DNA of 64,000 nucleotides from Candidatus Nitrospira allomarina (GTDB taxonomy: Bacteria > Nitrospirota > Nitrospiria > Nitrospirales > UBA8639). Under the pieces are notes generated by a model. The model saw nothing but the letters and a program-made list of their open reading frames with translations, had not been told where the DNA came from and did no database searches. The DNA lies in contig NZ_CP116967.1 in assembly GCF_032050975.1 (NCBI RefSeq), positions 1,485,001 through 1,549,000 of the forward strand, written 5' to 3'. Of the stretch, positions 1 through 64,000 are shown piece after piece. A program made the translations under genes and the position numbers. Each line of letters opens with the position of its first letter. The first letter of the stretch is position 1.

Positions 1-194
1 CGCGTCTTGCCATGTTAGTCGTCATTGATGAGCCGGCGATTGGGAACTGGGGTGGGGAAATTGCCGCTCCGGTCTTTCGAAAGGTCGCAGAGCGCGTCTT
101 GCCCCATTTGGGAGTGTTGCCAGGTAAATCCGCAGTTATTCGGACGGCTGCGGCCAATTCGCCAATTTCTTCACCGCAGCCCATTGTGCAGTAA
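1..194 (+). CDS. ftsI: FtsI/PBP3-type peptidoglycan transpeptidase, C-terminal end only
   Basis: This is the last 64 or so codons of a gene that starts before the window; the frame is open from base 3 to the TAA at 192-194. The segment 'MLVVIDEP' followed by 'APVFRKVAERVLPHLGV' is the usual tail of the FtsI transpeptidase domain in dcw clusters. FtsI cross-links septal peptidoglycan in the periplasm as partner of FtsW, which is encoded downstream at 5783. The catalytic serine and other active-site motifs lie outside the window, so the call rests on the tail sequence and on its place directly before murE (3 bases between stop and next start). Confidence 0.82.
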   Translation, partial: RLAMLVVIDEPAIGNWGGEIAAPVFRKVAERVLPHLGVLPGKSAVIRTAAANSPISSPQPIVQ

Positions 195-197
195 TCT

Positions 198-1712
198 GTG
201 ACGCTTCAAGAGCTTCTTGCCTCACTGGATACGGTGGTAAGTGAAGGGGATCTTCAGGCTGAGGTTGTGTCCGTTACCGAGGACTCCCGACAAGTGAAGC
301 CTGGTTCAGTATTTGTGGCCATCAAGGGGGAGCACTATGATGGACATCAGTTTGTGAGACTGGCTCAAAAGCAAGGGGCAGTCGGTGTGGTGGTGGAGGA
401 GGGGTTTGAGACACAAAATCCACCATTAGCAGGAGACTCGTCTGCGCTCATTCGAGTGACAAATTCCCGGAAGGCTTTGGGGTTGTTGGCGGCAAAACTT
501 TCGGGTATGCCCTCTGTCCACCTGCACATGGTAGGGGTCACGGGGACGAATGGCAAAACCACGGTGACGCATTTAGCCAAATCCCTGCTGGAAGCTCAAG
601 GACATCATGTGGGGCTGTTGGGGACCGTAGGCTATGTGTTCGGGACAGAGCGACGTGTGGCGTCACATACCACCCCGGCTCCTGTCGAACTACAGAACAT
701 GTTGAGCGCCATGGTCAATGCCGGAATGGATGTCGCGGTCATGGAGGTCTCTTCCCATGCGTTGGCCTTAGATCGGATAGCCGGCTGTGAATTCGACATC
801 GTCGTGTTTACCAATCTGACGCAAGACCATTTAGATTTTCATCACACGTTGGATGCCTATTTTCAGGCGAAACTCCGTTTATTTACCGAATGCGTCGATA
901 GCGGTCAGAAGACCCGCCCCAAACGAGCCCTCGTCAATGCGGATGATGAACGGGCTTCCCTGATTCTTCAACATTGTTCCATTCCGACCTGGACCTATGG
1001 GCTTCATTCCCACGCAGACATCAGAGCCGAATCCGTCCGCCTTTCTATGAGAGGAACGGAATTTCTGGTGCACAGTCCCAAGGGCCTGTTGACAATCAAC
1101 AGCCAGTTGGTGGGAGAACATAATGTGTCGAATATGCTGGCTGCAATCGGAATTGGCCTGGAAATGGGCATGACGGTTCGGATGATTGAACAAGCCCTGC
1201 AGGCAGTGGCCAATGTACCCGGACGGTTTGAACGCATCAATGAAGGCCAACCATTTACGGTCGTCGTGGATTATGCGCATACAGAAGATGCGCTGTATCG
1301 GTTACTTCGAGCGGCGCAGGCCATTACAAAAGGAAGAATCATTACCCTGTTTGGCTGTGGGGGCGACCGCGATCCAGGAAAACGGCCCAAGATGGGGCAG
1401 GTTGCGGCACGCCATAGCGATGTGGTGATTGTCACGTCCGATAATCCACGAACGGAAAATCCCGCAACAATTCTGACTCAAATCGAACAGGGCATTCAAT
1501 CCCTGCTTCCGGACGAGCGGTGTCCCTATCGGATCATTACCGATCGCGCCGAAGCCATTCATGCCGCGGTTTCAGAAGCCAAGGATGGAGATCTGTTGTT
1601 GATTGCGGGGAAGGGGCATGAAGACTACCAAATTCTCGGCACTCAAAAAATCCATTTTGATGATCGCGAAGAAGCCAGGAAGGCCATCCGGCGACAGATG
1701 GGTTCCCGGTAG
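198..1712 (+). CDS. murE: UDP-N-acetylmuramoyl-tripeptide synthetase (MurE)
   Basis: This cytoplasmic ligase adds the third amino acid to UDP-MurNAc-dipeptide using ATP. The 504-residue length is normal. The ATP-binding motif GTNGKTT is at about residues 116-122, the middle domain carries the NLTQDHLDFH stretch, and DNPRTENP is at about 415-422. The DNPR signature is typical of enzymes that add meso-diaminopimelate, so a Gram-negative style peptidoglycan is inferred. The start is GTG at 198, three bases after the ftsI stop, which suggests translational coupling. It heads the run of Mur ligases and is followed by murF after 15 bases. Confidence 0.96.
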   Translation: MTLQELLASLDTVVSEGDLQAEVVSVTEDSRQVKPGSVFVAIKGEHYDGHQFVRLAQKQGAVGVVVEEGFETQNPPLAGDSSALIRVTNSRKALGLLAAKLSGMPSVHLHMVGVTGTNGKTTVTHLAKSLLEAQGHHVGLLGTVGYVFGTERRVASHTTPAPVELQNMLSAMVNAGMDVAVMEVSSHALALDRIAGCEFDIVVFTNLTQDHLDFHHTLDAYFQAKLRLFTECVDSGQKTRPKRALVNADDERASLILQHCSIPTWTYGLHSHADIRAESVRLSMRGTEFLVHSPKGLLTINSQLVGEHNVSNMLAAIGIGLEMGMTVRMIEQALQAVANVPGRFERINEGQPFTVVVDYAHTEDALYRLLRAAQAITKGRIITLFGCGGDRDPGKRPKMGQVAARHSDVVIVTSDNPRTENPATILTQIEQGIQSLLPDERCPYRIITDRAEAIHAAVSEAKDGDLLLIAGKGHEDYQILGTQKIHFDDREEARKAIRRQMGSR

Positions 1713-1727
1713 CGCTGACGATTTAAG

Positions 1728-3143
1728 ATGGCATCTTTTGAGATCAACGAAGTGCTCGATGCGACAGGGGGCAGGTTGCTCCTACAGGGCCCACAGAAAG
1801 GGAGAATGCTTCGAGTGCAAACAGATTCGCGGGAGATTAAATCCGGTGATTTGTTTCTGGCCTTGAAAGGGGAGAAATTCGATGGCCATGAATTTGTGAA
1901 AACGGCCTGCAAGCTGGGAGCCCGAGGTGTGGTGGTTGAGGAGGAGCAGGCCCGGAAGATGTTGATGCAAGTACGTCAGGCTGGCCCAGGTCCTGTCATG
2001 GTGGTGGCGGTAAACAATACCCTGCGAGCGTACCAGGACTTAGCCAGGTTCCATCGATTGCGCTTTTCAATCCCGGTGGTGGCCATTACCGGCAGCAATG
2101 GAAAAACGACGACAAAGGAAATGGTGTATCAGGTGCTGGCGACTCGCTGGCGTGTCCATAAAACGCAAGGGAATTTTAATAATGCCATAGGTGTACCCAG
2201 GACGCTCCTGGGTCTTCACTCCGGACACCAGGCTGCCGTCATTGAAATGGGGGTGGATCAAGTGGGGCAGACGACTCAATTGTGTGACATGACCAGGCCT
2301 ACGGCAGGGGTGATCACCAATGTCGGCCCCGACCATTTGGAATTTTACGGCACAATGGCCAGGTCGGCCACATCGAAAGCTGAACTATTGGATTGGCTTC
2401 CTCGAACTGATGGTGCGGCAATTCTGAATGCCGACGACCGATTTTTTAAAATGTTTTCCCGGAAAGCGAAATGTCCGGTGATCTCATTCGGGATGTCGGC
2501 TCAGGCGGATGTTCGGGCGGCCGGCTTGGAGTGGAACGGACGGAGAACGGAATTTCGCCTGTTCTTACCGCATCGAAAATTGGCCAAACGAGCCAGCGTG
2601 CGAATCATGGGCCCGCACAATATTGCCAATGCCCTGGCCGGCGCGTCAGTGGGTTGTGCCATGGGATTGTCGGGCGATGACATCGTTTCAGGATTACAAA
2701 AGTTTCGCCCCGCTCCGATGCGGTCGGAGATTCGCAGGTGGGGTGGAGTGCTGTATCTCTATGATTGTTATAACGCCAACCCTGCTTCAGTCAAAGCCGC
2801 GTTGGAATCGCTTGTTGAGCTGAATGGCGCCCGAAGGACGATCGCCGTATTGGGTGACATGCTTGAGTTGGGGCCTAAAGAGGCGCAGTTTCATCGGGAA
2901 ATAGGACGCCATGCTGCCAAGCACCATGTCACCCATTTAATTGCTTGTGGTGTGTTTGGACACAACATGTCCGAAGGTGCTCAAAAAGTACACGGACCCA
3001 CACAGGTGTCCGTGGTGAAAGATGCCAAGGAAGCCGGAGCCTTGCTGAAAACCATTGTGAAGCGTGGGGATGCTGTGCTCATTAAGGCTTCCCGTGGAGC
3101 AAAAATGGAACGAGTGCTCGACGCCGTCCGCCCCGGGTCCTAG
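1728..3143 (+). CDS. murF: UDP-N-acetylmuramoyl-tripeptide--D-alanyl-D-alanine ligase (MurF)
   Basis: MurF joins D-Ala-D-Ala, made by the Ddl encoded at 10780, to UDP-MurNAc-tripeptide and completes the cytoplasmic pentapeptide precursor. The protein has 471 residues. The N-terminal substrate domain begins with a DSREIKSGDLF stretch like that of MurE. The ATP loop GSNGKTTTKE is at about 122-131, NVGPDHLEFYG is in the centre, and the C-terminal domain has the DCYNANPASVKAAL stretch and a VLGDMLELG motif. The ATG start fits family length. It lies in the same operon as murE. Confidence 0.96.
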   Translation: MASFEINEVLDATGGRLLLQGPQKGRMLRVQTDSREIKSGDLFLALKGEKFDGHEFVKTACKLGARGVVVEEEQARKMLMQVRQAGPGPVMVVAVNNTLRAYQDLARFHRLRFSIPVVAITGSNGKTTTKEMVYQVLATRWRVHKTQGNFNNAIGVPRTLLGLHSGHQAAVIEMGVDQVGQTTQLCDMTRPTAGVITNVGPDHLEFYGTMARSATSKAELLDWLPRTDGAAILNADDRFFKMFSRKAKCPVISFGMSAQADVRAAGLEWNGRRTEFRLFLPHRKLAKRASVRIMGPHNIANALAGASVGCAMGLSGDDIVSGLQKFRPAPMRSEIRRWGGVLYLYDCYNANPASVKAALESLVELNGARRTIAVLGDMLELGPKEAQFHREIGRHAAKHHVTHLIACGVFGHNMSEGAQKVHGPTQVSVVKDAKEAGALLKTIVKRGDAVLIKASRGAKMERVLDAVRPGS

Positions 3144-3270
3144 GCTGCATGAATCGGGCTGGATACCAGGGCCATAAGGAGTCCTCGAGAGTGAAACGTC
3201 TAACCGTGATGAATGAGCAACAATATCTGGGCGAGGCTTTTTTCCCTCTACCCGAAGAAAGTACATCCTA

Positions 3271-4347
3271 ATGCTGTATCTCTGGCTTTATCCCCTTCAT
3301 ACCGAATTTGCCATCTTCAATGTCTTTCGGTATCTCAGTTTCCGCATTATTTATGCCGCAGTGACCGCTTTTTTGATTGTATTTTTCCTGGCCCCTCCCA
3401 TGATCAAAAAATTGCAGACCTTGAAACTCGGGCAAAAAATTCGAACTGATGGCCCGCAATCCCATCTGGGAAAATCCGGTACCCCTACGATGGGAGGATT
3501 GCTCATCATCTTTTCGGTATTGCTCTCAACGGTGTTGTGGGCGGATATCTCCAATTTCTATGTCTGGTTGGTCCTCTTATCGCTTGTGGGTTTCGGGATG
3601 ATCGGATTTGTGGATGATTACATTAAAATTTTACGTGGCCAATCCAAGGGATTGACGGCTACGCAAAAAATCGTTGGACAGTTAGGAGTGGCGTTGGGCA
3701 TTGGGCTCTTTTTTTATCTTTCTCCTGGATATTCCACGGAACTGAGTGTGCCGTTCTTTAAAAACTTTACTCCCGATTTAGGAGTCTTCTACATCCCATT
3801 TGCCGTTCTGGTCATTGTGGGGTGTTCCAATGCGGTGAATCTCACTGACGGGCTGGATGGGTTGGCCGTCGGACCGGTCATTATTTCAGCGATGGCCTAT
3901 TCGGTGGTAGCCTGGGCGGTCGGAAATAAATTGGTCTCCGGGTACCTGCTCGTTCCTCATATTGAAGGAGCCGGGGAATTGGCCATCCTGACGGCCTCCA
4001 TTGTTGGGGCGGGATTGGGTTTTCTCTGGTTTAACACATATCCCGCGTCGGTCTTCATGGGCGATGTGGGATCCTTACCTCTGGGTGCGGCCTTAGGGAC
4101 GGTGGCAGTGGTGTGCAAACATGAATTGTTATTAATCCTGGTTGGCGGAGTTTTTGTGATGGAAGCGGTGTCCGTGATTTTTCAAGTGGCATCGTTTAAG
4201 TCCAGGGGAAAGCGAATTTTCCTTATGGCGCCATTGCATCATCATTTCGAACTGAAGGGCTGGGAAGAGCCAAAAGTGGTTGTGCGTTTATGGATTATTG
4301 CGATCATTTTGGGCCTCCTAAGTATTAGCACATTGAAATTACGCTAA
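3271..4347 (+). CDS. mraY: Phospho-N-acetylmuramoyl-pentapeptide-transferase (MraY)
   Basis: MraY is an integral inner-membrane enzyme that moves phospho-MurNAc-pentapeptide from UDP to undecaprenyl phosphate, giving lipid I. The 358 residues match the family. Visible hallmarks are the [10 protein letters not shown] stretch near residue 70, the catalytic VDDY at about 115, [13 protein letters not shown] at about 188-200, [11 protein letters not shown] near 260, and the His-rich PLHHHFE at about 320. About ten hydrophobic segments are present. A 127-base gap separates it from murF; no other gene is evident there. Confidence 0.96.
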
Positions 4348-4360
4348 GCAGAGGATCTTT

Positions 4361-5782
4361 GTGGAACCCTGTGGAGCCATGGAAGCCGTGAATGTCACTC
4401 CCGTGTTTCCCATTACGAGTTGGCCAAACAAGCGTGTCACAGTGTTTGGCCTCGGACGAAGCGGCAGGGCGGCTGCCGATCTCCTTTTGGACATTGGCGC
4501 GGTGGTGACGATCGTCGAGGAACACACAAGTCAGGATGTTGAGATCGCGTCCGCCGCGTATCGTCTTCGAGGCGTACGAGTGTTAGGAGGGAATGACGTT
4601 GCCGACGGGTTGAGAGACCTCGAACTCCTGGTCGTCAGTCCGGGGGTCCCCAAGGACCATCCTCTTCTCCAGGAGACTGTCCAACGTGGCATTCCGGTTA
4701 TTGGGGAAATTGAGTTAGCCGGATGGTTTCTTCGGGCTCCGATCATTGCGGTGACCGGAACCAACGGGAAAAGTACCACGGTACGCCTCATTGGATCGAT
4801 CCTGCAACATTGTGGAAAGCGGGCATTTGTGGGCGGCAATCTGGGTATTCCATTATGTGAGGCGGTGCGCAAGCAAACGGATCCGTCTCCTGGGCCGGAC
4901 TATGAGTATATTGTCGCAGAAGTCTCGAGCTTCCAATTAGAAACGATCCACCTGTTTAAGCCCTGGGTTGCCGCATTGTTAAATGTGACGCCGGATCATT
5001 TGGATCGACATCCCACTCAAGAAGACTATAGGGCCGCCAAGCAGCGTATCTTTGAAAATCAGACGATTCAGGATTGGGCGCTCATTAATGTGGACGATCC
5101 TGTGGTGAGAACCCTGGCCTTGTCGGCACGGGCAGGGGTCTGTGAATTCAGTCTTACCAAAAAAGTGAATCAGGGGGTGTATCTCGAAGCAGGCGAGATG
5201 AGAGCACGGATGCACGGGAAGGATTTTTTCATCGCTTCACGTGATGCCCTCCCGATGCGCGGAGACCATAACGTGGCAAATGCGATGGCGGCAATGTGTG
5301 TCGGATTGCTCTGTGGATGTTCAGCGGAGGATATGGTTCGTGCGCTTCAAGGCACGCCGACCTTTGAACATGCCTTAGAGGTGGTTCGGGAGTGGAAGGG
5401 CATCACATTTGTCAATGATTCGAAAGGTACGAATGTGGACGCCACCCTCAAAGCCTTACAGAGCTTTCATGAACCCTTGGTTTTGATTCTTGGTGGAAAA
5501 GACAAAGGCGGTGATTTTTCGCAGTTGGTTGACAGTATTAAACGACAGGTCAAGGGCGTCGTGGTGATCGGAGAAGCGACTCAGAAAATTCTCCAGGCCC
5601 TGGATCAGATCAAACCGGTGACCCTCGCAACCAGCTTGACGGATGCGGTGTCCCAGGCCGTGACATTCGCGTCCAGCGGGGATGTGGTGTTGTTTTCCCC
5701 GGCGTGCGCCAGTTTCGATATGTTTCGGAATTATCATCATCGCGGACTTGAATTTAAGCGGGTTGTCGGAGAACTCCACTAA
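4361..5782 (+). CDS. murD: UDP-N-acetylmuramoyl-L-alanine--D-glutamate ligase (MurD)
   Basis: MurD is the ATP-dependent cytoplasmic ligase that adds D-glutamate to UDP-MurNAc-L-Ala. It has an N-terminal Rossmann-like domain (VFGLGRSGRAAADLL), the P-loop GTNGKST at about residues 133-139, the NVTPDHLDRH motif in the middle, and the NDSKGTNVDAT motif in the C-terminal domain. The 473-residue reading starts at GTG 4361; an in-frame ATG at 4379 is an alternative six codons later. Its stop codon TAA directly abuts the ATG of ftsW, so the pair is probably translationally coupled. Confidence 0.95.
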   Translation: MEPCGAMEAVNVTPVFPITSWPNKRVTVFGLGRSGRAAADLLLDIGAVVTIVEEHTSQDVEIASAAYRLRGVRVLGGNDVADGLRDLELLVVSPGVPKDHPLLQETVQRGIPVIGEIELAGWFLRAPIIAVTGTNGKSTTVRLIGSILQHCGKRAFVGGNLGIPLCEAVRKQTDPSPGPDYEYIVAEVSSFQLETIHLFKPWVAALLNVTPDHLDRHPTQEDYRAAKQRIFENQTIQDWALINVDDPVVRTLALSARAGVCEFSLTKKVNQGVYLEAGEMRARMHGKDFFIASRDALPMRGDHNVANAMAAMCVGLLCGCSAEDMVRALQGTPTFEHALEVVREWKGITFVNDSKGTNVDATLKALQSFHEPLVLILGGKDKGGDFSQLVDSIKRQVKGVVVIGEATQKILQALDQIKPVTLATSLTDAVSQAVTFASSGDVVLFSPACASFDMFRNYHHRGLEFKRVVGELH

Positions 5783-6961
5783 ATGGGTATTCCAGCTATC
5801 TTGCGGCGTAAAAACTCCCATGTGGAGTCGCGGGCATGGGCGGATCTGTTCCCTGGGAATCAGGGCATCGGTTCCAAGCGGATCGATCCTCTGATCGTGG
5901 GAATCACCCTGGCACTGTCCCTTGGGGGATTGGTCATGGTGTTTAGTGCCAGTGGGGTTATGGCGGAAAATAAATTTACCAATGCCACCTATTACCTCCA
6001 ACGACAAATCGTATGGATGCTGCTGGGATTTGGCGTCCTGTTGGTCGGGTCATTCATCGACTATCGCCAATGGAAGCAATGGATTCCCATGGTTGTCGGA
6101 GGATGTATCGTTGGATTACTGCTGGTCCTGGCTGTGGGCCCTCAAATCAATGGTGCTCGACGATGGCTCGCACTTGGATTTTTTTCCATTCAACCCACGG
6201 AAATGGCCAAACTGGCTGTTGTGCTGTACCTCGCGGCGTTTCTCTCCAATCCACAACGACGAGTCACTGATTGGAAACGAGGGTTTCTTCCCCCTGTGGC
6301 GATGGTGGGCATCATGTGTGGGCTCATTGTCGTGGAGCCGGATTTAGGAAGTACCGTCGTCATCAGCCTGGTGTTCGTCGGCATGATGTATCTGGCCGGA
6401 GCGAGAGTGCGGCACTTGTCCTATTTAGGCGGGCCGCTGATTATGGGTGTGGGTGCTCTCATTTGGATGAGTCCTGAACGATGGGAACGGATGACGACAT
6501 TTATGAATCCGTTCGCGGACCGACAAGGTGCAGGCTATCAACTTGTCCAGTCCATCCTGGCCTTGGAAAATGGTGGATTATTTGGTGTCGGTCTTGGGCA
6601 GGGCAAGCAAAAGCTGATGTTTCTTCCGGAGGGCCATACCGATTTCGTGTTGGCCTTGGTGGGAGAAGAGCTGGGCCTCATTGGAACCTGCGGGTTGTTG
6701 GCCCTGTTTGCCATTTTGGTGTGTAAGGGATTTCGAGTTGCGGCCTTGGCACCTGATTTATTTGGGCGATATCTCGCTTTGGGAATTACCATGCTCCTGG
6801 GTGTTCAGGCCCTGATCAATGCAGGCGTTGTGAGTGGGCTGTTGCCGACAAAAGGCTTAACGCTTCCCTTGGTCAGTTACGGAGGGTCGTCGCTTCTGGT
6901 CACCATGTTAGCTCTCGGAATTTTGCTGAGTGTGGCTCGACAGGGACGAGCCGGCCCTTAA
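5783..6961 (+). CDS. ftsW: Peptidoglycan glycosyltransferase/lipid II polymerase FtsW (SEDS family)
   Basis: FtsW is a polytopic inner-membrane protein that polymerises lipid II at the septum with FtsI. The 392-residue protein has about ten hydrophobic segments after a basic cytoplasmic N-terminus. SEDS hallmarks seen are NGARRWLALG followed by QPTEMAKLAVVLYLA, VEPDLGSTVV, the LVGEELGLIG loop, and a C-terminal TKGLTLPLVSYGGSS. The ATG at 5783 abuts the murD stop. Its place between murD and murG supports FtsW over RodA. Confidence 0.95.
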   Translation: MGIPAILRRKNSHVESRAWADLFPGNQGIGSKRIDPLIVGITLALSLGGLVMVFSASGVMAENKFTNATYYLQRQIVWMLLGFGVLLVGSFIDYRQWKQWIPMVVGGCIVGLLLVLAVGPQINGARRWLALGFFSIQPTEMAKLAVVLYLAAFLSNPQRRVTDWKRGFLPPVAMVGIMCGLIVVEPDLGSTVVISLVFVGMMYLAGARVRHLSYLGGPLIMGVGALIWMSPERWERMTTFMNPFADRQGAGYQLVQSILALENGGLFGVGLGQGKQKLMFLPEGHTDFVLALVGEELGLIGTCGLLALFAILVCKGFRVAALAPDLFGRYLALGITMLLGVQALINAGVVSGLLPTKGLTLPLVSYGGSSLLVTMLALGILLSVARQGRAGP

Positions 6962-6978
6962 GTGAAGAGAATGGTGTA

Positions 6979-8067
6979 ATGCGGGTCGTCATTGCTGCGG
7001 GTGGGACGGGAGGTCATATGTTTCCGGCTATCGCGTATGCCAAGGAATTTCAACAGCATGACCCTGGAGGGAGCATTGTGTTTATCGGGACGGGGAAGTC
7101 GTTAGAGGGAGAAATTCTGGGGAAAGAAGGGTTTGGGTTTGAACCGATCACGGTTGAAGGTTTTGTGGGCCGAGGGCTGGTTGGCATGGTGCGTTCCCTC
7201 ATGCTGCTCCCGAAGTCGTTGTGGCGTGCGACCCAGATTCTCCGCGGTCACCGAGCCGATCTGGTCATTGGGACGGGTGGGTATTTTAGTCCTCCCGTGG
7301 TCGTGGCGGCCTGGTTGTTGAATATTCCCAGAGTCTTGTTGGAACCGAATGCCATGCCGGGATTGGCCAATCGGGTGTTGGGTCCATTGGCCGACAGAGT
7401 CTTTCTAGCCTTTGAGAGTGCAAAACCGTTCTTTTCCTCATCGAAAGTCAAGGTGATTGGCACACCCATTCGAAAGGCTTTTGCCTTGGAACGTCCTCCG
7501 GTTCCTCCGCAGAAGATCTCACATCTATTGATCTTTGGCGGGAGCCAAGGGGCTCGGGCGATTAATTCGGCCATGTTGAAGGCTGTGGAGATTTCATCGG
7601 GGCTGCGGGAGCAGGTAACTATCACCCATCAAACCGGAGCGGACGATTTCGAACGGGTCAAGGCCGGCTATGCACAAATGGGCGTTCAAGCAGATGTCCG
7701 CCCCTTTCTCTTTGATATGCCTCATGAGCTTGCCAAGGCGGATCTCATTGTCTGTCGGGCCGGGGCCAGCACATTGGCTGAGTTATCCGCATATGGAAAA
7801 GTGGGAATCCTGATCCCGTTTCCCCAAGCGACACACAATCATCAGGAGATGAATGCCAGGTCCATGGAAGCGGCCGGAGCGGCTCGAGTGCTCCTGCAAT
7901 CCGACCTCACCGGGCAGCGGCTGGCAGAAGAAATTGAACGATTGATGTTGGATATTCCCCACCTACAGGAAATGGCAGGACAGAGCTGGATCCTCAGGAA
8001 AGTCAACGCCACAGAGCAGATGGTGAATGAATGCCTCTCGCTCGTGGGGCATCCGGTCGCGTCGTGA
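6979..8067 (+). CDS. murG: UDP-GlcNAc:lipid I N-acetylglucosaminyltransferase (MurG)
   Basis: MurG is a peripheral GT-B fold enzyme on the cytoplasmic face of the inner membrane that converts lipid I to lipid II. The 362 residues include the N-terminal GGTGGHMFPA loop at residues 8-17, a GTGGYFSPPVV stretch, LLEPNAMPGLANR in the N-domain, and IFGGSQGARAIN in the C-domain. The UDP-GlcNAc binding part reads CRAGASTLAELSAYG, then PFPQATHNHQEMNA. It follows ftsW by 17 bases. Confidence 0.96.
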   Translation: MRVVIAAGGTGGHMFPAIAYAKEFQQHDPGGSIVFIGTGKSLEGEILGKEGFGFEPITVEGFVGRGLVGMVRSLMLLPKSLWRATQILRGHRADLVIGTGGYFSPPVVVAAWLLNIPRVLLEPNAMPGLANRVLGPLADRVFLAFESAKPFFSSSKVKVIGTPIRKAFALERPPVPPQKISHLLIFGGSQGARAINSAMLKAVEISSGLREQVTITHQTGADDFERVKAGYAQMGVQADVRPFLFDMPHELAKADLIVCRAGASTLAELSAYGKVGILIPFPQATHNHQEMNARSMEAAGAARVLLQSDLTGQRLAEEIERLMLDIPHLQEMAGQSWILRKVNATEQMVNECLSLVGHPVAS

Positions 8068-8379
8068 GACACAGGGAAATATGGCACGGATGAACAAGCA
8101 ATAGAGTCAAAGTGGAAACCATTGTCTGAAGCTATTCAATCTTTAATGAGGAGGGACTCTTACAGGGAATGAAGAGCACGTCCTGTCAGGGCCACGTCTG
8201 GAAGATCCAAATTAGTCGTCGTGTCATACGAGAGGCTTATGGGGAAGTCGCGAGCCCGGTAGGCCGACTCCGTATTAAAACGATACCTCCAGACCGACAG
8301 CCCATGCGTTCCCAGCAGTGGGCGCATCAACTGACCGTCTTCGGTGATCCTCCCTTCAACCCTGGAAGTCTAAAACATT
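8068..8379 (+). other. 312-base gap between murG and murC
   Basis: No recognised gene lies here. A reading frame from ATG 8169 runs through the gap and 92 bases into murC in another frame (100 codons), but its product is basic, resembles nothing I know and overlaps a strongly conserved gene, so it is probably not real. A GAGGAGGG stretch at about 8149-8156 is Shine-Dalgarno-like but no recognisable gene follows it. The gap is unusually long for this otherwise tight cluster and may hold an internal promoter. Confidence 0.4.
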
Positions 8380-9759
8380 ATGTTTCGAAAAATTCAGCAC
8401 ATTCATTTGGTCGGTATTGGAGGAAGCGGGATGAGTGGCATCGCAGAGGTGCTCCTCACGTTAGGGTATAAGGTGACCGGCTCCGATGTGGGGGTGTCTG
8501 ACACGATTCGCCGGTTAGAAGAATTGGGGGGCACGGTGTTTATCGGGCATCAGGAGTCGAATGTGGAAGGGGCGCAAGTGGTGGTGGTGTCGTCGGCCAT
8601 TGCCGGGTCCAATCCGGAAATTCGTGCGGCCCGGGCCAAGGTGATCCCGGTCATTCCGCGAGCGGAAATGCTGGCAGAGCTGATGCGATTGAAGTACGGC
8701 ATTGCCATTGCCGGCGCTCATGGAAAAACCACCACGACGTCGATGGTCGCATCGATTCTTGCGCAAGCCGGCCTCGATCCCACATTCGTGATTGGGGGAA
8801 AGGTGAATGCCATGGGTACCCATGCGCGTTTAGGCCGGAGTGATCTGCTGATTGCGGAAGCCGACGAGAGTGACGGGTCGTTTTTGCGGTTGTCACCCTC
8901 CATCGTGGTCGTGACGAATATCGACCGTGAGCATCTCGATCATTACGGAAACATGGATGGTCTTCAAGAGGCGTTTTTAGAATTTATCAATAAAATTCCT
9001 TTCTACGGCGTGGCGATTGTGTGTGCCGATGATCCCTGGATTCGCAAGCTCCTGCCTCGGGTGGTGAAGCGATATCACACGTATGGCATGAGTGATTTTT
9101 CGGGTGTGCTGACCTCTGATTTGTTTGCGACGGATATTGAAACCAAAGCGATGGGTGTGGAATTTCGGGCACATTACCGGGATCAAAAGCTTGGGCCCTT
9201 CCGCATTCGTATCCCGGGTGTCCATAACGTGGCCAATGCGTTAGCGGCCATCGGGGTGGCATTGGAATTGGATGTGCCCGTGGATTTGATCCGGGCAGGG
9301 CTGGCGGCGTTTTCCGGAGTCGAGCGGCGGTTCCAGATTCGTGGAGAAAAAAACGGCATTGTGGTGGTGGACGACTATGGGCACCATCCTACCGAGATTC
9401 GTGCCACTTTGGCGGCTGCGCGAGCCGCGTGGCAGCGCCCGTTGGTCGTGGTGTTTCAGCCGCACCGGTTTTCAAGAACCAGGGACCTGGCCGACGAATT
9501 TGCTAAGGCGTTCGAACAGGCGGATCGCGTGTATGTCATGGATATCTATCCCGCCGGTGAGGCGCCGATCCCCGGGATCACCGGACACATGATGGCCGAC
9601 ACCATTCGGGCGTCTGGTCATCCCTCTGTCCAATGGCTCAATCGTGACTCCGGTTTGATTCCCAAATTGCGTGAGGAGCTTCGTGAGGGCGATGTCCTGT
9701 TGACCCTTGGCGCGGGGGATGTCTGGAAAGTCGGAACTGAATTGTTGGATTCGTTGTAA
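8380..9759 (+). CDS. murC: UDP-N-acetylmuramate--L-alanine ligase (MurC)
   Basis: MurC adds L-alanine to UDP-MurNAc, the first step of stem-peptide assembly. The 459-residue protein opens with the nucleotide-binding HLVGIGGSGMSG stretch, has the ATP loop GAHGKTTTT at about 112-120, a central EADESDGSFLRL and NIDREHLDHYG, and the C-terminal DDYGHHPTEIRATL and FQPHRFSRTRDL motifs that separate MurC from other Mur ligases. The ATG start fits the family. pgeF downstream of ftsZ is a functional partner, since the E. coli homologue removes MurC misincorporation products. Confidence 0.96.
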   Translation: MFRKIQHIHLVGIGGSGMSGIAEVLLTLGYKVTGSDVGVSDTIRRLEELGGTVFIGHQESNVEGAQVVVVSSAIAGSNPEIRAARAKVIPVIPRAEMLAELMRLKYGIAIAGAHGKTTTTSMVASILAQAGLDPTFVIGGKVNAMGTHARLGRSDLLIAEADESDGSFLRLSPSIVVVTNIDREHLDHYGNMDGLQEAFLEFINKIPFYGVAIVCADDPWIRKLLPRVVKRYHTYGMSDFSGVLTSDLFATDIETKAMGVEFRAHYRDQKLGPFRIRIPGVHNVANALAAIGVALELDVPVDLIRAGLAAFSGVERRFQIRGEKNGIVVVDDYGHHPTEIRATLAAARAAWQRPLVVVFQPHRFSRTRDLADEFAKAFEQADRVYVMDIYPAGEAPIPGITGHMMADTIRASGHPSVQWLNRDSGLIPKLREELREGDVLLTLGAGDVWKVGTELLDSL

Positions 9760-9797
9760 TCGAATGTGGTGAGTCATGGAAGTCGAGGATTGTACAG

Positions 9798-10718
9798 GTG
9801 AAGACCGGCCGGCTGACACTGACAGCGAAACGGCTTCAACGAGCCGTGCAGCATGTGAAAGGAGAAGTCCACTGGAACGAATCCCTGGCGCCTCTTCTGT
9901 CGTTGCAGGTGGGCGGCCCTGCGGATGTCCTGATCTTTCCCCTGGATGTGGAAGACGTCATTCGCGTGCTCGTAGGCGCTCGAACAGAAGAGATTCCCTT
10001 TGTGGTCTTAGGCGGGACCAATGTGGTCGTTCGCGATAAAGGGATTCGAGGCATTGTCATGCAATTGAAACACTTAACCGGGATACATGAGGAAGCCGGT
10101 CACGTGGTATATGCCCAGGCGGGGGTGCGGTTGCCCAGATTAATGCAATTTGCGGTGGGGCATCATCTGTCCGGAATGGAGTGGGCGGCGGGGATTCCGG
10201 GAACCGTCGGTGGAGGGGTGGTGATGAATGCCGGTACGCGGTTAGGGGAAATGCAGGAGGTCTTGTCTGCGGTTGATTTGGTGAATCTTCGTGGACATCG
10301 TGTACGAGTGGAGGCTTCCAACATGTCATTTGCGTATCGGAAGGCAACGCTCCCCAAAGGCGTCGTCGTTGGCGCGTGGGTCCAGTTGGCTCTCTCAGAT
10401 AAAGCGCAGGTGGAGGCGAAAACCAAAACCTATCTGCAATACCGGCGGGAGACCCAACCGTTAACCCTTCCGAATGCCGGGTCCGTGTTTAAAAATCCGC
10501 CGGGGGATTCTGCCGGACGGTTAGTTGAAGCCGCAGGGCTAAAGGGCGTGCGGATTGGTGATGCTGAAGTATCGACCAAACATGCCAACTTTATTGTGAA
10601 TAAAGGAGCCGCCACCGCCGACCAGGTCTTGGCTTTGATACGAAAAGTCCGGCAAACCGTGGCGAAAAAGTTTGGGGTCCGGCTTCAGCTTGAATGGAAA
10701 ATTATTGGAGAATCGTAG
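9798..10718 (+). CDS. murB: UDP-N-acetylenolpyruvoylglucosamine reductase (MurB)
   Basis: MurB is an NADPH-dependent flavoenzyme that reduces UDP-GlcNAc-enolpyruvate to UDP-MurNAc. The 306-residue length fits the shorter type II MurB. FAD-binding features include LQVGGPADV, VLGGTNVVVRDKGIRG, and GMEWAAGIPGTVGGGVVMNAG. The catalytic-serine region NAGSVFKNPPGDSAGRL and the following LVEAAGLKGVRIGDAEVS are intact. The start is GTG at 9798. The gene sits between murC and ddl, 38 bases after murC. Confidence 0.95.
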   Translation: MKTGRLTLTAKRLQRAVQHVKGEVHWNESLAPLLSLQVGGPADVLIFPLDVEDVIRVLVGARTEEIPFVVLGGTNVVVRDKGIRGIVMQLKHLTGIHEEAGHVVYAQAGVRLPRLMQFAVGHHLSGMEWAAGIPGTVGGGVVMNAGTRLGEMQEVLSAVDLVNLRGHRVRVEASNMSFAYRKATLPKGVVVGAWVQLALSDKAQVEAKTKTYLQYRRETQPLTLPNAGSVFKNPPGDSAGRLVEAAGLKGVRIGDAEVSTKHANFIVNKGAATADQVLALIRKVRQTVAKKFGVRLQLEWKIIGES

Positions 10719-10779
10719 AGATGCCAGGGTTGATAGTGGTGACGAAAAGATGCAGTCAGAGTGAAAGGCTTATTACAAG

Positions 10780-11763
10780 GTGAAGACACAGAGAATGATG
10801 ACACAAAAATCTTTGCGAATCGGTGTGCTGATGGGTGGATCTTCAGCCGAGAGAGAGATTTCGCTCAAGACGGGGCGTTCAATCTGTGATGCGTTAAAAC
10901 GACGTGGATATACGGTCATTCCCATTGAAGTCGATGCCACATTGCCGCATCAGATCCGGGCAAAAAAGATTTCGGTGGCCTTTCTTGCCTTGCATGGACC
11001 CGGAGGGGAAGATGGCACGGTTCAGGGGATGTTGGAAGTCATGAAGATGCCGTACACCGGATCGGGCGTGACGGCGAGTGCCGTCTGCATGAACAAGGGA
11101 TTGACGCGCGTGGTCCTTCAGGCTGCCAAGGTACCCGTTCCGCCGGGTATGACCGTATCCGGTAAAATCATCCCGGTTCGTCCACCTCCCAGCTTAGGCT
11201 TGCCTGTGGTGGTGAAGCCTTGTGCGGAGGGGTCTACGTTTGGTGTCTCGATCGTGCGCAAGCCATCTCAATGGAAGGAGGCCATGCAAGAAGCCTATCG
11301 ATATGGGGAGCAGGCAGTGGTGGAAAAATATATTCCCGGTCGGGAAGTAGCGGTGGGCGTTTTTGGCAACGAGGTCTTACCCGGCGTAGAAATCATCGTT
11401 CCCGGGGGCTTTTACGATTTTACGGCCAAATATGGAAAGGCGGCAACTCGTTATGAGTGTCCGGCATCGCTTACTTCAAAACTGGAAAACCTTCTCCGTG
11501 ATTACAGTCTTCGTGCTTATCAGGCGTTAGGGTGTCGGGGTGCCGCTCGAGTCGATTTTCGCATTCATACCAACGGACGTCCGTATATTCTTGAATTGAA
11601 CACCATTCCCGGCATGACCGAACGGAGTTTGCTTCCCATGGCAGCGGCACAGATCGGGTGGGACTATGATGATCTGGTTGAACGGATTTTGCGTGAGGCT
11701 CTACCGAAAAGGCTGGTACCGTCCTCCGGGAAAATAAGGAACACCAGGAGTTCTGCGTCATGA
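10780..11763 (+). CDS. ddl: D-alanine--D-alanine ligase (Ddl)
   Basis: Ddl is an ATP-grasp enzyme that makes the D-Ala-D-Ala dipeptide used by MurF. Visible motifs are GSSAEREISLKTG near the N-terminus, LHGPGGEDGTVQGMLE, the ATP-grasp PVVVKPCAEGSTFGVS, and the C-terminal metal and substrate site RVDFRI then ELNTIPGMT. The longest reading uses GTG 10780; ATG 10795 or 10798 also give a complete protein, and which is used cannot be settled. The stop overlaps the ftsQ ATG by four bases. Confidence 0.94.
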   Translation: MKTQRMMTQKSLRIGVLMGGSSAEREISLKTGRSICDALKRRGYTVIPIEVDATLPHQIRAKKISVAFLALHGPGGEDGTVQGMLEVMKMPYTGSGVTASAVCMNKGLTRVVLQAAKVPVPPGMTVSGKIIPVRPPPSLGLPVVVKPCAEGSTFGVSIVRKPSQWKEAMQEAYRYGEQAVVEKYIPGREVAVGVFGNEVLPGVEIIVPGGFYDFTAKYGKAATRYECPASLTSKLENLLRDYSLRAYQALGCRGAARVDFRIHTNGRPYILELNTIPGMTERSLLPMAAAQIGWDYDDLVERILREALPKRLVPSSGKIRNTRSSAS

Positions 11764-12581
11764 TATCGGGAGAATCCCTCAACACGAAACGGCCTCGAAA
11801 AAACCGGCCCCTTAAAAAAACTGGAGGACCGGGGAAAGCGAAGTCGTCATCGAGAGCCCTGCGGGTCCGGCGTGTCGTGATCGGAGGTGTCCTGGCCTGT
11901 CTGATTGTGGTGATTGTAGTAGGAGGACGGCAGGTGATGCAGTGGGCGGATGAGTGGACGGAAATCCAACAGATCACGGTTGTGGGTTTGGATCGAGTCA
12001 CGCGCGATGAAATTCTGACGAAGCTGGACTTAGCGCCACAGACCAGTTTGTTCTCTGTGGATTCAGAGCTGCTCGCGACCCGGTTGGAATCGCATCCGTG
12101 GATCGGGTCGGTCGACTTTGAGCGGGTGTTGCCTCATTCACTGGTGATAAAGGTGACTGAGCGTCAGCCGGCAGCGGTGTTTGGGTCACCAACCGAACCC
12201 TATTATTTGGATGCAGAAGGGTATCTGTTGCCGAAAGGGAAGGTTCAGGCAGGGACGACATTGCCCATTGTTGATGGGGTGACCTCCACATTCATGACAG
12301 AGCACCAAGCCGAAGGCCATCGACGCGCCAAGCAGGGTATTCACATTGCTGAGTTACTGTCCCGGCAGTTTTCGGGCAGGCCACGGATTGATGTGTCGCA
12401 ACCTCATACAACGATCGTGGATCTACCCAATGTCCGGTTTCAATTCGGGCGTGAGGTGGAAGACCAGTGGCAACGATTTTTGGTGTTGTATCCCACCGTG
12501 AAGGATAAAATTGAAGGTCGGTCGCAAGAAGTGGATTTGCGATTTGCTCAAAAAGTCATTTTTCGCAAGAGGACACTATAG
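11760..12581 (+). CDS. ftsQ: Cell division protein FtsQ/DivIB
   Basis: FtsQ is a bitopic inner-membrane protein that links early and late divisome parts in the periplasm. The 273-residue protein has a very basic cytoplasmic tail (residues 1-40), a single membrane helix at about 41-60 (VVIGGVLACLIVVIVVGG), a POTRA domain starting at IQQITVVGLDRVTRDEIL, and the FtsQ domain with VIKVTERQPAAVFG. ATG overlaps the ddl stop (ATGA), so coupling is likely. The ddl-ftsQ-ftsA-ftsZ order is classical. Confidence 0.93.
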   Translation: MISGESLNTKRPRKNRPLKKTGGPGKAKSSSRALRVRRVVIGGVLACLIVVIVVGGRQVMQWADEWTEIQQITVVGLDRVTRDEILTKLDLAPQTSLFSVDSELLATRLESHPWIGSVDFERVLPHSLVIKVTERQPAAVFGSPTEPYYLDAEGYLLPKGKVQAGTTLPIVDGVTSTFMTEHQAEGHRRAKQGIHIAELLSRQFSGRPRIDVSQPHTTIVDLPNVRFQFGREVEDQWQRFLVLYPTVKDKIEGRSQEVDLRFAQKVIFRKRTL

Positions 12582-12584
12582 GAC

Positions 12585-13838
12585 ATGACCAAAAAAGAAC
12601 ACATCGTCGTGGGACTGGACATCGGGACAACAAAAATTTGTGCGGTGGTGGGGGAAATCCAGGATGATCGCTCCATTCATGTGATCGGAGTGGGCTCACA
12701 TCGTTCAAACGGGTTGAGAAAAGGCATGGTCGTCAACATGGACAGTACCGTGGAGTCCATCAAGCGGGCCGTGGAGGAAGCAGAATTGATGTCGGCGGTC
12801 CAAATCAATTCCGTGTATACGGGGATTGCGGGAAGCCATATCGGGAGTGAAAGTGCGCAAGGCGTGGTGGCCTTAAAAAAACGAGAAGTGACCAAGGCGG
12901 ATGTCCGTCGGGCCGTCGATACAGCACGAGCCTGCGCCGTGCCGGCTCCAGACCGCCAAATTCTTCATGTGCTTCCTCGGGAATTTATTGTGGATGATCA
13001 GGAAGGGATTCGCGATCCATTAGGCATTGCGGGATCACGGTTGGAAGTCGACGTGCATATTGTGACCGGGGCGGTCACCTCGGCACAAAACCTTATCCGG
13101 TGTGTCAGCCGGGCGGGATTGGATGTCGTCGATATTGTGTTACAGCCGTTAGCCTCCAGCGCGGCCGTGCTGACCCATGAGGAAAAAGACCTGGGGGTGG
13201 TGATGGTGGATATCGGGGGAGGTACCACCGATATCGCGATCTTTGTCGAGGGGTGTATCCGGCACTCGGCGGTTCTTCCCATCGGAGGGAGCCATCTCAC
13301 CGGGGATCTGGCAATGGGATTGAAAACCGCGCCGGAGGAGGCGGAAAAAATAAAACTGAAATATGGAGTGGCCAGTAGTCTCTTTGTGAATGAGGACGAA
13401 GCCATTGAAGTGCCGAGTGTCGGAGGACGGCCGCCCCGGGTTATGCCTCGAGCCTTGGTCGCGGAAATTCTTTCTCCACGGGTGGAAGAAATGTTCGAGC
13501 TCGTACTTCGTGAAATCCGTCGTGCCGGGTATGACGGCATGCTCGTGGCTGGAGGCGTGTTGACGGGAGGAACCTCGCTACTTCCGGGCATGGCTGAAGT
13601 GGCGGAACACGTCCTGAATCTGTCGGTGCGGTTAGGGAGGCCAATCGGGGTGGAAGGTTTACGGGAAATAGTCAGTAACCCAAGCTACTCGACGGCGGTC
13701 GGGCTTATCGTCCATTCGGTGAGTCACGAAAATGAGTTTGAACTAGTGGGCCCTGGAGCCGGCAAAGGCAAAAAATCCGGGCGTTGGGCCGGTGGCCTGG
13801 TCGGAAAAATGAAGGGATGGATCATGAACTTTTTTTAA
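12585..13838 (+). CDS. ftsA: Cell division protein FtsA
   Basis: FtsA is an actin-fold ATPase that tethers FtsZ to the membrane. The 417-residue protein shows the phosphate-1 loop GLDIGTTKICAVVG near residue 10, the SHMA-type insertion domain, the phosphate-2 loop VMVDIGGGTTDIAIF near 208, and an adenosine loop AGGVLTGGTSLLPG near 325. The C-terminus ends in an amphipathic LVGKMKGWIMNFF, the expected membrane-targeting sequence. It follows ftsQ after three bases. Confidence 0.96.
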   Translation: MTKKEHIVVGLDIGTTKICAVVGEIQDDRSIHVIGVGSHRSNGLRKGMVVNMDSTVESIKRAVEEAELMSAVQINSVYTGIAGSHIGSESAQGVVALKKREVTKADVRRAVDTARACAVPAPDRQILHVLPREFIVDDQEGIRDPLGIAGSRLEVDVHIVTGAVTSAQNLIRCVSRAGLDVVDIVLQPLASSAAVLTHEEKDLGVVMVDIGGGTTDIAIFVEGCIRHSAVLPIGGSHLTGDLAMGLKTAPEEAEKIKLKYGVASSLFVNEDEAIEVPSVGGRPPRVMPRALVAEILSPRVEEMFELVLREIRRAGYDGMLVAGGVLTGGTSLLPGMAEVAEHVLNLSVRLGRPIGVEGLREIVSNPSYSTAVGLIVHSVSHENEFELVGPGAGKGKKSGRWAGGLVGKMKGWIMNFF

Positions 13839-13950
13839 ATCATGCCAAGAAAGGAGGATCATGGATCCGTGCCTACTTCGCGAGCCAAGGTGAGTCATCA
13901 TTTAAATGTCCCCACGGGTTAACAGGGGAGTGGTAGAAAGGAGGAGTCGT

Positions 13951-15147
13951 ATGTTTTCACTGTCTGATGAGGAGCAATCGGTTATTAACATCAAAGTTGT
14001 TGGTGTCGGAGGTGCCGGGTGCAACGCGGTGAATACGATGATTGAAGCCGGCTTAAGCCGGGTAGAATTTGTCGTGGCCAATACCGATTTGCAGGCCCTG
14101 GGCCGCTCGCTTGCGTCGTACAAAATCCAATTGGGTCCGGAACGGACGCGGGGCCTGGGGGCAGGAGCCAAGCCGGAGATAGGGAAAGAATCGGCAATGG
14201 AAAGTGAACACCAAATCCGTGAAGCCCTGGAAGGAGCGGATATGGTCTTTGTCACGGCAGGGATGGGTGGAGGAACGGGCACGGGCGGTGCTCCCGTTGC
14301 CGCAAAGATTGCCAAAGAGTTGGGCATTCTCACGGTGGGGGTGGTGACCAAACCCTTCCAATACGAAGGAAACCGGCGGACCAGCTTTGCCGAAGAAGGG
14401 ATCCGTGAATTAAAAAAATACGTGGATTCCCTCTTGATCATTCCCAACCAGAAACTTCTGGGAATGGTCGATAAAAGTACGCCGCTTGTGGAGGCGTTTA
14501 AGATTGCGGATGATGTGCTGCGTCAGGCCATTCAAGGAATTTCTGATGTCATTACCACTCCGGGTTTGGTCAATGTGGATTTCGCCGATGTGCGAACCGT
14601 CATGGGCTATTCCGGGCGTGCGGTGATGGGGATGGGAACGGGGCGAGGTCCGACCCGAGCCAGCGATGCGGCCAGACTAGCCATTGCCAGCCCCTTGCTG
14701 GAAGATGGAAGCGTGGAAGGGGCAAGAGGATTGTTATTGAATATTACCGGCGGGCCCAATCTCACGTTGCATGAAGTAAACGAAGCGTCCAATATTGCCC
14801 GGGAAGCGGCAGATCCTCAAGCCAATATCATCGTGGGTCAGGTCATTAATCCCGAACTAGGGGATGAATTAACCGTGACAGTCATTGCCACAGGATTCGA
14901 ACAGACCGAGTCGGTCATGCGGTTTTCCAATGCGCATCAACCGACCCTTGTGGTGGAGCCTGTCAAAAAGCCCGCACTCGTGGCTGTGCCTGCGGAAAAT
15001 GGGGCTAGCAACGGTTCTGAGGATCTCGATCGGCCCACCTATATGCGACGACAGGCGACTGCCAGACCGATTCCCGAAAAGACCAGCCTGTTGGTGGATG
15101 ATGATTGGGATGTGCCGACTTTTTTACGGAGGAAAGCGGAGAACTAA
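13951..15147 (+). CDS. ftsZ: Cell division GTPase FtsZ
   Basis: FtsZ is the tubulin-like GTPase that forms the Z-ring. The tubulin signature GGGTGTG lies near residue 105, preceded by [16 protein letters not shown] and followed by the synergy loop with [12 protein letters not shown]. The C-terminus ends in [15 protein letters not shown], matching the conserved peptide that binds FtsA. An upstream in-frame ATG at 13906 would add 15 residues, but ATG 13951 is preceded by a strong AAAGGAGG at 13938-13945 and gives the normal 398-residue length. A 112-base gap after ftsA may hold a promoter. Confidence 0.96.
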
Positions 15148-15151
15148 TCCC

Positions 15152-15908
15152 ATGAATGTGGAGAAACGTCCCTTCCCTAAGGGATCGGGAGTGTCTGATG
15201 ACGGATTGACGAGTGATATGATCCCTGTGCGGCATTTCTTCGGGACCCGGAGTACGCCGGTAGGGTTAGCCACTCATATACAACTTGGGCACATTGCGAG
15301 CGGGCCGCGGGAGTTTCCTGCTGTCGTCGCGCTCAAGCAAATCCATAGTACCCGGGTGGTCGTCATCCACACCCATCGGGGGCTAGGGGCATTAGACCAG
15401 GCCGAGGGGGACGCGTTGGTCACCAATCAACCTGAAACCCTGGTGGTCGTGCGCACCGCGGATTGTGTCCCGGTGCTGCTGGTCGAGAAGGCCAGGGGAG
15501 TGGTTGGTGCCATTCATGCCGGATGGCGCGGCGCCGTGGGGCGGCATCGTGGCAGAAACCATCCGGTCTTGCGTGAATGAATTCGGGGCAAAACCGGAGC
15601 ATATGCATTTGGCGATCGGTCCCTCTATCGGACCGTGTTGTTACGAAGTCGATGAACAGGTCATCAACCCGTTGCGAAGCCGGTATCCAGCGTGGCCCGG
15701 GGTGCTTCAAGAAACCCGCGAAGGCAAAGGGTTCTTAGACCTCAAACAACTGATCTATCACCAGATCCGCGCCGGTGGAGTTCCTGACTCTCAGATTGGA
15801 CGGGTGGACCATTGCACCCATTGTCGGGACGATCTCTTTTATTCTTACAGGCGGGAGGGGCAGGTGAATGGGAGCATGTATAGTGGAATTATCCTGCCTG
15901 CTGCCTAA
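15152..15908 (+). pseudogene. pgeF: Peptidoglycan editing factor PgeF/YfiH (multicopper polyphenol oxidase fold), interrupted by one frameshift
   Basis: The YfiH/PgeF family acts in the cytoplasm; the E. coli member corrects peptidoglycan precursors carrying L-Ser instead of L-Ala. Expected zinc-site residues are visible: His in LKQIHSTRVV, Cys in TADCVPVLL, His in HAGWRGAV. After HAGWRGAV the frame breaks at a GGGG run (15538-15541). Dropping one G restores GGIVAETIRSC and the rest of the family sequence, including AIGPSIGPCCYEV and CRDDLFYSYR, to the stop at 15908. Both halves are otherwise intact (about 251 residues joined). The frameshift is therefore either very recent or a homopolymer sequencing error. 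Confidence 0.85.
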
Positions 15909-16453
15909 GGATTGATCTCGCTTGCCGGGAGTGGCAAGGTTGTATGCGATGTAGGGACGCATCGCTGACCCCATTTTAAGCGATTCGCCCCACCTTGTGG
16001 TTTCCAAGAAAAAGTGCTGGTAGAAGAGGGCATGGCATTGGTGCCCCCAATTATTGAGTCAATGTGAAGTTCTGCGTTGCCGGGTTTCGTCCCGCAGGCC
16101 AGGATTTGCCTGAGGCGTCTCGAAGAGCGCGACTATTGTGGTGCAGGCAAAAGGCATCAAAACCATTGACGCCCCGTCTGGCCTCATGAGAGGGACGACG
16201 CGAGCCTGTGGAAGGCGGACCCACTCGCGGAGTTTTTCCTGAGTTGGGTCGAAGGACTGAAAACAAGGCCCGCCAGCAGATGAGAGCATCCCTCCCTTGG
16301 GCCAGACGGCAGGCGTCGGACCATGGGAGATGAACCATTCAGGGCTCCACATGAAAGAGCGAGGAGTCCAATATTCAGTCTGTCCTCTTTTATCCCTGCC
16401 CGTGACTCAAGCGGCAATCCCGTTTACAATAGAAGTCATATGAAAAATCTTCG
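15909..16453 (+). other. 545-base intergenic region carrying repeat copy A
   Basis: No protein gene was recognised. Bases 16074-16319 are copy A of the structured repeat described separately. The reading frames here belong to repeat sequence and do not resemble proteins. The segment 16320-16453 leads into yggS and has no clear promoter. Confidence 0.6.
16074..16319 (+). repeat. Structured dispersed repeat, copy A
   Basis: This is the most divergent full-length copy. It begins GCGTTGCCGGG and ends AGGCGTCGG. A first stem-loop pairs TTTGCCTG with CAGGCAAA, then comes the conserved AAAACCATTGACGCC. The outer stem pairs GACGCC (16168-16173) with GGCGTC (16312-16317) and the next stem GTCTGGCC (16176-16183) with GGCCAGAC (16300-16307). 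The innermost part keeps the CACTCGC loop motif but has a longer insertion than the other copies. It has the same orientation as copies B-E. Confidence 0.75.
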
Positions 16454-17203
16454 GTGTTCTTGTTGAAGGATGGCCACGTTTCCAACTCCATTACCCATAG
16501 GATTCAGATTATCCAGGAGAACATCCGGCAGGCCGCCGTTCGTGTCGGGCGGGATCCTTCCGGAGTTCGGTTGGTGGCGGCGACCAAAACCGTCCCCGCC
16601 GTCAATTTAGAGGAAGCCTATAGGGCGGGGGTGCGAATATTTGGAGAAAACCGCCTTCAGGAGGCTCAGGAAAAGCGACAGATTCTGGGGCCACGAGAAG
16701 GCTTAGTCTGGCACTTCATTGGTCGGATGCAACGTCGGAAACTCAAAGATCTTGTCGGGAATTTTTCGTTGCTGCATTCCGTGGAAAGTCTGGAGCAGGC
16801 CGAGAATATGGATGCCGTGGCCGGGAAAATCGGGATTCAACAAGCCGTGTTACTCGAAGTGAATGTCGGGGAGGAAGCCAGCAAGGGAGGATTTACCTCA
16901 CAGGAGGTGGAAGCCAGGATAGAGGAGCTGGACCGGCTCCCTCACCTCGAGATCCAGGGGCTCATGACGCTTCCGCCTTGGAAAGAAAATCCTGAAGACG
17001 TTCGTCCCTATTTTACGCAAGTCAGTCGATTGCGAGATGGGCTGGCCCGACAGACATGGCGTCGTGTGCGGATGACCGAATTGTCCATGGGCATGTCTCA
17101 TGACTACGAGATCGCGATAGAAGAAGGGGCGACGATGGTTCGGATCGGCACGGCTATTTTTGGAAGTCGAGGGAAAGCCGTCAGTCCCAACTCGGTGGGA
17201 TGA
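16454..17203 (+). CDS. yggS: YggS/PROSC-family pyridoxal-phosphate homeostasis protein
   Basis: This family binds PLP and affects vitamin B6 and amino-acid balance without a known catalytic role. The fold is an alanine-racemase-like barrel of about 230-250 residues. The PLP lysine is in the LVAATKTVP motif, followed by FGENRLQEAQEK, WHFIGRMQRRKL, and the C-terminal ELSMGMSHDYEIAIEEGAT and RIGTAIFG. The longest reading starts at GTG 16454; TTG 16463 would be closer to the family start, and no good ribosome site decides. The gene is commonly found next to yggT and divIVA after ftsZ, as here. Confidence 0.9.
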   Translation: MFLLKDGHVSNSITHRIQIIQENIRQAAVRVGRDPSGVRLVAATKTVPAVNLEEAYRAGVRIFGENRLQEAQEKRQILGPREGLVWHFIGRMQRRKLKDLVGNFSLLHSVESLEQAENMDAVAGKIGIQQAVLLEVNVGEEASKGGFTSQEVEARIEELDRLPHLEIQGLMTLPPWKENPEDVRPYFTQVSRLRDGLARQTWRRVRMTELSMGMSHDYEIAIEEGATMVRIGTAIFGSRGKAVSPNSVG

Positions 17204-17518
17204 CAGGGCCGATGTCGATAACGCTATTGAATATTTGAAAAGATTTCCGTTTGTCGGCATGTGGGAAATCCAAAGCCATACAAAAAAAGAGTGTTCAAGA
17301 AGGCACGTCCAGCAAAGCCGCAGCCACTTGGGCGGAGGGCCCGTATAAGGAAGTACGTGAGGCCGGCCAAGTGACGACCTGCCTGTGCGAAGCCGTTTTC
17401 CGCCTTTGTCGCCCCCTTTGGCGAAGGGGGCTCGTCGAAGGCAGGGAACCCCGCTGGCGGTCCCTTCGGCCAGACTCAGGGCATGCTTTTTCATTATTCT
17501 TATCTGTAAAGGAGGATC
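17204..17518 (+). other. 315-base intergenic region with strong hairpins
   Basis: No gene was recognised. At about 17411-17431 GCCCCCTT and AAGGGGGC form a perfect hairpin. Around 17460-17483 the motif TCCCTTCGGCCAGACTCAGG can fold on CCCT/AGGG and resembles the short CCCTTCG...CAGGG palindromes found in many bacterial intergenic regions. An AAAGGAGG at 17509-17516 serves the next gene. Confidence 0.5.
17411..17431 (+). repeat. GC-rich perfect hairpin
   Basis: GCCCCCTT pairs with AAGGGGGC around a TGGCG loop. It lies between yggS and the YggT gene. It lacks a T-tract, so a simple intrinsic terminator is not well supported; a short palindromic repeat is as likely. Confidence 0.5.
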
Positions 17519-17818
17519 ATGTTTATTGCCGGTAACGTTCTACAGGCGATTGCGACCATCCTGGATACGATTTTATGGATCTATATGTGGGTTATTATTA
17601 TTCGAGCCTTGATATCCTGGGTGAACCCCGATCCCTGGAATCCTATTGTTCAGTTTTTAGAAAGAATGACGGAGCCGGTCCTTTCTCAAATCCGGCGTCG
17701 GGTTGGCATGCTCGGGTTGGGAATTGATTTATCTCCGATCATTGCTATCCTTATTATTATGTTTTTCCAGATTGCCGTGGTAGCATCTTTGAAGGATCTC
17801 GCGCTCAGAATGCACTAG
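17519..17818 (+). CDS. YggT-family integral membrane protein
   Basis: This 99-residue protein has two hydrophobic segments, about residues 8-30 and 70-92, and the family stretch IIIRALISWVNPDPWNPIVQ in between. YggT proteins are linked with cell division, osmotic stress and membrane organisation, but the reaction is unknown. The start ATG 17519 has an AAAGGAGG Shine-Dalgarno with short spacing. It is followed by divIVA 24 bases later, a typical order (yggS-yggT-divIVA). Confidence 0.9.
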   Translation: MFIAGNVLQAIATILDTILWIYMWVIIIRALISWVNPDPWNPIVQFLERMTEPVLSQIRRRVGMLGLGIDLSPIIAILIIMFFQIAVVASLKDLALRMH

Positions 17819-17842
17819 CCGGTGAGGGGGAAAGGAGTCGTC

Positions 17843-18361
17843 ATGAAAATTACACCGTTGGACATTCAGCATAAAGTCTTTGATACCCAATGGCGAGGTT
17901 ATCACAAGACGCAGGTGGACCAATTTTTGGAAGAAATCGCCGAGTCGGTTGAGGAACTTACCAAGGACAACCTGGTGCTCAAAGAGAAATTGTCCGGGAA
18001 GGATGATGAAGTGGGTCAGCTCAAACGAGCGGAAACCACGCTGACCAGTACGCTTATTTCAACCCAATCCTTTGTCGACCAACTCAAGCATGGTGCCCAA
18101 CGGGATGCGGATCTTTTGGTGAAAGAGGCGGAGTTGAAAGCCGAAGAAATTCTGGCGCAAAGCCGGGCCGAACTTGCCGAAATGCGTCGAATGATCTCGA
18201 CACTTAAACAGCAGCGGGCGCTGGTGCTGGATCGCCTACGGTTGACACTGAGTTCCTTCCATCGGTTAGTAGAAATTGAAGAGCGACCGGACGACGCGTT
18301 TGAAGGGGAAGGCGAGCCGGAAATGAGTGCGGAGCGAGCCTCCCATCGGGAAGCCGGCTAG
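17843..18361 (+). CDS. divIVA: DivIVA-domain protein
   Basis: DivIVA proteins are coiled-coil scaffolds that sense curved membrane and recruit cell-pole or septum proteins. The N-terminal lipid-binding motif ITPLDIQHKVFDTQWRGY, with DVDQFL-like KTQVDQFLEEIA, is clear. It is followed by long heptad-rich segments to about residue 130 and an acidic tail. A GTG at 17822 is open in frame, but ATG 17843 has AAAGGAG at 17831-17837 and gives the usual start (172 residues). DivIVA is best known from Gram-positives but also occurs in several diderm phyla beside yggT. Confidence 0.9.
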   Translation: MKITPLDIQHKVFDTQWRGYHKTQVDQFLEEIAESVEELTKDNLVLKEKLSGKDDEVGQLKRAETTLTSTLISTQSFVDQLKHGAQRDADLLVKEAELKAEEILAQSRAELAEMRRMISTLKQQRALVLDRLRLTLSSFHRLVEIEERPDDAFEGEGEPEMSAERASHREAG

Positions 18362-18385
18362 ACGTTTCGACCTCCTCAGTACATT

Positions 18386-19489
18386 GTGGATCAGACCGAT
18401 CCTATGGTGCGTATCCTCCTTGAAGGACTTCATGCGCAGGTATTTCCTGGTGCGGTCTTGTTCGTTCGGCACCAGGGCTATCTTCGGATGCATCATGCCG
18501 TGGGTCTTACCTCCGGACTTCCGGATGCCTATCCTGTCCAACTTCAGACAATCTACGACCTCGCTTCCCTCACCAAGCCTCTGGCAACCGCATCGGCTAT
18601 TCTGCTCCTGGTGCAGGATGGACATCTGGATCTATCAACGTCCATCGACACGTGGCTCCCTGAAACGAAAAACTTCCCATTAGGCCGGGTGCGTCTCAAG
18701 GACGTGCTCTCTCATCAAAGCGGCCTTCCAGCCTGGCGTCCGTTTTACAGGTCTTTCCCTCCGGCTCTCCCCCCAGATCTTCCAGCCCGTCAGGAACGAG
18801 CCACGGCATTTCTGGAGTTAATTCTCAAGGAACCGATAGAAGCAGGGGCGGACCCCAAAAGCCTCTACAGTGATTTGGGCTATATGGTCCTGGGGTTGAT
18901 CGTGGAACGGATCACGAATCAATCATTGGCCGATTTTTGCCGGAGACGGATCTATGGGCCCCTCCATGCGAGCCCACTTGGCTATCGAGAGCCGAATGTG
19001 GCTGCCACATTGGATGCATCAATTGGTGGGTGCGCACCCACTGAACAGGATCCTTGGCGTGGGCGTCTTTTGCAGGGGGAGGTGCATGATGAAAATGCGT
19101 TCGCGCTGGGAGGCATTGCCGGGCACGCAGGACTCTTTGGAACTGCCGAAGCCGTAGGGCAGGTTACCCAAGCTTGGCTGAAAAGTTATAATGGCAACTC
19201 CGGTCTTTTTGATTCTCACCTGGTGAAACAGTTTGTGGCGGCCCAGCCTGGAACCAGTTGGGCTTTAGGCTGGGATACGCCCTCACAACCCTCCTCCTCG
19301 GGCCAGTGGTTTTCGCCGGAATCATTCGGCCATCTGGGGTTTACCGGAACAAGTATCTGGATAGACCCGACTCGTGACCTGGAAGTCATTTTTCTTTCCA
19401 ATCGAGTTCATCCTACCCGGGACAATCAAGCCATCAAAGCCTTCCGTCCTAAACTTCATGATGCGATTATTCAGGAATTGGGGGCATGA
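18386..19489 (+). CDS. Class C beta-lactamase-like serine hydrolase
   Basis: The protein has the penicillin-binding/beta-lactamase fold used by esterases, D-aminopeptidases and low-molecular-weight PBPs. The SxxK motif is SLTK (in YDLASLTKPLAT, near residue 61). The YxN-equivalent is YSD in LYSDLGYMVLG, and the third motif is probably GFTGTSIWID near 315, where HxG is replaced by FTG. There is no evident signal peptide, so a cytoplasmic enzyme is possible. The start is uncertain: GTG 18386 or ATG 18404, neither with a clear ribosome site. It follows divIVA by 24 bases and may act on muropeptides, but substrate cannot be read from sequence. Confidence 0.85.
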   Translation: MDQTDPMVRILLEGLHAQVFPGAVLFVRHQGYLRMHHAVGLTSGLPDAYPVQLQTIYDLASLTKPLATASAILLLVQDGHLDLSTSIDTWLPETKNFPLGRVRLKDVLSHQSGLPAWRPFYRSFPPALPPDLPARQERATAFLELILKEPIEAGADPKSLYSDLGYMVLGLIVERITNQSLADFCRRRIYGPLHASPLGYREPNVAATLDASIGGCAPTEQDPWRGRLLQGEVHDENAFALGGIAGHAGLFGTAEAVGQVTQAWLKSYNGNSGLFDSHLVKQFVAAQPGTSWALGWDTPSQPSSSGQWFSPESFGHLGFTGTSIWIDPTRDLEVIFLSNRVHPTRDNQAIKAFRPKLHDAIIQELGA

Positions 19490-19506
19490 TCTCGGCTGAG
19501 ATTTAA

Positions 19507-19710
19507 GCGTTGCCGGGTTTCGGCCCGGCAGCCGAGGTCCTTTTTCTTTCGGGAAAAGGACCCAAAACCAGTGACGCCCAGTTCGGCCTCATCAGATTAA
19601 GCGGACGCGGGAAATAGGAGGGCGGACCAACTCGCTCCGCTCAAACAAGGCCCGCCAATGTTTGAAGAGCGTCCGCCCATAGGGCCGAACAGCAGGCGTC
19701 GTTGAAAAGG
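19507..19710 (+). repeat. Structured dispersed repeat, copy B
   Basis: GCCGGG/CCCGGC forms the first hairpin. The second is GGTCCTTTT (19536-19544) with AAAAGGACC (19554-19562), a different sequence from the same stem in copy C. After AAAACCAGTGACGCC the nested stems are GACGCC (19573-19578) with GGCGTC (19695-19700), GTTCGGCC (19581-19588) with GGCCGAAC (19683-19690), GCGGACGC (19601-19608) with GCGTCCGC (19669-19676), and GGCGGACC (19621-19628) with GGCCCGCC (19649-19656). The CAACTCGC loop motif is conserved. Confidence 0.82.
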
Positions 19711-19800
19711 AAGTGGAGGGTTGCAGGGATTGGGGTGTACTCCATGAATGGTTGTATTGTCCCTCCAAATATATTCCGACGTGTTCGAGCACAATATTCT
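19663..19800 (+). repeat. Extended tail of copy B, duplicated at 20205-20344
   Basis: The 3' end of copy B plus about 90 further bases (ending in a GAGCACAATAT-like stretch) is repeated imperfectly at 20205-20344. Shared blocks include AGGGCCGAACAGCAGGCGTC, TTGAAAAGG, GATTGGGGTGTA and TCCATG. This shows that some duplications carried flanking DNA with the core. Confidence 0.7.
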
Positions 19801-19827
19801 ACTATTTGGAATGAGTGGTAGGTACTG

Positions 19828-20050
19828 GCGTGGCCGGGTTTCGGCCCGGCAGCAGAGGTTTTGCCTGATGCGTCTCTAGGAGCGCAACCTTTGTTGTGGA
19901 GGCAAAAGTAGCCAAAACCATTGACGCCCTGCCTGGTCGGATCAGATAGGGCGAACGCGAATCTTAAGAGGGCGGTCCAACTCGCAGGGCTCAAACAAGG
20001 CCCGCCAGGGGATGGGAGTGTTCGCCCCGAGGGCCAGTGAGCAGGCGTCA
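19828..20050 (+). repeat. Structured dispersed repeat, copy C
   Basis: The hairpin GCCGGG/CCCGGC is followed by TTTTGCCT (19859-19866) pairing with AGGCAAAA (19900-19907), then AAAACCATTGACGCC. The outer stem is TGACGCC with GGCGTCA, the second CTGGTC with GGCCAG (one G-T wobble), the third GGGCGAAC with GTTCGCCC, and the inner GGCGGTCC with GGCCCGCC. It lies about 120 bases after copy B in the same orientation. Confidence 0.82.
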
Positions 20051-20204
20051 GGGAAAGAGAAGAAGGAAGCTCATGCCGACAATAATACTTTGAAACTTTT
20101 CTTAAATGCCTATGAGGAAAAGTGTGCAATCAGGTAACTGGGGTTCACGCAAATCATCGGTCTTGTCGAAGGGATTTTAAGTCGAGCTGAAATTCCAAAG
20201 CCTA

Positions 20205-20344
20205 CCAGGGGATGTGAACGTCCGACTATAGGGCCGAACAGCAGGCGTCGTTGAAAAGGTGGTGAGTCGTAGAGATTGGGGTGTATTCCATGGATTTATT
20301 TTATACTCTCCTCAAATATTTCCCGCAGTGTTTGAGAACAATAT
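20205..20344 (+). repeat. Structured dispersed repeat, partial copy E with duplicated tail
   Basis: Only the 3' part of the core is present, from a GGGGATGTGAACGTCC stretch through AGGGCCGAACAGCAGGCGTC. The tail shared with copy B at 19710-19800 follows. The left-hand pairing partners are missing, so it could not form the full structure. Confidence 0.72.
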
Positions 20345-20574
20345 CTCCTCCTGGATTCCCTTTTAGTACAAAAACCAAAGTTTCGCTGTCTGGCAAATTC
20401 CGGCCTACGCCCAGGGTGTACTCACGCATGGCAGACACCAATGTTCGAAAATTGACCCTCCAATGCGGCCTTTGTTAGTTTCCTGCTTACCCACCAAAGT
20501 CTTTTGAAATTCCTATTCCCCTAGAACGATGGGGAACAGTACCCAGAATGCCAAAAACCAGAAAGGCCCGAAAC

Positions 20575-23136
20575 ATGAAGCGTCTTCCCTTCTTAGCTGT
20601 TCCCCGTCTGCATGCGCTCTTTCCGCCTTTTTCCTATCTCCTTCCCGGTTCCGGGTTCTCGACTTCACGATTTCCCGTTCTCGTCATCCTGCTCATGTTG
20701 GTGATGAGCCCATTGCTATCAACCGTGTTGATCCAGCCGGCATTGGTTGCTGCCCAGGATGCCCCGGGAGTGGTTGATAGGCAATCCATCTTTGACTCGT
20801 CAGACGGACCGATCTTTACCCTACCGTCGTGGAGCGATGGATCCGGTTGGGAGGCGGCTGAGTACTATTCGACCATTCAGATGGCCGATATCAATAACGA
20901 TAATGCCGACGAACTGCTGGCCCGTGGCTACAACGGCATGACTGTCCACGAATGGGACGCAACACTGGGGCTTTGGAAAGAGTTCTCCACCAGCGGACCG
21001 TTCTCCAATCCCGGAGGGTGGAATCACCCGGAATACTACTCAACCATTCAGACCGCTGACATTGATGGCGACGGTATCCCCGAACTGCTTGGCCGAGGAG
21101 TCTCCGGTATGTATACGTACAAATGGGACGGGACAAACTGGCAGATTCTCAGAGCAGACAGTCCAGCCTGGACTGATGCCGGTGGCTGGTCTTCCGCCAA
21201 ATTCTACTCCACAATCCAGACCGCCGATATCGATGGTGAACCAGGGGATGAACTGCTGGCGCGTGCCATAAATGGCATGGAAACCTACAAATGGTCGGGC
21301 AGCGAATGGACGTTGCTCAAGTCGGCCGATCCATTCTGGTCCGATAGTAACGGTTGGGGTGAGGCTAAATTCTACTCTACGATCCAGACCGCCGATATCG
21401 ATGGCGAACCAGGTGATGAACTGTTGGCGCGTGGCATAAATGGCATGGATACCTACAAGTGGTCGGGCAGCGAGTGGAAACTCCTCAAGAGTGCCAGTCC
21501 GGGTTGGTCGGATGCGATTGGCTGGGAACATCCGCAGTTCTATTCAACCATTCAGATGGCCGACATCGACGGGGATGGAAAAGCGGAAATGCTTGGCCGT
21601 TCCGGAGCCGGCATAGAAACCTACAAGTGGAACGGCACGGCCTGGGACCAGCTCAAAACTGAGAATCCAGGCTGGTCGGATGACATCGGTTGGGATCAGA
21701 GCAAATACTACGCAACCATCCAGACTGCGGATATTGATGGCGATAAAGCCGCCGAACTGCTTGGCCGGACGGCGGGTGGCATGGAAACGTATAAGTGGGA
21801 CACTGACCATTGGGTCCGCCTCAACAGTGACAATCCGGAGCTGGCTGACAACTATTGGGATGAAGCGAAGAACTACACCACCATTCAAACCGGCGATGTC
21901 GATGGAGATACAAAGGCTGATCTGATCGCCCGCGGTCGCTACGGCATTCGCACCTGGTCTTATGATAAGGTCATTCCCAATGCCTGGGACAACCCGGTTG
22001 CCTTCGGCTTTCCTGCCTTTACCGCCGTTGAAGCGGACGCCTACGTCGCCATCAACAATTTTCTAACCGTCGGCACGGGGGAAACCATTCGCGATCAATA
22101 CACCACTGACTCCAACACCCTGTCACACTACCAAACCTGTCTGTTCACCGGTACCAATGACAATAAGTGGAACGACTGGACGCAGGTGCCGACCGATTCC
22201 TGCCTAGGACTCGGAAACCAACATCCGATCCTAATACCCTCGGGTACGACCCTGGCCGCTTGGAACAACATCGCAAAACAGATCTACGATGAATTGGGGC
22301 TGGCACAGCCAGTCTCTGACTACTTCACCGGCTTGTCGACCCTCTATTCCGGTATCTTCACGGATGATAAGGATCTCCTGACCTCTATCGCCCAAAAGCT
22401 CTATGGTGAGGACATGGATGAGAAAAACGTTGACGCGCTCTTCCAGGATCTCTTCCTTGCGCCTTTTGCCCTCTCATCACTTGGCGGGGATGTCGCGGCA
22501 GCCGTTGGCGGACTTCTGTCGGCCCTGATCGACGCCGGGCTGGATGCGTCAGGCAGCACCACTTTCCAGGGCGAGTTGTCGGCAGCGCAGACCAAATTTT
22601 CCGAATTGAGGGAAGCGACCGAGGATAAGATCACCAATGGCCACGCCTTCGTCGCCAGTGACGCCAGTCTGCTGACTTACGTGGCGCAGCAGAAGGATTC
22701 CGGCGTCTGGGATCCATCTGATGCCTGGGTGCAGAAGTGGACGAAGAGCGAAGGTCGCAAGCAATTTGCACGTTGGATGTACCAGACGCTTTCCCCCTCC
22801 ATCTGGGTCATGAATGTTGGCTACTACCACATGAAAGATGCCAAATGTGAGCTTCCAATTGATGTCATATCGTACTATCTTGTGGGTGACAACAGTAACA
22901 AGGATTGCTACCGGCGAATAGTCGAGGACAATATCTTCAAGGATCCCATATCTTTGAGCCCACTTGAAAAAATCATGAACCCGGTGTCTTCCAGCTGCGT
23001 GCCGATTCGGAGCCCCACCAACACGGCAATCTGGGAGTACGGCCCTTGCAATCTGGGTGTGCCCAGAGAAGATTTCTTCCTGAATCGCAACGGCTGGAAT
23101 TTCAGGCTGCGCCACATGTGCCACGATTGTGATTAA
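20575..23136 (+). CDS. Large secreted protein with seven VCBS/FG-GAP-like repeats and an unknown cysteine-bearing C-terminal region
   Basis: I do not recognise a specific function. From ATG 20575 (MKRLPF; an earlier ATG at 20548 is also open) the N-terminus has a hydrophobic segment ending in a VAAQDA-like cleavage site. Residues of about 75 to 460 hold seven repeats of about 56 residues, each with a YYSTIQTADIDGDG-like core and a DELLARG..GM.TYKW strand. This resembles VCBS/FG-GAP beta-propeller blades with Ca2+-binding DxDGDG loops. The C-terminal 380 residues are different: alpha-helical in the middle, with a cluster of Cys residues (ending MCHDCD). The gene lies between structured-repeat copies E and D. 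A surface or secreted binding protein is inferred. Confidence 0.8.
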   Translation: MKRLPFLAVPRLHALFPPFSYLLPGSGFSTSRFPVLVILLMLVMSPLLSTVLIQPALVAAQDAPGVVDRQSIFDSSDGPIFTLPSWSDGSGWEAAEYYSTIQMADINNDNADELLARGYNGMTVHEWDATLGLWKEFSTSGPFSNPGGWNHPEYYSTIQTADIDGDGIPELLGRGVSGMYTYKWDGTNWQILRADSPAWTDAGGWSSAKFYSTIQTADIDGEPGDELLARAINGMETYKWSGSEWTLLKSADPFWSDSNGWGEAKFYSTIQTADIDGEPGDELLARGINGMDTYKWSGSEWKLLKSASPGWSDAIGWEHPQFYSTIQMADIDGDGKAEMLGRSGAGIETYKWNGTAWDQLKTENPGWSDDIGWDQSKYYATIQTADIDGDKAAELLGRTAGGMETYKWDTDHWVRLNSDNPELADNYWDEAKNYTTIQTGDVDGDTKADLIARGRYGIRTWSYDKVIPNAWDNPVAFGFPAFTAVEADAYVAINNFLTVGTGETIRDQYTTDSNTLSHYQTCLFTGTNDNKWNDWTQVPTDSCLGLGNQHPILIPSGTTLAAWNNIAKQIYDELGLAQPVSDYFTGLSTLYSGIFTDDKDLLTSIAQKLYGEDMDEKNVDALFQDLFLAPFALSSLGGDVAAAVGGLLSALIDAGLDASGSTTFQGELSAAQTKFSELREATEDKITNGHAFVASDASLLTYVAQQKDSGVWDPSDAWVQKWTKSEGRKQFARWMYQTLSPSIWVMNVGYYHMKDAKCELPIDVISYYLVGDNSNKDCYRRIVEDNIFKDPISLSPLEKIMNPVSSSCVPIRSPTNTAIWEYGPCNLGVPREDFFLNRNGWNFRLRHMCHDCD

Positions 23137-23571
23137 TAGGCGGCCTCGACGTTGCGCCTGGCGTTTCGGACAACACGATCAATCTGAATCATTAAGACTG
23201 GGTAGGGGAATAAGACGGAATGGAAATAAGCCACGGTGGAAAGGATGCAGCCTAACGGGTGGTGTCATGAAAATCGCGCGTGGCCGGGTTTCGGCCCGGC
23301 CGCCGAGTTTTTGCCTGATGCGTCTCCAGGAGGGCAACCTTTGTTGTGGAGGCAAAAGTCCCCAAAACCATTGACGCCCAGCCTGGCCGCATTGGATAGA
23401 TCGAACGCGAGCCTTCGGAGGGCAGACCAACTCGCCAGGCTTGGACAGGGTCTGCCTGGGAATAAAAGCGTTCGCCCTGGGCCAGTCAGTAGGCGTCAGT
23501 GAAAAGGAAGGGAGAGGGGTATGGGTTGAGTTTTTCTGAACGCAATCCTTAGAACTCTTTACGAGCTCTCA
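23137..23571 (+). other. 435-base intergenic region carrying repeat copy D
   Basis: Apart from copy D (23278-23499) nothing is recognised. The convergent arrangement (VCBS-repeat gene on plus, higA on minus) means both genes end here. No classical T-tailed terminator was seen; the repeat's hairpins lie where one would be expected. Confidence 0.6.
23278..23499 (+). repeat. Structured dispersed repeat, copy D
   Basis: This copy has the best-paired inner stems. Pairs are GGCCGGG/CCCGGCC, then TTTTGCCT with AGGCAAAA. After AAAACCATTGACGCC come TGACGCC (23372-23378) with GGCGTCA (23492-23498), CTGGCC (23383-23388) with GGCCAG (23480-23485), CGAACGC (23402-23408) with GCGTTCG (23468-23474), and GGCAGACC (23421-23428) with GGTCTGCC (23449-23456). 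The last two stems differ from copy B by paired changes. Confidence 0.82.
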
Positions 23572-23877
23572 TCAAGTATTAGCTGCATTCGCAAAAGTCT
23601 TCACCTTGATTTTCTTGGCTCGTTCTCCCACCTGGGCAACATCGTACTGAAACTGCAGCCGCATCCATCCCTCCGGCGTACTGCCGAATGCCTTGGCCAA
23701 GCGAACAGCCATATCCCAAGACAGGTCTGCACTTTCGTTCACCAGATGACTCAACGCAGATCGCGACACACCAAGCACCTTGACTCCTTCAGTCACACTC
23801 AACCCATGCGGCTCCAGACAGTCCATGCGAACGGAAAATCCCGGATGCGGGGGATTCTTCATTTTCAAAGTCTTCAT
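23572..23877 (-). CDS. higA: HigA-family antitoxin (XRE helix-turn-helix), without its toxin
   Basis: The 101-residue protein matches HigA/VapI antitoxins: an N-terminal HPGFSVRMDCLEPHGLSVTE stretch, an XRE helix-turn-helix at about residues 28-60 (VLGVSRSALSHLVN), and the FGSTPEGWMRLQFQYDV motif. ATG has AAGGAGA eight bases upstream. HigA normally neutralises the HigB mRNA-cleaving toxin encoded just upstream. Here only the last codons of higB remain (23891-23941), so this is an orphan antitoxin that may still bind DNA. Confidence 0.9.
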   Translation of the reverse strand: MKTLKMKNPPHPGFSVRMDCLEPHGLSVTEGVKVLGVSRSALSHLVNESADLSWDMAVRLAKAFGSTPEGWMRLQFQYDVAQVGERAKKIKVKTFANAANT

Positions 23878-23890
23878 AGCATTCTCCTTT

Positions 23891-23941
23891 TCAATTGTAA
23901 TCCTCTAAATTTACATCCAGCGCATACCCTTCCTCAAATCG
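23891..23941 (-). pseudogene. higB toxin remnant (last ~16 codons)
   Basis: Read on the minus strand just upstream of higA, the frame gives RFEEGYALDVNLEDYN and then TGA, which matches the usual HigB C-terminus (RFEDGxAxDVEIxDYH). Homology stops at about 23941, where a SnoaL-like sequence on the opposite strand begins. The spacing to higA (13 bases) is that of an intact higBA operon, so the toxin gene was cut off by a deletion or rearrangement. Confidence 0.72.
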
Positions 23942-24292
23942 GAGAAGTCGTTCGAGCATGGGTAGACGCATTTAATCGGGCCGATGCGGAGGCACTCGCC
24001 GGCTTTTACACTGAAGACGCGGTGAATCACCAGGTGGCGAATGACCCGGTTGTCGGTCGAGCGGCTATTCACAAGATGTTCGCGGAGGAATTTGCCAGGG
24101 CGGAGATGTGCTGCATCGTTGAACGCATTTTGGAAATCGATGACTGGGCCATTCTTGAGTGGCGCGACCCGCTTGGCTCGGGGATGCGGGTTTTTTCAGG
24201 TGCTGGATGATAAGATTGTCTTCCAACGCGGGTATTGGGACAAGCTGTCATTTCTGCGTCTACATGGTTTGCCCATTCCTGACCGGCTATGA
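23942..24292 (+). pseudogene. SnoaL-like (NTF2-fold) protein, 5'-truncated and frameshifted
   Basis: The frame from about 23942 reads EVVRAWVDAFNRADAEALA and continues through an FYTEDAVNHQV region typical of SnoaL_2/NTF2-like polyketide-cyclase relatives. The usual start codon is missing: the sequence joins the higB remnant. At 24178 the frame breaks after DPLG; the next frame continues RGCGFFQVLDDKIVFQRGYW to the stop at 24292. Restoring two missing bases at 24178 would give a full C-terminus. Two independent lesions indicate a decayed gene rather than a single sequencing error. Confidence 0.75.
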
Positions 24293-24407
24293 ATAGGAGA
24301 ATCCTGCCTTTTCGCATATCGTTGGATGGAACGTTTTGCCGTGCACTATGCCCACGATACCGATGTTATGCGTCCATAATTTCTTAATAATATGAGGTGT
24401 CGACATT

Positions 24408-24986
24408 GTGAATCATCAACATCCCTCTACGAGCACGTTAGGACGGGGCGCCACCGCTGTGATTACGCATCGTGTGCGGGACGGTCAACAAGAGGGCTAT
24501 GACGCCTGGTTGAACGAAATCGGTCCGCTATGCAGAAGCTACCCGGGCCACCTGGATTTGCAGATTATCCGTCCGATTCCCGGACTCACGGCAACCTATA
24601 CGGTCATCGTCCGGTTTGATACCAGGAAACACCTCCAGGGATGGATGAGTTCACAGGATCGCAAACGACTCATCGAACGGGTGCGACCCCTCCTTGTTCA
24701 AGATGATGATTTTTTCATACGCAGTGGTTTGGATTTTTGGTTCACGCCCGAGGGCGCGAGGGCGAAGGTACCTGTCCGCTGGAAACAATTTCTCGTGACA
24801 TGGTCCGCCATCTTTCCGTTGGTGCTTGTCATTCCCCTGGTTGTCGCAATGGGGCTGCGGCAACTGGGAGTACCTCAAAATCATTATCTGGACTTGCTGC
24901 TTAGCACCGGTTCGGTGGTATGGGTCATGGTCTATTTCGTGATGCCGCACTACACCAAACTGATCCAACGCTGGTTGTTTACCTGA
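24408..24986 (+). CDS. Antibiotic-biosynthesis-monooxygenase (ABM) domain protein with C-terminal membrane segments
   Basis: Residues 15-105 show the ABM fold pattern: AVITHRVRDGQQEGYDAWL, then YPGHLDLQIIRP and an FDTRKHLQGWMSSQDR stretch. The last 70 residues hold two hydrophobic helices (about 130-150 and 160-180). ABM domains cover quinol or haem monooxygenases and proteins of unknown role, and the membrane-anchored variant is a known but uncharacterised subtype. The start is GTG 24408 and length 192. It stands alone between the broken SnoaL gene and a small unknown gene. Confidence 0.8.
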   Translation: MNHQHPSTSTLGRGATAVITHRVRDGQQEGYDAWLNEIGPLCRSYPGHLDLQIIRPIPGLTATYTVIVRFDTRKHLQGWMSSQDRKRLIERVRPLLVQDDDFFIRSGLDFWFTPEGARAKVPVRWKQFLVTWSAIFPLVLVIPLVVAMGLRQLGVPQNHYLDLLLSTGSVVWVMVYFVMPHYTKLIQRWLFT

Positions 24987-25195
24987 TTTCGAGAAGCACT
25001 CGCCTCGAAAATTGCTCCAAGCGGTAGACACGAGGCTGCGCTCAACTTGATGTTGTGAAGGACACGATGGGTGACTTCGTATGCCACAGAGACATTTGCT
25101 GCTGGTGGACCAGACCGGTAGACTCATAAGGAATCCAATCATCCATAGAGAGGTAGTTGGATATTTTTCCAGCATGAAATCAGGAGGCACACGGA

Positions 25196-25666
25196 ATGCG
25201 CAAGAGAGTTATCGGTCAGGTTCAGGAGGGAAGCGAACCGCCAGGGGACTGGCTGAATGTGGAGGAGCTTGCGGAGGTGGAAATCACCTCGGAGGACGCC
25301 GCGTTTCCAATTGAGGCAGCGTTGGTGCCCGGAGGGACTTCTGGGTGGCGTGCCGCAGGGCCGGGCAAACAAACGATCCGGCTTCTCTTTGCCACTCCGC
25401 AACCGCTCCAGCGGATCTGGCTGAACTTTCTGGAAACCCGCACCGGGCGGACGCAAGAGTACGTTTTACGTTGGTCGCCTGATGGCGGGCAGTCGTTCCG
25501 GGAAATCGTGCGCCAGCAGTGGAACTTCAGCCCTGACGGCGCAACAAGCCAGACGGAAGATCACCACGTCGACCTTCCTGCGGTCAATCTGCTTGAGTTG
25601 AGCATCATACCGGATACCAGTGGTGGGAATTCGCTTGCGTCGTTAGCCAAGTTGCGGCTGGCCTAA
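25196..25666 (+). CDS. Hypothetical protein, possible galactose-binding-like (discoidin) fold
   Basis: This is a 156-residue protein with an ATG preceded by an AGGAGG site (25181-25186). I do not recognise a named family. The pattern of short hydrophobic strands, with IRLLFATPQPLQRIWLNFLE followed by VLRWSPDGGQSFREI, resembles F5/8 type C or carbohydrate-binding jelly-roll domains, in which an SxDGGxxF-like hairpin is common. No signal peptide or membrane segment is seen, so it is likely cytoplasmic. It is a single gene, not clearly in an operon. Confidence 0.7.
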   Translation: MRKRVIGQVQEGSEPPGDWLNVEELAEVEITSEDAAFPIEAALVPGGTSGWRAAGPGKQTIRLLFATPQPLQRIWLNFLETRTGRTQEYVLRWSPDGGQSFREIVRQQWNFSPDGATSQTEDHHVDLPAVNLLELSIIPDTSGGNSLASLAKLRLA

Positions 25667-25730
25667 CCCTTATAAGTGCCCGGACCATCGTGAGTGTATG
25701 CGCTTATCCGAAAAACGGGACCCATAAATG

Positions 25731-26903
25731 TTAAAATAGAAAGGTGGCTGCAATGGCAATGAGGTCGTAGCTGGTTTGTACATTGTCGTTGTCATCGAGG
25801 GAAAAATTATTTTTAAATGTACCCCGTAAATATTCAAAAGATAGGCTCAAGTTATCAAGGGGCCGTAAGCTTGTCCCGATGCCATAGATCTCTTGAGGTT
25901 CACCTTCCAATTCGGTGCTATGTTCGTACCGGAGCGCAAATTGTATCCATGGGAATTTGGAGGGATAGTACGCGAGTTCAAGGTTGTAGGTCAGGGGTTT
26001 GTCGGCACCCTGATCAAATTCCTTAATCGCCTCCGTGGCATGCACGATCTCTCCCGTAAACTCAAACGGAGGCAAGGCTATAAGGCCATGGGCCGTCCAT
26101 CCCGGGACATGTTGTTGAAAGGTATTGTTGAAGTCAAGAAAGAATTCTGCATCGCCTTCCCCAAGATCCGAGATATATCCGCCACCAATTCGAATCGATT
26201 CGTCTTCATTCACATACTCGGCAGCCACCCCCCAATCAAATTGGTGCTTGCCAGAGTGCCCCTTTTTATCTACCTTGCCATCGAAGGTGTAGGCTGAGAG
26301 TTCCAACGCGTCCCACAGGGTATAGTCCAGGATCACGCCGGGTCCTCGTGTTTGTGCGAATTCCACTAATGGTCCCGTGACAAAGTGAGAATAAAATTCC
26401 CCGAACGGCAAGTATAGCAAGCCCACTTTTGCCCCAAAGTCATCAAGGTTCACTCCGACGAAGCCTTCATCAACTTCCTGATAGTGCTCGCTACCATTGT
26501 CCTCTATCGCAAACAGCAGTTCAGCTTCCAGCCACTCAATCGACGTGACTTCGAACCCGAGTTCGATGGCCAGTTCGGTATCCGGATTGTCGACCGTCTT
26601 GATCCCATTTTTGAAATTATTGGTCTGCCATTCTTTTTCAATGTCCACCACCGCACCAAATTTGAGCCACGGGGTGAGTTGTGTTCCAGCGGCCGCTTCT
26701 CTTCGCTCTTCCGGGCTCCGGTAAATTCTGACTGTGGATGGGGCTCTTTTTAATTTGTCCTTGGAAGAGTCTTCCCCGGTTGAAGAATTTTCCGGGATTG
26801 CAGGTTCCTCTTGAGCAGTGGCTAGGTTGGGGAGCAAAAGACACATGAGCAGGGCCCAGCCTAAGAAACCGACTCTCAAGGTTGTCATGTGAGATGGTCC
26901 CAT
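25731..26903 (-). CDS. Outer-membrane beta-barrel protein, LbtU-like porin family
   Basis: The N-terminus has a signal peptide (MTTLRVGFLGWALLMCLL... cleaved near ATAQ). A charged linker of about 50 residues follows. The body is made of alternating hydrophobic strands with aromatic ends, closing with a terminal phenylalanine (AIAATFLF), which is the outer-membrane assembly signal. Phrases such as KVGLLYLPFGEFYSHFV and YEHSTELEGEPQEIYGIG resemble the LbtU siderophore-porin family, but ligand cannot be deduced. Starts at 26930 (TTG), 26903 or 26888 (ATG) are possible. It is divergent from the two-component genes, sharing a 258-base upstream region. Confidence 0.72.
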   Translation of the reverse strand: MGPSHMTTLRVGFLGWALLMCLLLPNLATAQEEPAIPENSSTGEDSSKDKLKRAPSTVRIYRSPEERREAAAGTQLTPWLKFGAVVDIEKEWQTNNFKNGIKTVDNPDTELAIELGFEVTSIEWLEAELLFAIEDNGSEHYQEVDEGFVGVNLDDFGAKVGLLYLPFGEFYSHFVTGPLVEFAQTRGPGVILDYTLWDALELSAYTFDGKVDKKGHSGKHQFDWGVAAEYVNEDESIRIGGGYISDLGEGDAEFFLDFNNTFQQHVPGWTAHGLIALPPFEFTGEIVHATEAIKEFDQGADKPLTYNLELAYYPSKFPWIQFALRYEHSTELEGEPQEIYGIGTSLRPLDNLSLSFEYLRGTFKNNFSLDDNDNVQTSYDLIAIAATFLF

Positions 26904-27161
26904 AAGCGGCAGTTGGCGGGAGTACTTCAAATTTTTCAGTTGGACTATGGCAAGATACCGGAAAACTATTCAACGGCCTGGGGGCGAATTCACCATATGG
27001 TAATGTGGCAACCTGGACCTTTTTGGATACAATGAGTTTTTATGTAGGAGCGAATGAGGATCGCTGCAGGTTTTGAATGGCCGGATGCACCTTGACTTGT
27101 TCCAATCCGGTTCAGGCAAGATACATACGAAGAAATTGTGTATGGTCCGGAGGTCTCTGGT

Positions 27162-27842
27162 ATGAGAATTCTTCTCATTGAAGATGATCAGATTATTGCG
27201 GACTTCATTCAGAAGGGTCTGAGGGAGGCTGGCTTTGCCATTGACCATTTTGCTGATGGGTTGATTGGACTTCATGCCGCCCTGACGCAGGAATACGATG
27301 TGGGAATCCTTGATCTCATGTTACCCGGATTGGATGGCCTGTCAATTCTTGATCGTTTGCGCCAGGAGCGGAAGAATCTCCCCATCATTATCTTGAGTGC
27401 CAAGCGAACGGTTGACGATCGTATTACCGGGCTGCGGCATGGGGGAGATGATTATCTCGTTAAACCCTTTTCATTTAGCGAATTGCAGGCACGAGTGGAG
27501 TCTTTGCTTCGGAGATCGCAGCATGTCATTGAACCCACAAGTCTTTCGTTTCATGATCTTACGTTGGACCTGTTAGCGCGAACCGTCGTTCGCTCGGGAA
27601 AGAAAATTGATCTCCAACCCAAGGAATTCGCCTTGCTGGAATATATGATTCGAAATGCAGGCCATGTGGTGTCCAAAACCATGATTATGGAGCGTGTGTG
27701 GGATTACAACTTTGATCCCGGTACCAATGTCGTGGAAGCCCGTATCAGCAAGCTTCGTGAAAAAGTGGATAGGGATTTTGAGTTTCCCCTTATTCACACC
27801 GTTCGAGGTCTGGGATATGTCGTAAAGAAAACCAATGATTAA
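27162..27842 (+). CDS. OmpR/PhoB-family response regulator
   Basis: This is a DNA-binding regulator with an N-terminal receiver domain (residues 1-115: acidic pocket IEDD at 8-11, phospho-acceptor Asp in LDLMLPG near 51, Lys in VKPFSFSEL near 100) and a C-terminal winged helix (about 130-225, ending RGLGYVVK). An open frame begins upstream at 27138, but ATG 27162 with GGAGGT at about 27147-27152 is the natural start (226 residues). It overlaps the kinase gene by eight bases, so both are translated from one message. Confidence 0.94.
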   Translation: MRILLIEDDQIIADFIQKGLREAGFAIDHFADGLIGLHAALTQEYDVGILDLMLPGLDGLSILDRLRQERKNLPIIILSAKRTVDDRITGLRHGGDDYLVKPFSFSELQARVESLLRRSQHVIEPTSLSFHDLTLDLLARTVVRSGKKIDLQPKEFALLEYMIRNAGHVVSKTMIMERVWDYNFDPGTNVVEARISKLREKVDRDFEFPLIHTVRGLGYVVKKTND

Positions 27843-29238
27843 ACTTCCCAATACCCTGAGTTTTCGCCTGACCTTCTGGTACGCCTCGACATTTCTGATC
27901 TGTCTGCTTGTGGCCATGTTGGGTTTATACATTTACCTCGATACTGTCTTTAATCATCGCATGGATGAGGATTTAAAGGAAGATATTGCGGAATTTCGAG
28001 AATTAATGGATGAAGGGGGATTGGAAAAAGTCACTGCGGAGATTATACGGGAAATCAATTCGAGTGATGAAACCGAGGTTTTCTTAAGGGTTTTGGACCT
28101 AAAAGGAAAGGTCGTGTTTAGTACCGATGTTTCGGAGTGGGAAGACCTCGACGCCAAAACGGCCTTAATTTTCCCAAACGATATGGCTCCAACCACTCCG
28201 GTATTGAAAACCGTGGAATTTCCTCACCATGATTATCCCGTCAGGATGGTATTGAGCCAGATTGGTCAGGATAAGGTGTTGCTGATCGGTGAAACGCTGG
28301 AGAAAAAAGAAGAAATTATGGAGTTGTTGTTTAAGGTCTTTGCCGGGATGATTTTTCTGGGCATTCCCTTGGCGTGCGGGGTGGGATGGGTGATTGCCAG
28401 GAAAGCGGTCAGCGGAATTGAGGAGGTTAGCCGCGCGGCCAAGGATATCGAGCGGGGCAATTTGGATCGCCAGGTGACCGTCAAGGCGGGGGAGGAGGAA
28501 ATTCAAACGCTGATGGACACCTTTAATGCCATGGCGGCACGCATTCGAGGACTCATCCGTGAAATGCGGGAAATGACAGACAATATTGCCCATGATTTGC
28601 GTAGTCCTCTGGCACGCATTCGAGCCATGTCCGAAGGGGCGCTTGCCGAAACCAATTCAACCAGTAACAATAAGATCTTGGCCACGGAAACCATGAGAGA
28701 ATGCGATCGTCTCATGCATCTCATTAACACCACACTGGATATGGCTGAAGTCGACGCCGGAGTTATCAATGGATCGAAAGGACTGGTTGACCTTTCCCAA
28801 CTGTTGACTGACCTCTGTGAATTATTCGAAGCGGTGGCGGAAGAAAACCACATCACCTTCAAAGTCTCTATTGAACCGAATTGCCATATTTACGGGATCA
28901 AACACCATCTTCAGCGCATGGTGGCCAATTTGTTGGACAATGCCATGAAATATACTCAATCAGGAGGGCAGGTCAGTATTGAGTTAATTCGATCTCCACA
29001 CCACTGTCGTCTCACAATTACGGATACGGGTGTTGGCATTCCACCATCCGATCAACCCCGCATCTTTGACCGGTTCTTCCGATGTGAGCACAGCCGCTCA
29101 CAAGAGGGATGTGGCTTGGGATTAAGTTTTGCCCGATCCGTGGCACGAGCGCATGGTGGCGATATCACCGTGACAAGTGAATCCTCACATGGCAGTAGCT
29201 TTACCAGTGTTCTCTCTATCGGTCCTTCCACGGATTAG
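27835..29238 (+). CDS. Sensor histidine kinase (HAMP-HisKA-HATPase)
   Basis: The kinase partners the response regulator upstream. It has a first membrane helix (residues about 10-35), a periplasmic sensor region to about 160, a second helix (about 165-190), a HAMP domain (about 190-240) and HisKA with the phospho-acceptor histidine in NIAHDLRSPLARIR. HATPase motifs follow: N box DNAMKYT, G1 DTGVGIPP, F box FDRFF, G2 GCGLGLSFA. Length is 467 residues. The domain plan fits QseC/CusS-like kinases; the stimulus is unknown, though the nearby porin and metal genes are possible targets. Confidence 0.94.
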   Translation: MIKLPNTLSFRLTFWYASTFLICLLVAMLGLYIYLDTVFNHRMDEDLKEDIAEFRELMDEGGLEKVTAEIIREINSSDETEVFLRVLDLKGKVVFSTDVSEWEDLDAKTALIFPNDMAPTTPVLKTVEFPHHDYPVRMVLSQIGQDKVLLIGETLEKKEEIMELLFKVFAGMIFLGIPLACGVGWVIARKAVSGIEEVSRAAKDIERGNLDRQVTVKAGEEEIQTLMDTFNAMAARIRGLIREMREMTDNIAHDLRSPLARIRAMSEGALAETNSTSNNKILATETMRECDRLMHLINTTLDMAEVDAGVINGSKGLVDLSQLLTDLCELFEAVAEENHITFKVSIEPNCHIYGIKHHLQRMVANLLDNAMKYTQSGGQVSIELIRSPHHCRLTITDTGVGIPPSDQPRIFDRFFRCEHSRSQEGCGLGLSFARSVARAHGGDITVTSESSHGSSFTSVLSIGPSTD

Positions 29239-29392
29239 CATCGCGCATACTATCAGAATGGCCAGTTGATATTCTTGCGGGGAGGGGGCGGTCGACTTAG
29301 CCCTGTGGAGTTGCGGCGGAATTATCCGGAAGAATCAGATCTCCAGACAGATCCTGACTCTCAAATCAGGTAAATATTTCACTTGTGGTGGT

Positions 29393-30634
29393 ATGAATAT
29401 TAATATACGTGCCCTTGTCATTGCCGGTGCGTTCTTTATCTTTGAGCTGCCTCTCTGGCCCACCTTTGTTCATCATGACGATTCCATGACAAAGAGCTGG
29501 GCAGCTTCAGAAGAGGAGGGCTCGAAACCACCTCAGTTCGGAAGTCCCCCGTTGAATGATGCCAATGACGAAGAACCTGGTTTGGATGAAGAAAATGAGA
29601 TGTCCAATAGGGAAATGCGCGATACCACTATAACCATATTCGCAGCCGGGGACATTGCCAAATGTGATGGGGAAGATCCCTGGTGGGAAGAACTTTTAGA
29701 ACTGGTGGGTGTCTTGGCTAAAGATGAGGGGGAAGAGAGAGAAGAGGAGGAGTCGGCCTTCAATGAGTTGCTTGAAATTCTGCATGTCCGTGAGGAAAAC
29801 GACCATTACGCTAATGCAGAAAAAACTTCGAAACTGCTTCATGGTTTAAAGGGTTCCATTCTCGCAATCGGTGATCTGGGGTACCCCATCGGTTCATCAG
29901 AGTCATTTAATAAATGTTATGAGCGGACATGGGGGCCGCTCAAGTCCAGAACCTATCCCGTTCCGGGGAACCATGAATACAAGACTAAAGGCGCGGTGCC
30001 GTATTTCGCCTATTGGGGAAAGCGGGCCGGAGAGGCGGGAAAGGGGTATTACAGTTTTGATCTTGGTGAATGGCATATTATTGCCCTCAACAGCAAAATC
30101 GAACCTACGCACCAGGAGGGAGGCGTCACCCCTCAGCATGAGTGGCTGAAACAGGACTTGGCTGCGACGAAAGCCCAATGCATCCTCTCCTATTGGCACC
30201 ATCCGGTTTTCAGTTCCGGTCAGAACGCCGGAAGTTCCCGAATGAAGCGCATCCTGGAAACTCTGTATGCCCGTGGTGTCTCAGTGATTTTGACGGGACA
30301 TGCTCATGATTACGAACGGTTTGCTCCTCAGAATCCGGAAGGGGTCAAAGATCTTTCCCGCGGCTTCCGACAATTTGTGGTCGGAACCGGAGGGGCTCCC
30401 TTGCGTCCGTTAAAAAAACGAATCGAAAACAGTGAAGCTTTTCGAGCAGATTCATTTGGTGTTCTGCGGCTCGATTTGAATTCTCAGAACTACTCATGGC
30501 AATTCCTTCCTATAGAAGGGGGCGAACCGTATGATGTGGGATCGGGGTCTTGTGTCTCACCTTCAAAGCCCAAGACATTGATACATAATACCGAATCCTA
30601 TTCCCCTTCGGATCCGACGGATGATAACAAATAA
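29393..30634 (+). CDS. Secreted metallophosphoesterase (purple acid phosphatase-like)
   Basis: The 413-residue protein has an N-terminal hydrophobic signal-like segment, then a very acidic region. Calcineurin-type metal motifs are in order: AAGDIAKCD, AIGDLGYPIGS, VPGNHEYKT, YWHHPVF, and the GHAHDYER motif. These are the Asp/His/Asn ligands of the dinuclear centre, so it is likely an exported phosphatase or phosphodiesterase. An insertion of about 60 acidic residues between the first and second motif (GEEREEEESAFNELL) is unusual. It stands alone after the kinase. Confidence 0.85.
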   Translation: MNINIRALVIAGAFFIFELPLWPTFVHHDDSMTKSWAASEEEGSKPPQFGSPPLNDANDEEPGLDEENEMSNREMRDTTITIFAAGDIAKCDGEDPWWEELLELVGVLAKDEGEEREEEESAFNELLEILHVREENDHYANAEKTSKLLHGLKGSILAIGDLGYPIGSSESFNKCYERTWGPLKSRTYPVPGNHEYKTKGAVPYFAYWGKRAGEAGKGYYSFDLGEWHIIALNSKIEPTHQEGGVTPQHEWLKQDLAATKAQCILSYWHHPVFSSGQNAGSSRMKRILETLYARGVSVILTGHAHDYERFAPQNPEGVKDLSRGFRQFVVGTGGAPLRPLKKRIENSEAFRADSFGVLRLDLNSQNYSWQFLPIEGGEPYDVGSGSCVSPSKPKTLIHNTESYSPSDPTDDNK

Positions 30635-30749
30635 TCGGTCTACCAATTATTACTATTGAAAGTCCTGGGAGGCTCAATTGTTGGTAGTGAATAAACAATC
30701 ATGTTGTGGATTGGCCGCACCCATTGCAGAGCGTCACTTCCCATACTGT

Positions 30750-30876
30750 TGTGAGGTGACTGTAGGGTGTTCCCTTTTGTTAGACGGGCGCATATTGCCT
30801 GAGCACCCTGACAATTCAAGCCTCACAAGGCAGTAGCTTCATCAATACCTTCCCCATTATCCCTTCTTCAGCCTGA
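30750..30876 (+). pseudogene. Probable histidine-kinase C-terminal remnant
   Basis: The frame ending at TGA 30874-30876 reads SQGSSFINTFPIIPSSA, matching the kinase tail SHGSSFTSVLSIGPSTD encoded at about 29188-29235. Upstream codons (FVRRAH) resemble the G2-region ARSVARAH but are interrupted by stops. It is probably the relic of a second, lost kinase gene or a partial duplication. Confidence is modest because the match is short. Confidence 0.4.
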
Positions 30877-30896
30877 TTTCTTTTCTTCCTCCTGTC

Positions 30897-30910
30897 TTAC
30901 CAGTTGGTAA
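30897..30910. promoter_or_regulatory. Palindromic site TTACCAGTTGGTAA, copy 1
   Basis: A perfect 6+2+6 inverted repeat (TTACCA, GT, TGGTAA) lies about 240 bases before the His-rich secreted protein gene. The same 14 bases with similar flanks occur at 32501-32514 before the next secreted protein. It is a plausible operator or structure in the transcript; no regulator is assigned. Confidence 0.5.
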
Positions 30911-31150
30911 TCCTGCGGCCAGGTTTTCATGAACCTCTCCGGGTATGGTCCTGGGTCAATCGGAACATAAGGCCTCCACAAACATGCTCAAGAAAGGAGG
31001 AATGTAGCAAAACGGTTCGTCGGCCACTTCGTCCTTTGTGGTCAATGCCATGGACGGAACGCGTGGACGTATGAAGGCACGGGCCGCCAAGGACCCATGA
31101 TGCTAAACGTGTCAGAGTGTTTTCATAATTTTTAACGAGGAGAATTTCCC

Positions 31151-31963
31151 ATGAACACCACACCCCAATCATGGAATACGGTATTTGTTGCATTGTTCGC
31201 TCTTGTCATCGGCGGGCTTGTACTGCCGGAAGGAGGATGGGCCAAAAACTATAATCATAAACACAAAAACTCTCACCATAAACATTTTAAACATAAGCAT
31301 AAGAAGGTGGAATTTACGGAGAACTTTCCCGTTACGGATTGTAAATTTTCCCCATCGGGAAGTAACGCCTATTTTAAGTTGGTAGAAAACCGCGTCCTGC
31401 ACTATGACAATATGCAGTGTTTTGCGGAGGGGGAGTGCGACGAGATGGAGGAATTGCGGATCACGGTCTTGCCCGAATTCGAGATCCTCTCTTTCGAGTA
31501 TGACGGGGAGATGGTGGATGTCACTGCACGCGTGATTGAAGAATATGAAACCGCTGATGGGGAATTTAAGGAACTCTCCAGGAATTTTTTTGGGGAATGT
31601 GAGGGGACTCAGGATGTGTATTATTTTGGTGAAGATGTGACGATAGGCGATGGTTCCCATCCCGGACAATGGCGTGTCGGGGAAGACGACGCCTTGCCGG
31701 GAATTATTTTTCCCGGAGGTGCCTTCTTGTTAGGAGCCAAATACTATCAGGAACTCGCTCCCAACGCCGAAGCGCTCGATCGGGCCGAACATGTGGAGAT
31801 GGGCTTGGAAATCACCGTCCCCGCCGGGACGTTCGAACACTGCGTGAAAATCGATGAAACCACACCGTTGGATAAAAAGGAACTTTCTGAGAAATGGTAT
31901 TGCCAGGGTGTGGGACTGGTGTTGGACGGCGATCTGGCGCTCCGAAAAATTGATGAACCGTAA
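31151..31963 (+). CDS. Secreted protein with histidine/lysine-rich segment, function unknown
   Basis: I do not recognise a family for this 270-residue protein. It has a signal peptide (residues 1-33, ending near GWAKN), then at about 34-55 a strongly basic, metal-chelating stretch (NHKHKNSHHKHFKHKHKK). The rest is a likely beta-rich domain with scattered acidic residues and a few Cys (CKF, FAEGECDE, FFGECEGT, FEHCVK, WYCQG). GAGGAG (31138-31143) serves ATG 31151. The His run suggests binding of Ni, Cu or Zn in the periplasm, and a czcCBA-type exporter is encoded 2 kb downstream. This is inference only. Confidence 0.7.
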   Translation: MNTTPQSWNTVFVALFALVIGGLVLPEGGWAKNYNHKHKNSHHKHFKHKHKKVEFTENFPVTDCKFSPSGSNAYFKLVENRVLHYDNMQCFAEGECDEMEELRITVLPEFEILSFEYDGEMVDVTARVIEEYETADGEFKELSRNFFGECEGTQDVYYFGEDVTIGDGSHPGQWRVGEDDALPGIIFPGGAFLLGAKYYQELAPNAEALDRAEHVEMGLEITVPAGTFEHCVKIDETTPLDKKELSEKWYCQGVGLVLDGDLALRKIDEP

Positions 31964-32500
31964 TTTTGACCCAGACCCAAGAGTTCAAATGTGAAGTGCT
32001 GCAAGAGGGGGCAAAGCGTGAATTTCGCACCCATTGAGAGGTGCTGGGTTTTGAAAAAACCGTGCCTTTTGAGTCGATACACCTGTGGTTCTGTGGCTCC
32101 ATTGGCAAAACAATGGGAGCCTCATCCAGCGGGGGACTCAAGGGGGGGAACGAGGGTCATTTGAAAATCTTGACCCTCTAGCGGGGATCCTCTACTCCTG
32201 TGGGATCCCTGCTTCCCGCTGGCTGGTTGTGTGCCTCATGATCCGTATTCAGTTACATTCCCATCTTAAAATTCAGCCGGCTCAATTAAGGAAAATGAAT
32301 TCTTTCAGAATAATAATGAATCATTGTGGCACCAGCCTTTCACGAGAGGGGGCGAACTTGCGGTGCAGTGTTGCTCATTCAGGAACACGGGCGCATGGTT
32401 GGAAATTTATCAGGATGAGTAAGTCATCCAAGGCACAAGACCTTCGCTCGTCTCTTTTCTATCGCATCTCCACACCCTAACTCCTTTTCCTTCTCCTTCC

Positions 32501-32514
32501 TTACCAGTTGGTAA
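32501..32514. promoter_or_regulatory. Palindromic site TTACCAGTTGGTAA, copy 2
   Basis: This is identical to the 14-base site at 30897-30910 and is followed by closely similar sequence (AATTCTGCGGCCA versus AATCCTGCGGCCA). It lies about 270 bases before the ATG of the second secreted protein. Conservation of the palindrome within diverging flanks favours a shared function such as an operator. Confidence 0.5.
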
Positions 32515-32634
32515 TTCTGCGGCCATGTTCTCGCGAGCTTCTCCTTGTAAGTTCCTGAGTAGAACGGGATGCATGGTGCATGAGCTTGTTACCGGATGGG
32601 CACAATTAATTATGACCAAGAAAGGAGGCATGTT

Positions 32635-32685
32635 GTGAAAAAGCTCACCTGCTCAGTGCGGTTCAGCGAACAGTGCCATGAATGA
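32635..32685 (+). CDS. Possible 16-codon leader ORF
   Basis: GTG 32635 lies six bases after a strong AAAGGAGG (32621-32628) and opens a short frame, MKKLTCSVRFSEQCHE, ending at TGA 32685. In the paralogous leader before 31151 the same Shine-Dalgarno is present but the frame is not conserved, so it may be a relic or chance. Confidence 0.25.
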   Translation: MKKLTCSVRFSEQCHE

Positions 32686-32783
32686 AAAGTCTTGGCTCCT
32701 GTAAGACATGCGCTATTAGAGGCCCTGTTAGGCCGCGGGTTAAAGAATTTTAAACACCACAAGTTTCACAAGGAGAAAAAACC

Positions 32784-33620
32784 ATGAAAAGAGGAATTCC
32801 ACAATATGCGGTTTTCTCGGTAGCTATTCTTGGATTCGTTTTGACAAGCACGGTCCAAGGGGTATGGGCTAAAGGCGACAAGCGAGACCATGAGGATGAG
32901 ATTCCCTTTTCGGAAGCGCACATCTTCTTCGAACTTAATAACACCGACGGAGATTTGGGTATTCATGCGCTTATCGACGGCGACGCCTGGAAAAAGCTCG
33001 AAATCGAAGATCCGAATGAACGAAAAATGCTAAACGTCAGAGTCAGCGGGCGCCTAGGTCGCCAGGGATTGACAGAGTTTTTCTTTGAAAGTGCCGAACC
33101 CACGTTTGAGGAGCTTTCGCCGCAACGGTTTTTTCACCGGTTTCCTGCGGGAACGTATGAGATAGAGGGAGAAGCGCTTGACGGGAATGAACTGGAGAGT
33201 GAAGTTCAGCTCTCCCATGTGATGCCGGCTCCACCTCAACCATATGTGAATGGGTTGCCGATGGCTCAGCAATGTGACGAGGAGGATCCGGGGTACGATG
33301 TGACGGTGACCAGCGCCCCGGTCACCATCTCTTGGGATGCCGTGATGACATCACACCCAGACCCCAATGGAGGCGGGGCCGGCGTCCAGCCTCCCGTGGC
33401 TGTCGTCATTCACAACTATGAGGTCGTCCTAGAAGTAGACGTGGACGTGATGGGAGAGGAATTCACCTCTAAGACGAGCCTTATCCTCCCCCCTGGGGTA
33501 ACAGAAGTGACAATTCCCGCAGAGTTTCTAGCGCAGGGCGAAGAGTTCAAGTATGAAGTGCTGGCCAGAGAGGCCAATTATAATCAGACGGCTGTAGAAA
33601 GTTGCTTTAATCTGGAATAG
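32784..33620 (+). CDS. Secreted protein of unknown function
   Basis: This 278-residue protein has a signal peptide (about residues 1-29, ending near VWAKG) and an otherwise soluble, acidic body. I do not recognise a named domain. The second half (VTSAPVTISWDAV, then HNYEVVLEV and FKYEVLAREANYNQT) has a fibronectin type III-like strand pattern. Two Cys residues (QQCDEE, ESCFN) could form a disulphide. AAGGAG (32769-32774) precedes the ATG. Together with the gene at 31151 it forms a pair of secreted proteins behind similar leaders. Confidence 0.68.
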   Translation: MKRGIPQYAVFSVAILGFVLTSTVQGVWAKGDKRDHEDEIPFSEAHIFFELNNTDGDLGIHALIDGDAWKKLEIEDPNERKMLNVRVSGRLGRQGLTEFFFESAEPTFEELSPQRFFHRFPAGTYEIEGEALDGNELESEVQLSHVMPAPPQPYVNGLPMAQQCDEEDPGYDVTVTSAPVTISWDAVMTSHPDPNGGGAGVQPPVAVVIHNYEVVLEVDVDVMGEEFTSKTSLILPPGVTEVTIPAEFLAQGEEFKYEVLAREANYNQTAVESCFNLE

Positions 33621-33920
33621 CCGTAATTGCTGAATTGACGCTGGCGGGATTTCCGGGCTCCACGACCGAGAAGCGTGGAGTCCAATTCCGCCGACCTCAA
33701 CATTCTATCGGATAATGGTTCGGAGTTCCCCCTTCTCCCGAAGCTCTTCAATTCCATTAGATTCCCTAAGGTGGTCACGGAAAATATTTTTTGAAGGGTA
33801 AAGATTAACCGCTAGTTCCCAGAAAATTTCTCATAGAATCCCCCGAGAAAAAGGGAGCTCAAATTTTTCCGGAAAATTCGGCAAATCGGGTAGGGGGTGG
33901 AACGCAGGCTGGGCGAACCG
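33621..33920 (+). other. Intergenic region between convergent genes
   Basis: The 300 bases between the secreted-protein gene and the minus-strand czcA contain a nested hairpin at 33643-33692 and AT-rich sequence after it. No gene was recognised. Confidence 0.5.
33643..33692. terminator. Nested hairpin, possible transcription end
   Basis: GGCGG (33643-33647) pairs with CCGCC (33688-33692), and inside it CTCCACG (33658-33664) pairs with CGTGGAG (33674-33680). It lies between convergent genes where termination is expected, but no T-run follows, so a terminator role is only suggested. Confidence 0.4.
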
Positions 33921-36900
33921 TTATCGATCCTCACTGCTAGGAGTAGCGTTCTGATTGATGAGTTCCTGTTTTTCGGAATCGGCCTGAGGTCGGGACCGTT
34001 TCTTAGAGTACTGACTGGTTATTTGGTACAGGATGGGAACTACGAATAAAATGAGAAAGGTGGCGGTCAACATGCCGCCCACAACCACGCGGGCCAAGGG
34101 CTTTTGAGCCTCGGAACCGATACCACTTGCGAGCGCGGCGGGAACTAGTCCAAGTGCGGCACCCAGAGTGGCCATTAACACCGGTCGCATCTGCAGCTCC
34201 GCTCCTGAAAGGATGGCCTCCTTGAGAGGAATGCCGTTTTGTTCCAACTCCCGGATACTTGAGACGATTAAGACGCCTCCAAGAATGGCGATCCCCAATG
34301 TGGAAATAAATCCTACGGCAGCGGAAATGCTAAAGGGGGTATGGGTCAGGACCAGAGAGAGTACCCCTCCGATCATGGCAAAGGGAACTGTGGCGAGCAC
34401 GATGAAGGCGTACCGGAATGAGCCAAACGTGAGGTACAGCAAAAAGAGAATCAGGATCATGGTCAGGGGCACGACAATCATCAGGCGTTGTTGTTCTTTG
34501 ACCAATTGGTCATATTGCCCCGCCCATTCGAGATGATACCCTTCCGGGAGTGTGATCCGGTCTTCGAGGTGTCGTTGGGCTTCTTGAATCGTACTTACCA
34601 GATCCCGGTCACGGATGCTGAACATAATAGGGATATATCGCTCGTGATTTTCTCGATAAATCATAAAGGCCCCGGTTTGCCGGACGATGGTGGCTAATTG
34701 TTTTAGGGGAATGCCGACTCCTTCGGGAGAACTGACCTGGATTTGCCCAATCGTGGTTTCGTCTTGTCGATATTGGGGAAGGAACCGAACCACTAATTCA
34801 AATCGCCGGTCCCCTTCGATCACTTCCGTGACGGCCTCCCCACCGATGGCGGCCTGAACCATCGCATTCACATCGCCGACTTGTATGCCGTAACGGGCGC
34901 AAGCTTGCCGGTCAACTTGAATCAGGAGGTTGGGTTGTCCCATGGTCCGGTTGATGCTGAGTTCTTTCACTCCGCGGATGTTTTTGAGTTCACCCTCTAC
35001 TTTTTCCGCAAGGGATTGAAGTTCTGTGAGGTTGTGCCCGTAGAGCTTAATGGAATTTTCGCTCTTTACGCCCGACATGGCTTCTTCCACACTGTCTTGG
35101 ATGAGTTGGGAAAAGTTGACCTTGAGGCCGGGGATCGTTTCAAGACGTTTCTCAATTTCTTCGATCAGACCTTCTTTAGTCAGGCCCGGGCGCCATTCAG
35201 CCCTGGGTTTGAGATTGACGTAATATTCCACATTAAAAAAACTTTCGGGGTCTGTTCCATCATCCGGGCGTCCGAGCTGGGAGACTGCAGTGGCCACTTC
35301 GGGGGATTCCATAAACATTTTCCGCATGCGGCTGGCCAAGGCTGCGGCATCTTCAAACCGGATATCGATCGGCATGCGAATCCGCACCCAAAGGTTCCCT
35401 TCCTCTAACGCCGGCATGAACTCTCCACCCATGAAGTTGAGTGCTAATACGGTCACGGCCAATAGCATTCCCACCGCGCTTAGCACCTGTTTCTGGTGAT
35501 GAAGTCCCCAGCGAAGAGCCTTCAGATAGGTTTGCCTGAGCATCGAAACCAGTTTGGGTTCCTGTTCCCGCATCGGTCCATTGAGCAGGAAGGAACACAT
35601 GGCCGGGGCAAGAGTGCAGGCCAGCAGCAGGGAGCCAGCCAGGGCCAGTCCATAGGTGATGGACATGGGCGCGAAAATTTTCCCGGGGACCCCTGTCATG
35701 GTGAAAAGGGGAATGAACGCCACCACGATAATCACCGTCGAAAATAAGATCGGTCGTCCTACATGCCGGGCGGCCCTCGCAATGAGCTGAGGAGGTGTAA
35801 CCCCGGGTTTGGCATGGTGGCATAGATAAAAGAAAATGCTTTCGACCATGACCAGGGGGGCATCCACGATAATCCCAAAATCAATCGCGCCCAGAGAAAT
35901 GAGATTCGCGGATTGTCCCATGATGACCATGGCGGAAAAAGTGAATAGCAGAGCAAGTGGAATGGTGCAGGCGACGATCAGGGCTGTCCGGAAGTGTCCC
36001 AGGAAAAACAGGAGAACGATGAGCACCAATATCATGCCGTTGATTAATATGTGTACGACCGTCTCAATGACGGTGTTGATCATGGTGGTCCGGTCATAAA
36101 TGGTTTTAATGTGGACCCCTGCGGGAAGCTTTTTTTGGTTTAAGTCCTGTACCTTTTGATTGACGCGTGCCAGGGTGGGCAGAGCCTGGGTGTCCCGTTG
36201 CAGAAGAATCACCCCTTCCAGTGTGTCTTCCACCTCGTTAATGCCCACTTGTCCCAAACGGATCGCATTGCCAATGGACACTTTACCGAGATTTTCAATA
36301 AAGATGGGAGTGCCGTCCTTCACCGCCACGACGACTTTGGCTATGTCATCCAAACTATCGATAAATCCCACTCCCCTGACATTGTAACTTTGGGGCCCTA
36401 AAGCCAAATAACTGCCACCGACATTGGCATTGCTATTGGCGAGGGCTGCTTTGATCTGAGCAAGAGTGACTCCATAGGTGAGCAGGGCGCCGGGATCCAG
36501 GTCCACGTGATATTCTTTTGTGGTGCCTCCAAACGCCGTCACATCAATGATGCCGGGTACCTGTTTGAATTCACGCCGGACCTGCCAGTCCTGGATGGTT
36601 TTGAGGTCGGTGAGTGAATAGCCGTCTCCCACTAATTCGTATCGATAAATTTCTGCGATGGCCCACCAGGGAGAGAGTTCCGGTTTGACGCCATCGGGCA
36701 GATCAACGGTGTGGAGCCGATTCAGCACTTCCTGGCGGACGGCATACCAATTGGTGCCAAATTCAAAATAGACCTTGAGTTCACTTAATCCAAAAAGAGA
36801 CAAGGAACGGACATTGGTAAGGCCGGGAATGCCCTGGAGAGCGGTTTCAATGGGAATGGTGATGATTCGCTCCATTTCTTCGGCGGACCATCCGGATTTC

Positions 36901-37055
36901 TGAGAAATGACTTCGACAAAGGGCGGCGAGGGATCCGGGTAGGCGACCACGTCAAGGATATGAAAGGCATAGAGGCCTCCAAAGAGCAGGAAGACCCCGA
37001 ATGTGCAGACCAGAGCACGTTGAACGAGTGACAGCTCGACAAGTCTGCCGATCAT
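33921..37055 (-). CDS. czcA: CzcA/CusA-family heavy-metal efflux RND permease
   Basis: This inner-membrane proton-driven pump has 1044 residues, the usual length for HME-RND permeases. Twelve hydrophobic segments are grouped as one plus eleven around two large periplasmic loops. The TM4 signature reads DFGIIVDAPLVMVES, with the Asp pair and Glu typical of the divalent-cation (Zn/Co/Cd/Ni) branch; monovalent-ion CusA types lack the first Asp. Other signatures are SGWSAEEMERIITIPIE near the start and GGEFMPALEEGNLWVR. The start overlaps the stop of czcB by four bases. The substrate metal is inferred, not shown. Confidence 0.93.
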   Translation of the reverse strand: MIGRLVELSLVQRALVCTFGVFLLFGGLYAFHILDVVAYPDPSPPFVEVISQKSGWSAEEMERIITIPIETALQGIPGLTNVRSLSLFGLSELKVYFEFGTNWYAVRQEVLNRLHTVDLPDGVKPELSPWWAIAEIYRYELVGDGYSLTDLKTIQDWQVRREFKQVPGIIDVTAFGGTTKEYHVDLDPGALLTYGVTLAQIKAALANSNANVGGSYLALGPQSYNVRGVGFIDSLDDIAKVVVAVKDGTPIFIENLGKVSIGNAIRLGQVGINEVEDTLEGVILLQRDTQALPTLARVNQKVQDLNQKKLPAGVHIKTIYDRTTMINTVIETVVHILINGMILVLIVLLFFLGHFRTALIVACTIPLALLFTFSAMVIMGQSANLISLGAIDFGIIVDAPLVMVESIFFYLCHHAKPGVTPPQLIARAARHVGRPILFSTVIIVVAFIPLFTMTGVPGKIFAPMSITYGLALAGSLLLACTLAPAMCSFLLNGPMREQEPKLVSMLRQTYLKALRWGLHHQKQVLSAVGMLLAVTVLALNFMGGEFMPALEEGNLWVRIRMPIDIRFEDAAALASRMRKMFMESPEVATAVSQLGRPDDGTDPESFFNVEYYVNLKPRAEWRPGLTKEGLIEEIEKRLETIPGLKVNFSQLIQDSVEEAMSGVKSENSIKLYGHNLTELQSLAEKVEGELKNIRGVKELSINRTMGQPNLLIQVDRQACARYGIQVGDVNAMVQAAIGGEAVTEVIEGDRRFELVVRFLPQYRQDETTIGQIQVSSPEGVGIPLKQLATIVRQTGAFMIYRENHERYIPIMFSIRDRDLVSTIQEAQRHLEDRITLPEGYHLEWAGQYDQLVKEQQRLMIVVPLTMILILFLLYLTFGSFRYAFIVLATVPFAMIGGVLSLVLTHTPFSISAAVGFISTLGIAILGGVLIVSSIRELEQNGIPLKEAILSGAELQMRPVLMATLGAALGLVPAALASGIGSEAQKPLARVVVGGMLTATFLILFVVPILYQITSQYSKKRSRPQADSEKQELINQNATPSSEDR

Positions 37056-38269
37056 GATTTCTGGGGAGAATTGGTGGCAAGGTGTTCCGAGGACAATCCC
37101 TCGTCCTCGACATTCATGTCCTGGCCTTTGAGGAGTACGGCCCCTTTTACGACGATCCTTTCGCCCGCCTCAAGACCGTGGAGGACGGGCATGTGACCGG
37201 AGGAGGGAAGTCCGGTTTTGACCGGACGTTTCATGTAATGGTTTTCCCTATCCGCGACATAGACATACATCTTGCCATCAATTTCCAGCACGGCTTCTTG
37301 AGGAATAAGAGGATAAGGGAGGCTCTCGCTCAGTTTGACATTCAAACGGGCAAACATCCCCGGCTTGAGTTTGCGACCGCTATTGTCCACGACCGCCCGG
37401 AGTTTAATGGTCCGTGTTGTCTGATCCACGACATCCCCGATGGCTGAGATGGTGGCCGGAAATGCCGTTTCGGGATAGGCTTCGACGGTTACCGTCGCGT
37501 GTTGTTTGATTTGCACAAGTCCCAGATCTCGTTCGTAGACGTCCGCAATGACTTGCACAGTGCTTAAGTCCGCTACCGTAAAGAGCACTTGATTGGGATC
37601 CCCGCTGACCGATTGTCCGGGGGTCACGGCCCGATCCACGATGGTGCCGGAAAGGGGACTTCGGATTTGATAGGTTGACGTTATCGTTTGGTCGGCTATG
37701 GGCTTATCGAGTTCCTCCTTGGAAACTTGAAGGGCCAGGAGCTTTTCCCGGGCTCTCCGGAATTCAGCCTTGGCTTTCACGAAATCGTTTTCGGCCTGCT
37801 TCAAATCTTTCTGAGGAAGAGCTTTGATTTCATAGAGGTCTTTGGCCAGACTGTAAGCCCGTTGGGCGTAAGATAAGTCAGAATGTTCTTTGATGAATTC
37901 CGAATACGCGGAAGCTATCTCTGGACTTTCAATGGTGACCAGGAGATCTCCCGCTTTCACGAAATCTCCCAATTGTCCATGTATTTTTTGTACCCGACCG
38001 ACCAGGGCTGAAGAGACTTTTGAATACCGATCCTCCCCATAGGACACTTTTCCTGCTAAGGACAAGACGGGGTGGGATGGCCCAACGGTCACTATGGCTG
38101 TGACAATTTGTGTTTCCGCTGTTGTGAGGGAGTGGTGTGCCTTGTCGCGTGTCGTAGGGGCCAGGTCCGTTGTCGCGGAGGTTTCCGAGGGGCTTTCCTG
38201 GCTGCAGGCCACTCCAATGAGAATCATCATAAAAAGAACGCACGGGTATAAACGAGGTCCGGATGTCAT
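37052..38269 (-). CDS. czcB: RND efflux periplasmic adaptor (CzcB-like membrane fusion protein)
   Basis: The adaptor bridges the RND pump and the outer-membrane channel. The 405-residue protein has a lipoprotein-like N-terminus with an IGVACSQ lipobox near residue 22, the barrel-sandwich lipoyl parts (QKIHGQLGDFVKAGDLLVTIE and IRSPLSGTIVDRAVTPGQSV), a coiled-coil hairpin between them (about 130-200), and beta-barrel and membrane-proximal domains towards the C-terminus. Starts and stops overlap both neighbours by four bases, so the operon is tightly coupled. Confidence 0.92.
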   Translation of the reverse strand: MTSGPRLYPCVLFMMILIGVACSQESPSETSATTDLAPTTRDKAHHSLTTAETQIVTAIVTVGPSHPVLSLAGKVSYGEDRYSKVSSALVGRVQKIHGQLGDFVKAGDLLVTIESPEIASAYSEFIKEHSDLSYAQRAYSLAKDLYEIKALPQKDLKQAENDFVKAKAEFRRAREKLLALQVSKEELDKPIADQTITSTYQIRSPLSGTIVDRAVTPGQSVSGDPNQVLFTVADLSTVQVIADVYERDLGLVQIKQHATVTVEAYPETAFPATISAIGDVVDQTTRTIKLRAVVDNSGRKLKPGMFARLNVKLSESLPYPLIPQEAVLEIDGKMYVYVADRENHYMKRPVKTGLPSSGHMPVLHGLEAGERIVVKGAVLLKGQDMNVEDEGLSSEHLATNSPQKS

Positions 38270-39579
38270 AAAATATCCTGGCCCGCCGCTCGTTCCAAAA
38301 GGAAGAGGTTGCGTTGGTAATCAAAGAGGGCTTCCAAATAGTTTTGAAGAATGGTCTGGGAGGTGCGGGCGGCATCGAGCAAATCTATGAGCGTGACCCC
38401 ACCCTTTTGATAGGCTTTTTCGAGAATGGAGAATGTGGTTTTGGCATCGTCCAGCACTCCTGCTTGATAGGCCTCCACCAGACGTTGAGATTGGATTAAA
38501 TTCCGGAAATTCACTTCAATCTCATTTTGTATTTCCAAGGTGGTCTTGTGAAGATCGACCTGCGCGACTTGAATGGCGATTTCGGCTTGAGCAATGCCTC
38601 CCTGGTTGCGGTCAAAGACCGGAAGCGGCACTTCCAGGTTGAGGCTATACAATTGTTGGTTGCTCCCGCCTTGTGGCCCCTGCATGGTGAATGCGCCTCC
38701 GACAATGGGATCGGGAATCCTGAGTGATTTGGCTAATTTTAAATTGGCTTGTTGCTGGGAAAGGACAAACCGTCTAGCTTGAAGGTCCGGGCGTTTGTTC
38801 AACGCCTCCGTCCGAAGTCTTTCCATATCAGGTGTGACCCGTTTATAAATAAGGTCGGAGGTTAACACCAGTTCCGTTGTGGGCGGGAAGGCCAGGAGTA
38901 GTCGGAGGTCGGCGAGTGCGGTTTGGACTTCCTGCGTAAATTTGATGACTTGTGCTCCGAAGTCTACTGCCTGGAGGCGCAGACGAATAAGGTCTACTTC
39001 GGCAATGAAGCCTTTTTTAAAGCGTAATTCCCCGATTGTTAAGATCCGATGAAACCGCTCCTGATTATCTTTTGCGAGATTAAGACGCCGGGATGCCAAT
39101 TGAACCTGGTAATACGTGTCTTTTAGTGTGAGCGTTAGTTGACGAATGGCATCCGTGAATGTCGCCTCGGAAGCCTGGATGCCATAGCCCGCACTTTCCA
39201 TCCGATAGCCCCGTTTCCCTGCAAGCAAAAACATCTGTTCGAGCTGCGGAGTAATATAGCGAGTGCCTTCAAAGGTTTGCTTACCGGTAAATGCGGCTCC
39301 TCCATAAAGTAAAAAAGTCGGGTTGGGAAAAAGTTTCGCTGTGATGGCGATTCCCTTGGCATTATCGATCCCATATTTCGTCATTAATAGATCAAGATTT
39401 TTTTCCAAGAACAAGGATAAGGAATCGTCCAAGCTCAAGGTCACCGTGGTGGGAACTGTGCCTGATGCCTGCTTTGAAGCTTTGGCTGAATCCGGTTGCG
39501 CCCATGCCGTTTCGAATTGAACCCCAACTATGAACACCGTAAGAAACAGGCAGTGGATGAAACGTATGAGGAATGTCAT
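38266..39579 (-). CDS. czcC: TolC-family outer-membrane efflux protein (CzcC-like)
   Basis: This is the outer-membrane duct of the tripartite pump. The 437 residues from ATG 39579 begin with a signal peptide (MTFLIRFIHCLFLTVFIVG, cleavage near AWAQ); a longer open frame upstream to 39738 lacks any signal and is unlikely. Two outer-membrane efflux repeats follow with long amphipathic helices (LQARRFVLSQQQANLKLAKS, then EVNFRNLIQSQRLVEAYQAG). It is the first gene of czcCBA on the minus strand, and its stop overlaps the start of czcB. Confidence 0.92.
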   Translation of the reverse strand: MTFLIRFIHCLFLTVFIVGVQFETAWAQPDSAKASKQASGTVPTTVTLSLDDSLSLFLEKNLDLLMTKYGIDNAKGIAITAKLFPNPTFLLYGGAAFTGKQTFEGTRYITPQLEQMFLLAGKRGYRMESAGYGIQASEATFTDAIRQLTLTLKDTYYQVQLASRRLNLAKDNQERFHRILTIGELRFKKGFIAEVDLIRLRLQAVDFGAQVIKFTQEVQTALADLRLLLAFPPTTELVLTSDLIYKRVTPDMERLRTEALNKRPDLQARRFVLSQQQANLKLAKSLRIPDPIVGGAFTMQGPQGGSNQQLYSLNLEVPLPVFDRNQGGIAQAEIAIQVAQVDLHKTTLEIQNEIEVNFRNLIQSQRLVEAYQAGVLDDAKTTFSILEKAYQKGGVTLIDLLDAARTSQTILQNYLEALFDYQRNLFLLERAAGQDIL

Positions 39580-39850
39580 GTTGGTGGCAGGAATTGATAA
39601 TCCGGGGACGCCTGGATCACCACGAAGGGGAGGAGAATGGAGAACAAAAGCTACCCAATGGCAATCTTTCCTTCCGCATTTTGAATCCTGGGAACCGGTG
39701 GTGGGAGAAGAGATCCCAGGAAAAAAGGAGTGTACCATATCGCCCTGGAACCCCTGAGGGCAAGATAATAATTTTACCGATGTCGGAAAATTTTGCCGTA
39801 GAAACGCCTAACATTTCCCCATCCCTTCGTTTGGAATAGCTTCTTGTAAA

Positions 39851-39871
39851 GAAGACCTTGACGTGGTCTTC
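39851..39871. promoter_or_regulatory. Inverted repeat upstream of czcC
   Basis: GAAGACC and GGTCTTC are separated by seven bases, about 270 bases before the czcC start. It could be an operator for a metal-responsive regulator or a stem-loop in a leader transcript. Position is the only evidence. Confidence 0.35.
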
Positions 39872-39883
39872 ATAAATTTAACT

Positions 39884-39900
39884 GTGCAAGAGGCATTCCA
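39884..39900 (-). promoter_or_regulatory. Sigma-54-like -24/-12 element
   Basis: On the minus strand the sequence TGGAATGCCTCTTGCAC has GG and GC separated by ten bases, as in sigma-54 promoters, with a good -12 (TTGCA) but an imperfect -24 (TGGAAT for TGGCAC). It points to czcC about 300 bases away. Confidence 0.25.
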
Positions 39901-40180
39901 TAAATTAGTTTCATTGGCAAAGGGTGGGCTTACAAAACCTTTATAGTAAACAACAGGGTTTAAGCCGATTACAGTTGAAATGAATGGGTTCAGGTTGGAG
40001 CAGGAAGGAACTCCAGGGATAGGCTGTTCCGGAAAGGGACAAACTGTCATCTCCCTGGTGAGTGGATGCAGGCGTGACGATGAGTGGTTAGCTCACCCTC
40101 ACACTTCTTGGGACACCTTGGCACAGGATAGGGGGACCCTGAAGGAGGAGATCAATAATAATATTAAACCCATAAGACTA

Positions 40181-40202
40181 CCCCCGCATTGTTTTCTGGG
40201 GG
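40181..40202 (-). terminator. Hairpin after the lipoprotein gene
   Basis: CCCCC (40181-40185) and GGGGG (40198-40202) form a stem with a 12-base loop, 46 bases past the stop codon of the minus-strand gene at 40248. On that strand it is followed by a TAGTCTTATG stretch, a weak T-rich tail. Confidence 0.4.
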
Positions 40203-40247
40203 ATGTAAAAGGAGCAAGCGTAATGGAGGGGGATTTGCGAATAATTT

Positions 40248-41471
40248 TCATTTAGCAATGGTGATACTGGGGACATTCCCTCGTGGGGCATCGGTGACGG
40301 TCATTTGAAATAGTTGGTACAGCAAGCGGAATGCCTCCTGATTCCATGATCGCTTCTCCTCATCGGCGATGGAATAAAAATGTCCCTCATGGGTGACGGA
40401 AAGTTTAGTATTAGGGCGTTCAATAGAGGATTCGATAATGTCCAAGACCCGGACTGGGTTTTCTGAGACGATTCCCGTTCCTGGATCCGGATCCACATGA
40501 TACTCCGGCTCACTCGCGATGGATCGACCCAGAAAATTGAGAATGCCGTGAAAACTCCGGAGCCGAAAGGCCCCTTGTATCGGGTATTCGCCTCCGGGGT
40601 TGTCGGGTCGGATATCGACCAGGATATCGTTCGGCGGCCAACGATCCGCCTTGGCCTGCAGGGCCAACCGCTCTCTATTGGAGATGGTGGTGGGGTCGTA
40701 GTTCGTAATCACGGTATGCCCGATCGACCGTTTTTGAATGGTAAAGATCTGCTTATCCGCATCCACAATGACGCGATAGTTATTTTCCAGGGTTTGAAAG
40801 TCTCCGGCAGAAAAGGAGGATAAGGGCAGGATCCATTCCCGGTCATATACCAAGGGTTCTATATAGAGCTGATTGTTGTCCTGTAAACGGGAAAGATGAA
40901 GGACGATTTGTCGAAATTTGGGATATCCGATCTGATCCGCAGGTCGATTATAGTAGGCGGTTTCATGATTGTTTGTGGTCGTACGGATTTCCCCTGCCAT
41001 GAGCCGGAGGAGTAAATCAATGTCGACCCCTTGTCTCAGCAGGAGGGTCAATTTTCCTTCCCGGAGAGGGGTTAGGAGTCGCTGGGTAAAATCTTCTCCT
41101 TCAATGGGACTAATGGTAAACGTGGGATTTTCGGCGATGCTGCCCCCAAAGACGGGTGCCAATGCAAATCCGCCATCTAACCCCCCTAACGGTGGGGTAG
41201 CCCCGGCCGAAAATTGATAATTGAAGGTGGCGGCAATGCTGGAAATGGCTGTGAAATGCACCGGTTGATGATGATGGGATCTGGCAATATTGAGGAGCAA
41301 TTGTTCGACGAGGGATCTGGTGACCGAATGGTCATACGCAATGACCACATGTTCCAGAGCTTTCGGGGAAAAACAGCCGGATAGCATAAAAGGCAGACTC
41401 CAGAGCCAGAGCATGATGCAGGCCAAAAAAGAGCTTCGCGTTTGTTCTTTTTTCACGGTGTCCTTTTCCAT
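40248..41471 (-). CDS. Predicted lipoprotein of unknown function
   Basis: The 407-residue protein has a signal peptide with lipobox LSGC (Cys near residue 32), so it is expected to be lipid-anchored in the envelope. The remainder is soluble with no recognised catalytic motif. Phrases such as LRSFHGILNFLGRSIA and RVIVDADKQIFTIQKR recall conserved hypothetical lipoproteins of other Gram-negatives, but I cannot name a family. ATG 41471 is chosen; a TTG directly before it is also open. It reads with, but is about 320 bases downstream of, mgtE. Confidence 0.7.
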   Translation of the reverse strand: MEKDTVKKEQTRSSFLACIMLWLWSLPFMLSGCFSPKALEHVVIAYDHSVTRSLVEQLLLNIARSHHHQPVHFTAISSIAATFNYQFSAGATPPLGGLDGGFALAPVFGGSIAENPTFTISPIEGEDFTQRLLTPLREGKLTLLLRQGVDIDLLLRLMAGEIRTTTNNHETAYYNRPADQIGYPKFRQIVLHLSRLQDNNQLYIEPLVYDREWILPLSSFSAGDFQTLENNYRVIVDADKQIFTIQKRSIGHTVITNYDPTTISNRERLALQAKADRWPPNDILVDIRPDNPGGEYPIQGAFRLRSFHGILNFLGRSIASEPEYHVDPDPGTGIVSENPVRVLDIIESSIERPNTKLSVTHEGHFYSIADEEKRSWNQEAFRLLYQLFQMTVTDAPRGNVPSITIAK

Positions 41472-41795
41472 CAAGTGGGGTTTTTTCCCCTATGTTGATC
41501 CTTACAACACACACAGTATTTCCCTGTCGATGGTGGGCTTGGAAAACGGAATCTCGTGGAGCGATTTTTTTGTCCGTTCACGGGCGGAGAGTCACTTTGA
41601 CGTAACCAAAATTCCTGTAATGCGAGAGTATCAAAGACGCGGTTTCTGTCAAGGGAAGAGGGCGTGACGATCCTGATTTCACCTGACCTAGACTGCCTTT
41701 CCTTTAAAAGTGGTGTCTTCATCCCGGGTAGTTTTTTTGCCGGAGATCCTACTTTCAGACCATGACCTTATTTCTCATAATTTCCTGAGCATCAG
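41472..41795 (-). other. 324-base intergenic region between mgtE and the lipoprotein gene
   Basis: I see no gene, clear promoter or strong hairpin here. It is the place where the mgtE transcript would end and the lipoprotein promoter would lie. Confidence 0.4.
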
Positions 41796-43100
41796 TTAAC
41801 CCAAAAGGCTGGAAAAAAGCGTGGCCAGTCCCAAAAAACTAAAAAACCCTGCCACATCGGTTACAGTGGTTAAGATGATTGATGATGATTGAGCCGGATC
41901 TTGTTTCAGAGATCGAAGAATGATGGGAATGATTGCCCCGGAAAACCCCGCCATGACCATGGAGATGACCATGGAGACGCCGATGACCATGGTTAAGCCC
42001 CATGATCCGCTCCAGAAAAATACGGCCGTACAGGTCGTCGCGGCCACTGCTACTCCATTGGCCAAGGCGACATAGGATTCTTTCAAGGTCACGCGGAGCC
42101 ATTGGGAGGGACGGATATCCCGCAACGCTAATCCACGCATGACTACCGCGAGCGCTTGAGCCCCTGTATTCCCCGATTGCCCGGCCACGACAGGGAGCAA
42201 AACGGCCAAAGCCGTAAATCTGGCAATGGTGTCCTCAAATAACCCCACCACAAACGCTGCCAAAAAGGCTGTGAGCAAATTGATTTGCAGCCAGGGGAGA
42301 CGTTTTCGAATGGCGAATCCCGGCGGCGACAGGGCTCGTTCGTCCTTGCTGGCACCCACCATGGTTTGCATGCTAATGGTGGCCTCTTCTTTTTCAACCT
42401 GAATGATGTCTTGACTGCTAATGATTCCGAGGAGGCGGCCGTCCAAATCGGTGACCGGAATAGTCAGCACCTTCCATTCGTTGCAAATTTCTACGACTTG
42501 TTCCTGATTTTCGAGGGGATGAATGGTCGGTAATTCTCGTTTCATCAATACCGCCAGGCTCTTCTTTGGAGAGGCTAAAAAAAGATCCCTGAGGGATAGG
42601 ACGCCCACGAGGACCTGGCGGCGATCAATAATGTAGATTTCATTGAGATGCTGGGTGTCATGGGTGCGAACCTGTCGGATGGCTTCCTCGACGGTCAGGT
42701 CTTCCGGGAGCGCAAAGAAGTTGACATCCATGAGTATGCCGACCGAATCCTCCGAATACTCCATAAATGGTCCAATGTCGGCTGAGACGTGCAGGGGTAG
42801 GGCATCCAAAATGGCTACACGGGTCTCATCGGGCATTCGTTGGAGAAGGGAGGCGGCCACCGCGGGTTGGAGATGAGGAAGGGCACTCAGGAGTAACGGT
42901 TGCGGAAAAATTCCGAGCAGGTCTGCGGCCAATGAGGGTGACATGACCGAGAGGACCTTTGCGACCATGGCGGGGGAAAGATCGGCAAGTATGGGGATCA
43001 CCTCCTGGGGATCATAGGATTCAAACACGTGGGCGGCTTCATCCGGAAATTTGGCAATAAAGGCCTGATGCATCTGTTCAGTCGTTGCAGGTGTCGTCAT
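41796..43100 (-). CDS. mgtE: MgtE-type magnesium transporter
   Basis: MgtE channels carry Mg2+ across the inner membrane and are gated by cytoplasmic domains that sense Mg2+. In order: N domain of helical repeats (residues about 5-130, DEAAHVFESYDPQEVIPIL), two CBS domains (about 135-260), a connecting helix, and five membrane helices (about 290-434). The pore signature PVVAGQSGNTGAQALAV and the Asp in TDVAGFFSFLGLA are present. ATG 43100 (MTTPATTEQ) overlaps the stop of the upstream gene by four bases; a longer open frame to 43205 is rejected. Length is 434 residues. Confidence 0.92.
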   Translation of the reverse strand: MTTPATTEQMHQAFIAKFPDEAAHVFESYDPQEVIPILADLSPAMVAKVLSVMSPSLAADLLGIFPQPLLLSALPHLQPAVAASLLQRMPDETRVAILDALPLHVSADIGPFMEYSEDSVGILMDVNFFALPEDLTVEEAIRQVRTHDTQHLNEIYIIDRRQVLVGVLSLRDLFLASPKKSLAVLMKRELPTIHPLENQEQVVEICNEWKVLTIPVTDLDGRLLGIISSQDIIQVEKEEATISMQTMVGASKDERALSPPGFAIRKRLPWLQINLLTAFLAAFVVGLFEDTIARFTALAVLLPVVAGQSGNTGAQALAVVMRGLALRDIRPSQWLRVTLKESYVALANGVAVAATTCTAVFFWSGSWGLTMVIGVSMVISMVMAGFSGAIIPIILRSLKQDPAQSSSIILTTVTDVAGFFSFLGLATLFSSLLG

Positions 43101-43960
43101 GGTGTTTCCTGTTCTTTCCGGGGAGAGGTGGGGGGTGTCGATGTGCCAAGGGATTCTCCCAGGGCGGTCATCAAGCCAATTCCTGAGAGAGAATACGCTT
43201 CCCACAGTTGCAGGAGGGCGTCGGAGAGAAATGCCGGTTGATACTCGCCGGAACGTGACTGAAGAAATTGCCTCAGTGTTCGATGGCGAAGCGCGCCAAT
43301 AAACGTACGGTCTTGATCAATGACCGGAAGGCTGTCGTATTGAGCCCATGCGGGGTGGGCAACAATGTCGAGGGCATTGGCCGAGGCCGGGATCGCTTTC
43401 ACGTCCTGCCGCATGATGGAGGACACGGTGATCGTCGGTTCGGCTCCAAGCAGCTCTTTCATGAGGATGACTCCGCGCAGGATCGTCTGATGATCAATGA
43501 TGTATAAATAATAGATGGCTTGCCCGACGGTTTGGGTCACTCGCTGTAAGGCCTTCCCGACGGTGATGTCCGGGGGAAGCGTCAGGACATGCGGATCGGC
43601 GAGGCTGCCGGCAGTATGGTCCGGCAAATTGATTGATCGCCGAAGATGTGCACCGATGGCCGGGTCAACCTGATCCAGGAGAGAGGTTTGTGTTGAAGAA
43701 TCATACTGTCGGAGGACTGCCCGTGCCGAACGGGAGGATAACCGGCTGAGTATGATCGCGCTGGTTGCCGGTGGATACTGTTTTAGAATTTCGGCCGTTG
43801 GGCCGGGAAGACAATATTCCAGAAAGGCGGCGATATGTTGGGGTTCCATGGTCTGCAACATTTCTCCCGCCGACTGAGCCGGAAGTTCCTCCACGTAGCG
43901 TGCGGCCTCTAAAGGATGTTCCTGGATAAAGGTTTCCCGAAGCTGTTGGGTCAAATTCAT
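43097..43960 (-). CDS. MgtE N-domain/CBS-pair protein lacking a membrane domain
   Basis: This 287-residue protein aligns in architecture with the cytoplasmic half of MgtE: an N domain (LEAARYVEELPAQSAGEMLQ at about 17-36) then two CBS motifs (about 128-235, with SIMRQDVKAIPASANALDIV). No hydrophobic helix follows; the tail is short and polar. It is translationally coupled to the full-length mgtE (ATGA overlap). A regulatory subunit that pairs with MgtE or senses Mg2+ or nucleotide is inferred; it could also be a degenerate duplicate. Confidence 0.85.
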   Translation of the reverse strand: MNLTQQLRETFIQEHPLEAARYVEELPAQSAGEMLQTMEPQHIAAFLEYCLPGPTAEILKQYPPATSAIILSRLSSRSARAVLRQYDSSTQTSLLDQVDPAIGAHLRRSINLPDHTAGSLADPHVLTLPPDITVGKALQRVTQTVGQAIYYLYIIDHQTILRGVILMKELLGAEPTITVSSIMRQDVKAIPASANALDIVAHPAWAQYDSLPVIDQDRTFIGALRHRTLRQFLQSRSGEYQPAFLSDALLQLWEAYSLSGIGLMTALGESLGTSTPPTSPRKEQETP

Positions 43961-43964
43961 CGGC

Positions 43965-44798
43965 TTATCCCTCCGTTGGAGAAAGAATGCTGGTGACTTC
44001 AGTAAATTGCGCGGCAGGAATCACGACCCGTCCTTTCGCCGTATCCAGAACAACGACCATGGGAGTTATGGCTGTGACGGTGCCATTGTAGGCGCCAACC
44101 TGAATCTTTTCCCCGATTCGGACAATGGGCTGAATGTAGTGGGCGGCAATCAGATTCTTCACGGCTGAACGGGAACCGATTCCGAAGGATAAGGCGGCTC
44201 CGGCAATGAGTCCGGCAATCAGAATGACAATGATCTGATTAAGCAGCGACGTGTCAATTCCCAACTCATTGATAGCCGTCACCAGCACAAGCAAAGTAGC
44301 GGCTATATAGACCGTTTGCGCAATGATGGTGCCTTGCCGGATTCCGGAAGAATCACACGCAACAGAGATCAGGTCGCGTACAAAGTTTGTGGCCAGGAGG
44401 CCTAGAACGAGAATAAGGGTAGCCATGCCGATTTTGGGCAGATAGTGGACCAGTCCGGTTAACGTTTCGGACAAAAGGGCGAGACTTAAGGCTTCGGTGG
44501 CGGAAATCAGAAAGAGGAGAAAAACCAGCCAAAACCCTAGAAGGCCGACAATTTGTGAAATTGTTTTTTGGCTGCCTATTTTTTTCAGCAGCGTGAGAAC
44601 ACCGGTGCCGCCCAGTAAACGATCGACGCCGATCATATGCAACACGCGGCTCGTTCCCGCTTCAACGATTTTTCCCAAGAGGATTCCCAGACCTAACAAC
44701 ATCAAAGCCCCTAGGCTTTTGGGGAGATAGGCCATAAACAGCTTGAAACTGTACTCAAACGATTCCTCAAGGGTTGCGGTCCAAAGGGTGATATCCAT
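43965..44798 (-). CDS. Small-conductance mechanosensitive channel-like membrane protein
   Basis: The 277 residues contain about five hydrophobic helices, with the TM-helix repeat and pore-like GLIAGAALSFGIGSRSAVKNL, then a beta-rich MscS-type end (IRVGEKIQVGAYNGTVTAITP-like pattern around residues 225-260). It lacks the long C-terminal domain of MscS. It probably releases solutes or ions on hypo-osmotic shock. It lies four bases before the MgtE-N/CBS gene and is one of three related channels in this 12-kb block; AAGGAGG precedes the ATG. Confidence 0.82.
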   Translation of the reverse strand: MDITLWTATLEESFEYSFKLFMAYLPKSLGALMLLGLGILLGKIVEAGTSRVLHMIGVDRLLGGTGVLTLLKKIGSQKTISQIVGLLGFWLVFLLFLISATEALSLALLSETLTGLVHYLPKIGMATLILVLGLLATNFVRDLISVACDSSGIRQGTIIAQTVYIAATLLVLVTAINELGIDTSLLNQIIVILIAGLIAGAALSFGIGSRSAVKNLIAAHYIQPIVRIGEKIQVGAYNGTVTAITPMVVVLDTAKGRVVIPAAQFTEVTSILSPTEG

Positions 44799-44811
44799 GG
44801 GATTGACCTCC

Positions 44812-44886
44812 TTAGAAATAAATAAGCAGAAAGACGGTAAACACTCCGATAACGAGCTGGACGATCAGAGAGAGGATATTCCTCAT
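44812..44886 (-). CDS. Possible 24-residue single-helix membrane peptide
   Basis: ATG 44886 opens a frame MRNILSLIVQLVIGVFTVFL, then LIYF and TAA at 44812, nearly all one hydrophobic helix. An in-frame ATG further upstream would extend it. No good Shine-Dalgarno is seen. It sits 13 bases before the channel gene on the same strand. It could be a true small membrane protein or chance. Confidence 0.35.
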   Translation of the reverse strand: MRNILSLIVQLVIGVFTVFLLIYF

Positions 44887-45022
44887 GGTGCCGGCTGGAC
44901 AGATAGATTTTGCTGGGCGATCGATCATCCTGAGAGAGAATGTCCTTACCCGAGTGGTATTTGGCGTTGTTGAGCCCACATGTTATCCCGTGGGGTTTTC
45001 TCTTCCCCTGGGCCCTCAGGCA

Positions 45023-45502
45023 TTAATTGAGAGGCAGATGAGAAGGTTCTGTGTCCTCAGATGGCTCTCCCGATGCGGGGACCTGGTTCAACGGGGAGTC
45101 CGGAAGAGGTTCGGGTTCGATCGAAGATTGTGAGGGTTGGGCCGGTTTTTCGGGGACCTGCCGTGTGAGTTTGTTGACTTTAATGACCGGTGGGTCAGTC
45201 ACAAATGGTTCGTATTGTTTGACGTCCAACGTGACTGAGTCCTGTTCTTCCACAAGCAGGTCAATCTCTGGAACCTGTTTCCGAAAGGTCGCCAGGATGG
45301 TGCCATTTGGCGTGGTGACAGTCATTAACAATCGGTCCTGCTGGCGTTCCTTATGTGTGACGGTCCCCGTCAGGGGATGGACGGTTTCTTGAAGGAATTG
45401 GGGTATATAGGGCTGGGCATATCGGGCGGCAAGAAATGGTGCTCCTAAACCCAATCCTACTCCTAAGACAAACACCGCCATGTAGACCATCAAGGATTTC
45501 AT
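45023..45502 (-). CDS. Membrane-anchored protein of unknown function
   Basis: From ATG 45502 (GGAGA about 10 bases upstream) the 159-residue protein begins with one hydrophobic helix (MKSLMVYMAVFVLGVGLGLG) and continues as a soluble domain with strands (TGTVTHKERQQDRLLMTVTT) and a Pro/Ser/Glu-rich tail. An earlier in-frame ATG at 45562 adds 20 polar residues. I recognise no family. Location suggests a role with the channels. Confidence 0.65.
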   Translation of the reverse strand: MKSLMVYMAVFVLGVGLGLGAPFLAARYAQPYIPQFLQETVHPLTGTVTHKERQQDRLLMTVTTPNGTILATFRKQVPEIDLLVEEQDSVTLDVKQYEPFVTDPPVIKVNKLTRQVPEKPAQPSQSSIEPEPLPDSPLNQVPASGEPSEDTEPSHLPLN

Positions 45503-45925
45503 GTAGATTTTCTCCGGTATTTCAGTGGAACGTTCCAGCTTTTCCTGTTCAAAGGAAGACAATATCCACGCGGCAGCGAATGAAAGATTGGAAGCATACG
45601 AGACCGTCCCCCCAGATCTCCTGCGTCCTTCGGGCCCTGCTCATTTTTTTCTCTCAAGTCTTTCGTATATTTCTGGAGATTCTGAATGCCGCCCGTTTGG
45701 AGAAAAGCCAGGATTCTGATTAATCATACACAATGACCATCACAAAGATAACAACTAACATGCCGGTCTTCTTTAAAAGCCTTTGCCGGTTCCCCTCAGA
45801 TTTTAGAAAAAACCAGGACTTACTTTGTTAGGAACCGTTCTTCATTTTTTAGGATCGTTGAAGCTGGGACCGGTTCTTTCCCTCCGCAACGTCATGCTTC
45901 AATGTCATGAATTCCATAGCCAGAG
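45503..45925 (-). other. 423-base intergenic region
   Basis: I see no gene. A 12-base perfect palindrome TGGAACGTTCCA (45526-45537) lies 24 bases before the downstream start codon; palindromes of this size are expected by chance in a window this long. Confidence 0.35.
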
Positions 45926-46066
45926 TCAGTCCATTTTGTCGGTAAGGGAAGTATGCTTAGCGTGATACCGATCTTTAGTTGATCTTCCCCAATAATACCA
46001 ATTGAGAATTGCCAGGCAAATAGCTAACACCATTACTCCGCCAAATACGAAGAGCATTATGGTCAT
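45926..46066 (-). CDS. Small single-pass membrane protein (46 residues)
   Basis: ATG 46066 has an AGGAGG about ten bases upstream. The frame gives MTIMLFVFGGVMVLAICLAI, then LNWYYWGRSTKDRYHAKH and a short polar end, stopping at TGA 45926. The hydrophobic N-terminal helix with an aromatic belt and basic cytoplasmic end is convincing for a short membrane protein. It is too short for routine gene finding. Function unknown; it lies in the envelope-stress block. Confidence 0.6.
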   Translation of the reverse strand: MTIMLFVFGGVMVLAICLAILNWYYWGRSTKDRYHAKHTSLTDKMD

Positions 46067-46388
46067 GGGTGTTGTGCCTCCTGGGCATCATGAGAAGATT
46101 GTCATATTTCGAGTCTGATGCAGATGAGTCTTATCTTCTCCCTTCTCAACGCTCTGGCCCAGGACCCTGTAACTCCCCCTGCGGAGCGCCGGTGTTGAGC
46201 CGCATCGGAAAAGTTGGCTTAACACTGGCTTTAATCCTTCTTGTAGAAGGACTCCAGAGGGACAGGATAGAAATGCCCTCTTCAAAAGAAGGGCAGTAGG
46301 GAGGAGACTCTTTGTCGACTGGCTCTGATTTCAGGTGTTTGGAAAATCAAACCAACCTCCAAATTTTCCAGATCTGTCAGTTTGAGCC
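46067..46388 (-). other. 322-base intergenic region with terminator
   Basis: No gene was recognised. It contains a likely intrinsic terminator (46271-46291) for the minus-strand genes that end with the BON remnant. Confidence 0.45.
46271..46291 (-). terminator. Probable intrinsic terminator
   Basis: On the minus strand GCCCTTC and GAAGAGGGC form a stem with a TTTT loop (one bulged base), followed by an ATTTCT tail. It lies about 100 bases past the BON-domain remnant. Confidence 0.5.
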
Positions 46389-46610
46389 TCACTTAACGGT
46401 GATGTTATTTGTGACTAATACCACCCCAATCACATCTCGGACCAGTTCTTCGGCTTTGGTGGCTTCCGTGATGGTATCTACTAATCCATTTAAATGGACC
46501 CGTCCTTTAAAGGTCTCCACATGAATATCCATGCCACTGACCGCAGAATCACCCAAAAGCGCCGTTTTGACTCATTGATCTATTTTCGTAATAGCTCGTC
46601 ATAAGATTGC
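46389..46610 (-). pseudogene. BON-domain protein remnant with internal stop
   Basis: The minus-strand frame ending at TGA 46389 gives VKTALLGDSAVSGMDIHVET, a BON-domain start, continuing to a VTNNITVK end. In frame just before it stands TGA (46572-46574), preceded by AITKIDQ, the beginning expected of a BON domain (AITxKIxxALL). The single stop thus cuts the domain. No start codon with ribosome site is seen after the stop until an internal ATG. BON domains bind phospholipid and occur in osmotically induced proteins such as OsmY. Confidence 0.6.
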
Positions 46611-46615
46611 TCTGC

Positions 46616-46822
46616 TTAACGGTCACGGCCAGCAGGGGCAAACACTCCCGCCAGGATGGCGATGCCGATCAGCATAAGGATCAAACCGACAATCCATGCA
46701 AGAAGGGCAGGGTTGACGATGACCAACCACCCAAGGATGATCAGTAACGCTGCCAGGACGATGGACGCCACATGCCCCAGGCCTTGGGTCATGGCTGACA
46801 ATGCGGACAAGAGGTTATTCAC
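46616..46822 (-). CDS. Small two-helix membrane protein
   Basis: A 68-residue protein from GTG 46822, chosen because AAGGAG (on the minus strand, about seven bases upstream) fits it; TTG 46843 is also open. Two hydrophobic helices (about 16-34 and 38-60: VASIVLAALLIILGWLVIVN, then LLAWIVGLILMLIGIAILAG) end in a short Arg-rich tail. No known family. It follows the AmaP-like gene by 24 bases in the same direction. Confidence 0.62.
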   Translation of the reverse strand: MNNLLSALSAMTQGLGHVASIVLAALLIILGWLVIVNPALLAWIVGLILMLIGIAILAGVFAPAGRDR

Positions 46823-46846
46823 CTGATTCACTCCTTCTTGCAATCC

Positions 46847-47431
46847 TTAGCGAACCCGGGATTGCACTTTTCTCATATTCTTCTTTAACGGTTCCATTTG
46901 GGTTTGAATGTGTATCCCAATCACATTTTTTCCTAAATAGCGTTCGACGACTTCCTTTGCACGTCCTTGTACTTGAGGCCCCAGCACATCGGCGCTTGCC
47001 TGCGGGGTCACAGTTAGGCGGCAATGGAGATGAATGCCATCTGATCCTTCCTTGACTTTGGTCGAACTTTCCAAGATTCCTTCGATCTTTCCCGCTTCCC
47101 GATTGACCAGGTCTTGAATGCTCGCCCGGGAGGCGGTGATGTGTCCCAGATTGTCCTTTTTCACTGTCACTGCCGATTTTTTGCTGGAATGTGGGATGAA
47201 CTCTACGAACAACAGGCAGAGGCCCAAACACAGCAGCCCAAGGCATACGCCCACTACACTCCACCAATTTGTTCCCTCTAATTGCGTCAATGGGATGAAG
47301 ACCTGATGCCATGGGGATGGCATCATCTGTTCAGGGTCCCACATGCCCAACATTATCATCAGAATGGCGCTGCATCCCGACCCTAAAAGAAGGATGCCAA
47401 GGATCACCAAGAATCGGTTGAAAATATTCAT
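46847..47431 (-). CDS. AmaP-like alkaline-shock membrane anchor protein
   Basis: The 194-residue protein from ATG 47431 has two N-terminal hydrophobic helices (MNIFNRFLVILGILLL... and the WWSVVGVCLGLLCLGLCLLF region) followed by an Asp23-like soluble domain with ITASRASIQDLVNREAGK and LTVTPQASADVLG. In staphylococci AmaP ties Asp23 to the membrane. An open frame to 47569 overlaps the previous gene and is not used. It lies five bases from the neighbouring Asp23-type gene, as in Gram-positive amaP-asp23 operons. Confidence 0.78.
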   Translation of the reverse strand: MNIFNRFLVILGILLLGSGCSAILMIMLGMWDPEQMMPSPWHQVFIPLTQLEGTNWWSVVGVCLGLLCLGLCLLFVEFIPHSSKKSAVTVKKDNLGHITASRASIQDLVNREAGKIEGILESSTKVKEGSDGIHLHCRLTVTPQASADVLGPQVQGRAKEVVERYLGKNVIGIHIQTQMEPLKKNMRKVQSRVR

Positions 47432-47435
47432 AGAC

Positions 47436-47771
47436 TTATTCGGTGAGGTGGACATCGCCAATTCGAATATTGATCCATCCCACCGCTTCTGGAATGAGTG
47501 ATTGAATCTTGTCACGCACCATGCCGCGCACGCGAGTCGAGAGTGCCGGTATGGAACTATCCTTATCAATAGTCACCGCAAGTTCAATGGAAAGATTCAG
47601 CGTTCCTTCTTCTCGATGAACCGCAATGCCCCATACCCGCCATCCTGGCCCTACAGTGGAGAGGTTGGCTTTGGGACCGGTAAGGAGAGCGACTCCTGGA
47701 ATGCGAGATACACTCATGGTCACCGCATCCATAATTAGTTGTTCATCAAGTGGTGCAATGGATTGGGTCAT
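47436..47771 (-). CDS. Asp23/Gls24-like protein, short paralogue
   Basis: The 111-residue protein has the Asp23-family core: TMSVSRIPGVALLTGP, then LSIELAVTIDKDSSIPAL and a C-terminal IGWINIRIGDVHLT-like end. Asp23 proteins form membrane-associated scaffolds under envelope stress. It is the most divergent of three soluble paralogues in a row and is probably co-transcribed with them and with the AmaP-like gene. Confidence 0.78.
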   Translation of the reverse strand: MTQSIAPLDEQLIMDAVTMSVSRIPGVALLTGPKANLSTVGPGWRVWGIAVHREEGTLNLSIELAVTIDKDSSIPALSTRVRGMVRDKIQSLIPEAVGWINIRIGDVHLTE

Positions 47772-47788
47772 GTGAACTCCCGTTTCGT

Positions 47789-48220
47789 TTATTCGACCCT
47801 GCGAGCCACGGCCTCGGCCGGCTTATCTTCGGGGTAGAAAAGCCCACTGACTTGGATGTTAACTTCTTTCACCATGAGACCAAGAAGTCGTTCAATGCGT
47901 TCTATAATGGCTTGACGGAGATTGCTAGCTAGATCGGGGACCTGTACTCCGTAATCCGCAATGATGCGCAAGTCAATGGCCACTTCGCGTTCCCCGACTT
48001 CAACCATTATCCCTTGTCCCGATGGGCCTTTTCCCGTTAATCGCTGGGTCAAGCCTGCAATCTGTTCACCCATACCTTGTTTCGCGATTTCATGGATGCC
48101 CTGGACTTCCTTGGCCGCTATTTCTACGAGTTGGGCCACGACCTCATCGGAAATAGTGGTTTTCCCTAATTGAGGCACTCGTTGGCCTGGATTGTTTGTA
48201 GTCGTGATGCCTTCAGTCAT
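47789..48220 (-). CDS. Asp23/Gls24-family envelope stress protein
   Basis: The 143-residue protein shows the family pattern clearly: TTISDEVVAQLVEIAAKEVQ, then a GIHEIAKQG stretch, VEVGEREVAIDLRIIADYGV, and VKEVNIQVSGLFY. The start ATG 48220 has an AGGAGA site (on the minus strand). It is closely similar to the gene at 48325 and arose by duplication. Such proteins are common in Firmicutes and Actinobacteria but rare in diderms. Confidence 0.9.
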   Translation of the reverse strand: MTEGITTTNNPGQRVPQLGKTTISDEVVAQLVEIAAKEVQGIHEIAKQGMGEQIAGLTQRLTGKGPSGQGIMVEVGEREVAIDLRIIADYGVQVPDLASNLRQAIIERIERLLGLMVKEVNIQVSGLFYPEDKPAEAVARRVE

Positions 48221-48324
48221 TAGGCAGTTCTCCTCATCAAGATAAATAGCAGGAATCTATCCGGTTACTGTGTGCTTTAAGGGTAAGCGATGGATGGGCA
48301 TGGCCTTTATGCCCCACGTCGATG

Positions 48325-48765
48325 TTATGCGACGCGTGGCTCCGGTCGTTCGGCAGGCTTGTCTTTGGCTTCTTCGGCGAAATACAGACCGGTGACGTCA
48401 ATATTCACTTCTTTAACCGTGAGGCCTGTCATGGTGTTCACGCGCGTGGCTAGATTTCGTCTAATGGCCGTGGTGAGCTGGGGAATGCTCACGCCATACT
48501 CCACGACGATCTTAATATCGACGGCCACTTCTCGTTCTCCTACCTCAACGTTTACGCCTTGGGTGCTCTGTCCTAATTTTGATGCTCGTTGGGCTATACC
48601 CGTTAGCGCATCACCCAAGCCCAATGATCCCATTTCATGGACCCCGGCTATTTCCCTGGTGGCGAGCGCGACAATTTTGGCCACCACTTCATTTGAGATA
48701 GTGGTTTTCCCATCTTTAGTGACTAATTCTGAATTTCCTCGTTGAGCGTCTTTGGGGTCTGCCAT
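48325..48765 (-). CDS. Asp23/Gls24-family envelope stress protein
   Basis: A 146-residue paralogue of the previous gene: TTISNEVVAKIVALATREIA, GVHEMGSLGLGDALTGIAQR, VEVGEREVAVDIKIVVEYGV and VKEVNIDVTGLYFAEE. A strong GGTGGAGGT site stands before ATG 48765. It is the first of the Asp23-type genes on the minus strand, after a 558-base gap, so the operon promoter is probably just upstream. Confidence 0.91.
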   Translation of the reverse strand: MADPKDAQRGNSELVTKDGKTTISNEVVAKIVALATREIAGVHEMGSLGLGDALTGIAQRASKLGQSTQGVNVEVGEREVAVDIKIVVEYGVSIPQLTTAIRRNLATRVNTMTGLTVKEVNIDVTGLYFAEEAKDKPAERPEPRVA

Positions 48766-49323
48766 GGTGTACCTCCACCTTTTATAAGTTATAAATTGAT
48801 GATGAGAAAGCCTGTGATTTTGAGAAAAAGGTAATCAGATCTTTTTCGTTTTGTTGGATCTTATTGGCAATTCTCTTTCATTGGTCCTCGTTCTTTCACC
48901 CATTTAGACAACTCAGAGTGGGAAATGGTCACATAATTATTTGTTCAATAAAAACCGTGGGTTAAAGTCATTTTTGGAAAATCCTCGAAGAATGATGCCT
49001 TGTTCGAGTTGAGGAGGTACAAATGTGGCCAACGAGGGCATATCACACATGTCTGTGAAACAACATACTGGGGATTGAGAGATTAAGTTTGCGGTACCGT
49101 GATTTCTGCCGGGATATCCCACAGGGAAAGGAGGGCGAGGAACATACGCTCAAATTAAATCTTCGGGGATTTCCAAGGAAATGGTAGTTTTACGCGACGG
49201 GAATATGACTGCCGAAACCGATCACGCGGTGAGTGGATATTGGTGGGAAGGAGGGGTGCCCTTGTCCATGAAGTCTCAGTCTACTAATTATCGTAAGAAC
49301 ACTATCTAGGGGGTTCGCCTCTC
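48766..49323 (-). other. 558-base intergenic region upstream of the Asp23 operon
   Basis: No gene was recognised; one frame (48937-49122 minus) lacks family features. AT-rich sequence at 48781-48795 on the minus strand (TAACTTATAAAA) could include a -10 element for the Asp23 genes. An AAAGGAGG at about 49121-49128 on the plus strand precedes no credible gene. Confidence 0.4.
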
Positions 49324-49533
49324 CTATTGAACTTCTTGAGATGTCTGTTTGTGGGTAGACGTGATCCGTCCCAGAAGGAAGCCAATGACTACGCAAATCC
49401 CGATTAAGACAATCCGACGTGCCTCAAATGTCCAGAAAAGAAAGGTTAATTCCACAGCGGCCATGTTCTGAAAAGCGATCAGCACGACAAGCGCTCCTAA
49501 TACAATGGTCACAATCGATTTCAATTTCCTCAT
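49324..49533 (-). CDS. LapA/DUF1049-family membrane protein
   Basis: From ATG 49533 (MRKLKSIVTIVLGALVVLIA) the 69-residue protein has two hydrophobic helices separated by FQNMAAVELTFLFWTFEARR, the hallmark of the LapA (DUF1049) family, which in E. coli pairs with LapB in controlling lipopolysaccharide synthesis. The open frame upstream to 49626 has no good start. Here it lies next to a channel gene rather than lapB. Confidence 0.82.
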   Translation of the reverse strand: MRKLKSIVTIVLGALVVLIAFQNMAAVELTFLFWTFEARRIVLIGICVVIGFLLGRITSTHKQTSQEVQ

Positions 49534-49631
49534 GACACAACCGTATCTAAGAGCGGGCATGTCCCCATGTGAAATACTGACTCGTTGGTTGGAGAAGACC
49601 AGTTTCCATTCAGGAATGACGAGCAATTTTT

Positions 49632-50489
49632 TTATCTCATGCCGGATCTCCGACTATAGGACCCTTCCTCAATGATTCGTTCATTCGGAATGTATAACTG
49701 TTCTTCATCATCCGTTTTTATGAGAACGGACACAGGAGTAAGTTTGATAATGGTTCCTTTGTGACCGGCCAGCGACACTGTTTCTCCGACATGAAAGAGT
49801 TGGGCGATGTAATACCGAGCAAGAACATTCGAAATAATGGACCGACTTCCCAGGCCAATTGATAGTGCCATGGCCAACACAATGCCAGTAATAATAATGG
49901 TGATATTGGCGCTGAAGATCGTCATATCCAATCCCAATTCGGTCAGGGCCATGACGATGCCGAAACCGACAATCAGAATTTCCAACACTGAACTCAAGGC
50001 TCCTGCATAGGCAACGTTCAGGCTTGAGGATGCCGAGACGATCCCTTCTTTGATGACTTTGGCAAGATATAACGCAATGATCAGAATTAAAAAGGCCCCC
50101 AGGACGTGGGGAAGGTAGGCAATTAAGGTATTCAGGGTGTTGAGGACGACAGTGAATCCCAGGATCTCAGAGGCCGAAATTAGCACAATGAGGAGGATCA
50201 TGTAATAGATTAAGCCTCCAATGATTTGATCGAGGCTGCTGGTAATTCCGATTCTGGCCAGCATGTCATGGAGTTTGATTTTCTGGCTGAGTTCCACAAC
50301 GCCACAGACCCGCAATACTTTTGTGGTGAGCCCTCTTAATATTTTTGCTCCTAGCCAACCAATCACCAGGATGATGATGGCTCCAAGCACTTGGGGTAAA
50401 TATCCACCTATTTTTCCCAGGAATTGTTGAAAAAAAACCAGGACAACCCTTCCCCATTCCATGAGTTCATTTTGCGTCCCTACCATCAT
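49632..50489 (-). CDS. Mechanosensitive-channel-like membrane protein
   Basis: The 285-residue paralogue of the channel at 43965 has four to five helices, ALSIGLGSRSIISNVLARYY at the pore-like site, and the beta domain VGETVSLAGHKGTIIKLTPV. A coupled start is likely with the small gene at 50502, 12 bases away. Role: osmotic pressure release or an ion-conducting membrane scaffold. Confidence 0.82.
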   Translation of the reverse strand: MMVGTQNELMEWGRVVLVFFQQFLGKIGGYLPQVLGAIIILVIGWLGAKILRGLTTKVLRVCGVVELSQKIKLHDMLARIGITSSLDQIIGGLIYYMILLIVLISASEILGFTVVLNTLNTLIAYLPHVLGAFLILIIALYLAKVIKEGIVSASSSLNVAYAGALSSVLEILIVGFGIVMALTELGLDMTIFSANITIIITGIVLAMALSIGLGSRSIISNVLARYYIAQLFHVGETVSLAGHKGTIIKLTPVSVLIKTDDEEQLYIPNERIIEEGSYSRRSGMR

Positions 50490-50501
50490 ACGGCTCCCCT
50501 C

Positions 50502-50684
50502 TCATTCACTCATTGAATCGTCAAGTAACGTTCCAGGGATCGATGCGTGAAATGCGCCGATCTCTTTTGCCACGCTAAGGAAATACACGGCCTTCATGAC
50601 TTGCTCCTTAGTGTTTTGATCAGGTTCCGGTATCTGTAAGGCATCCAGCACCTGTTCAAAGACCAGATCTTCCTCGTCATTCAT
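50502..50684 (-). CDS. Small acidic protein coupled to the ECF sigma gene
   Basis: A 60-residue protein from ATG 50684 (MNDEEDLVFEQVLDALQIPE), overlapping the sigma factor stop by four bases. It has no membrane helix and no zinc-binding HxxxCxxC, so it is unlike usual anti-sigma factors, but its genomic place is that of one. Function unknown; an unusual regulator of the sigma factor is possible. Confidence 0.6.
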   Translation of the reverse strand: MNDEEDLVFEQVLDALQIPEPDQNTKEQVMKAVYFLSVAKEIGAFHASIPGTLLDDSMSE

Positions 50685-51205
50685 GTGTTGACCTCCTCTC
50701 GGAGTTTTGTGATCAATCGTGACACCCGCATTTTGGCTGCGCTGAGACTGATTTCGCAAATGGCAGAAATTTCTTCATAGGTATACTCACCCATGAATTT
50801 CATGGCCAGGATGGTCCGGTCTTCCAGTGGGAGTTTTTGAAGGAGATGATGCACATCGATTTTCGAGGTTGGGTCCTCGTGAATGAGTGTCTCAGACGGA
50901 TGTTGCATTCCTGACGACTCAGAATAAGCCTTTGATTTGATATAGTTAAGGCAGTGGTTGGTAGACAGGCGATACAACCAGGAGGAAAATGCAGCCTGCT
51001 TCTTGAAATCATGGAGATGTAGAAATACCTTTATCCAGATTTCCTGCATTAAATCACGCGCTTCTTCCTGATTGACACAGATGAAGAAACACCGTTTTAA
51101 GACTTTGCCGGCATAACGATCATACAAACCTTCAAAGGCTTGAATGTCGCCTTGCGTGATGGCATCGACCAGATCATTGTCCGTAGAGTTTTCGTAAGGC
51201 GCCAT
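50681..51205 (-). CDS. ECF-family RNA polymerase sigma factor
   Basis: The 174-residue protein has sigma region 2 (GLYDRYAGKVLKRCFFICVN, then EEARDLMQEIWIKVFLHLHD and FSSWLYRLSTNHCLNYIKSK) and region 4 (LEDRTILAMKFMGEYTYEEI with helix-turn-helix ISLSAAKMRVSRLITKLRE). ATG 51205 is used; a TTG 15 bases earlier is open. It is upstream of the channel, LapA and Asp23 genes on the same strand, so it may direct their stress-induced transcription. No target promoter motif could be proven by eye. Confidence 0.92.
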   Translation of the reverse strand: MAPYENSTDNDLVDAITQGDIQAFEGLYDRYAGKVLKRCFFICVNQEEARDLMQEIWIKVFLHLHDFKKQAAFSSWLYRLSTNHCLNYIKSKAYSESSGMQHPSETLIHEDPTSKIDVHHLLQKLPLEDRTILAMKFMGEYTYEEISAICEISLSAAKMRVSRLITKLREEVNT

Positions 51206-51513
51206 GGAACGAATGGGCAAGTTACTATAAGAGTAATTGCGTCATGTGATTGCGTGACTCGGTTTTCCGCTGAGAGAGGACATGAAAAAGTGGCAGTGTA
51301 CCAATGCCGCCAAACCTTCTCAAACATCCTTAGATAGGATGTGTAGACAAGCGTCAGGCGCAATGGCCAATAAGAATGCATTGGCGTTTGGCCAATGGTC
51401 CATGAAGCAATGAACCTCATATCTGATTTGTAGGAATAATATCGCGGGGCCCCAAAAGCCGTTTTCCCTCAATCAGGCGATTAAGGCACTCGTCTGGAAA
51501 AGTCGCGGAACTT
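51206..51513 (-). other. 308-base region upstream of the sigma factor gene
   Basis: No gene was recognised. GCCAAT boxes occur at 51366-51371, in inverted form at 51380-51385 (ATTGGC) and again at 51391-51396, about 160-190 bases before the sigma factor ATG. Confidence 0.4.
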
Positions 51514-52395
51514 TCAGGCTTCGGTCGTTGAGATTGGAAGAGGTAAAGGGGTTCTGACATGAAGGTCCCTTTGAGGAAAAGGGATTTCCACACCATTCTT
51601 CCGAAATTTCTTAACGATGGCGCAATTAATATCGGATTGAATCTGCCTTCTGCCTTGTGGATCTTCCACCCAGGCTAATAAACGCATATTCCAGGCAGAA
51701 TCTCCGAAACTCATCAGCCAGGCCTTCGGTTCCGGGTGGGGTAACACCCTTGGGTTTTCTTTAGCCGCTTCCAAAAGGGAATGTATCACCTTGTCTAAAT
51801 CTGAATTGTAAGAGACTCCCACTTCAATCTCCAATCGGGTTTTGGGGTCACCGTGCGACCAGTTGACCACCGTGGAAGAGATAAATTCGGAATTGGGAAC
51901 GACGATAGCCACGTTGTTTAGAGAACGAATGGTTGTGGATCGAATGTTGATTTCTGCCACATCTCCCTCGGTGTCTCCCACGGTGATGCGGTCCCCAATT
52001 TGAATATGTTGTTCGAACAGCAACATGAGTCCCGCGATGAAATTGGACGTCAGATTTTGCAGGCCGAATCCGATTCCGACGGAGAGAAATCCAAAAATGA
52101 CGACAAGACCGCTCAGGTCGACACCGATGACTTGAAAGGCAATCACGGTCCCAACGAGGAGCAATAAATATTGAATAATGCGGGTTAAGGTGTATTGTGT
52201 TGCCTTGGGCATCTTCGAGCGTTTGAGTAATTGGTTGCTGAGAAAACGTCGTATCAGGGCGTTGATGATCATAAAACCACCCATGATGAAGGCAAAAAAT
52301 GCCAGAGACGAGAGGGTAATCGGGGTCTGGTTGACGGTAAATAAGGGGTAGGTAAAAAAGTGATCCAATGCGTTCAGGACCGTTGAAAGATCCAT
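51514..52395 (-). CDS. MscS-family mechanosensitive channel
   Basis: This is the most canonical of the three channels: 293 residues with three N-terminal helices (about 10-100), the TM3-type GLVVIFGFLSVGIGFGLQNL pore stretch, NFIAGLMLLFEQHIQIGDRI, the beta domain ending TTIRSLNNVAIVVPNSEFIS, and a C-terminal alpha/beta domain (about 180-285). It opens on membrane tension and releases ions. ATG has an AAGGAGAA site upstream on the minus strand. Confidence 0.94.
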   Translation of the reverse strand: MDLSTVLNALDHFFTYPLFTVNQTPITLSSLAFFAFIMGGFMIINALIRRFLSNQLLKRSKMPKATQYTLTRIIQYLLLLVGTVIAFQVIGVDLSGLVVIFGFLSVGIGFGLQNLTSNFIAGLMLLFEQHIQIGDRITVGDTEGDVAEINIRSTTIRSLNNVAIVVPNSEFISSTVVNWSHGDPKTRLEIEVGVSYNSDLDKVIHSLLEAAKENPRVLPHPEPKAWLMSFGDSAWNMRLLAWVEDPQGRRQIQSDINCAIVKKFRKNGVEIPFPQRDLHVRTPLPLPISTTEA

Positions 52396-52948
52396 GGTGG
52401 TTCTCCTTTGAGGTGTTTTTAATTTATTGCCTCGTTGAAATTGAAGAAGAGACTTTTTCGGAGGGTTGCCATTTTTTGCCGTGGCGGATTAGATGAATTA
52501 ACCAGAAAAATGTCAGAAAAGATAGAGGAGAAAAAAGCGGAGGTAAGAGAATATGACAGATGAATCTTGCCACTTGAGATTCAAATGTTACGTCTTCCCC
52601 CAACTTTAGATGAGAAGCTGTGCAACCTGTAAGGAAGCAGAGCTATTTCGTACTTGACGCCTGTCGGGCGATCGCTATCGGGGATACCGCCACCCTGGAA
52701 TAGTAGGTGAACCGACTCAAGGGTTTTAGAGGAGCGCAGAGGCTAACTTGATGTGAAGCGCAAGGCAGGTGGATCAGGTGTGGAGAGGCATAGCATGAAG
52801 GATGTTAAGCGGATCTTACAAATCAGCGGTATTATGATCTAGCCCGGATGTCGTCGGCTCTGGGTTCGGTAGCGGCAATACCTCAACGAATGAAGAAACA
52901 GGTGGCTATTGTAGGTGATCGAGAAGGGGTTCGGGAATAGAAAGTTCC
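52396..52948 (-). other. 553-base intergenic region
   Basis: No gene was recognised on either strand. Short frames lack family features. It may hold the promoter of the MscS gene. Confidence 0.4.
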
Positions 52949-53296
52949 TCATGATGTGGTTTGATTTGAGCCCCAAGATTTGGCTTCAGGATAATCAACC
53001 CAGGTTTCTTTTTCTGCCAGGTATTGTTGGCCTTTGAAATTGAGGCGGGTGCGCATGGTGGTAAAACCTAATTCCCGAAGTTGATCGATGAGGTCCTTCA
53101 GGCTTTCCTGCACGGTTCGATACACCTGGGACTGGAGATTTAGTGCTTCGTACATGACCGTTCCCGAGTATCCGCGTTCAACCCGTTTAATTGGGATCAT
53201 TCGATTGAAATATCGGTCACTAGGATCCATGCCCTCCAATTGATGCTTTTCCACGACGGCATTTCTGACTCGAAAGGATAAAGGAAGCGATGTCAT
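52949..53296 (-). CDS. Conserved-looking hypothetical protein
   Basis: A 115-residue protein with ATG at 53296. It is soluble, with alternating charged helices (MYEALNLQSQVYRTVQESLK, DLIDQLRELGFTTMRTRLNF). I recognise no domain. It lies divergent from the pgsA-like gene and shares its upstream region. Codon use looks like its neighbours'. Confidence 0.62.
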   Translation of the reverse strand: MTSLPLSFRVRNAVVEKHQLEGMDPSDRYFNRMIPIKRVERGYSGTVMYEALNLQSQVYRTVQESLKDLIDQLRELGFTTMRTRLNFKGQQYLAEKETWVDYPEAKSWGSNQTTS

Positions 53297-53466
53297 GTGC
53301 TCTGGCTCCGGCTTAACTATGGGTAGCGGTATTTTTTCTTATTGTGAAAATCGATTATAGGCCGCCTCGATGAGGGTCGCAAGCGTGGTTGACTTCCCTC
53401 AGAATCCCAACGTAACCTTCCCTACGCTCAGGAAAAATACGTTTGCGGGAAAGGGGTTGTGGCGAA

Positions 53467-54039
53467 ATGGTCCGCAAGTTATCTGGTGCCGACATTCCAA
53501 TCAACCTTCCCAACAGCCTCACAGTCCTCCGAATTCTTCTTGTTCCCGTCTTCGTTGGGTTTTTGCTCTACGAATACTATGATTATGCCCTCGTGACATT
53601 GTTAGTCGCGGCGGTGACCGATGGTCTGGATGGGGCCATTGCCCGTATCACCGATCAACGCACTCGCCTCGGCGAGTATCTCGATCCTCTGGCTGACAAA
53701 TTACTCCTCATGTCGGCCATCGTGACCTTATCTGTTCTTCATTTTATTCCTATCTGGGCTGTGATTCTTGTGGTGAGTCGTGACGCCATTCTCCTCACAG
53801 GGACCATTTTGGCTAATTTAACGGAAATCGACATTGATATTACTCCCACCTGGTTGGGAAAGGGTACCACCTTTGCACAAATTTGCTATGTCATCATGGT
53901 GATTCTCTTTGCGACCGGGCGTGTTCCCTCCGAAAGCATTATTCCATTTCTCTCGATAATGGTCATCCTGACAACCGGTTCTGGAGTGCATTATTTGTTC
54001 CGAGGGATTCAACGGCTCAATTCCTCAGGCAAGAAATAA
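53467..54039 (+). CDS. pgsA: CDP-alcohol phosphatidyltransferase, probably phosphatidylglycerophosphate synthase
   Basis: This integral membrane enzyme joins CDP-diacylglycerol to an alcohol. The signature DGLDGAIARITDQRTRLGEY then LDPLADK (D-G-x2-A-R-x8-G-x3-D-x3-D) is complete. Five to six hydrophobic segments and a length of 190 residues fit PgsA (glycerol 3-phosphate acceptor), though other acceptors cannot be excluded. ATG 53467 is chosen over a start eight codons upstream because AAAGGGG (53450-53456) fits it. It is 17 bases before the pilB-like gene. Confidence 0.88.
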   Translation: MVRKLSGADIPINLPNSLTVLRILLVPVFVGFLLYEYYDYALVTLLVAAVTDGLDGAIARITDQRTRLGEYLDPLADKLLLMSAIVTLSVLHFIPIWAVILVVSRDAILLTGTILANLTEIDIDITPTWLGKGTTFAQICYVIMVILFATGRVPSESIIPFLSIMVILTTGSGVHYLFRGIQRLNSSGKK

Positions 54040-54055
54040 GGGAAAACACAGGAGG

Positions 54056-55873
54056 ATGCAGGTGAATAGAGAGCGTGTCGGCCTACAGCTGGTGGATGCG
54101 AAAGTGATCTCTTCCGATGATTTGTCTCAGGCGCTTGATATTCAACAGGGAGAAGGAGGGCGCCTCGGGAGCATTCTGGTTCGGATGGGGGTTCTGTCTG
54201 AATCCACCTTATTGGAGTTTCTCAGCCAGCACTATGGAGTGGCCACCGTAGAATTGTCTACGTGCTCGATTGACGGGAGTCTTCGGGGATTAGTTCCTTA
54301 TGACGTTGTCAGCCGGCACCTCGTTTTGCCTGTGCGGAAAACTACTTCACGACTGAATCTGGCTATGGCCGACCCCACGAATGCGTCTTTGTTAGATGAT
54401 TTGCGGTTCCGGACAGGGTTGCACATCATTCCCATGGTAGCTACCGAATCGGATCTACGGACGGCGATCTCCCATCTGTATGGCCAGGGTCCGGATGGAT
54501 CTTCCTCAACTGCAAAATCTATGAAAATCGATGAGGAGGGTACTTTCAAAAACAGGGGAAATGGCGACCGGATTTCACCCGATTCGATGGGAAAGCCTGT
54601 TGGCTGTTCCTCTGGTAACGATTTGCATGACCAAGAACGATTTATAAGGCCTGAGGACAAAGCAGAAATGTCTCGACTGAGGGGTCATGTGAAAATTGAT
54701 AAAGATTCTTCAGCTGTGGAGGTTGTGAAGGGGCTCGTCCAGCAGGCCATTGAAATGGAGGCGAGTGATATTCATATTGAGCCGATGGAGACTATGATCC
54801 GGGTTCGCTTTCGGTTGGATGGCGTCTTGTGCCCGATTCAAAATCTGCCTAAAGGCCTTCATCAGGCAATACTCGCCAGGGTGAAAATTCTTTCCGATCT
54901 GGATATTGCGGAGCGGCGGTTACCTCAAGATGGACGAATGAAGATAGAGGGCTTTCCCCACGTCGATATTCGTGTGGCCATTCTGCCCTGCTTGTTTGGC
55001 GAAAAAGCGGTTCTGCGTCTCTTGAATCAGTCAGGGCTTGCGTTACATTTAACCAATATCGGGCTCAACCAGCCTGATTTGGATCGTTTGACGACGGCTT
55101 TGGAAAATCCCTATGGGATGATCCTGGTGACGGGGCCTACGGGGAGCGGGAAGACGACAACCCTATACAGCGCGTTACAATTTCTGAATACTCCTCAGAT
55201 GAATATTGTCACTGTCGAAGATCCCGTGGAATACCAAATCCAGGGCATCAATCAGATGCAAATTCATGAAGAGATTGGATTGAATTTTGCCGCCGGATTG
55301 CGTGCTTTTTTGCGGCAGGATCCTGACGTCATGATGGTGGGGGAGATTCGTGATCGGGAAACCGCACAAATCGCGATTCAGGCTTCTCTCACTGGCCATC
55401 GAGTTCTTTCGACCCTGCATACCATGAATGCCCCAGGGGCAATTACCCGGCTCATCGATATGAGCATTGAGCCGTTTTTGGTGTCTTCCGCCGTCTCGCT
55501 CATTGTGGGCCAACGCTTGGTACGGAAAATTTGTGATCATTGTCGGGAGGTGGAACCGATATCTCAATTTCAGCTGCGGGAGCTGGGTTTTGATGATGAT
55601 GCGCTCGGGGCGGTTCAGGCGATGAAAGGGCGTGGGTGTGTGTCCTGCCATCAGACCGGATTTAAAGGACGCATGGCCTTATTTGAGACCCTGCCTATTT
55701 TTGAGGGACTGCATGAAAAGATTTTGGCACGGGCATCGACGAATGACTTGATAACCTGTGCGATAGGCGAAGGATTTCGCAGCCTTAGACAAGCGGGGAT
55801 TGCGGCAGTTCAAGGTGGCTTGACGACTGTTGGTGAGGTGTTTGCCGAAACGAGATCTGATGCTTTTGTATAG
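54056..55873 (+). CDS. pilB: Type IV pilus/type II secretion assembly ATPase (PilB/GspE)
   Basis: The hexameric ATPase that drives pilus extension. It has 605 residues: a GspE N-terminal domain (ERVGLQLVDAKVISSDDLSQ), an ASDIHIEP motif, Walker A GPTGSGKTTT near 362, an Asp box, Walker B VGEIRDRETAQIA near 426, and a four-Cys zinc site (CDHC then CVSC) near 500-530. Followed at 25 bases by pilT and then pilC, which makes PilB more likely than GspE. No pilin or pilMNOPQ genes are in this window. Confidence 0.9.
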   Translation: MQVNRERVGLQLVDAKVISSDDLSQALDIQQGEGGRLGSILVRMGVLSESTLLEFLSQHYGVATVELSTCSIDGSLRGLVPYDVVSRHLVLPVRKTTSRLNLAMADPTNASLLDDLRFRTGLHIIPMVATESDLRTAISHLYGQGPDGSSSTAKSMKIDEEGTFKNRGNGDRISPDSMGKPVGCSSGNDLHDQERFIRPEDKAEMSRLRGHVKIDKDSSAVEVVKGLVQQAIEMEASDIHIEPMETMIRVRFRLDGVLCPIQNLPKGLHQAILARVKILSDLDIAERRLPQDGRMKIEGFPHVDIRVAILPCLFGEKAVLRLLNQSGLALHLTNIGLNQPDLDRLTTALENPYGMILVTGPTGSGKTTTLYSALQFLNTPQMNIVTVEDPVEYQIQGINQMQIHEEIGLNFAAGLRAFLRQDPDVMMVGEIRDRETAQIAIQASLTGHRVLSTLHTMNAPGAITRLIDMSIEPFLVSSAVSLIVGQRLVRKICDHCREVEPISQFQLRELGFDDDALGAVQAMKGRGCVSCHQTGFKGRMALFETLPIFEGLHEKILARASTNDLITCAIGEGFRSLRQAGIAAVQGGLTTVGEVFAETRSDAFV

Positions 55874-55897
55874 GGACGTCAGAAGAATGGATGCCCA

Positions 55898-57010
55898 ATG
55901 GAATTAACTGCACTTCTAGGTGAATTGTGCCGGCAGGGCGGATCGGATTTGCACCTGGTTTCCGGCAGTGTGCCCCGCCTCCGTGTGGACGGGCATTTAC
56001 GTCCAATGGAGTCTCCGACATTGACCAGCCAGGATATGACTCAGTTAACCGCGAGTCTGTTGACGGAAGCTCAGCATCATCAGGTTATACAGACCGGAGC
56101 TTGGGATGGGGCCTACAGCGTGCCTGCTATCGGGCGGTTTCGGGTTCATATCTATACCCAGCAGGGATCCTTGGCCATGGCCATTCGAACAGTGTCCGGG
56201 AAGATCCCGACATTTGAAGAATTAGGGCTACCGCCCATTATTGCGGAATTGATGAGGAAGCCCCAAGGGCTGATTTTGGTGACCGGGCCGACCGGTAGCG
56301 GGAAAAGTACGACATTGGCTTCGATGTTGGATCATATAAATGAAGCGCGTTCTGCCCATATTATTTCGTTGGAAGACCCCATTGAAATTCTGCATTCGCA
56401 CAAAAAAAGTTTGGTATCTCAAATGGAAGTGGGATCTGATGTCCGCGAATTCCAGTCCGCACTGAAAGGTATCTTACGGCAGGATCCCGATGTGGTTTTT
56501 TTGGGCGAGTTGCGAGATCTCGAGACCATTCAGGCGGCTCTCACCATGGCTGAAACCGGACATCTTACGGTGGCCACTTTGCACACGAATTCTGCGATTC
56601 ACACGCTGACACGATTGGTCTCGGTGTTTCCTTCCCACCAGCAACAAGAAATTCGTATCCAGTTGTCGATGGTGCTGGAAGGCATTCTGGCACAGAGACT
56701 TTTGCCACGTTCAGAGGGAAGGGGAAGGGTCCTGGCTTTGGAAATTCTGATTACTTCTCCGGCAATTCGGAATCTGATTCGCGAAGACAAGATCCATCAA
56801 ATGTATTCCATGATGCAAACGGGACAAGCTCAATATGGCATGCAGACCATGAATCAAGCGTTGGCCGATTTGGCTGGCCAGGGAGTGATATCCTCTGAAC
56901 TCGCTATGGGACTCACAACGCTTCCTGACGAGTTATCCAAGCTATTGGAGCGCACGGGTCGGGAGCGATCCGGGGCGATGTCCTTGGCCAGGTTGCGGCC
57001 TCGGATGTAG
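55898..57010 (+). CDS. pilT: Pilus retraction ATPase PilT
   Basis: PilT disassembles the type IV pilus and powers twitching. The 370 residues include an N-terminal PAS-like region (GSDLHLVSGSVPRLRVDGHL), Walker A GPTGSGKSTTLASML near 130, the FLGELRDLETIQAALTMAET Walker B region near 205, and the His box LHTNSAIHTLTRLV. The AIRNL...YSMMQTGQ stretch, typical of PilT, is present near 290-305. It is in the same operon as pilB and pilC. Confidence 0.93.
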   Translation: MELTALLGELCRQGGSDLHLVSGSVPRLRVDGHLRPMESPTLTSQDMTQLTASLLTEAQHHQVIQTGAWDGAYSVPAIGRFRVHIYTQQGSLAMAIRTVSGKIPTFEELGLPPIIAELMRKPQGLILVTGPTGSGKSTTLASMLDHINEARSAHIISLEDPIEILHSHKKSLVSQMEVGSDVREFQSALKGILRQDPDVVFLGELRDLETIQAALTMAETGHLTVATLHTNSAIHTLTRLVSVFPSHQQQEIRIQLSMVLEGILAQRLLPRSEGRGRVLALEILITSPAIRNLIREDKIHQMYSMMQTGQAQYGMQTMNQALADLAGQGVISSELAMGLTTLPDELSKLLERTGRERSGAMSLARLRPRM

Positions 57011-57064
57011 ATGTCATTAAAAGCCTTCTTGATCTCCCACAGAGAAAGCGAGCAATAATTCGAA

Positions 57065-58297
57065 ATGCCGAGATTTGAATATCGTGCGAAAAATTTGGAT
57101 GGACAGACGGTCCACGGAGAAGTCTTGGCTGCTACTTCCAGTGAGGCCTTGCAACTTCTTCGTAGACAGGACGTCTTGGTAACCGGTCTGCAAGAAAAAG
57201 TTGAAAGGGTATTCAATCTCAGCGGTCAGCTGACCGGCTGGAGCCGCGGGTGGAGCTGGAGAGGCGTGAGCAGTAAAGAATTGGTGGTCTTTACCCATCA
57301 GCTGGCAACGTTGATTCGTGCGGGTGTACCTCTTTTGGAATGTCTGGACATTCTCTCCAGCGAAGCTGAAAACCCGACCTTGCAACAAGTGGTTAAACAT
57401 ATTCGAGAGGATGTGGAGGGCGGAACCTTGTTGGCTCATGCTTTAAAGCGCAATCCGACCGTCTTTAGTGAATTTTACCGGAGTATGGTGGAAGTAGGAG
57501 AGACGACGGGTCGCTTGGACGAAAGTTTGACCCAACTGGCTGTGTACCTTGATAAACAGGCTCAGTTGCGGGCGAAAATTTTCTCTGGATTAGCATATCC
57601 GGCTTTGCTCGTGGCTGTGGCGATGATTGTCCTGGTCTTTTTACTGATTTGGGTGGTCCCTCTTTTTTCTGGCCTATTCCAAGATATGGGCGAATCGCTT
57701 CCCTGGTTGACGCAAGTGGTGATTGACCTGGCTGAGGGGGTTCGGGATCACTTTTTTCTGTTGGCGACATTTTTTGGAGGTTTGGGTATGGGTATCCGGT
57801 GGTTTCTCAAAAATCCGAAAAGTCGACAGGGCATTGATGGGTGGGTTTTGAGGGTCCCCCTTCTGGGGTCCGTAATTCAAAAAGCAGCAACGGTGCGTTT
57901 TTCCAGAACATTAGGGTTTTTAGTTCGTCGTGGGGTGCCGTTGCTGTCGGCTTTGGGTGTGGCGGGGACGGTGACTGGTAATAAAATATTCGAGCGAAGC
58001 ATTAAACTGGCGGCCATAGCGATTCAAAATGGACAACCTCTTTCCGAGACCTTGAGAACGGGCCGGGTTTTTCCGCCGATGGTTCCCCAAATGATTAAAG
58101 TGGGAGAATCAACCGGTTCCATTGATGTTATGCTGGAAAAAATTGCCGATCTTTTTGAGCAAGAGGTCGATCGGACGGTAGCCACGTTAACGTCGGTGTT
58201 AGAGCCCGTTATTATCTTGGTCGTGGGTTGTGGGATTGCCCTTGTCGTTGTGGCGATGTATCTTCCCATTTTTTCTATCGGTTCAGTAATTGGGTAA
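57065..58297 (+). CDS. pilC: Type IV pilus inner-membrane platform protein PilC/GspF
   Basis: PilC is the inner-membrane base on which PilB and PilT act. The 410 residues show two T2SSF repeats (FTHQLATLIRAGVPLLECLD and FSRTLGFLVRRGVPLLSALG), three hydrophobic helices (about 175-195, 225-245, 375-400), and the GTLLAHALKRNPTVFSEFY motif. The ATG is 55 bases after pilT. It is followed by ispE, 17 bases on. Confidence 0.92.
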   Translation: MPRFEYRAKNLDGQTVHGEVLAATSSEALQLLRRQDVLVTGLQEKVERVFNLSGQLTGWSRGWSWRGVSSKELVVFTHQLATLIRAGVPLLECLDILSSEAENPTLQQVVKHIREDVEGGTLLAHALKRNPTVFSEFYRSMVEVGETTGRLDESLTQLAVYLDKQAQLRAKIFSGLAYPALLVAVAMIVLVFLLIWVVPLFSGLFQDMGESLPWLTQVVIDLAEGVRDHFFLLATFFGGLGMGIRWFLKNPKSRQGIDGWVLRVPLLGSVIQKAATVRFSRTLGFLVRRGVPLLSALGVAGTVTGNKIFERSIKLAAIAIQNGQPLSETLRTGRVFPPMVPQMIKVGESTGSIDVMLEKIADLFEQEVDRTVATLTSVLEPVIILVVGCGIALVVVAMYLPIFSIGSVIG

Positions 58298-58314
58298 GTC
58301 TGGGGATTTTGGTC

Positions 58315-59271
58315 ATGAGTGGGAGTGATATGTCTGGGACAGAAATTGTCGTGCGGGCACCGGCCAAAGTGAATCTGTCGATTCGGGTATTGGATCGATT
58401 GCCTAATGGGTATCATAATTTGTGGTCTCTCATGCATACAGTCGATGTCTTTGATCTTCTCCGAATTAGACTCAACCCTGATCGGGAGGGTCTTGTCTTA
58501 ACGTGTGGAGATGCTCCGTTGCCCTTGGATAAGGGAAATTTAGTTTATCGGGCGGCTGAATTGGTGCTGCAGCGTTCTGAAAAGAATGTAGGGGTTGATA
58601 TTGAGCTAACCAAAGTTATTCCCTTGTCGGCTGGTCTGGGAGGTGGGAGTAGTGATGCCGCTGCCACTCTGTATGGCCTTACTCACTTGCTAGGGTTAAA
58701 TTGGACTTTATCTGACTTGTGTGAGGCGGGTGCAACACTTGGAAGTGATATTCCATTTTTTTTTAAAGCACCTTGTGCAGTGGTCCGGGGGTGGGGCCAT
58801 GAGGTGGCGGCCTGTTCTCTCAAAGGCGAACGGTGGGTCGTTCTCGTCAATCCCGGCTTTCCAATACAGACAAAATGGGCATATAAACAGCTGTCCTCCC
58901 AACGGGGGGCCGTCAGACCTTTAGGTGAATTTACCAAGAGAATAGATCGTGAATTGAGCCTTTCCTGGGAGGAAGTGATCGGGATAATGGAAAATGATTT
59001 TGAACCGCCGTTGTTTCCGTTTTATCCGATTTTGGGATTCATTAAAGACACGCTGCTTTCCTTTGGGGCTCAGGCCGCTCTATTATCAGGTAGTGGAGCC
59101 ACCGTATTTGGGATTTTCCGCAATCAGGAAGATGCTCGGCAGGCTTCCACTCGGTTGCGTCGTGATACGAGCTGGAGAATCTTTGATATCCCGATGGGTT
59201 CGACGAATTTACCACATGACCCGTTCCATGTTGGCTCTACTTCTCAGGTTTCCAACGTGGAAATTCAGTGA
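58315..59271 (+). CDS. ispE: 4-diphosphocytidyl-2-C-methyl-D-erythritol kinase (IspE)
   Basis: IspE phosphorylates CDP-methylerythritol in the MEP isoprenoid pathway, which feeds undecaprenyl and quinone synthesis. GHMP-kinase features are APAKVNLSIRVLDRLPNGYH at the N-terminus, the ATP loop PLSAGLGGGSSDAAATL near 100-116, and a C-terminal LSGSGATVFGIF. The start is ATG 58315 (alternative ATG 58330 with GGGAG nearby); the open frame further upstream overlaps pilC and is rejected. Length is 318 residues. Confidence 0.93.
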   Translation: MSGSDMSGTEIVVRAPAKVNLSIRVLDRLPNGYHNLWSLMHTVDVFDLLRIRLNPDREGLVLTCGDAPLPLDKGNLVYRAAELVLQRSEKNVGVDIELTKVIPLSAGLGGGSSDAAATLYGLTHLLGLNWTLSDLCEAGATLGSDIPFFFKAPCAVVRGWGHEVAACSLKGERWVVLVNPGFPIQTKWAYKQLSSQRGAVRPLGEFTKRIDRELSLSWEEVIGIMENDFEPPLFPFYPILGFIKDTLLSFGAQAALLSGSGATVFGIFRNQEDARQASTRLRRDTSWRIFDIPMGSTNLPHDPFHVGSTSQVSNVEIQ

Positions 59272-59374
59272 TTTGAGTTGACAAGGCGCCAATCGTAGAT
59301 TTACCTTTGCTCTGCTTTTTTTCCTGAAAATCTGCTACGGTTCAGGTTCACCCAGGCGAGTTGAGACTACCACC

Positions 59375-60318
59375 ATGCTCAGAGATTTAAAATTGATCAC
59401 GGGTAACTCCAACCCTGCGTTGGCCAGAGAAATTGCCCAGTATATTGGGCAGGATTTGAGTCAGGCAACGGTTACAACCTTTAGTGATGGGGAGATCAGG
59501 GTTAGAATTGATGAGAATGTGCGTGGAGGCGATGTTTTTCTGATTCAATCCTGTTGCCACCCGGTGAATACTTCGATTATGGAGTTGTTGCTCCTGATCG
59601 ATGCGGTCAAACGATCATCAGCTTCAAGGATCACGGCGGTCATTCCTTATTACGGGTATGGGAGGCAAGATCGAAAAGATCAACCCCGAGTGCCCATCAG
59701 TGCCAAATTAATTGCGGATTTGATCACTGCAGCCGGCGCGAATCGGATTCTGACCATGGATCTTCATGCCGGACCGATTCAAGGATTCTTCAATATTCCC
59801 GTTGATCACCTTTATGCCATGCCTGTGATGTTGGACTATATTAAAAAGCAAAATGTTTCTGATTTGGTGATCGTTTCCCCTGATGCGGGAGGGGTCGAGC
59901 GAGCGAGAGCATTTGCCAAACGATTGAATTCCTCTCTCGCGATTATCGATAAGCGGCGGGAATCGCCGAATCAGGCTGAAGTGATGAATATTATTGGTGA
60001 TGTTCAGGATAAGCATGCGTTATTGTTTGATGACATGATTGCCATACGGCGGGAACCATTGTCCAGACAGCTCAAACCTGTATGGATAACGGAGCCCTGT
60101 CGGCCTGGGCCGGGAGTACCCATGCAGTCCTGTCTGGTCCGGCACTGGAGAGGTTGCAATCGTCTTGTCTCCGTGAGGTAATGGTAACAAACACCATTCC
60201 TTTAAATGGGAAGGATCAGCAATGTCCAAAATTGAAGACTCTCACAGTTGCTCCTTTGTTGGGTGAGGCGATTTTGAGGATTCATCGTGAAGAGTCGGTG
60301 ACATCCTTGTTCGTATAA
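59375..60318 (+). pseudogene. prs: Ribose-phosphate pyrophosphokinase (Prs), interrupted by one frameshift
   Basis: Prs makes PRPP from ribose 5-phosphate and ATP for nucleotide and amino-acid synthesis. N-terminal motifs are intact: [51 protein letters not shown] and [17 protein letters not shown]. In the PRPP loop, after DDMIA, two extra bases at about 60044-60046 shift the frame; in the other frame [19 protein letters not shown] and the whole C-terminal domain, with [14 protein letters not shown], continue to 60318. Joined length about 313 residues is normal. As prs is usually essential, an error in the sequence is at least as likely as true loss. Confidence 0.88.
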
Positions 60319-60363
60319 ATTAGCTAACTGTTCATTCACTCTCATTTAGAAAAGGGCAAGACG

Positions 60364-61083
60364 ATGAAATATGAACTTGAAGTTGAAAAACGGGATCAGG
60401 CTGGGAAAGGCGTGGCGCGGCAACTACGGCGACAAGGAAAAATTCCTGGAGTTCTATACGGAGGAGGGAAGTCTGAATTTGTGGCCATGGACCATAAGAC
60501 TGCCCGCAATCTGGTGATTTCTCAGGTTGGCCACACTGGGTTGCTGACTGTTCGGATTTCTGGGGGGCAAGAACGGATCGCCGTCCTTCAAGACCACCAA
60601 ATTGATCCCATTACCGGTGCGATTCTCCATGTGGACCTCTTTGAAGTCTCGATGAAAAAAGCCATTCGCGTTAAAGTTCCCGTGACGATTATCGGAGAAG
60701 TCCCTGTTGGCGTGAAAGAGGGGGGGATTTTGCATCAGGTAATGCGCGAACTTCACATTGAGTGTTTGCCGGCTCAAATTCCGGATCATATTGAAATCGA
60801 TGCGTCAGGATTTGGTATTGGTGATGGTATGCATGTGAAGGAAGTGACCGTCCCGACGGGTCTCAAGATTTTGGATGACGAGGATCTCATGGTTGCCCAT
60901 GTTGCCACGAAGATGTCCGAAGCGAAGCTAGAGTCCCTCTTGGCTCGCGAGGTGACTGAAGGGGTGGCTCCAGTTGCCACAGCAGAAAAGGCTGCAGAGG
61001 GGGCTCCCACTGGAGCGGCTGTGGCGGCGGCAGATAAAACGAAGGCCGCATCAGACAGTAAAGCAAAGGAAGGCAAAAAGTAG
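60364..61083 (+). CDS. rplY: 50S ribosomal protein bL25 (Ctc/TL5 family)
   Basis: bL25 binds 5S rRNA; the Ctc form has an extra C-terminal beta domain. The 239 residues show the N-terminal RNA-binding domain (KYELEVEKRDQAGKGVARQL to residue ~95), the C-terminal domain with VKVPVTIIGEVPVGVKEGGIL and ECLPAQIPDHIEIDAS, and an Ala/Lys-rich tail. The order prs-rplY-pth is classical. Confidence 0.95.
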   Translation: MKYELEVEKRDQAGKGVARQLRRQGKIPGVLYGGGKSEFVAMDHKTARNLVISQVGHTGLLTVRISGGQERIAVLQDHQIDPITGAILHVDLFEVSMKKAIRVKVPVTIIGEVPVGVKEGGILHQVMRELHIECLPAQIPDHIEIDASGFGIGDGMHVKEVTVPTGLKILDDEDLMVAHVATKMSEAKLESLLAREVTEGVAPVATAEKAAEGAPTGAAVAAADKTKAASDSKAKEGKK

Positions 61084-61086
61084 CCC

Positions 61087-61665
61087 TTGCATGTGGTGGT
61101 GGGACTTGGAAATCCGGGAGAGTCCTACAGATACACGCGACACAACCTTGGCTGGATGGTTCTTCAGCAGGCGGCTGATCGTTGGAGTGTGACTTGGGCC
61201 AAGCAGGAAGATGGGTTTCTCGGTCAAGGTGAAGTTAAGGGCCATCCGGTTTTGCTTCTTCTTCCCCTTGCGTGGATGAACCAAGCTGGGGTTGCCGTTC
61301 GGTCTGTCCTTCAGAAGTTTTCTCCCAACTCGCCTGATCTTATTGTTGTCCACGATGATCTGGACCTGTCTCTGGGAATGATCAAGATCAAAACCAGAGG
61401 TGGCGCTGGTGGCCATAATGGTCTGCGTTCTGTTTTGTCCTGCCTGGAAACGGAAGAATTCTCCAGGATTAAGGTTGGCATAGGGCGTCCTCAGAACAAT
61501 GAAAGCCTGGCAAATTTTGTGCTTTCACCATTTTTATCAGAAGAGTGGGAGCAGGTTGGCTCAATTCTTCCGAAAGCGGTTGATGCGTTGGAATGTCTTA
61601 TTTGTGAAGGGCCGGCTATTGCCATGAATCGATTTCATGTGCGGTCCTCGGAGACAGGTCTGTAA
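61087..61665 (+). CDS. pth: Peptidyl-tRNA hydrolase (Pth)
   Basis: Pth recycles peptidyl-tRNA that drops off ribosomes. The 192-residue reading includes the catalytic His and Asn in GLGNPGESYRYTRHNLGW, WMNQAGVAV, HDDLDLSLGMIKIKTRGGAG and GHNGLRSV. It starts at TTG 61087 (GTG 61093 or 61096 possible), just after the rplY stop, with AAGGAAGG at about 61067-61074 upstream. Confidence 0.94.
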   Translation: MHVVVGLGNPGESYRYTRHNLGWMVLQQAADRWSVTWAKQEDGFLGQGEVKGHPVLLLLPLAWMNQAGVAVRSVLQKFSPNSPDLIVVHDDLDLSLGMIKIKTRGGAGGHNGLRSVLSCLETEEFSRIKVGIGRPQNNESLANFVLSPFLSEEWEQVGSILPKAVDALECLICEGPAIAMNRFHVRSSETGL

Positions 61666-62164
61666 ATATTCGTGTATTGATCATTCTGCCTGGCAGAAGT
61701 GGATCAACCTTCCCGTTGAATTCGTGGGTTGAGCTGAGGCAGCCTCTCTCATTTCCAGGCTCTTTGCATTAGGAAAATGACCTTGGGACCTCAAAGGATT
61801 TGGAATGTGAGCGGAGGGAATCTCGCCGACGTGAATTGGCATTCGGTAGGACATTGAGATCAGATGAAGGGGTGATGGGATTTTCGACTGTTTATAAAGT
61901 GCATCCCTTTTGGGGAGGGACCTGTATATCCCTTTGGGGTGTGGATACAGAATTCGACCGTCTACCGCTTGTTTTTAAGTGCTAAAAAGCCCAATTTCAC
62001 TGAAAAACAATGGCAGGCTTTTAGATTCTGAATTGGCGGGTTCTATTCCTGAGAGAGGTTTGACACTCCAATTTACCCTATGGTAGCTTGTGTCCCCTTT
62101 TGTGATACAACACGATTGCTCTGCCTGAAAACTAGAAAAATACTGTCAGAGGGAAAGGTTACGT
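61666..62164 (+). other. 499-base intergenic region upstream of rpsF
   Basis: No gene or tRNA was recognised. A TTGACA at 62060-62065 begins a promoter-like stretch before rpsF. Confidence 0.45.
62060..62089 (+). promoter_or_regulatory. Possible sigma-70-type promoter for rpsF
   Basis: TTGACA (62060-62065) is a perfect -35. The best -10 with an acceptable 18-base spacer is TAGCTT (62084-62089), a poor match. It lies about 75 bases before the rpsF start, a plausible place for the operon promoter. Confidence 0.3.
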
Positions 62165-62512
62165 ATGAAATTGTATGAATCACTGTGTATTCTTCGTCCC
62201 GTTCAAGCGGAAACAGAAAATGAGCGAGTGATTGAAAAAATGAAGGAAGTCCTGAGTCAGGCTGGAGCGAATATTTTAAAATTCGATAATAGCGGGAAAA
62301 AGAAGCTGGCCTATGATATTCAACATGAGCGAAAGGGGACCTATATTACGGTTCAATTTGAAGGCCCCCCAACGGTCGTCTTTGAGTTGGAGCGCTTTCA
62401 GCGTATGGAAGACCAGGTGATGAAATTCATGACTGTGCGGCTGAACCCAAGTGATTTGGTAGCGGTAGGTGAAGCAAGTGTGGAGGAAGCAGAAGATGGT
62501 GGGATTCAATAA
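62165..62512 (+). CDS. rpsF: 30S ribosomal protein bS6
   Basis: The 115-residue protein matches bS6: YESLCILRPVQAETENERVI at the start, AYDIQHERKGTYITVQFEG in the middle and FQRMEDQVMKFMTVRL before an acidic tail. bS6 pairs with bS18 on the small subunit, and rpsF-ssb-rpsR is a classic operon. The end overlaps ssb by 17 bases. Confidence 0.95.
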   Translation: MKLYESLCILRPVQAETENERVIEKMKEVLSQAGANILKFDNSGKKKLAYDIQHERKGTYITVQFEGPPTVVFELERFQRMEDQVMKFMTVRLNPSDLVAVGEASVEEAEDGGIQ

Positions 62513-62906
62513 AGTCATATTGATTGGAAATCTGACTAGAGATCCCGAGCTTCGGTATACACCCAGCGGCACCCCTGTAGTTAATTTCCCGTTAGCGGTC
62601 AATCGTCGGTACCGTCAGGCCGATGATCAAAAAGAAGAGGTGTGCTATGTTGATATTGTCGTGTTTGGACGACAAGCTGAACATTGTGGGCAGTACCTCA
62701 ATAAAGGTGACGGGGCCATCGTTGATGGTCGCCTACAACAACGGCGGTGGGAAACGGACGACGGGCAGAAGAGAAGCAAACATGAAGTCGTTGCTCAAAC
62801 AGTAACGTTCTTGCCGAAAAAGTCCTCCTCGGGCACCTCTGGGGCAGGAGTGAGTGAGGAGTCTAACTATGATCCGGAAGAGTATTATCCAGACCCCATG
62901 CCCTAA
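62496..62906 (+). CDS. ssb: Single-stranded DNA-binding protein (SSB)
   Basis: The 136-residue protein begins [20 protein letters not shown] (OB fold). It has [12 protein letters not shown] and a [17 protein letters not shown] stretch, then a flexible tail ending in an acidic segment with terminal PDPMP (compare the usual DDDIPF tip). ATG 62496 has GGAGG nine bases ahead and is preferred to the open frame from 62469. It sits between rpsF and rpsR. Confidence 0.94.
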
Positions 62907-62929
62907 TTTTTAGCCTAGGAGAGGTTTCT

Positions 62930-63157
62930 GTGGAAAAAGGACGATTGTTTCAGCGGAAAAGAGTGTGCCGCTTTTGCTTCGATAAGACGCCATTGGATTA
63001 CAAGGATGCAAATTTATTGAGGAATTTTCTCACGGAGCGCGGACGAATTATTCCTCGTCGGACCTCGGGGAATTGCTTGCGGCATCAAAGAAAATTAACC
63101 CAAGCGATTAAGCGTGCCAGGCATGTGGCTATCCTTTCATTTGCAGAAGAGCACTGA
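62930..63157 (+). CDS. rpsR: 30S ribosomal protein bS18
   Basis: The 75-residue protein has the basic bS18 core: [40 protein letters not shown] and [14 protein letters not shown]. The Cys residues (CRFC and NC) mark the zinc-type (C+) form. The start is GTG 62930 behind AGGAGAGG. Confidence 0.95.
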
Positions 63158-63207
63158 GGTCACCAGTATTCTTCGAAACGGGGCAGGTAGAAAGGTGTGG
63201 TTGTTAA

Positions 63208-63825
63208 ATGTCTATAGCCATCAATCTACTTGATGTTCCCCCCACAGGTCTTCAAATTCATCATGAGGTGAGCCCCTCGGACTTATTGCTCTCCCATGAT
63301 GAGGGAATCCCTATTGGGAATTTAAGTTGTCATGGAGATCTTTTTCTGACCGGGGAGCGGTCAGCACATTTTCAAGGGAAAATATCCGGAAGGATGGCCA
63401 GGGAATGTGTGCGTTGCCTGGATCAATTTGAGGAAGATTTATCCCTATCGTGTGAGGTGGAATTTAAAAAGGCCGTGAAAGCGGTCAATGTGATTGTGCC
63501 GCACAGGGATAAAGGCAAAGGGGCAAAGGGGCGTGACAAATCCGTCGATGATAATGCGACAGAGGAAGATGTATACCCTATTACAGGAAATGAAATCGAC
63601 CTTCTTCCGGCTATTCGAGAGCAGGTCATTCTTGCTACCCCCCTTCAATCTTTATGCAATGAAAACTGCCTCGGGTTGTGCCAAGTATGCGGGAGCAATT
63701 TAAATGATGGCATATGTGGGTGTTGTACCCCAGTGACTAGCTCAGCACCAGTGCCAATTCAGCAAACAATATCAAAAAAACATCCATCAAAGCGCTCCTC
63801 TATTTCTGCTCGAAGAGGATCGTGA
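63208..63825 (+). CDS. DUF177 (YceD)-family protein
   Basis: The 205-residue protein shows RMARECVRCLDQFEEDLSLS and the C-terminal Cys cluster CNENCLGLCQVCGSNLN typical of DUF177, the family usually encoded just before rpmF and linked to 23S rRNA maturation. An inserted Lys/Asp-rich stretch (KGKGAKGRDKSVDDN) at about 98-120 lies between the parts. Confidence 0.9.
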   Translation: MSIAINLLDVPPTGLQIHHEVSPSDLLLSHDEGIPIGNLSCHGDLFLTGERSAHFQGKISGRMARECVRCLDQFEEDLSLSCEVEFKKAVKAVNVIVPHRDKGKGAKGRDKSVDDNATEEDVYPITGNEIDLLPAIREQVILATPLQSLCNENCLGLCQVCGSNLNDGICGCCTPVTSSAPVPIQQTISKKHPSKRSSISARRGS

Positions 63826-63863
63826 AGGCATCAGTCACCTCTTAACAGAAAAGTTGGACTATT

Positions 63864-64000
63864 ATGGCAAATCCTAAACACAAAATTTCAAAAGCCCGGA
63901 GAGATAAGCGGCGATCTCATCTCAAACTCACCCCGCCAAATTTGTCTACGTGTCCTCAATGTCATGAGCCCAAGCCGTCTCATACGACATGTTTAAATTG
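63864..64000 (+). CDS. rpmF: 50S ribosomal protein bL32, 5' part
   Basis: The first 45 codons are present; the gene continues past the window. ANPKHKISKARRDKRRSHLK is followed by a CPQC pair and CLNC, the two zinc-ligand pairs of bL32. It follows the DUF177 gene by 38 bases, the usual order. Confidence 0.93.
   Translation, partial: MANPKHKISKARRDKRRSHLKLTPPNLSTCPQCHEPKPSHTTCLN

Follow-up and report, generated by a model that had tools for sequence, protein, structure and literature searches.

What Asp23 proteins do, and what triggers their production, are open questions, which a locus in Candidatus Nitrospira allomarina allows us to address. In Firmicutes, Asp23 is under SigB control. A 2020 paper describes the Asp23 family as exclusively Gram-positive (PMC6954212), and our literature search found nothing on Asp23 in Nitrospira. 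Here, an LPS-bearing lineage carries an Asp23 operon under a predicted dedicated sigma factor. Which signal would such a sigma factor read, and how would it reach the operon?

The Asp23-AmaP operon

Within the window (the whole 64-kb stretch of DNA that was analysed), the operon and its downstream end comprise:

48325..48765, minus strand: asp23a (PF03780, 101.5 bits)
47789..48220, minus strand: asp23b (PF03780, 91.9 bits)
47436..47771, minus strand: asp23c, divergent Asp23 (PF03780, 24.8 bits, under cut-off)
46847..47431, minus strand: amaP, Asp23 membrane anchor (NF033218, 73.9 bits, cut-off 55)
46616..46843, minus strand: 75-aa hydrophobic membrane protein, last intact operon gene, 3-bp gap to amaP
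46389..46571, minus strand: BON-domain remnant without N-terminus (PF04972, 51.7 bits)
46274..46295, minus strand: terminator-like hairpin at the operon end (11 found in the region, 6.3 expected)

Family membership was assigned with Pfam PF03780 at its curated cut-off of 28 bits, which asp23c does not reach, so that the three Asp23-type genes of the earlier note become two clear members plus a divergent third. The AmaP-like anchor described there is confirmed by NF033218, whose score was taken from a longer open reading frame (46847-47569). The 75-aa protein, which matches no Pfam family over cut-off, is encoded after amaP in relatives too. The BON-domain remnant had previously been overlooked; in locus L039, an equivalent open reading frame follows the corresponding operon.

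The source genome encodes LptD (64.8 bits), which indicates an LPS outer membrane. The idea that Asp23 is unusual in such a bacterium holds for Nitrospirota, where a Pfam search detected the family in 2 of 245 genomes; control genomes from Thermus, Deinobacterium and Thermotoga match PF03780 too, however, so its presence outside Gram-positives is not unique. A Chloroflexota locus (L063) encodes Asp23 (55% identity), an Asp23c-like protein, AmaP (38%) and the 75-aa protein (56%) in the same order, but has no ECF of the kind found here within 10 kb and no copy of the promoter motif described below on the strand scanned. Among 12 non-Nitrospirota loci, no such ECF was found near Asp23 besides two weak matches. 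The best identities in a pattern-limited scan suggest that the Asp23 genes may derive from a donor in Chloroflexota or Actinomycetota.

The sigma cassette upstream

The operon starts 0.6 kb downstream of a group of genes that, like asp23 and amaP, all lie on the minus strand, those named in the earlier note being at the positions it gave:

51514..52395, minus strand: full-length MscS-type channel, upstream neighbour (PF00924, PF21082 and PF21088 all over cut-offs)
51295..51323, minus strand: sigma-70-like hexamers (TTGAGA-N17-TACACT), 118 bp upstream of the start of the ECF gene
50681..51205, minus strand: ECF sigma factor, 174 aa (PF04542, 50.5 bits; PF08281, 42.5 bits; both over cut-offs)
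50502..50684, minus strand: soluble, helical protein of 60 aa, a putative anti-sigma partner whose gene overlaps the ECF stop codon (ATGA)
49632..50489, minus strand: CmpX-like membrane protein (two PF05552 helices, 70.3 bits; partial MscS beta-domain, PF00924, 30.0 bits)
49324..49533, minus strand: LapA-domain small membrane protein (PF06305, 34.6 bits, cut-off 28)

The LapA-like and ECF genes reported upstream of the Asp23 run are upheld by these scores, and TIGR02937 matches the ECF protein at 79.6 bits (cut-off 42.9). Its best NCBIfam model is SigX (NF007222), at 92.8 bits, below the cut-off of 194, followed by SigW at 90.3. The third upstream gene had been called MscS-like: part of the MscS beta-domain is indeed present, but a plain MscS was rejected on account of the PF05552 helices, the incompleteness of the beta-domain and the lack of any match to the MscS C-terminal domain, and the protein is better described as CmpX-like. 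A search gave no plasmid match for it.

The 60-aa open reading frame between the ECF and channel genes had escaped the earlier note. Its product is predicted to fold into three helices (pLDDT 80), resembles no fold in the PDB and belongs to no known family. Of the 48 family genomes, 13 retain it, with identities of 59-100% (alignment A2). Across 245 Nitrospirota genomes it has four strong matches, every one of them from that family, and the runner-up (G195, E 0.003) lies at an unrelated location. A putative anti-sigma role is suggested by its position, which resembles that of CfrX in Pseudomonas.

The ECF and 60-aa genes occur in an identical set of 13 family genomes, with the CmpX-like gene adjoining at 13 of 13 loci; in the window, it starts 12 bp after the 60-aa gene and exceeds the PF05552 and PF00924 cut-offs. 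ECF, 60-aa protein and CmpX-like channel thus form an inseparable trio. The full-length MscS-type gene adjoins the ECF gene in three relatives and is placed elsewhere in others (tblastn map). The sigma-70-like hexamers recur in L039 and L040, are absent from L038 and make a weak site, since the sigma-70-like scan gave 9 in total against 8.2 by chance.

A promoter that follows the trio

One further element lies between the two modules:

48904..48933, minus strand: predicted ECF-type promoter for the asp23 operon, TGTGAC-N18-GTCTAA, 168 bp ahead of the start of asp23a

Its core stands upstream of asp23a in all seven genomes with sequence there, while the flanks diverge, and it is kept even where asp23 lies 6-7 kb from the trio (G272, G255). 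With the N18 spacing, the motif has 26 matches in the 13 trio genomes (at least one in each; 1.3 expected) against 5 in the 35 others; spacings of 16, 17, 19 and 20 combined give 16, seven in trio genomes and nine elsewhere. A 20-base version allowing no mismatch has 9 matches, confined to trio genomes. Eighteen of the 26 sites share a contig with the trio and lie no more than 10 kb from it. When 25 sites were checked for a same-strand gene start up to 620 bp ahead, 20 had one, compared with 8 when read in reverse. Four of the 26 resemble chance or coding matches, three judged by position or score (G262 C124, G274 C176, G275 C498) and one by its letters (G242 C27). Conversely, one convincing site (37.5, on a matrix trained on these same sites, whose scores are hence not independent) occurs in G270, a 90% complete MAG without the trio.

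In the source genome, the only N18 match is the one before asp23. A shared motif had been anticipated upstream of 48765, 49533 and 51205; the matrix scan of the 64-kb window recovers it at 48765 and at no other site, including those before the LapA and ECF genes. Among the 13 trio genomes, G137 alone (locus L047) has the motif ahead of its ECF gene, which speaks against autoregulation. Elsewhere, the genes behind motif sites encode PF05552 channels, EipA-like, YtxH and BON-domain proteins, and CNNM. A neighbour in L044 that by eye had seemed CorA-like was rejected, being a polyphosphate kinase fragment.

Asp23 is present in 8 of the 48 family genomes, and all eight also carry the trio (hypergeometric 3e-6, a statistic that ignores shared ancestry). 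Trio and Asp23 share a contig in five genomes, on the same strand and within about 7 kb; the absence of such linkage in relatives had been named as grounds for abandoning the proposal of ECF control, and these genomes do not bear it out. Gene order in the block is conserved among relatives rather than fortuitous. Taken together with the promoter in 7/7 testable genomes, the restriction of Asp23 to trio genomes makes the predicted control of the Asp23 block by the sigma factor, as the earlier note had proposed, well supported.

Three other readings can be set against these data. The motif could be an operator bound by a different transcription factor, a GAC/GTC dyad whose company with the trio reflects a shared neighbourhood; a partial dyad is visible by eye between TGTGAC and GTCTAA, and no motif precedes the sigma gene in 12 of 13 genomes. 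Yet the GTGAC-N18-GTC geometry is that of ECF promoters of the GGAAC-N18-GTC type, one orientation dominates, and high-scoring sites away from the trio locus (G255 C1, G256 C410, G269 C181) are in trio genomes too, which leaves the operator unlikely. It is also quite unlikely that the trio and the Asp23 operon are unconnected sets of envelope-stress genes that happen to travel on one variable island. The genes lying between CmpX and the MgtE block do vary among relatives, and near-complete ones such as G259 and G271 lack both modules, but the presence of the promoter tracks that of the sigma factor even though the cargo genes behind it are not homologous, and asp23 retains it at the 6-7 kb distance already mentioned.

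Asp23 could, finally, itself act as a soluble anti-sigma factor on the ECF, the operon being a regulator rather than an output. The genes of ECF286 and ECF292 (Actinobacteria) are described as adjoining Asp23-family genes whose products are the predicted anti-sigma factors (PMC8999054), a likeness to the present locus, and our family sample holds no Asp23 without the trio ECF. Here, however, three genes separate Asp23 from the ECF, the place of the anti-sigma gene is taken by the separate 60-aa gene, which, unlike asp23, is coupled to the stop codon of the ECF gene, and asp23 is preceded by a separate ECF-type promoter and accompanied by an AmaP anchor. Moreover, five of the 13 trio genomes have no Asp23 and still keep ECF, 60-aa gene and channel together. 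We regard this reading as very unlikely, although Asp23 may have a feedback role.

Proposed circuit and known systems

We therefore favour, as fairly probable, a membrane-stress regulon in which the sigma cassette drives the Asp23 operon through the ECF-type promoter. The cassette (ECF, 60-aa soluble partner and CmpX-like channel) would be expressed at a basal level. Judging by the analogous SigX-CfrX-CmpX of Pseudomonas, the 60-aa protein probably keeps the ECF sigma inactive, and the CmpX-like protein probably reports membrane tension or fluidity, thereby freeing it; we infer tension sensing from this analogy. Free sigma would then read TGTGAC-N18-GTCTAA ahead of the asp23a-asp23b-asp23c-amaP-TM operon, a link suggested by promoter conservation and co-occurrence, and AmaP, judging from Staphylococcus aureus, would anchor the Asp23 proteins as a scaffold beneath the inner membrane. 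In relatives, the same sigma would drive other envelope genes, and the Asp23 operon would thus be one of several exchangeable outputs.

SigX-CfrX-CmpX of Pseudomonas aeruginosa is classed as ECF102 and called a 'mechanosensing complex' (PMC8999054, PMC7641640), a type of which one case is said to have been studied (PMC8999054). Both systems encode an ECF sigma, a small soluble putative anti-sigma and a CmpX-type MscS homologue together, and both have envelope-stress targets, predicted ones in Nitrospira. In Nitrospira, by contrast, the sigma gene comes first, the small protein has 60 rather than 84 aa, no OprF gene lies beside the sigma gene (its window neighbours being MscS, LapA and Asp23), the ECF falls under the SigX model cut-off, and the output includes the Asp23 operon. 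Whereas SigX drives cfrX-cmpX, the Nitrospira locus has no sigma promoter before the small gene. The operon, in turn, joins an Asp23-family protein and an AmaP anchor as in S. aureus (PMC6954212), differing in its two to three Asp23 paralogues, LPS-bearing host and ECF-type promoter. The literature, in the parts available, yielded no diderm in which an ECF controls an Asp23 operon. It is possible, if still doubtful, that membrane-tension sigma switches like SigX-CfrX-CmpX are not confined to Pseudomonas but also occur as a compact, portable cassette with interchangeable outputs, which in some LPS-bearing Nitrospirales has become wired to a cytoplasmic Asp23-AmaP scaffold.

The mechanosensing-type ECF would thereby gain what may be a second lineage, together with a predicted promoter. 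Since the Asp23 operon is the only strong predicted sigma target in the source genome, the question of the signal is reducible to a single-promoter reporter. If the proposed circuit is true, a diderm would possess a sensor-to-scaffold circuit for its inner membrane.

The asp23 operon and its host

Domain searches recover in the window the minus-strand block named by the earlier note. From upstream to downstream it holds:

51514-52395, minus: MscS gene, the furthest upstream member of the block
50681-51205, minus: ECF sigma gene
50502-50684, minus: 60-aa gene, directly downstream of the ECF gene
49632-50489, minus: gene for a CmpX-like protein that has PF05552 helices and part of an MscS beta-domain
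49324-49533, minus: gene for a LapA-domain protein
558 bp past the LapA gene, minus: asp23a (48325-48765), asp23b, asp23c, amaP and a 75-aa membrane protein gene, in that order
Downstream of the 75-aa membrane protein gene, minus: BON remnant, then a terminator-like hairpin

Successive genes of the asp23 operon (asp23a to the 75-aa membrane protein gene) are separated by 104, 17, 4 and 3 bp, and asp23c scores under the Pfam cut-off. The BON-domain ORF that closes the operon lacks its N-terminus both in the window (46389-46571) and in the related locus L039 (202-399). Further along, 45023-45562 encodes a 179-aa protein that probably has one membrane helix and belongs to no Pfam family; it is retained at the locus in G262, G272 and G275. 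Three genes at 41796-44798 overlap or directly adjoin one another: one for a second CmpX-like protein, one for a soluble MgtE_N-CBS protein that lacks a transporter domain, and one for a full MgtE. The group is also found in G262, G272, G242, G255 and G269, and its soluble member may act as a regulator of either channel or transporter.

The window's genome (4.55 Mb, a single contig) carries an LptD scoring above its cut-off, and the organism is therefore an LPS-bearing diderm. Among named records, the closest ones to carry this operon are 'Nitrospiraceae bacterium isolate UBA8639' and further MAGs of Nitrospirota or Nitrospirales. Asp23 was found in 2 of the 245 Nitrospirota genomes sampled, both from the window's family, and in 8 of 48 family genomes. 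Control genomes, among them Thermus, Deinobacterium and Thermotoga, contain it as well, so PMC6954212 goes too far in calling the family exclusively Gram-positive. Outside Nitrospirota, the nearest sequences found come from one MAG each of Chloroflexota (55%) and Actinomycetota (50%). At the Chloroflexota locus, Asp23, an Asp23c-like protein, AmaP and the 75-aa protein follow the order of the window; the operon is thus an old unit, one that may have passed from one phylum to another.

The sigma factor trio and the promoter motif

The ECF, 60-aa and CmpX-like genes (the trio) are adjacent and in this order in 13 of 13 loci. The small gene is present in 13 of the same 48 family genomes searched for Asp23, and the ECF profile reaches E < 1e-30 in those 13 and in none besides. 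In the window the ECF gene and the small gene overlap, stop codon on start codon. The small proteins of relatives share 62-93% identity with the window's over 60 alignment columns; the AlphaFold model has three helices (mean pLDDT 80) and no match in the PDB.

All 8 Asp23 genomes fall within the 13 trio genomes, counts that ignore shared ancestry and include many incomplete MAGs; with completeness of 90% or more and contamination of 5% or less, the small gene occurs in 6 of 33 genomes and Asp23 in 2 of 33. Linkage was judged in the genomes where trio and Asp23 share a contig (G000, G262, G242, G272, G255); there the two are 0.4-7 kb apart on one strand. In G274, G275 and G256 they lie on separate contigs. 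According to a published prediction for ECF286 and ECF292 (PMC8999054), Asp23 itself acts as the anti-sigma factor; here that reading fits less well, because 5 of the 13 trio genomes have no Asp23, and we regard the small protein as the putative anti-sigma factor.

When the regions upstream of asp23a are compared side by side, a single conserved island stands amid diverged sequence. TGTGAC-N18-GTC precedes asp23a in all 7 loci whose contigs reach that far (the contig of the eighth, L049, breaks off within asp23a), extending to GTCTAA in six and reading GTCCAA in L050. The core lies 119-174 bp ahead of the start codon. In the window (motif at 48904-48933, minus strand), the intervening ~138 nt (48766-48903) are long for such an operon, and the length is similar in 6 of 7 genomes. 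BON-domain proteins in G255 and G256 have the same motif upstream.

A search of all 48 family genomes for TGTGAC-N16..20-GTCTAA gave 31 matches at spacing 18. Every one of the 13 trio genomes has at least one, for a total of 26, and the 35 genomes lacking the trio have 5 between them. The remaining four spacings combined gave 16 (7 in trio genomes, 9 elsewhere), from which 1.3 would be expected in trio genomes at spacing 18. Eighteen of the 26 share the trio's contig and lie no more than 10 kb from it, and all nine zero-mismatch matches to a longer pattern are in trio genomes. Three of the 26 (L121, L122, L126) are unconvincing, being inside genes or low in matrix score, and one on G242 contig C27 is poor by eye. 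By the same matrix, built from the motif sites and thus not independent of them, the non-trio matches in G187, G133, G253 and G267 score low and that in G270, ahead of a gene resembling the YtxH gene of G269, scores high. The genome of the window itself has a single exact core at spacing 18, ahead of asp23a, and a matrix scan found no second site within the 64-kb window. We infer that the trio's sigma factor reads this predicted promoter. The suggestion of ECF control over the Asp23 block made in the earlier note is right in substance, with an anatomy that differs and is more specific.

Genes behind the motif in relatives

At other family loci the motif precedes same-strand PF05552 multi-helix channel proteins (L040, L042, L048), a CNNM protein (L046), a YtxH protein (L120), an EipA-like protein (L044; 21.5 bits, under the cut-off of 30.8) or, as second or third gene, a BON-domain protein (L123, L125). 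In L042 it precedes the second CmpX-like gene, which MgtE genes follow, and in L047 the ECF gene itself. A 317-318-aa protein with no Pfam family over cut-off, and weak matches that include phasin-like and membrane-fusogenic models, follows the motif in L044 (4024-4977) and L048 (12866-13819); three genomes (L044, L046, L048) have a gene of this kind behind the motif, the latter two further down.

In L040 (11189-11613) and L039 (8271-8695), the motif stands just past cmpX, followed by a decayed asp23a copy and then a response regulator and LapA: it is a promoter that outlived its gene. G273, the genome of L040, has no other Asp23 and has thus probably lost the operon. The position of these broken copies directly behind cmpX suggests that an arrangement with asp23 right behind the trio is the older one.

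Comparison with SigX and a proposed circuit

SigX of Pseudomonas aeruginosa is listed in PMC8999054 as the only studied ECF whose regulator is a mechanosensing complex, in which CfrX is the putative soluble anti-sigma factor and CmpX the channel. According to PMC7641640, SigX reacts to stiffening of the membrane and drives cfrX-cmpX. Parts of the same kinds make up the Nitrospirales trio. Against the analogy, cmpX overexpression is described in PMC10965496 as leaving sigX and cfrX expression unchanged, so that even in P. aeruginosa CmpX is not a proven sensor. Nor do we claim membership of the SigX group, since the SigX model gives the window's ECF 92.8 bits against a cut-off of 194, barely above SigW, OprF is absent from its neighbourhood, and 12 of 13 trio loci lack the motif ahead of the sigma gene (SigX, in contrast, drives cfrX-cmpX).

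The shared parts lead us to propose a circuit in which the trio would be expressed at a basal level, perhaps from a weak sigma-70-like site at 51295-51323, and the small protein would hold the sigma factor. Under membrane stress, tension presumably sensed by the trio would release sigma via the CmpX-like protein, and the freed factor would transcribe the asp23 operon, whose Asp23 and AmaP products may then form a scaffold beneath the inner membrane.
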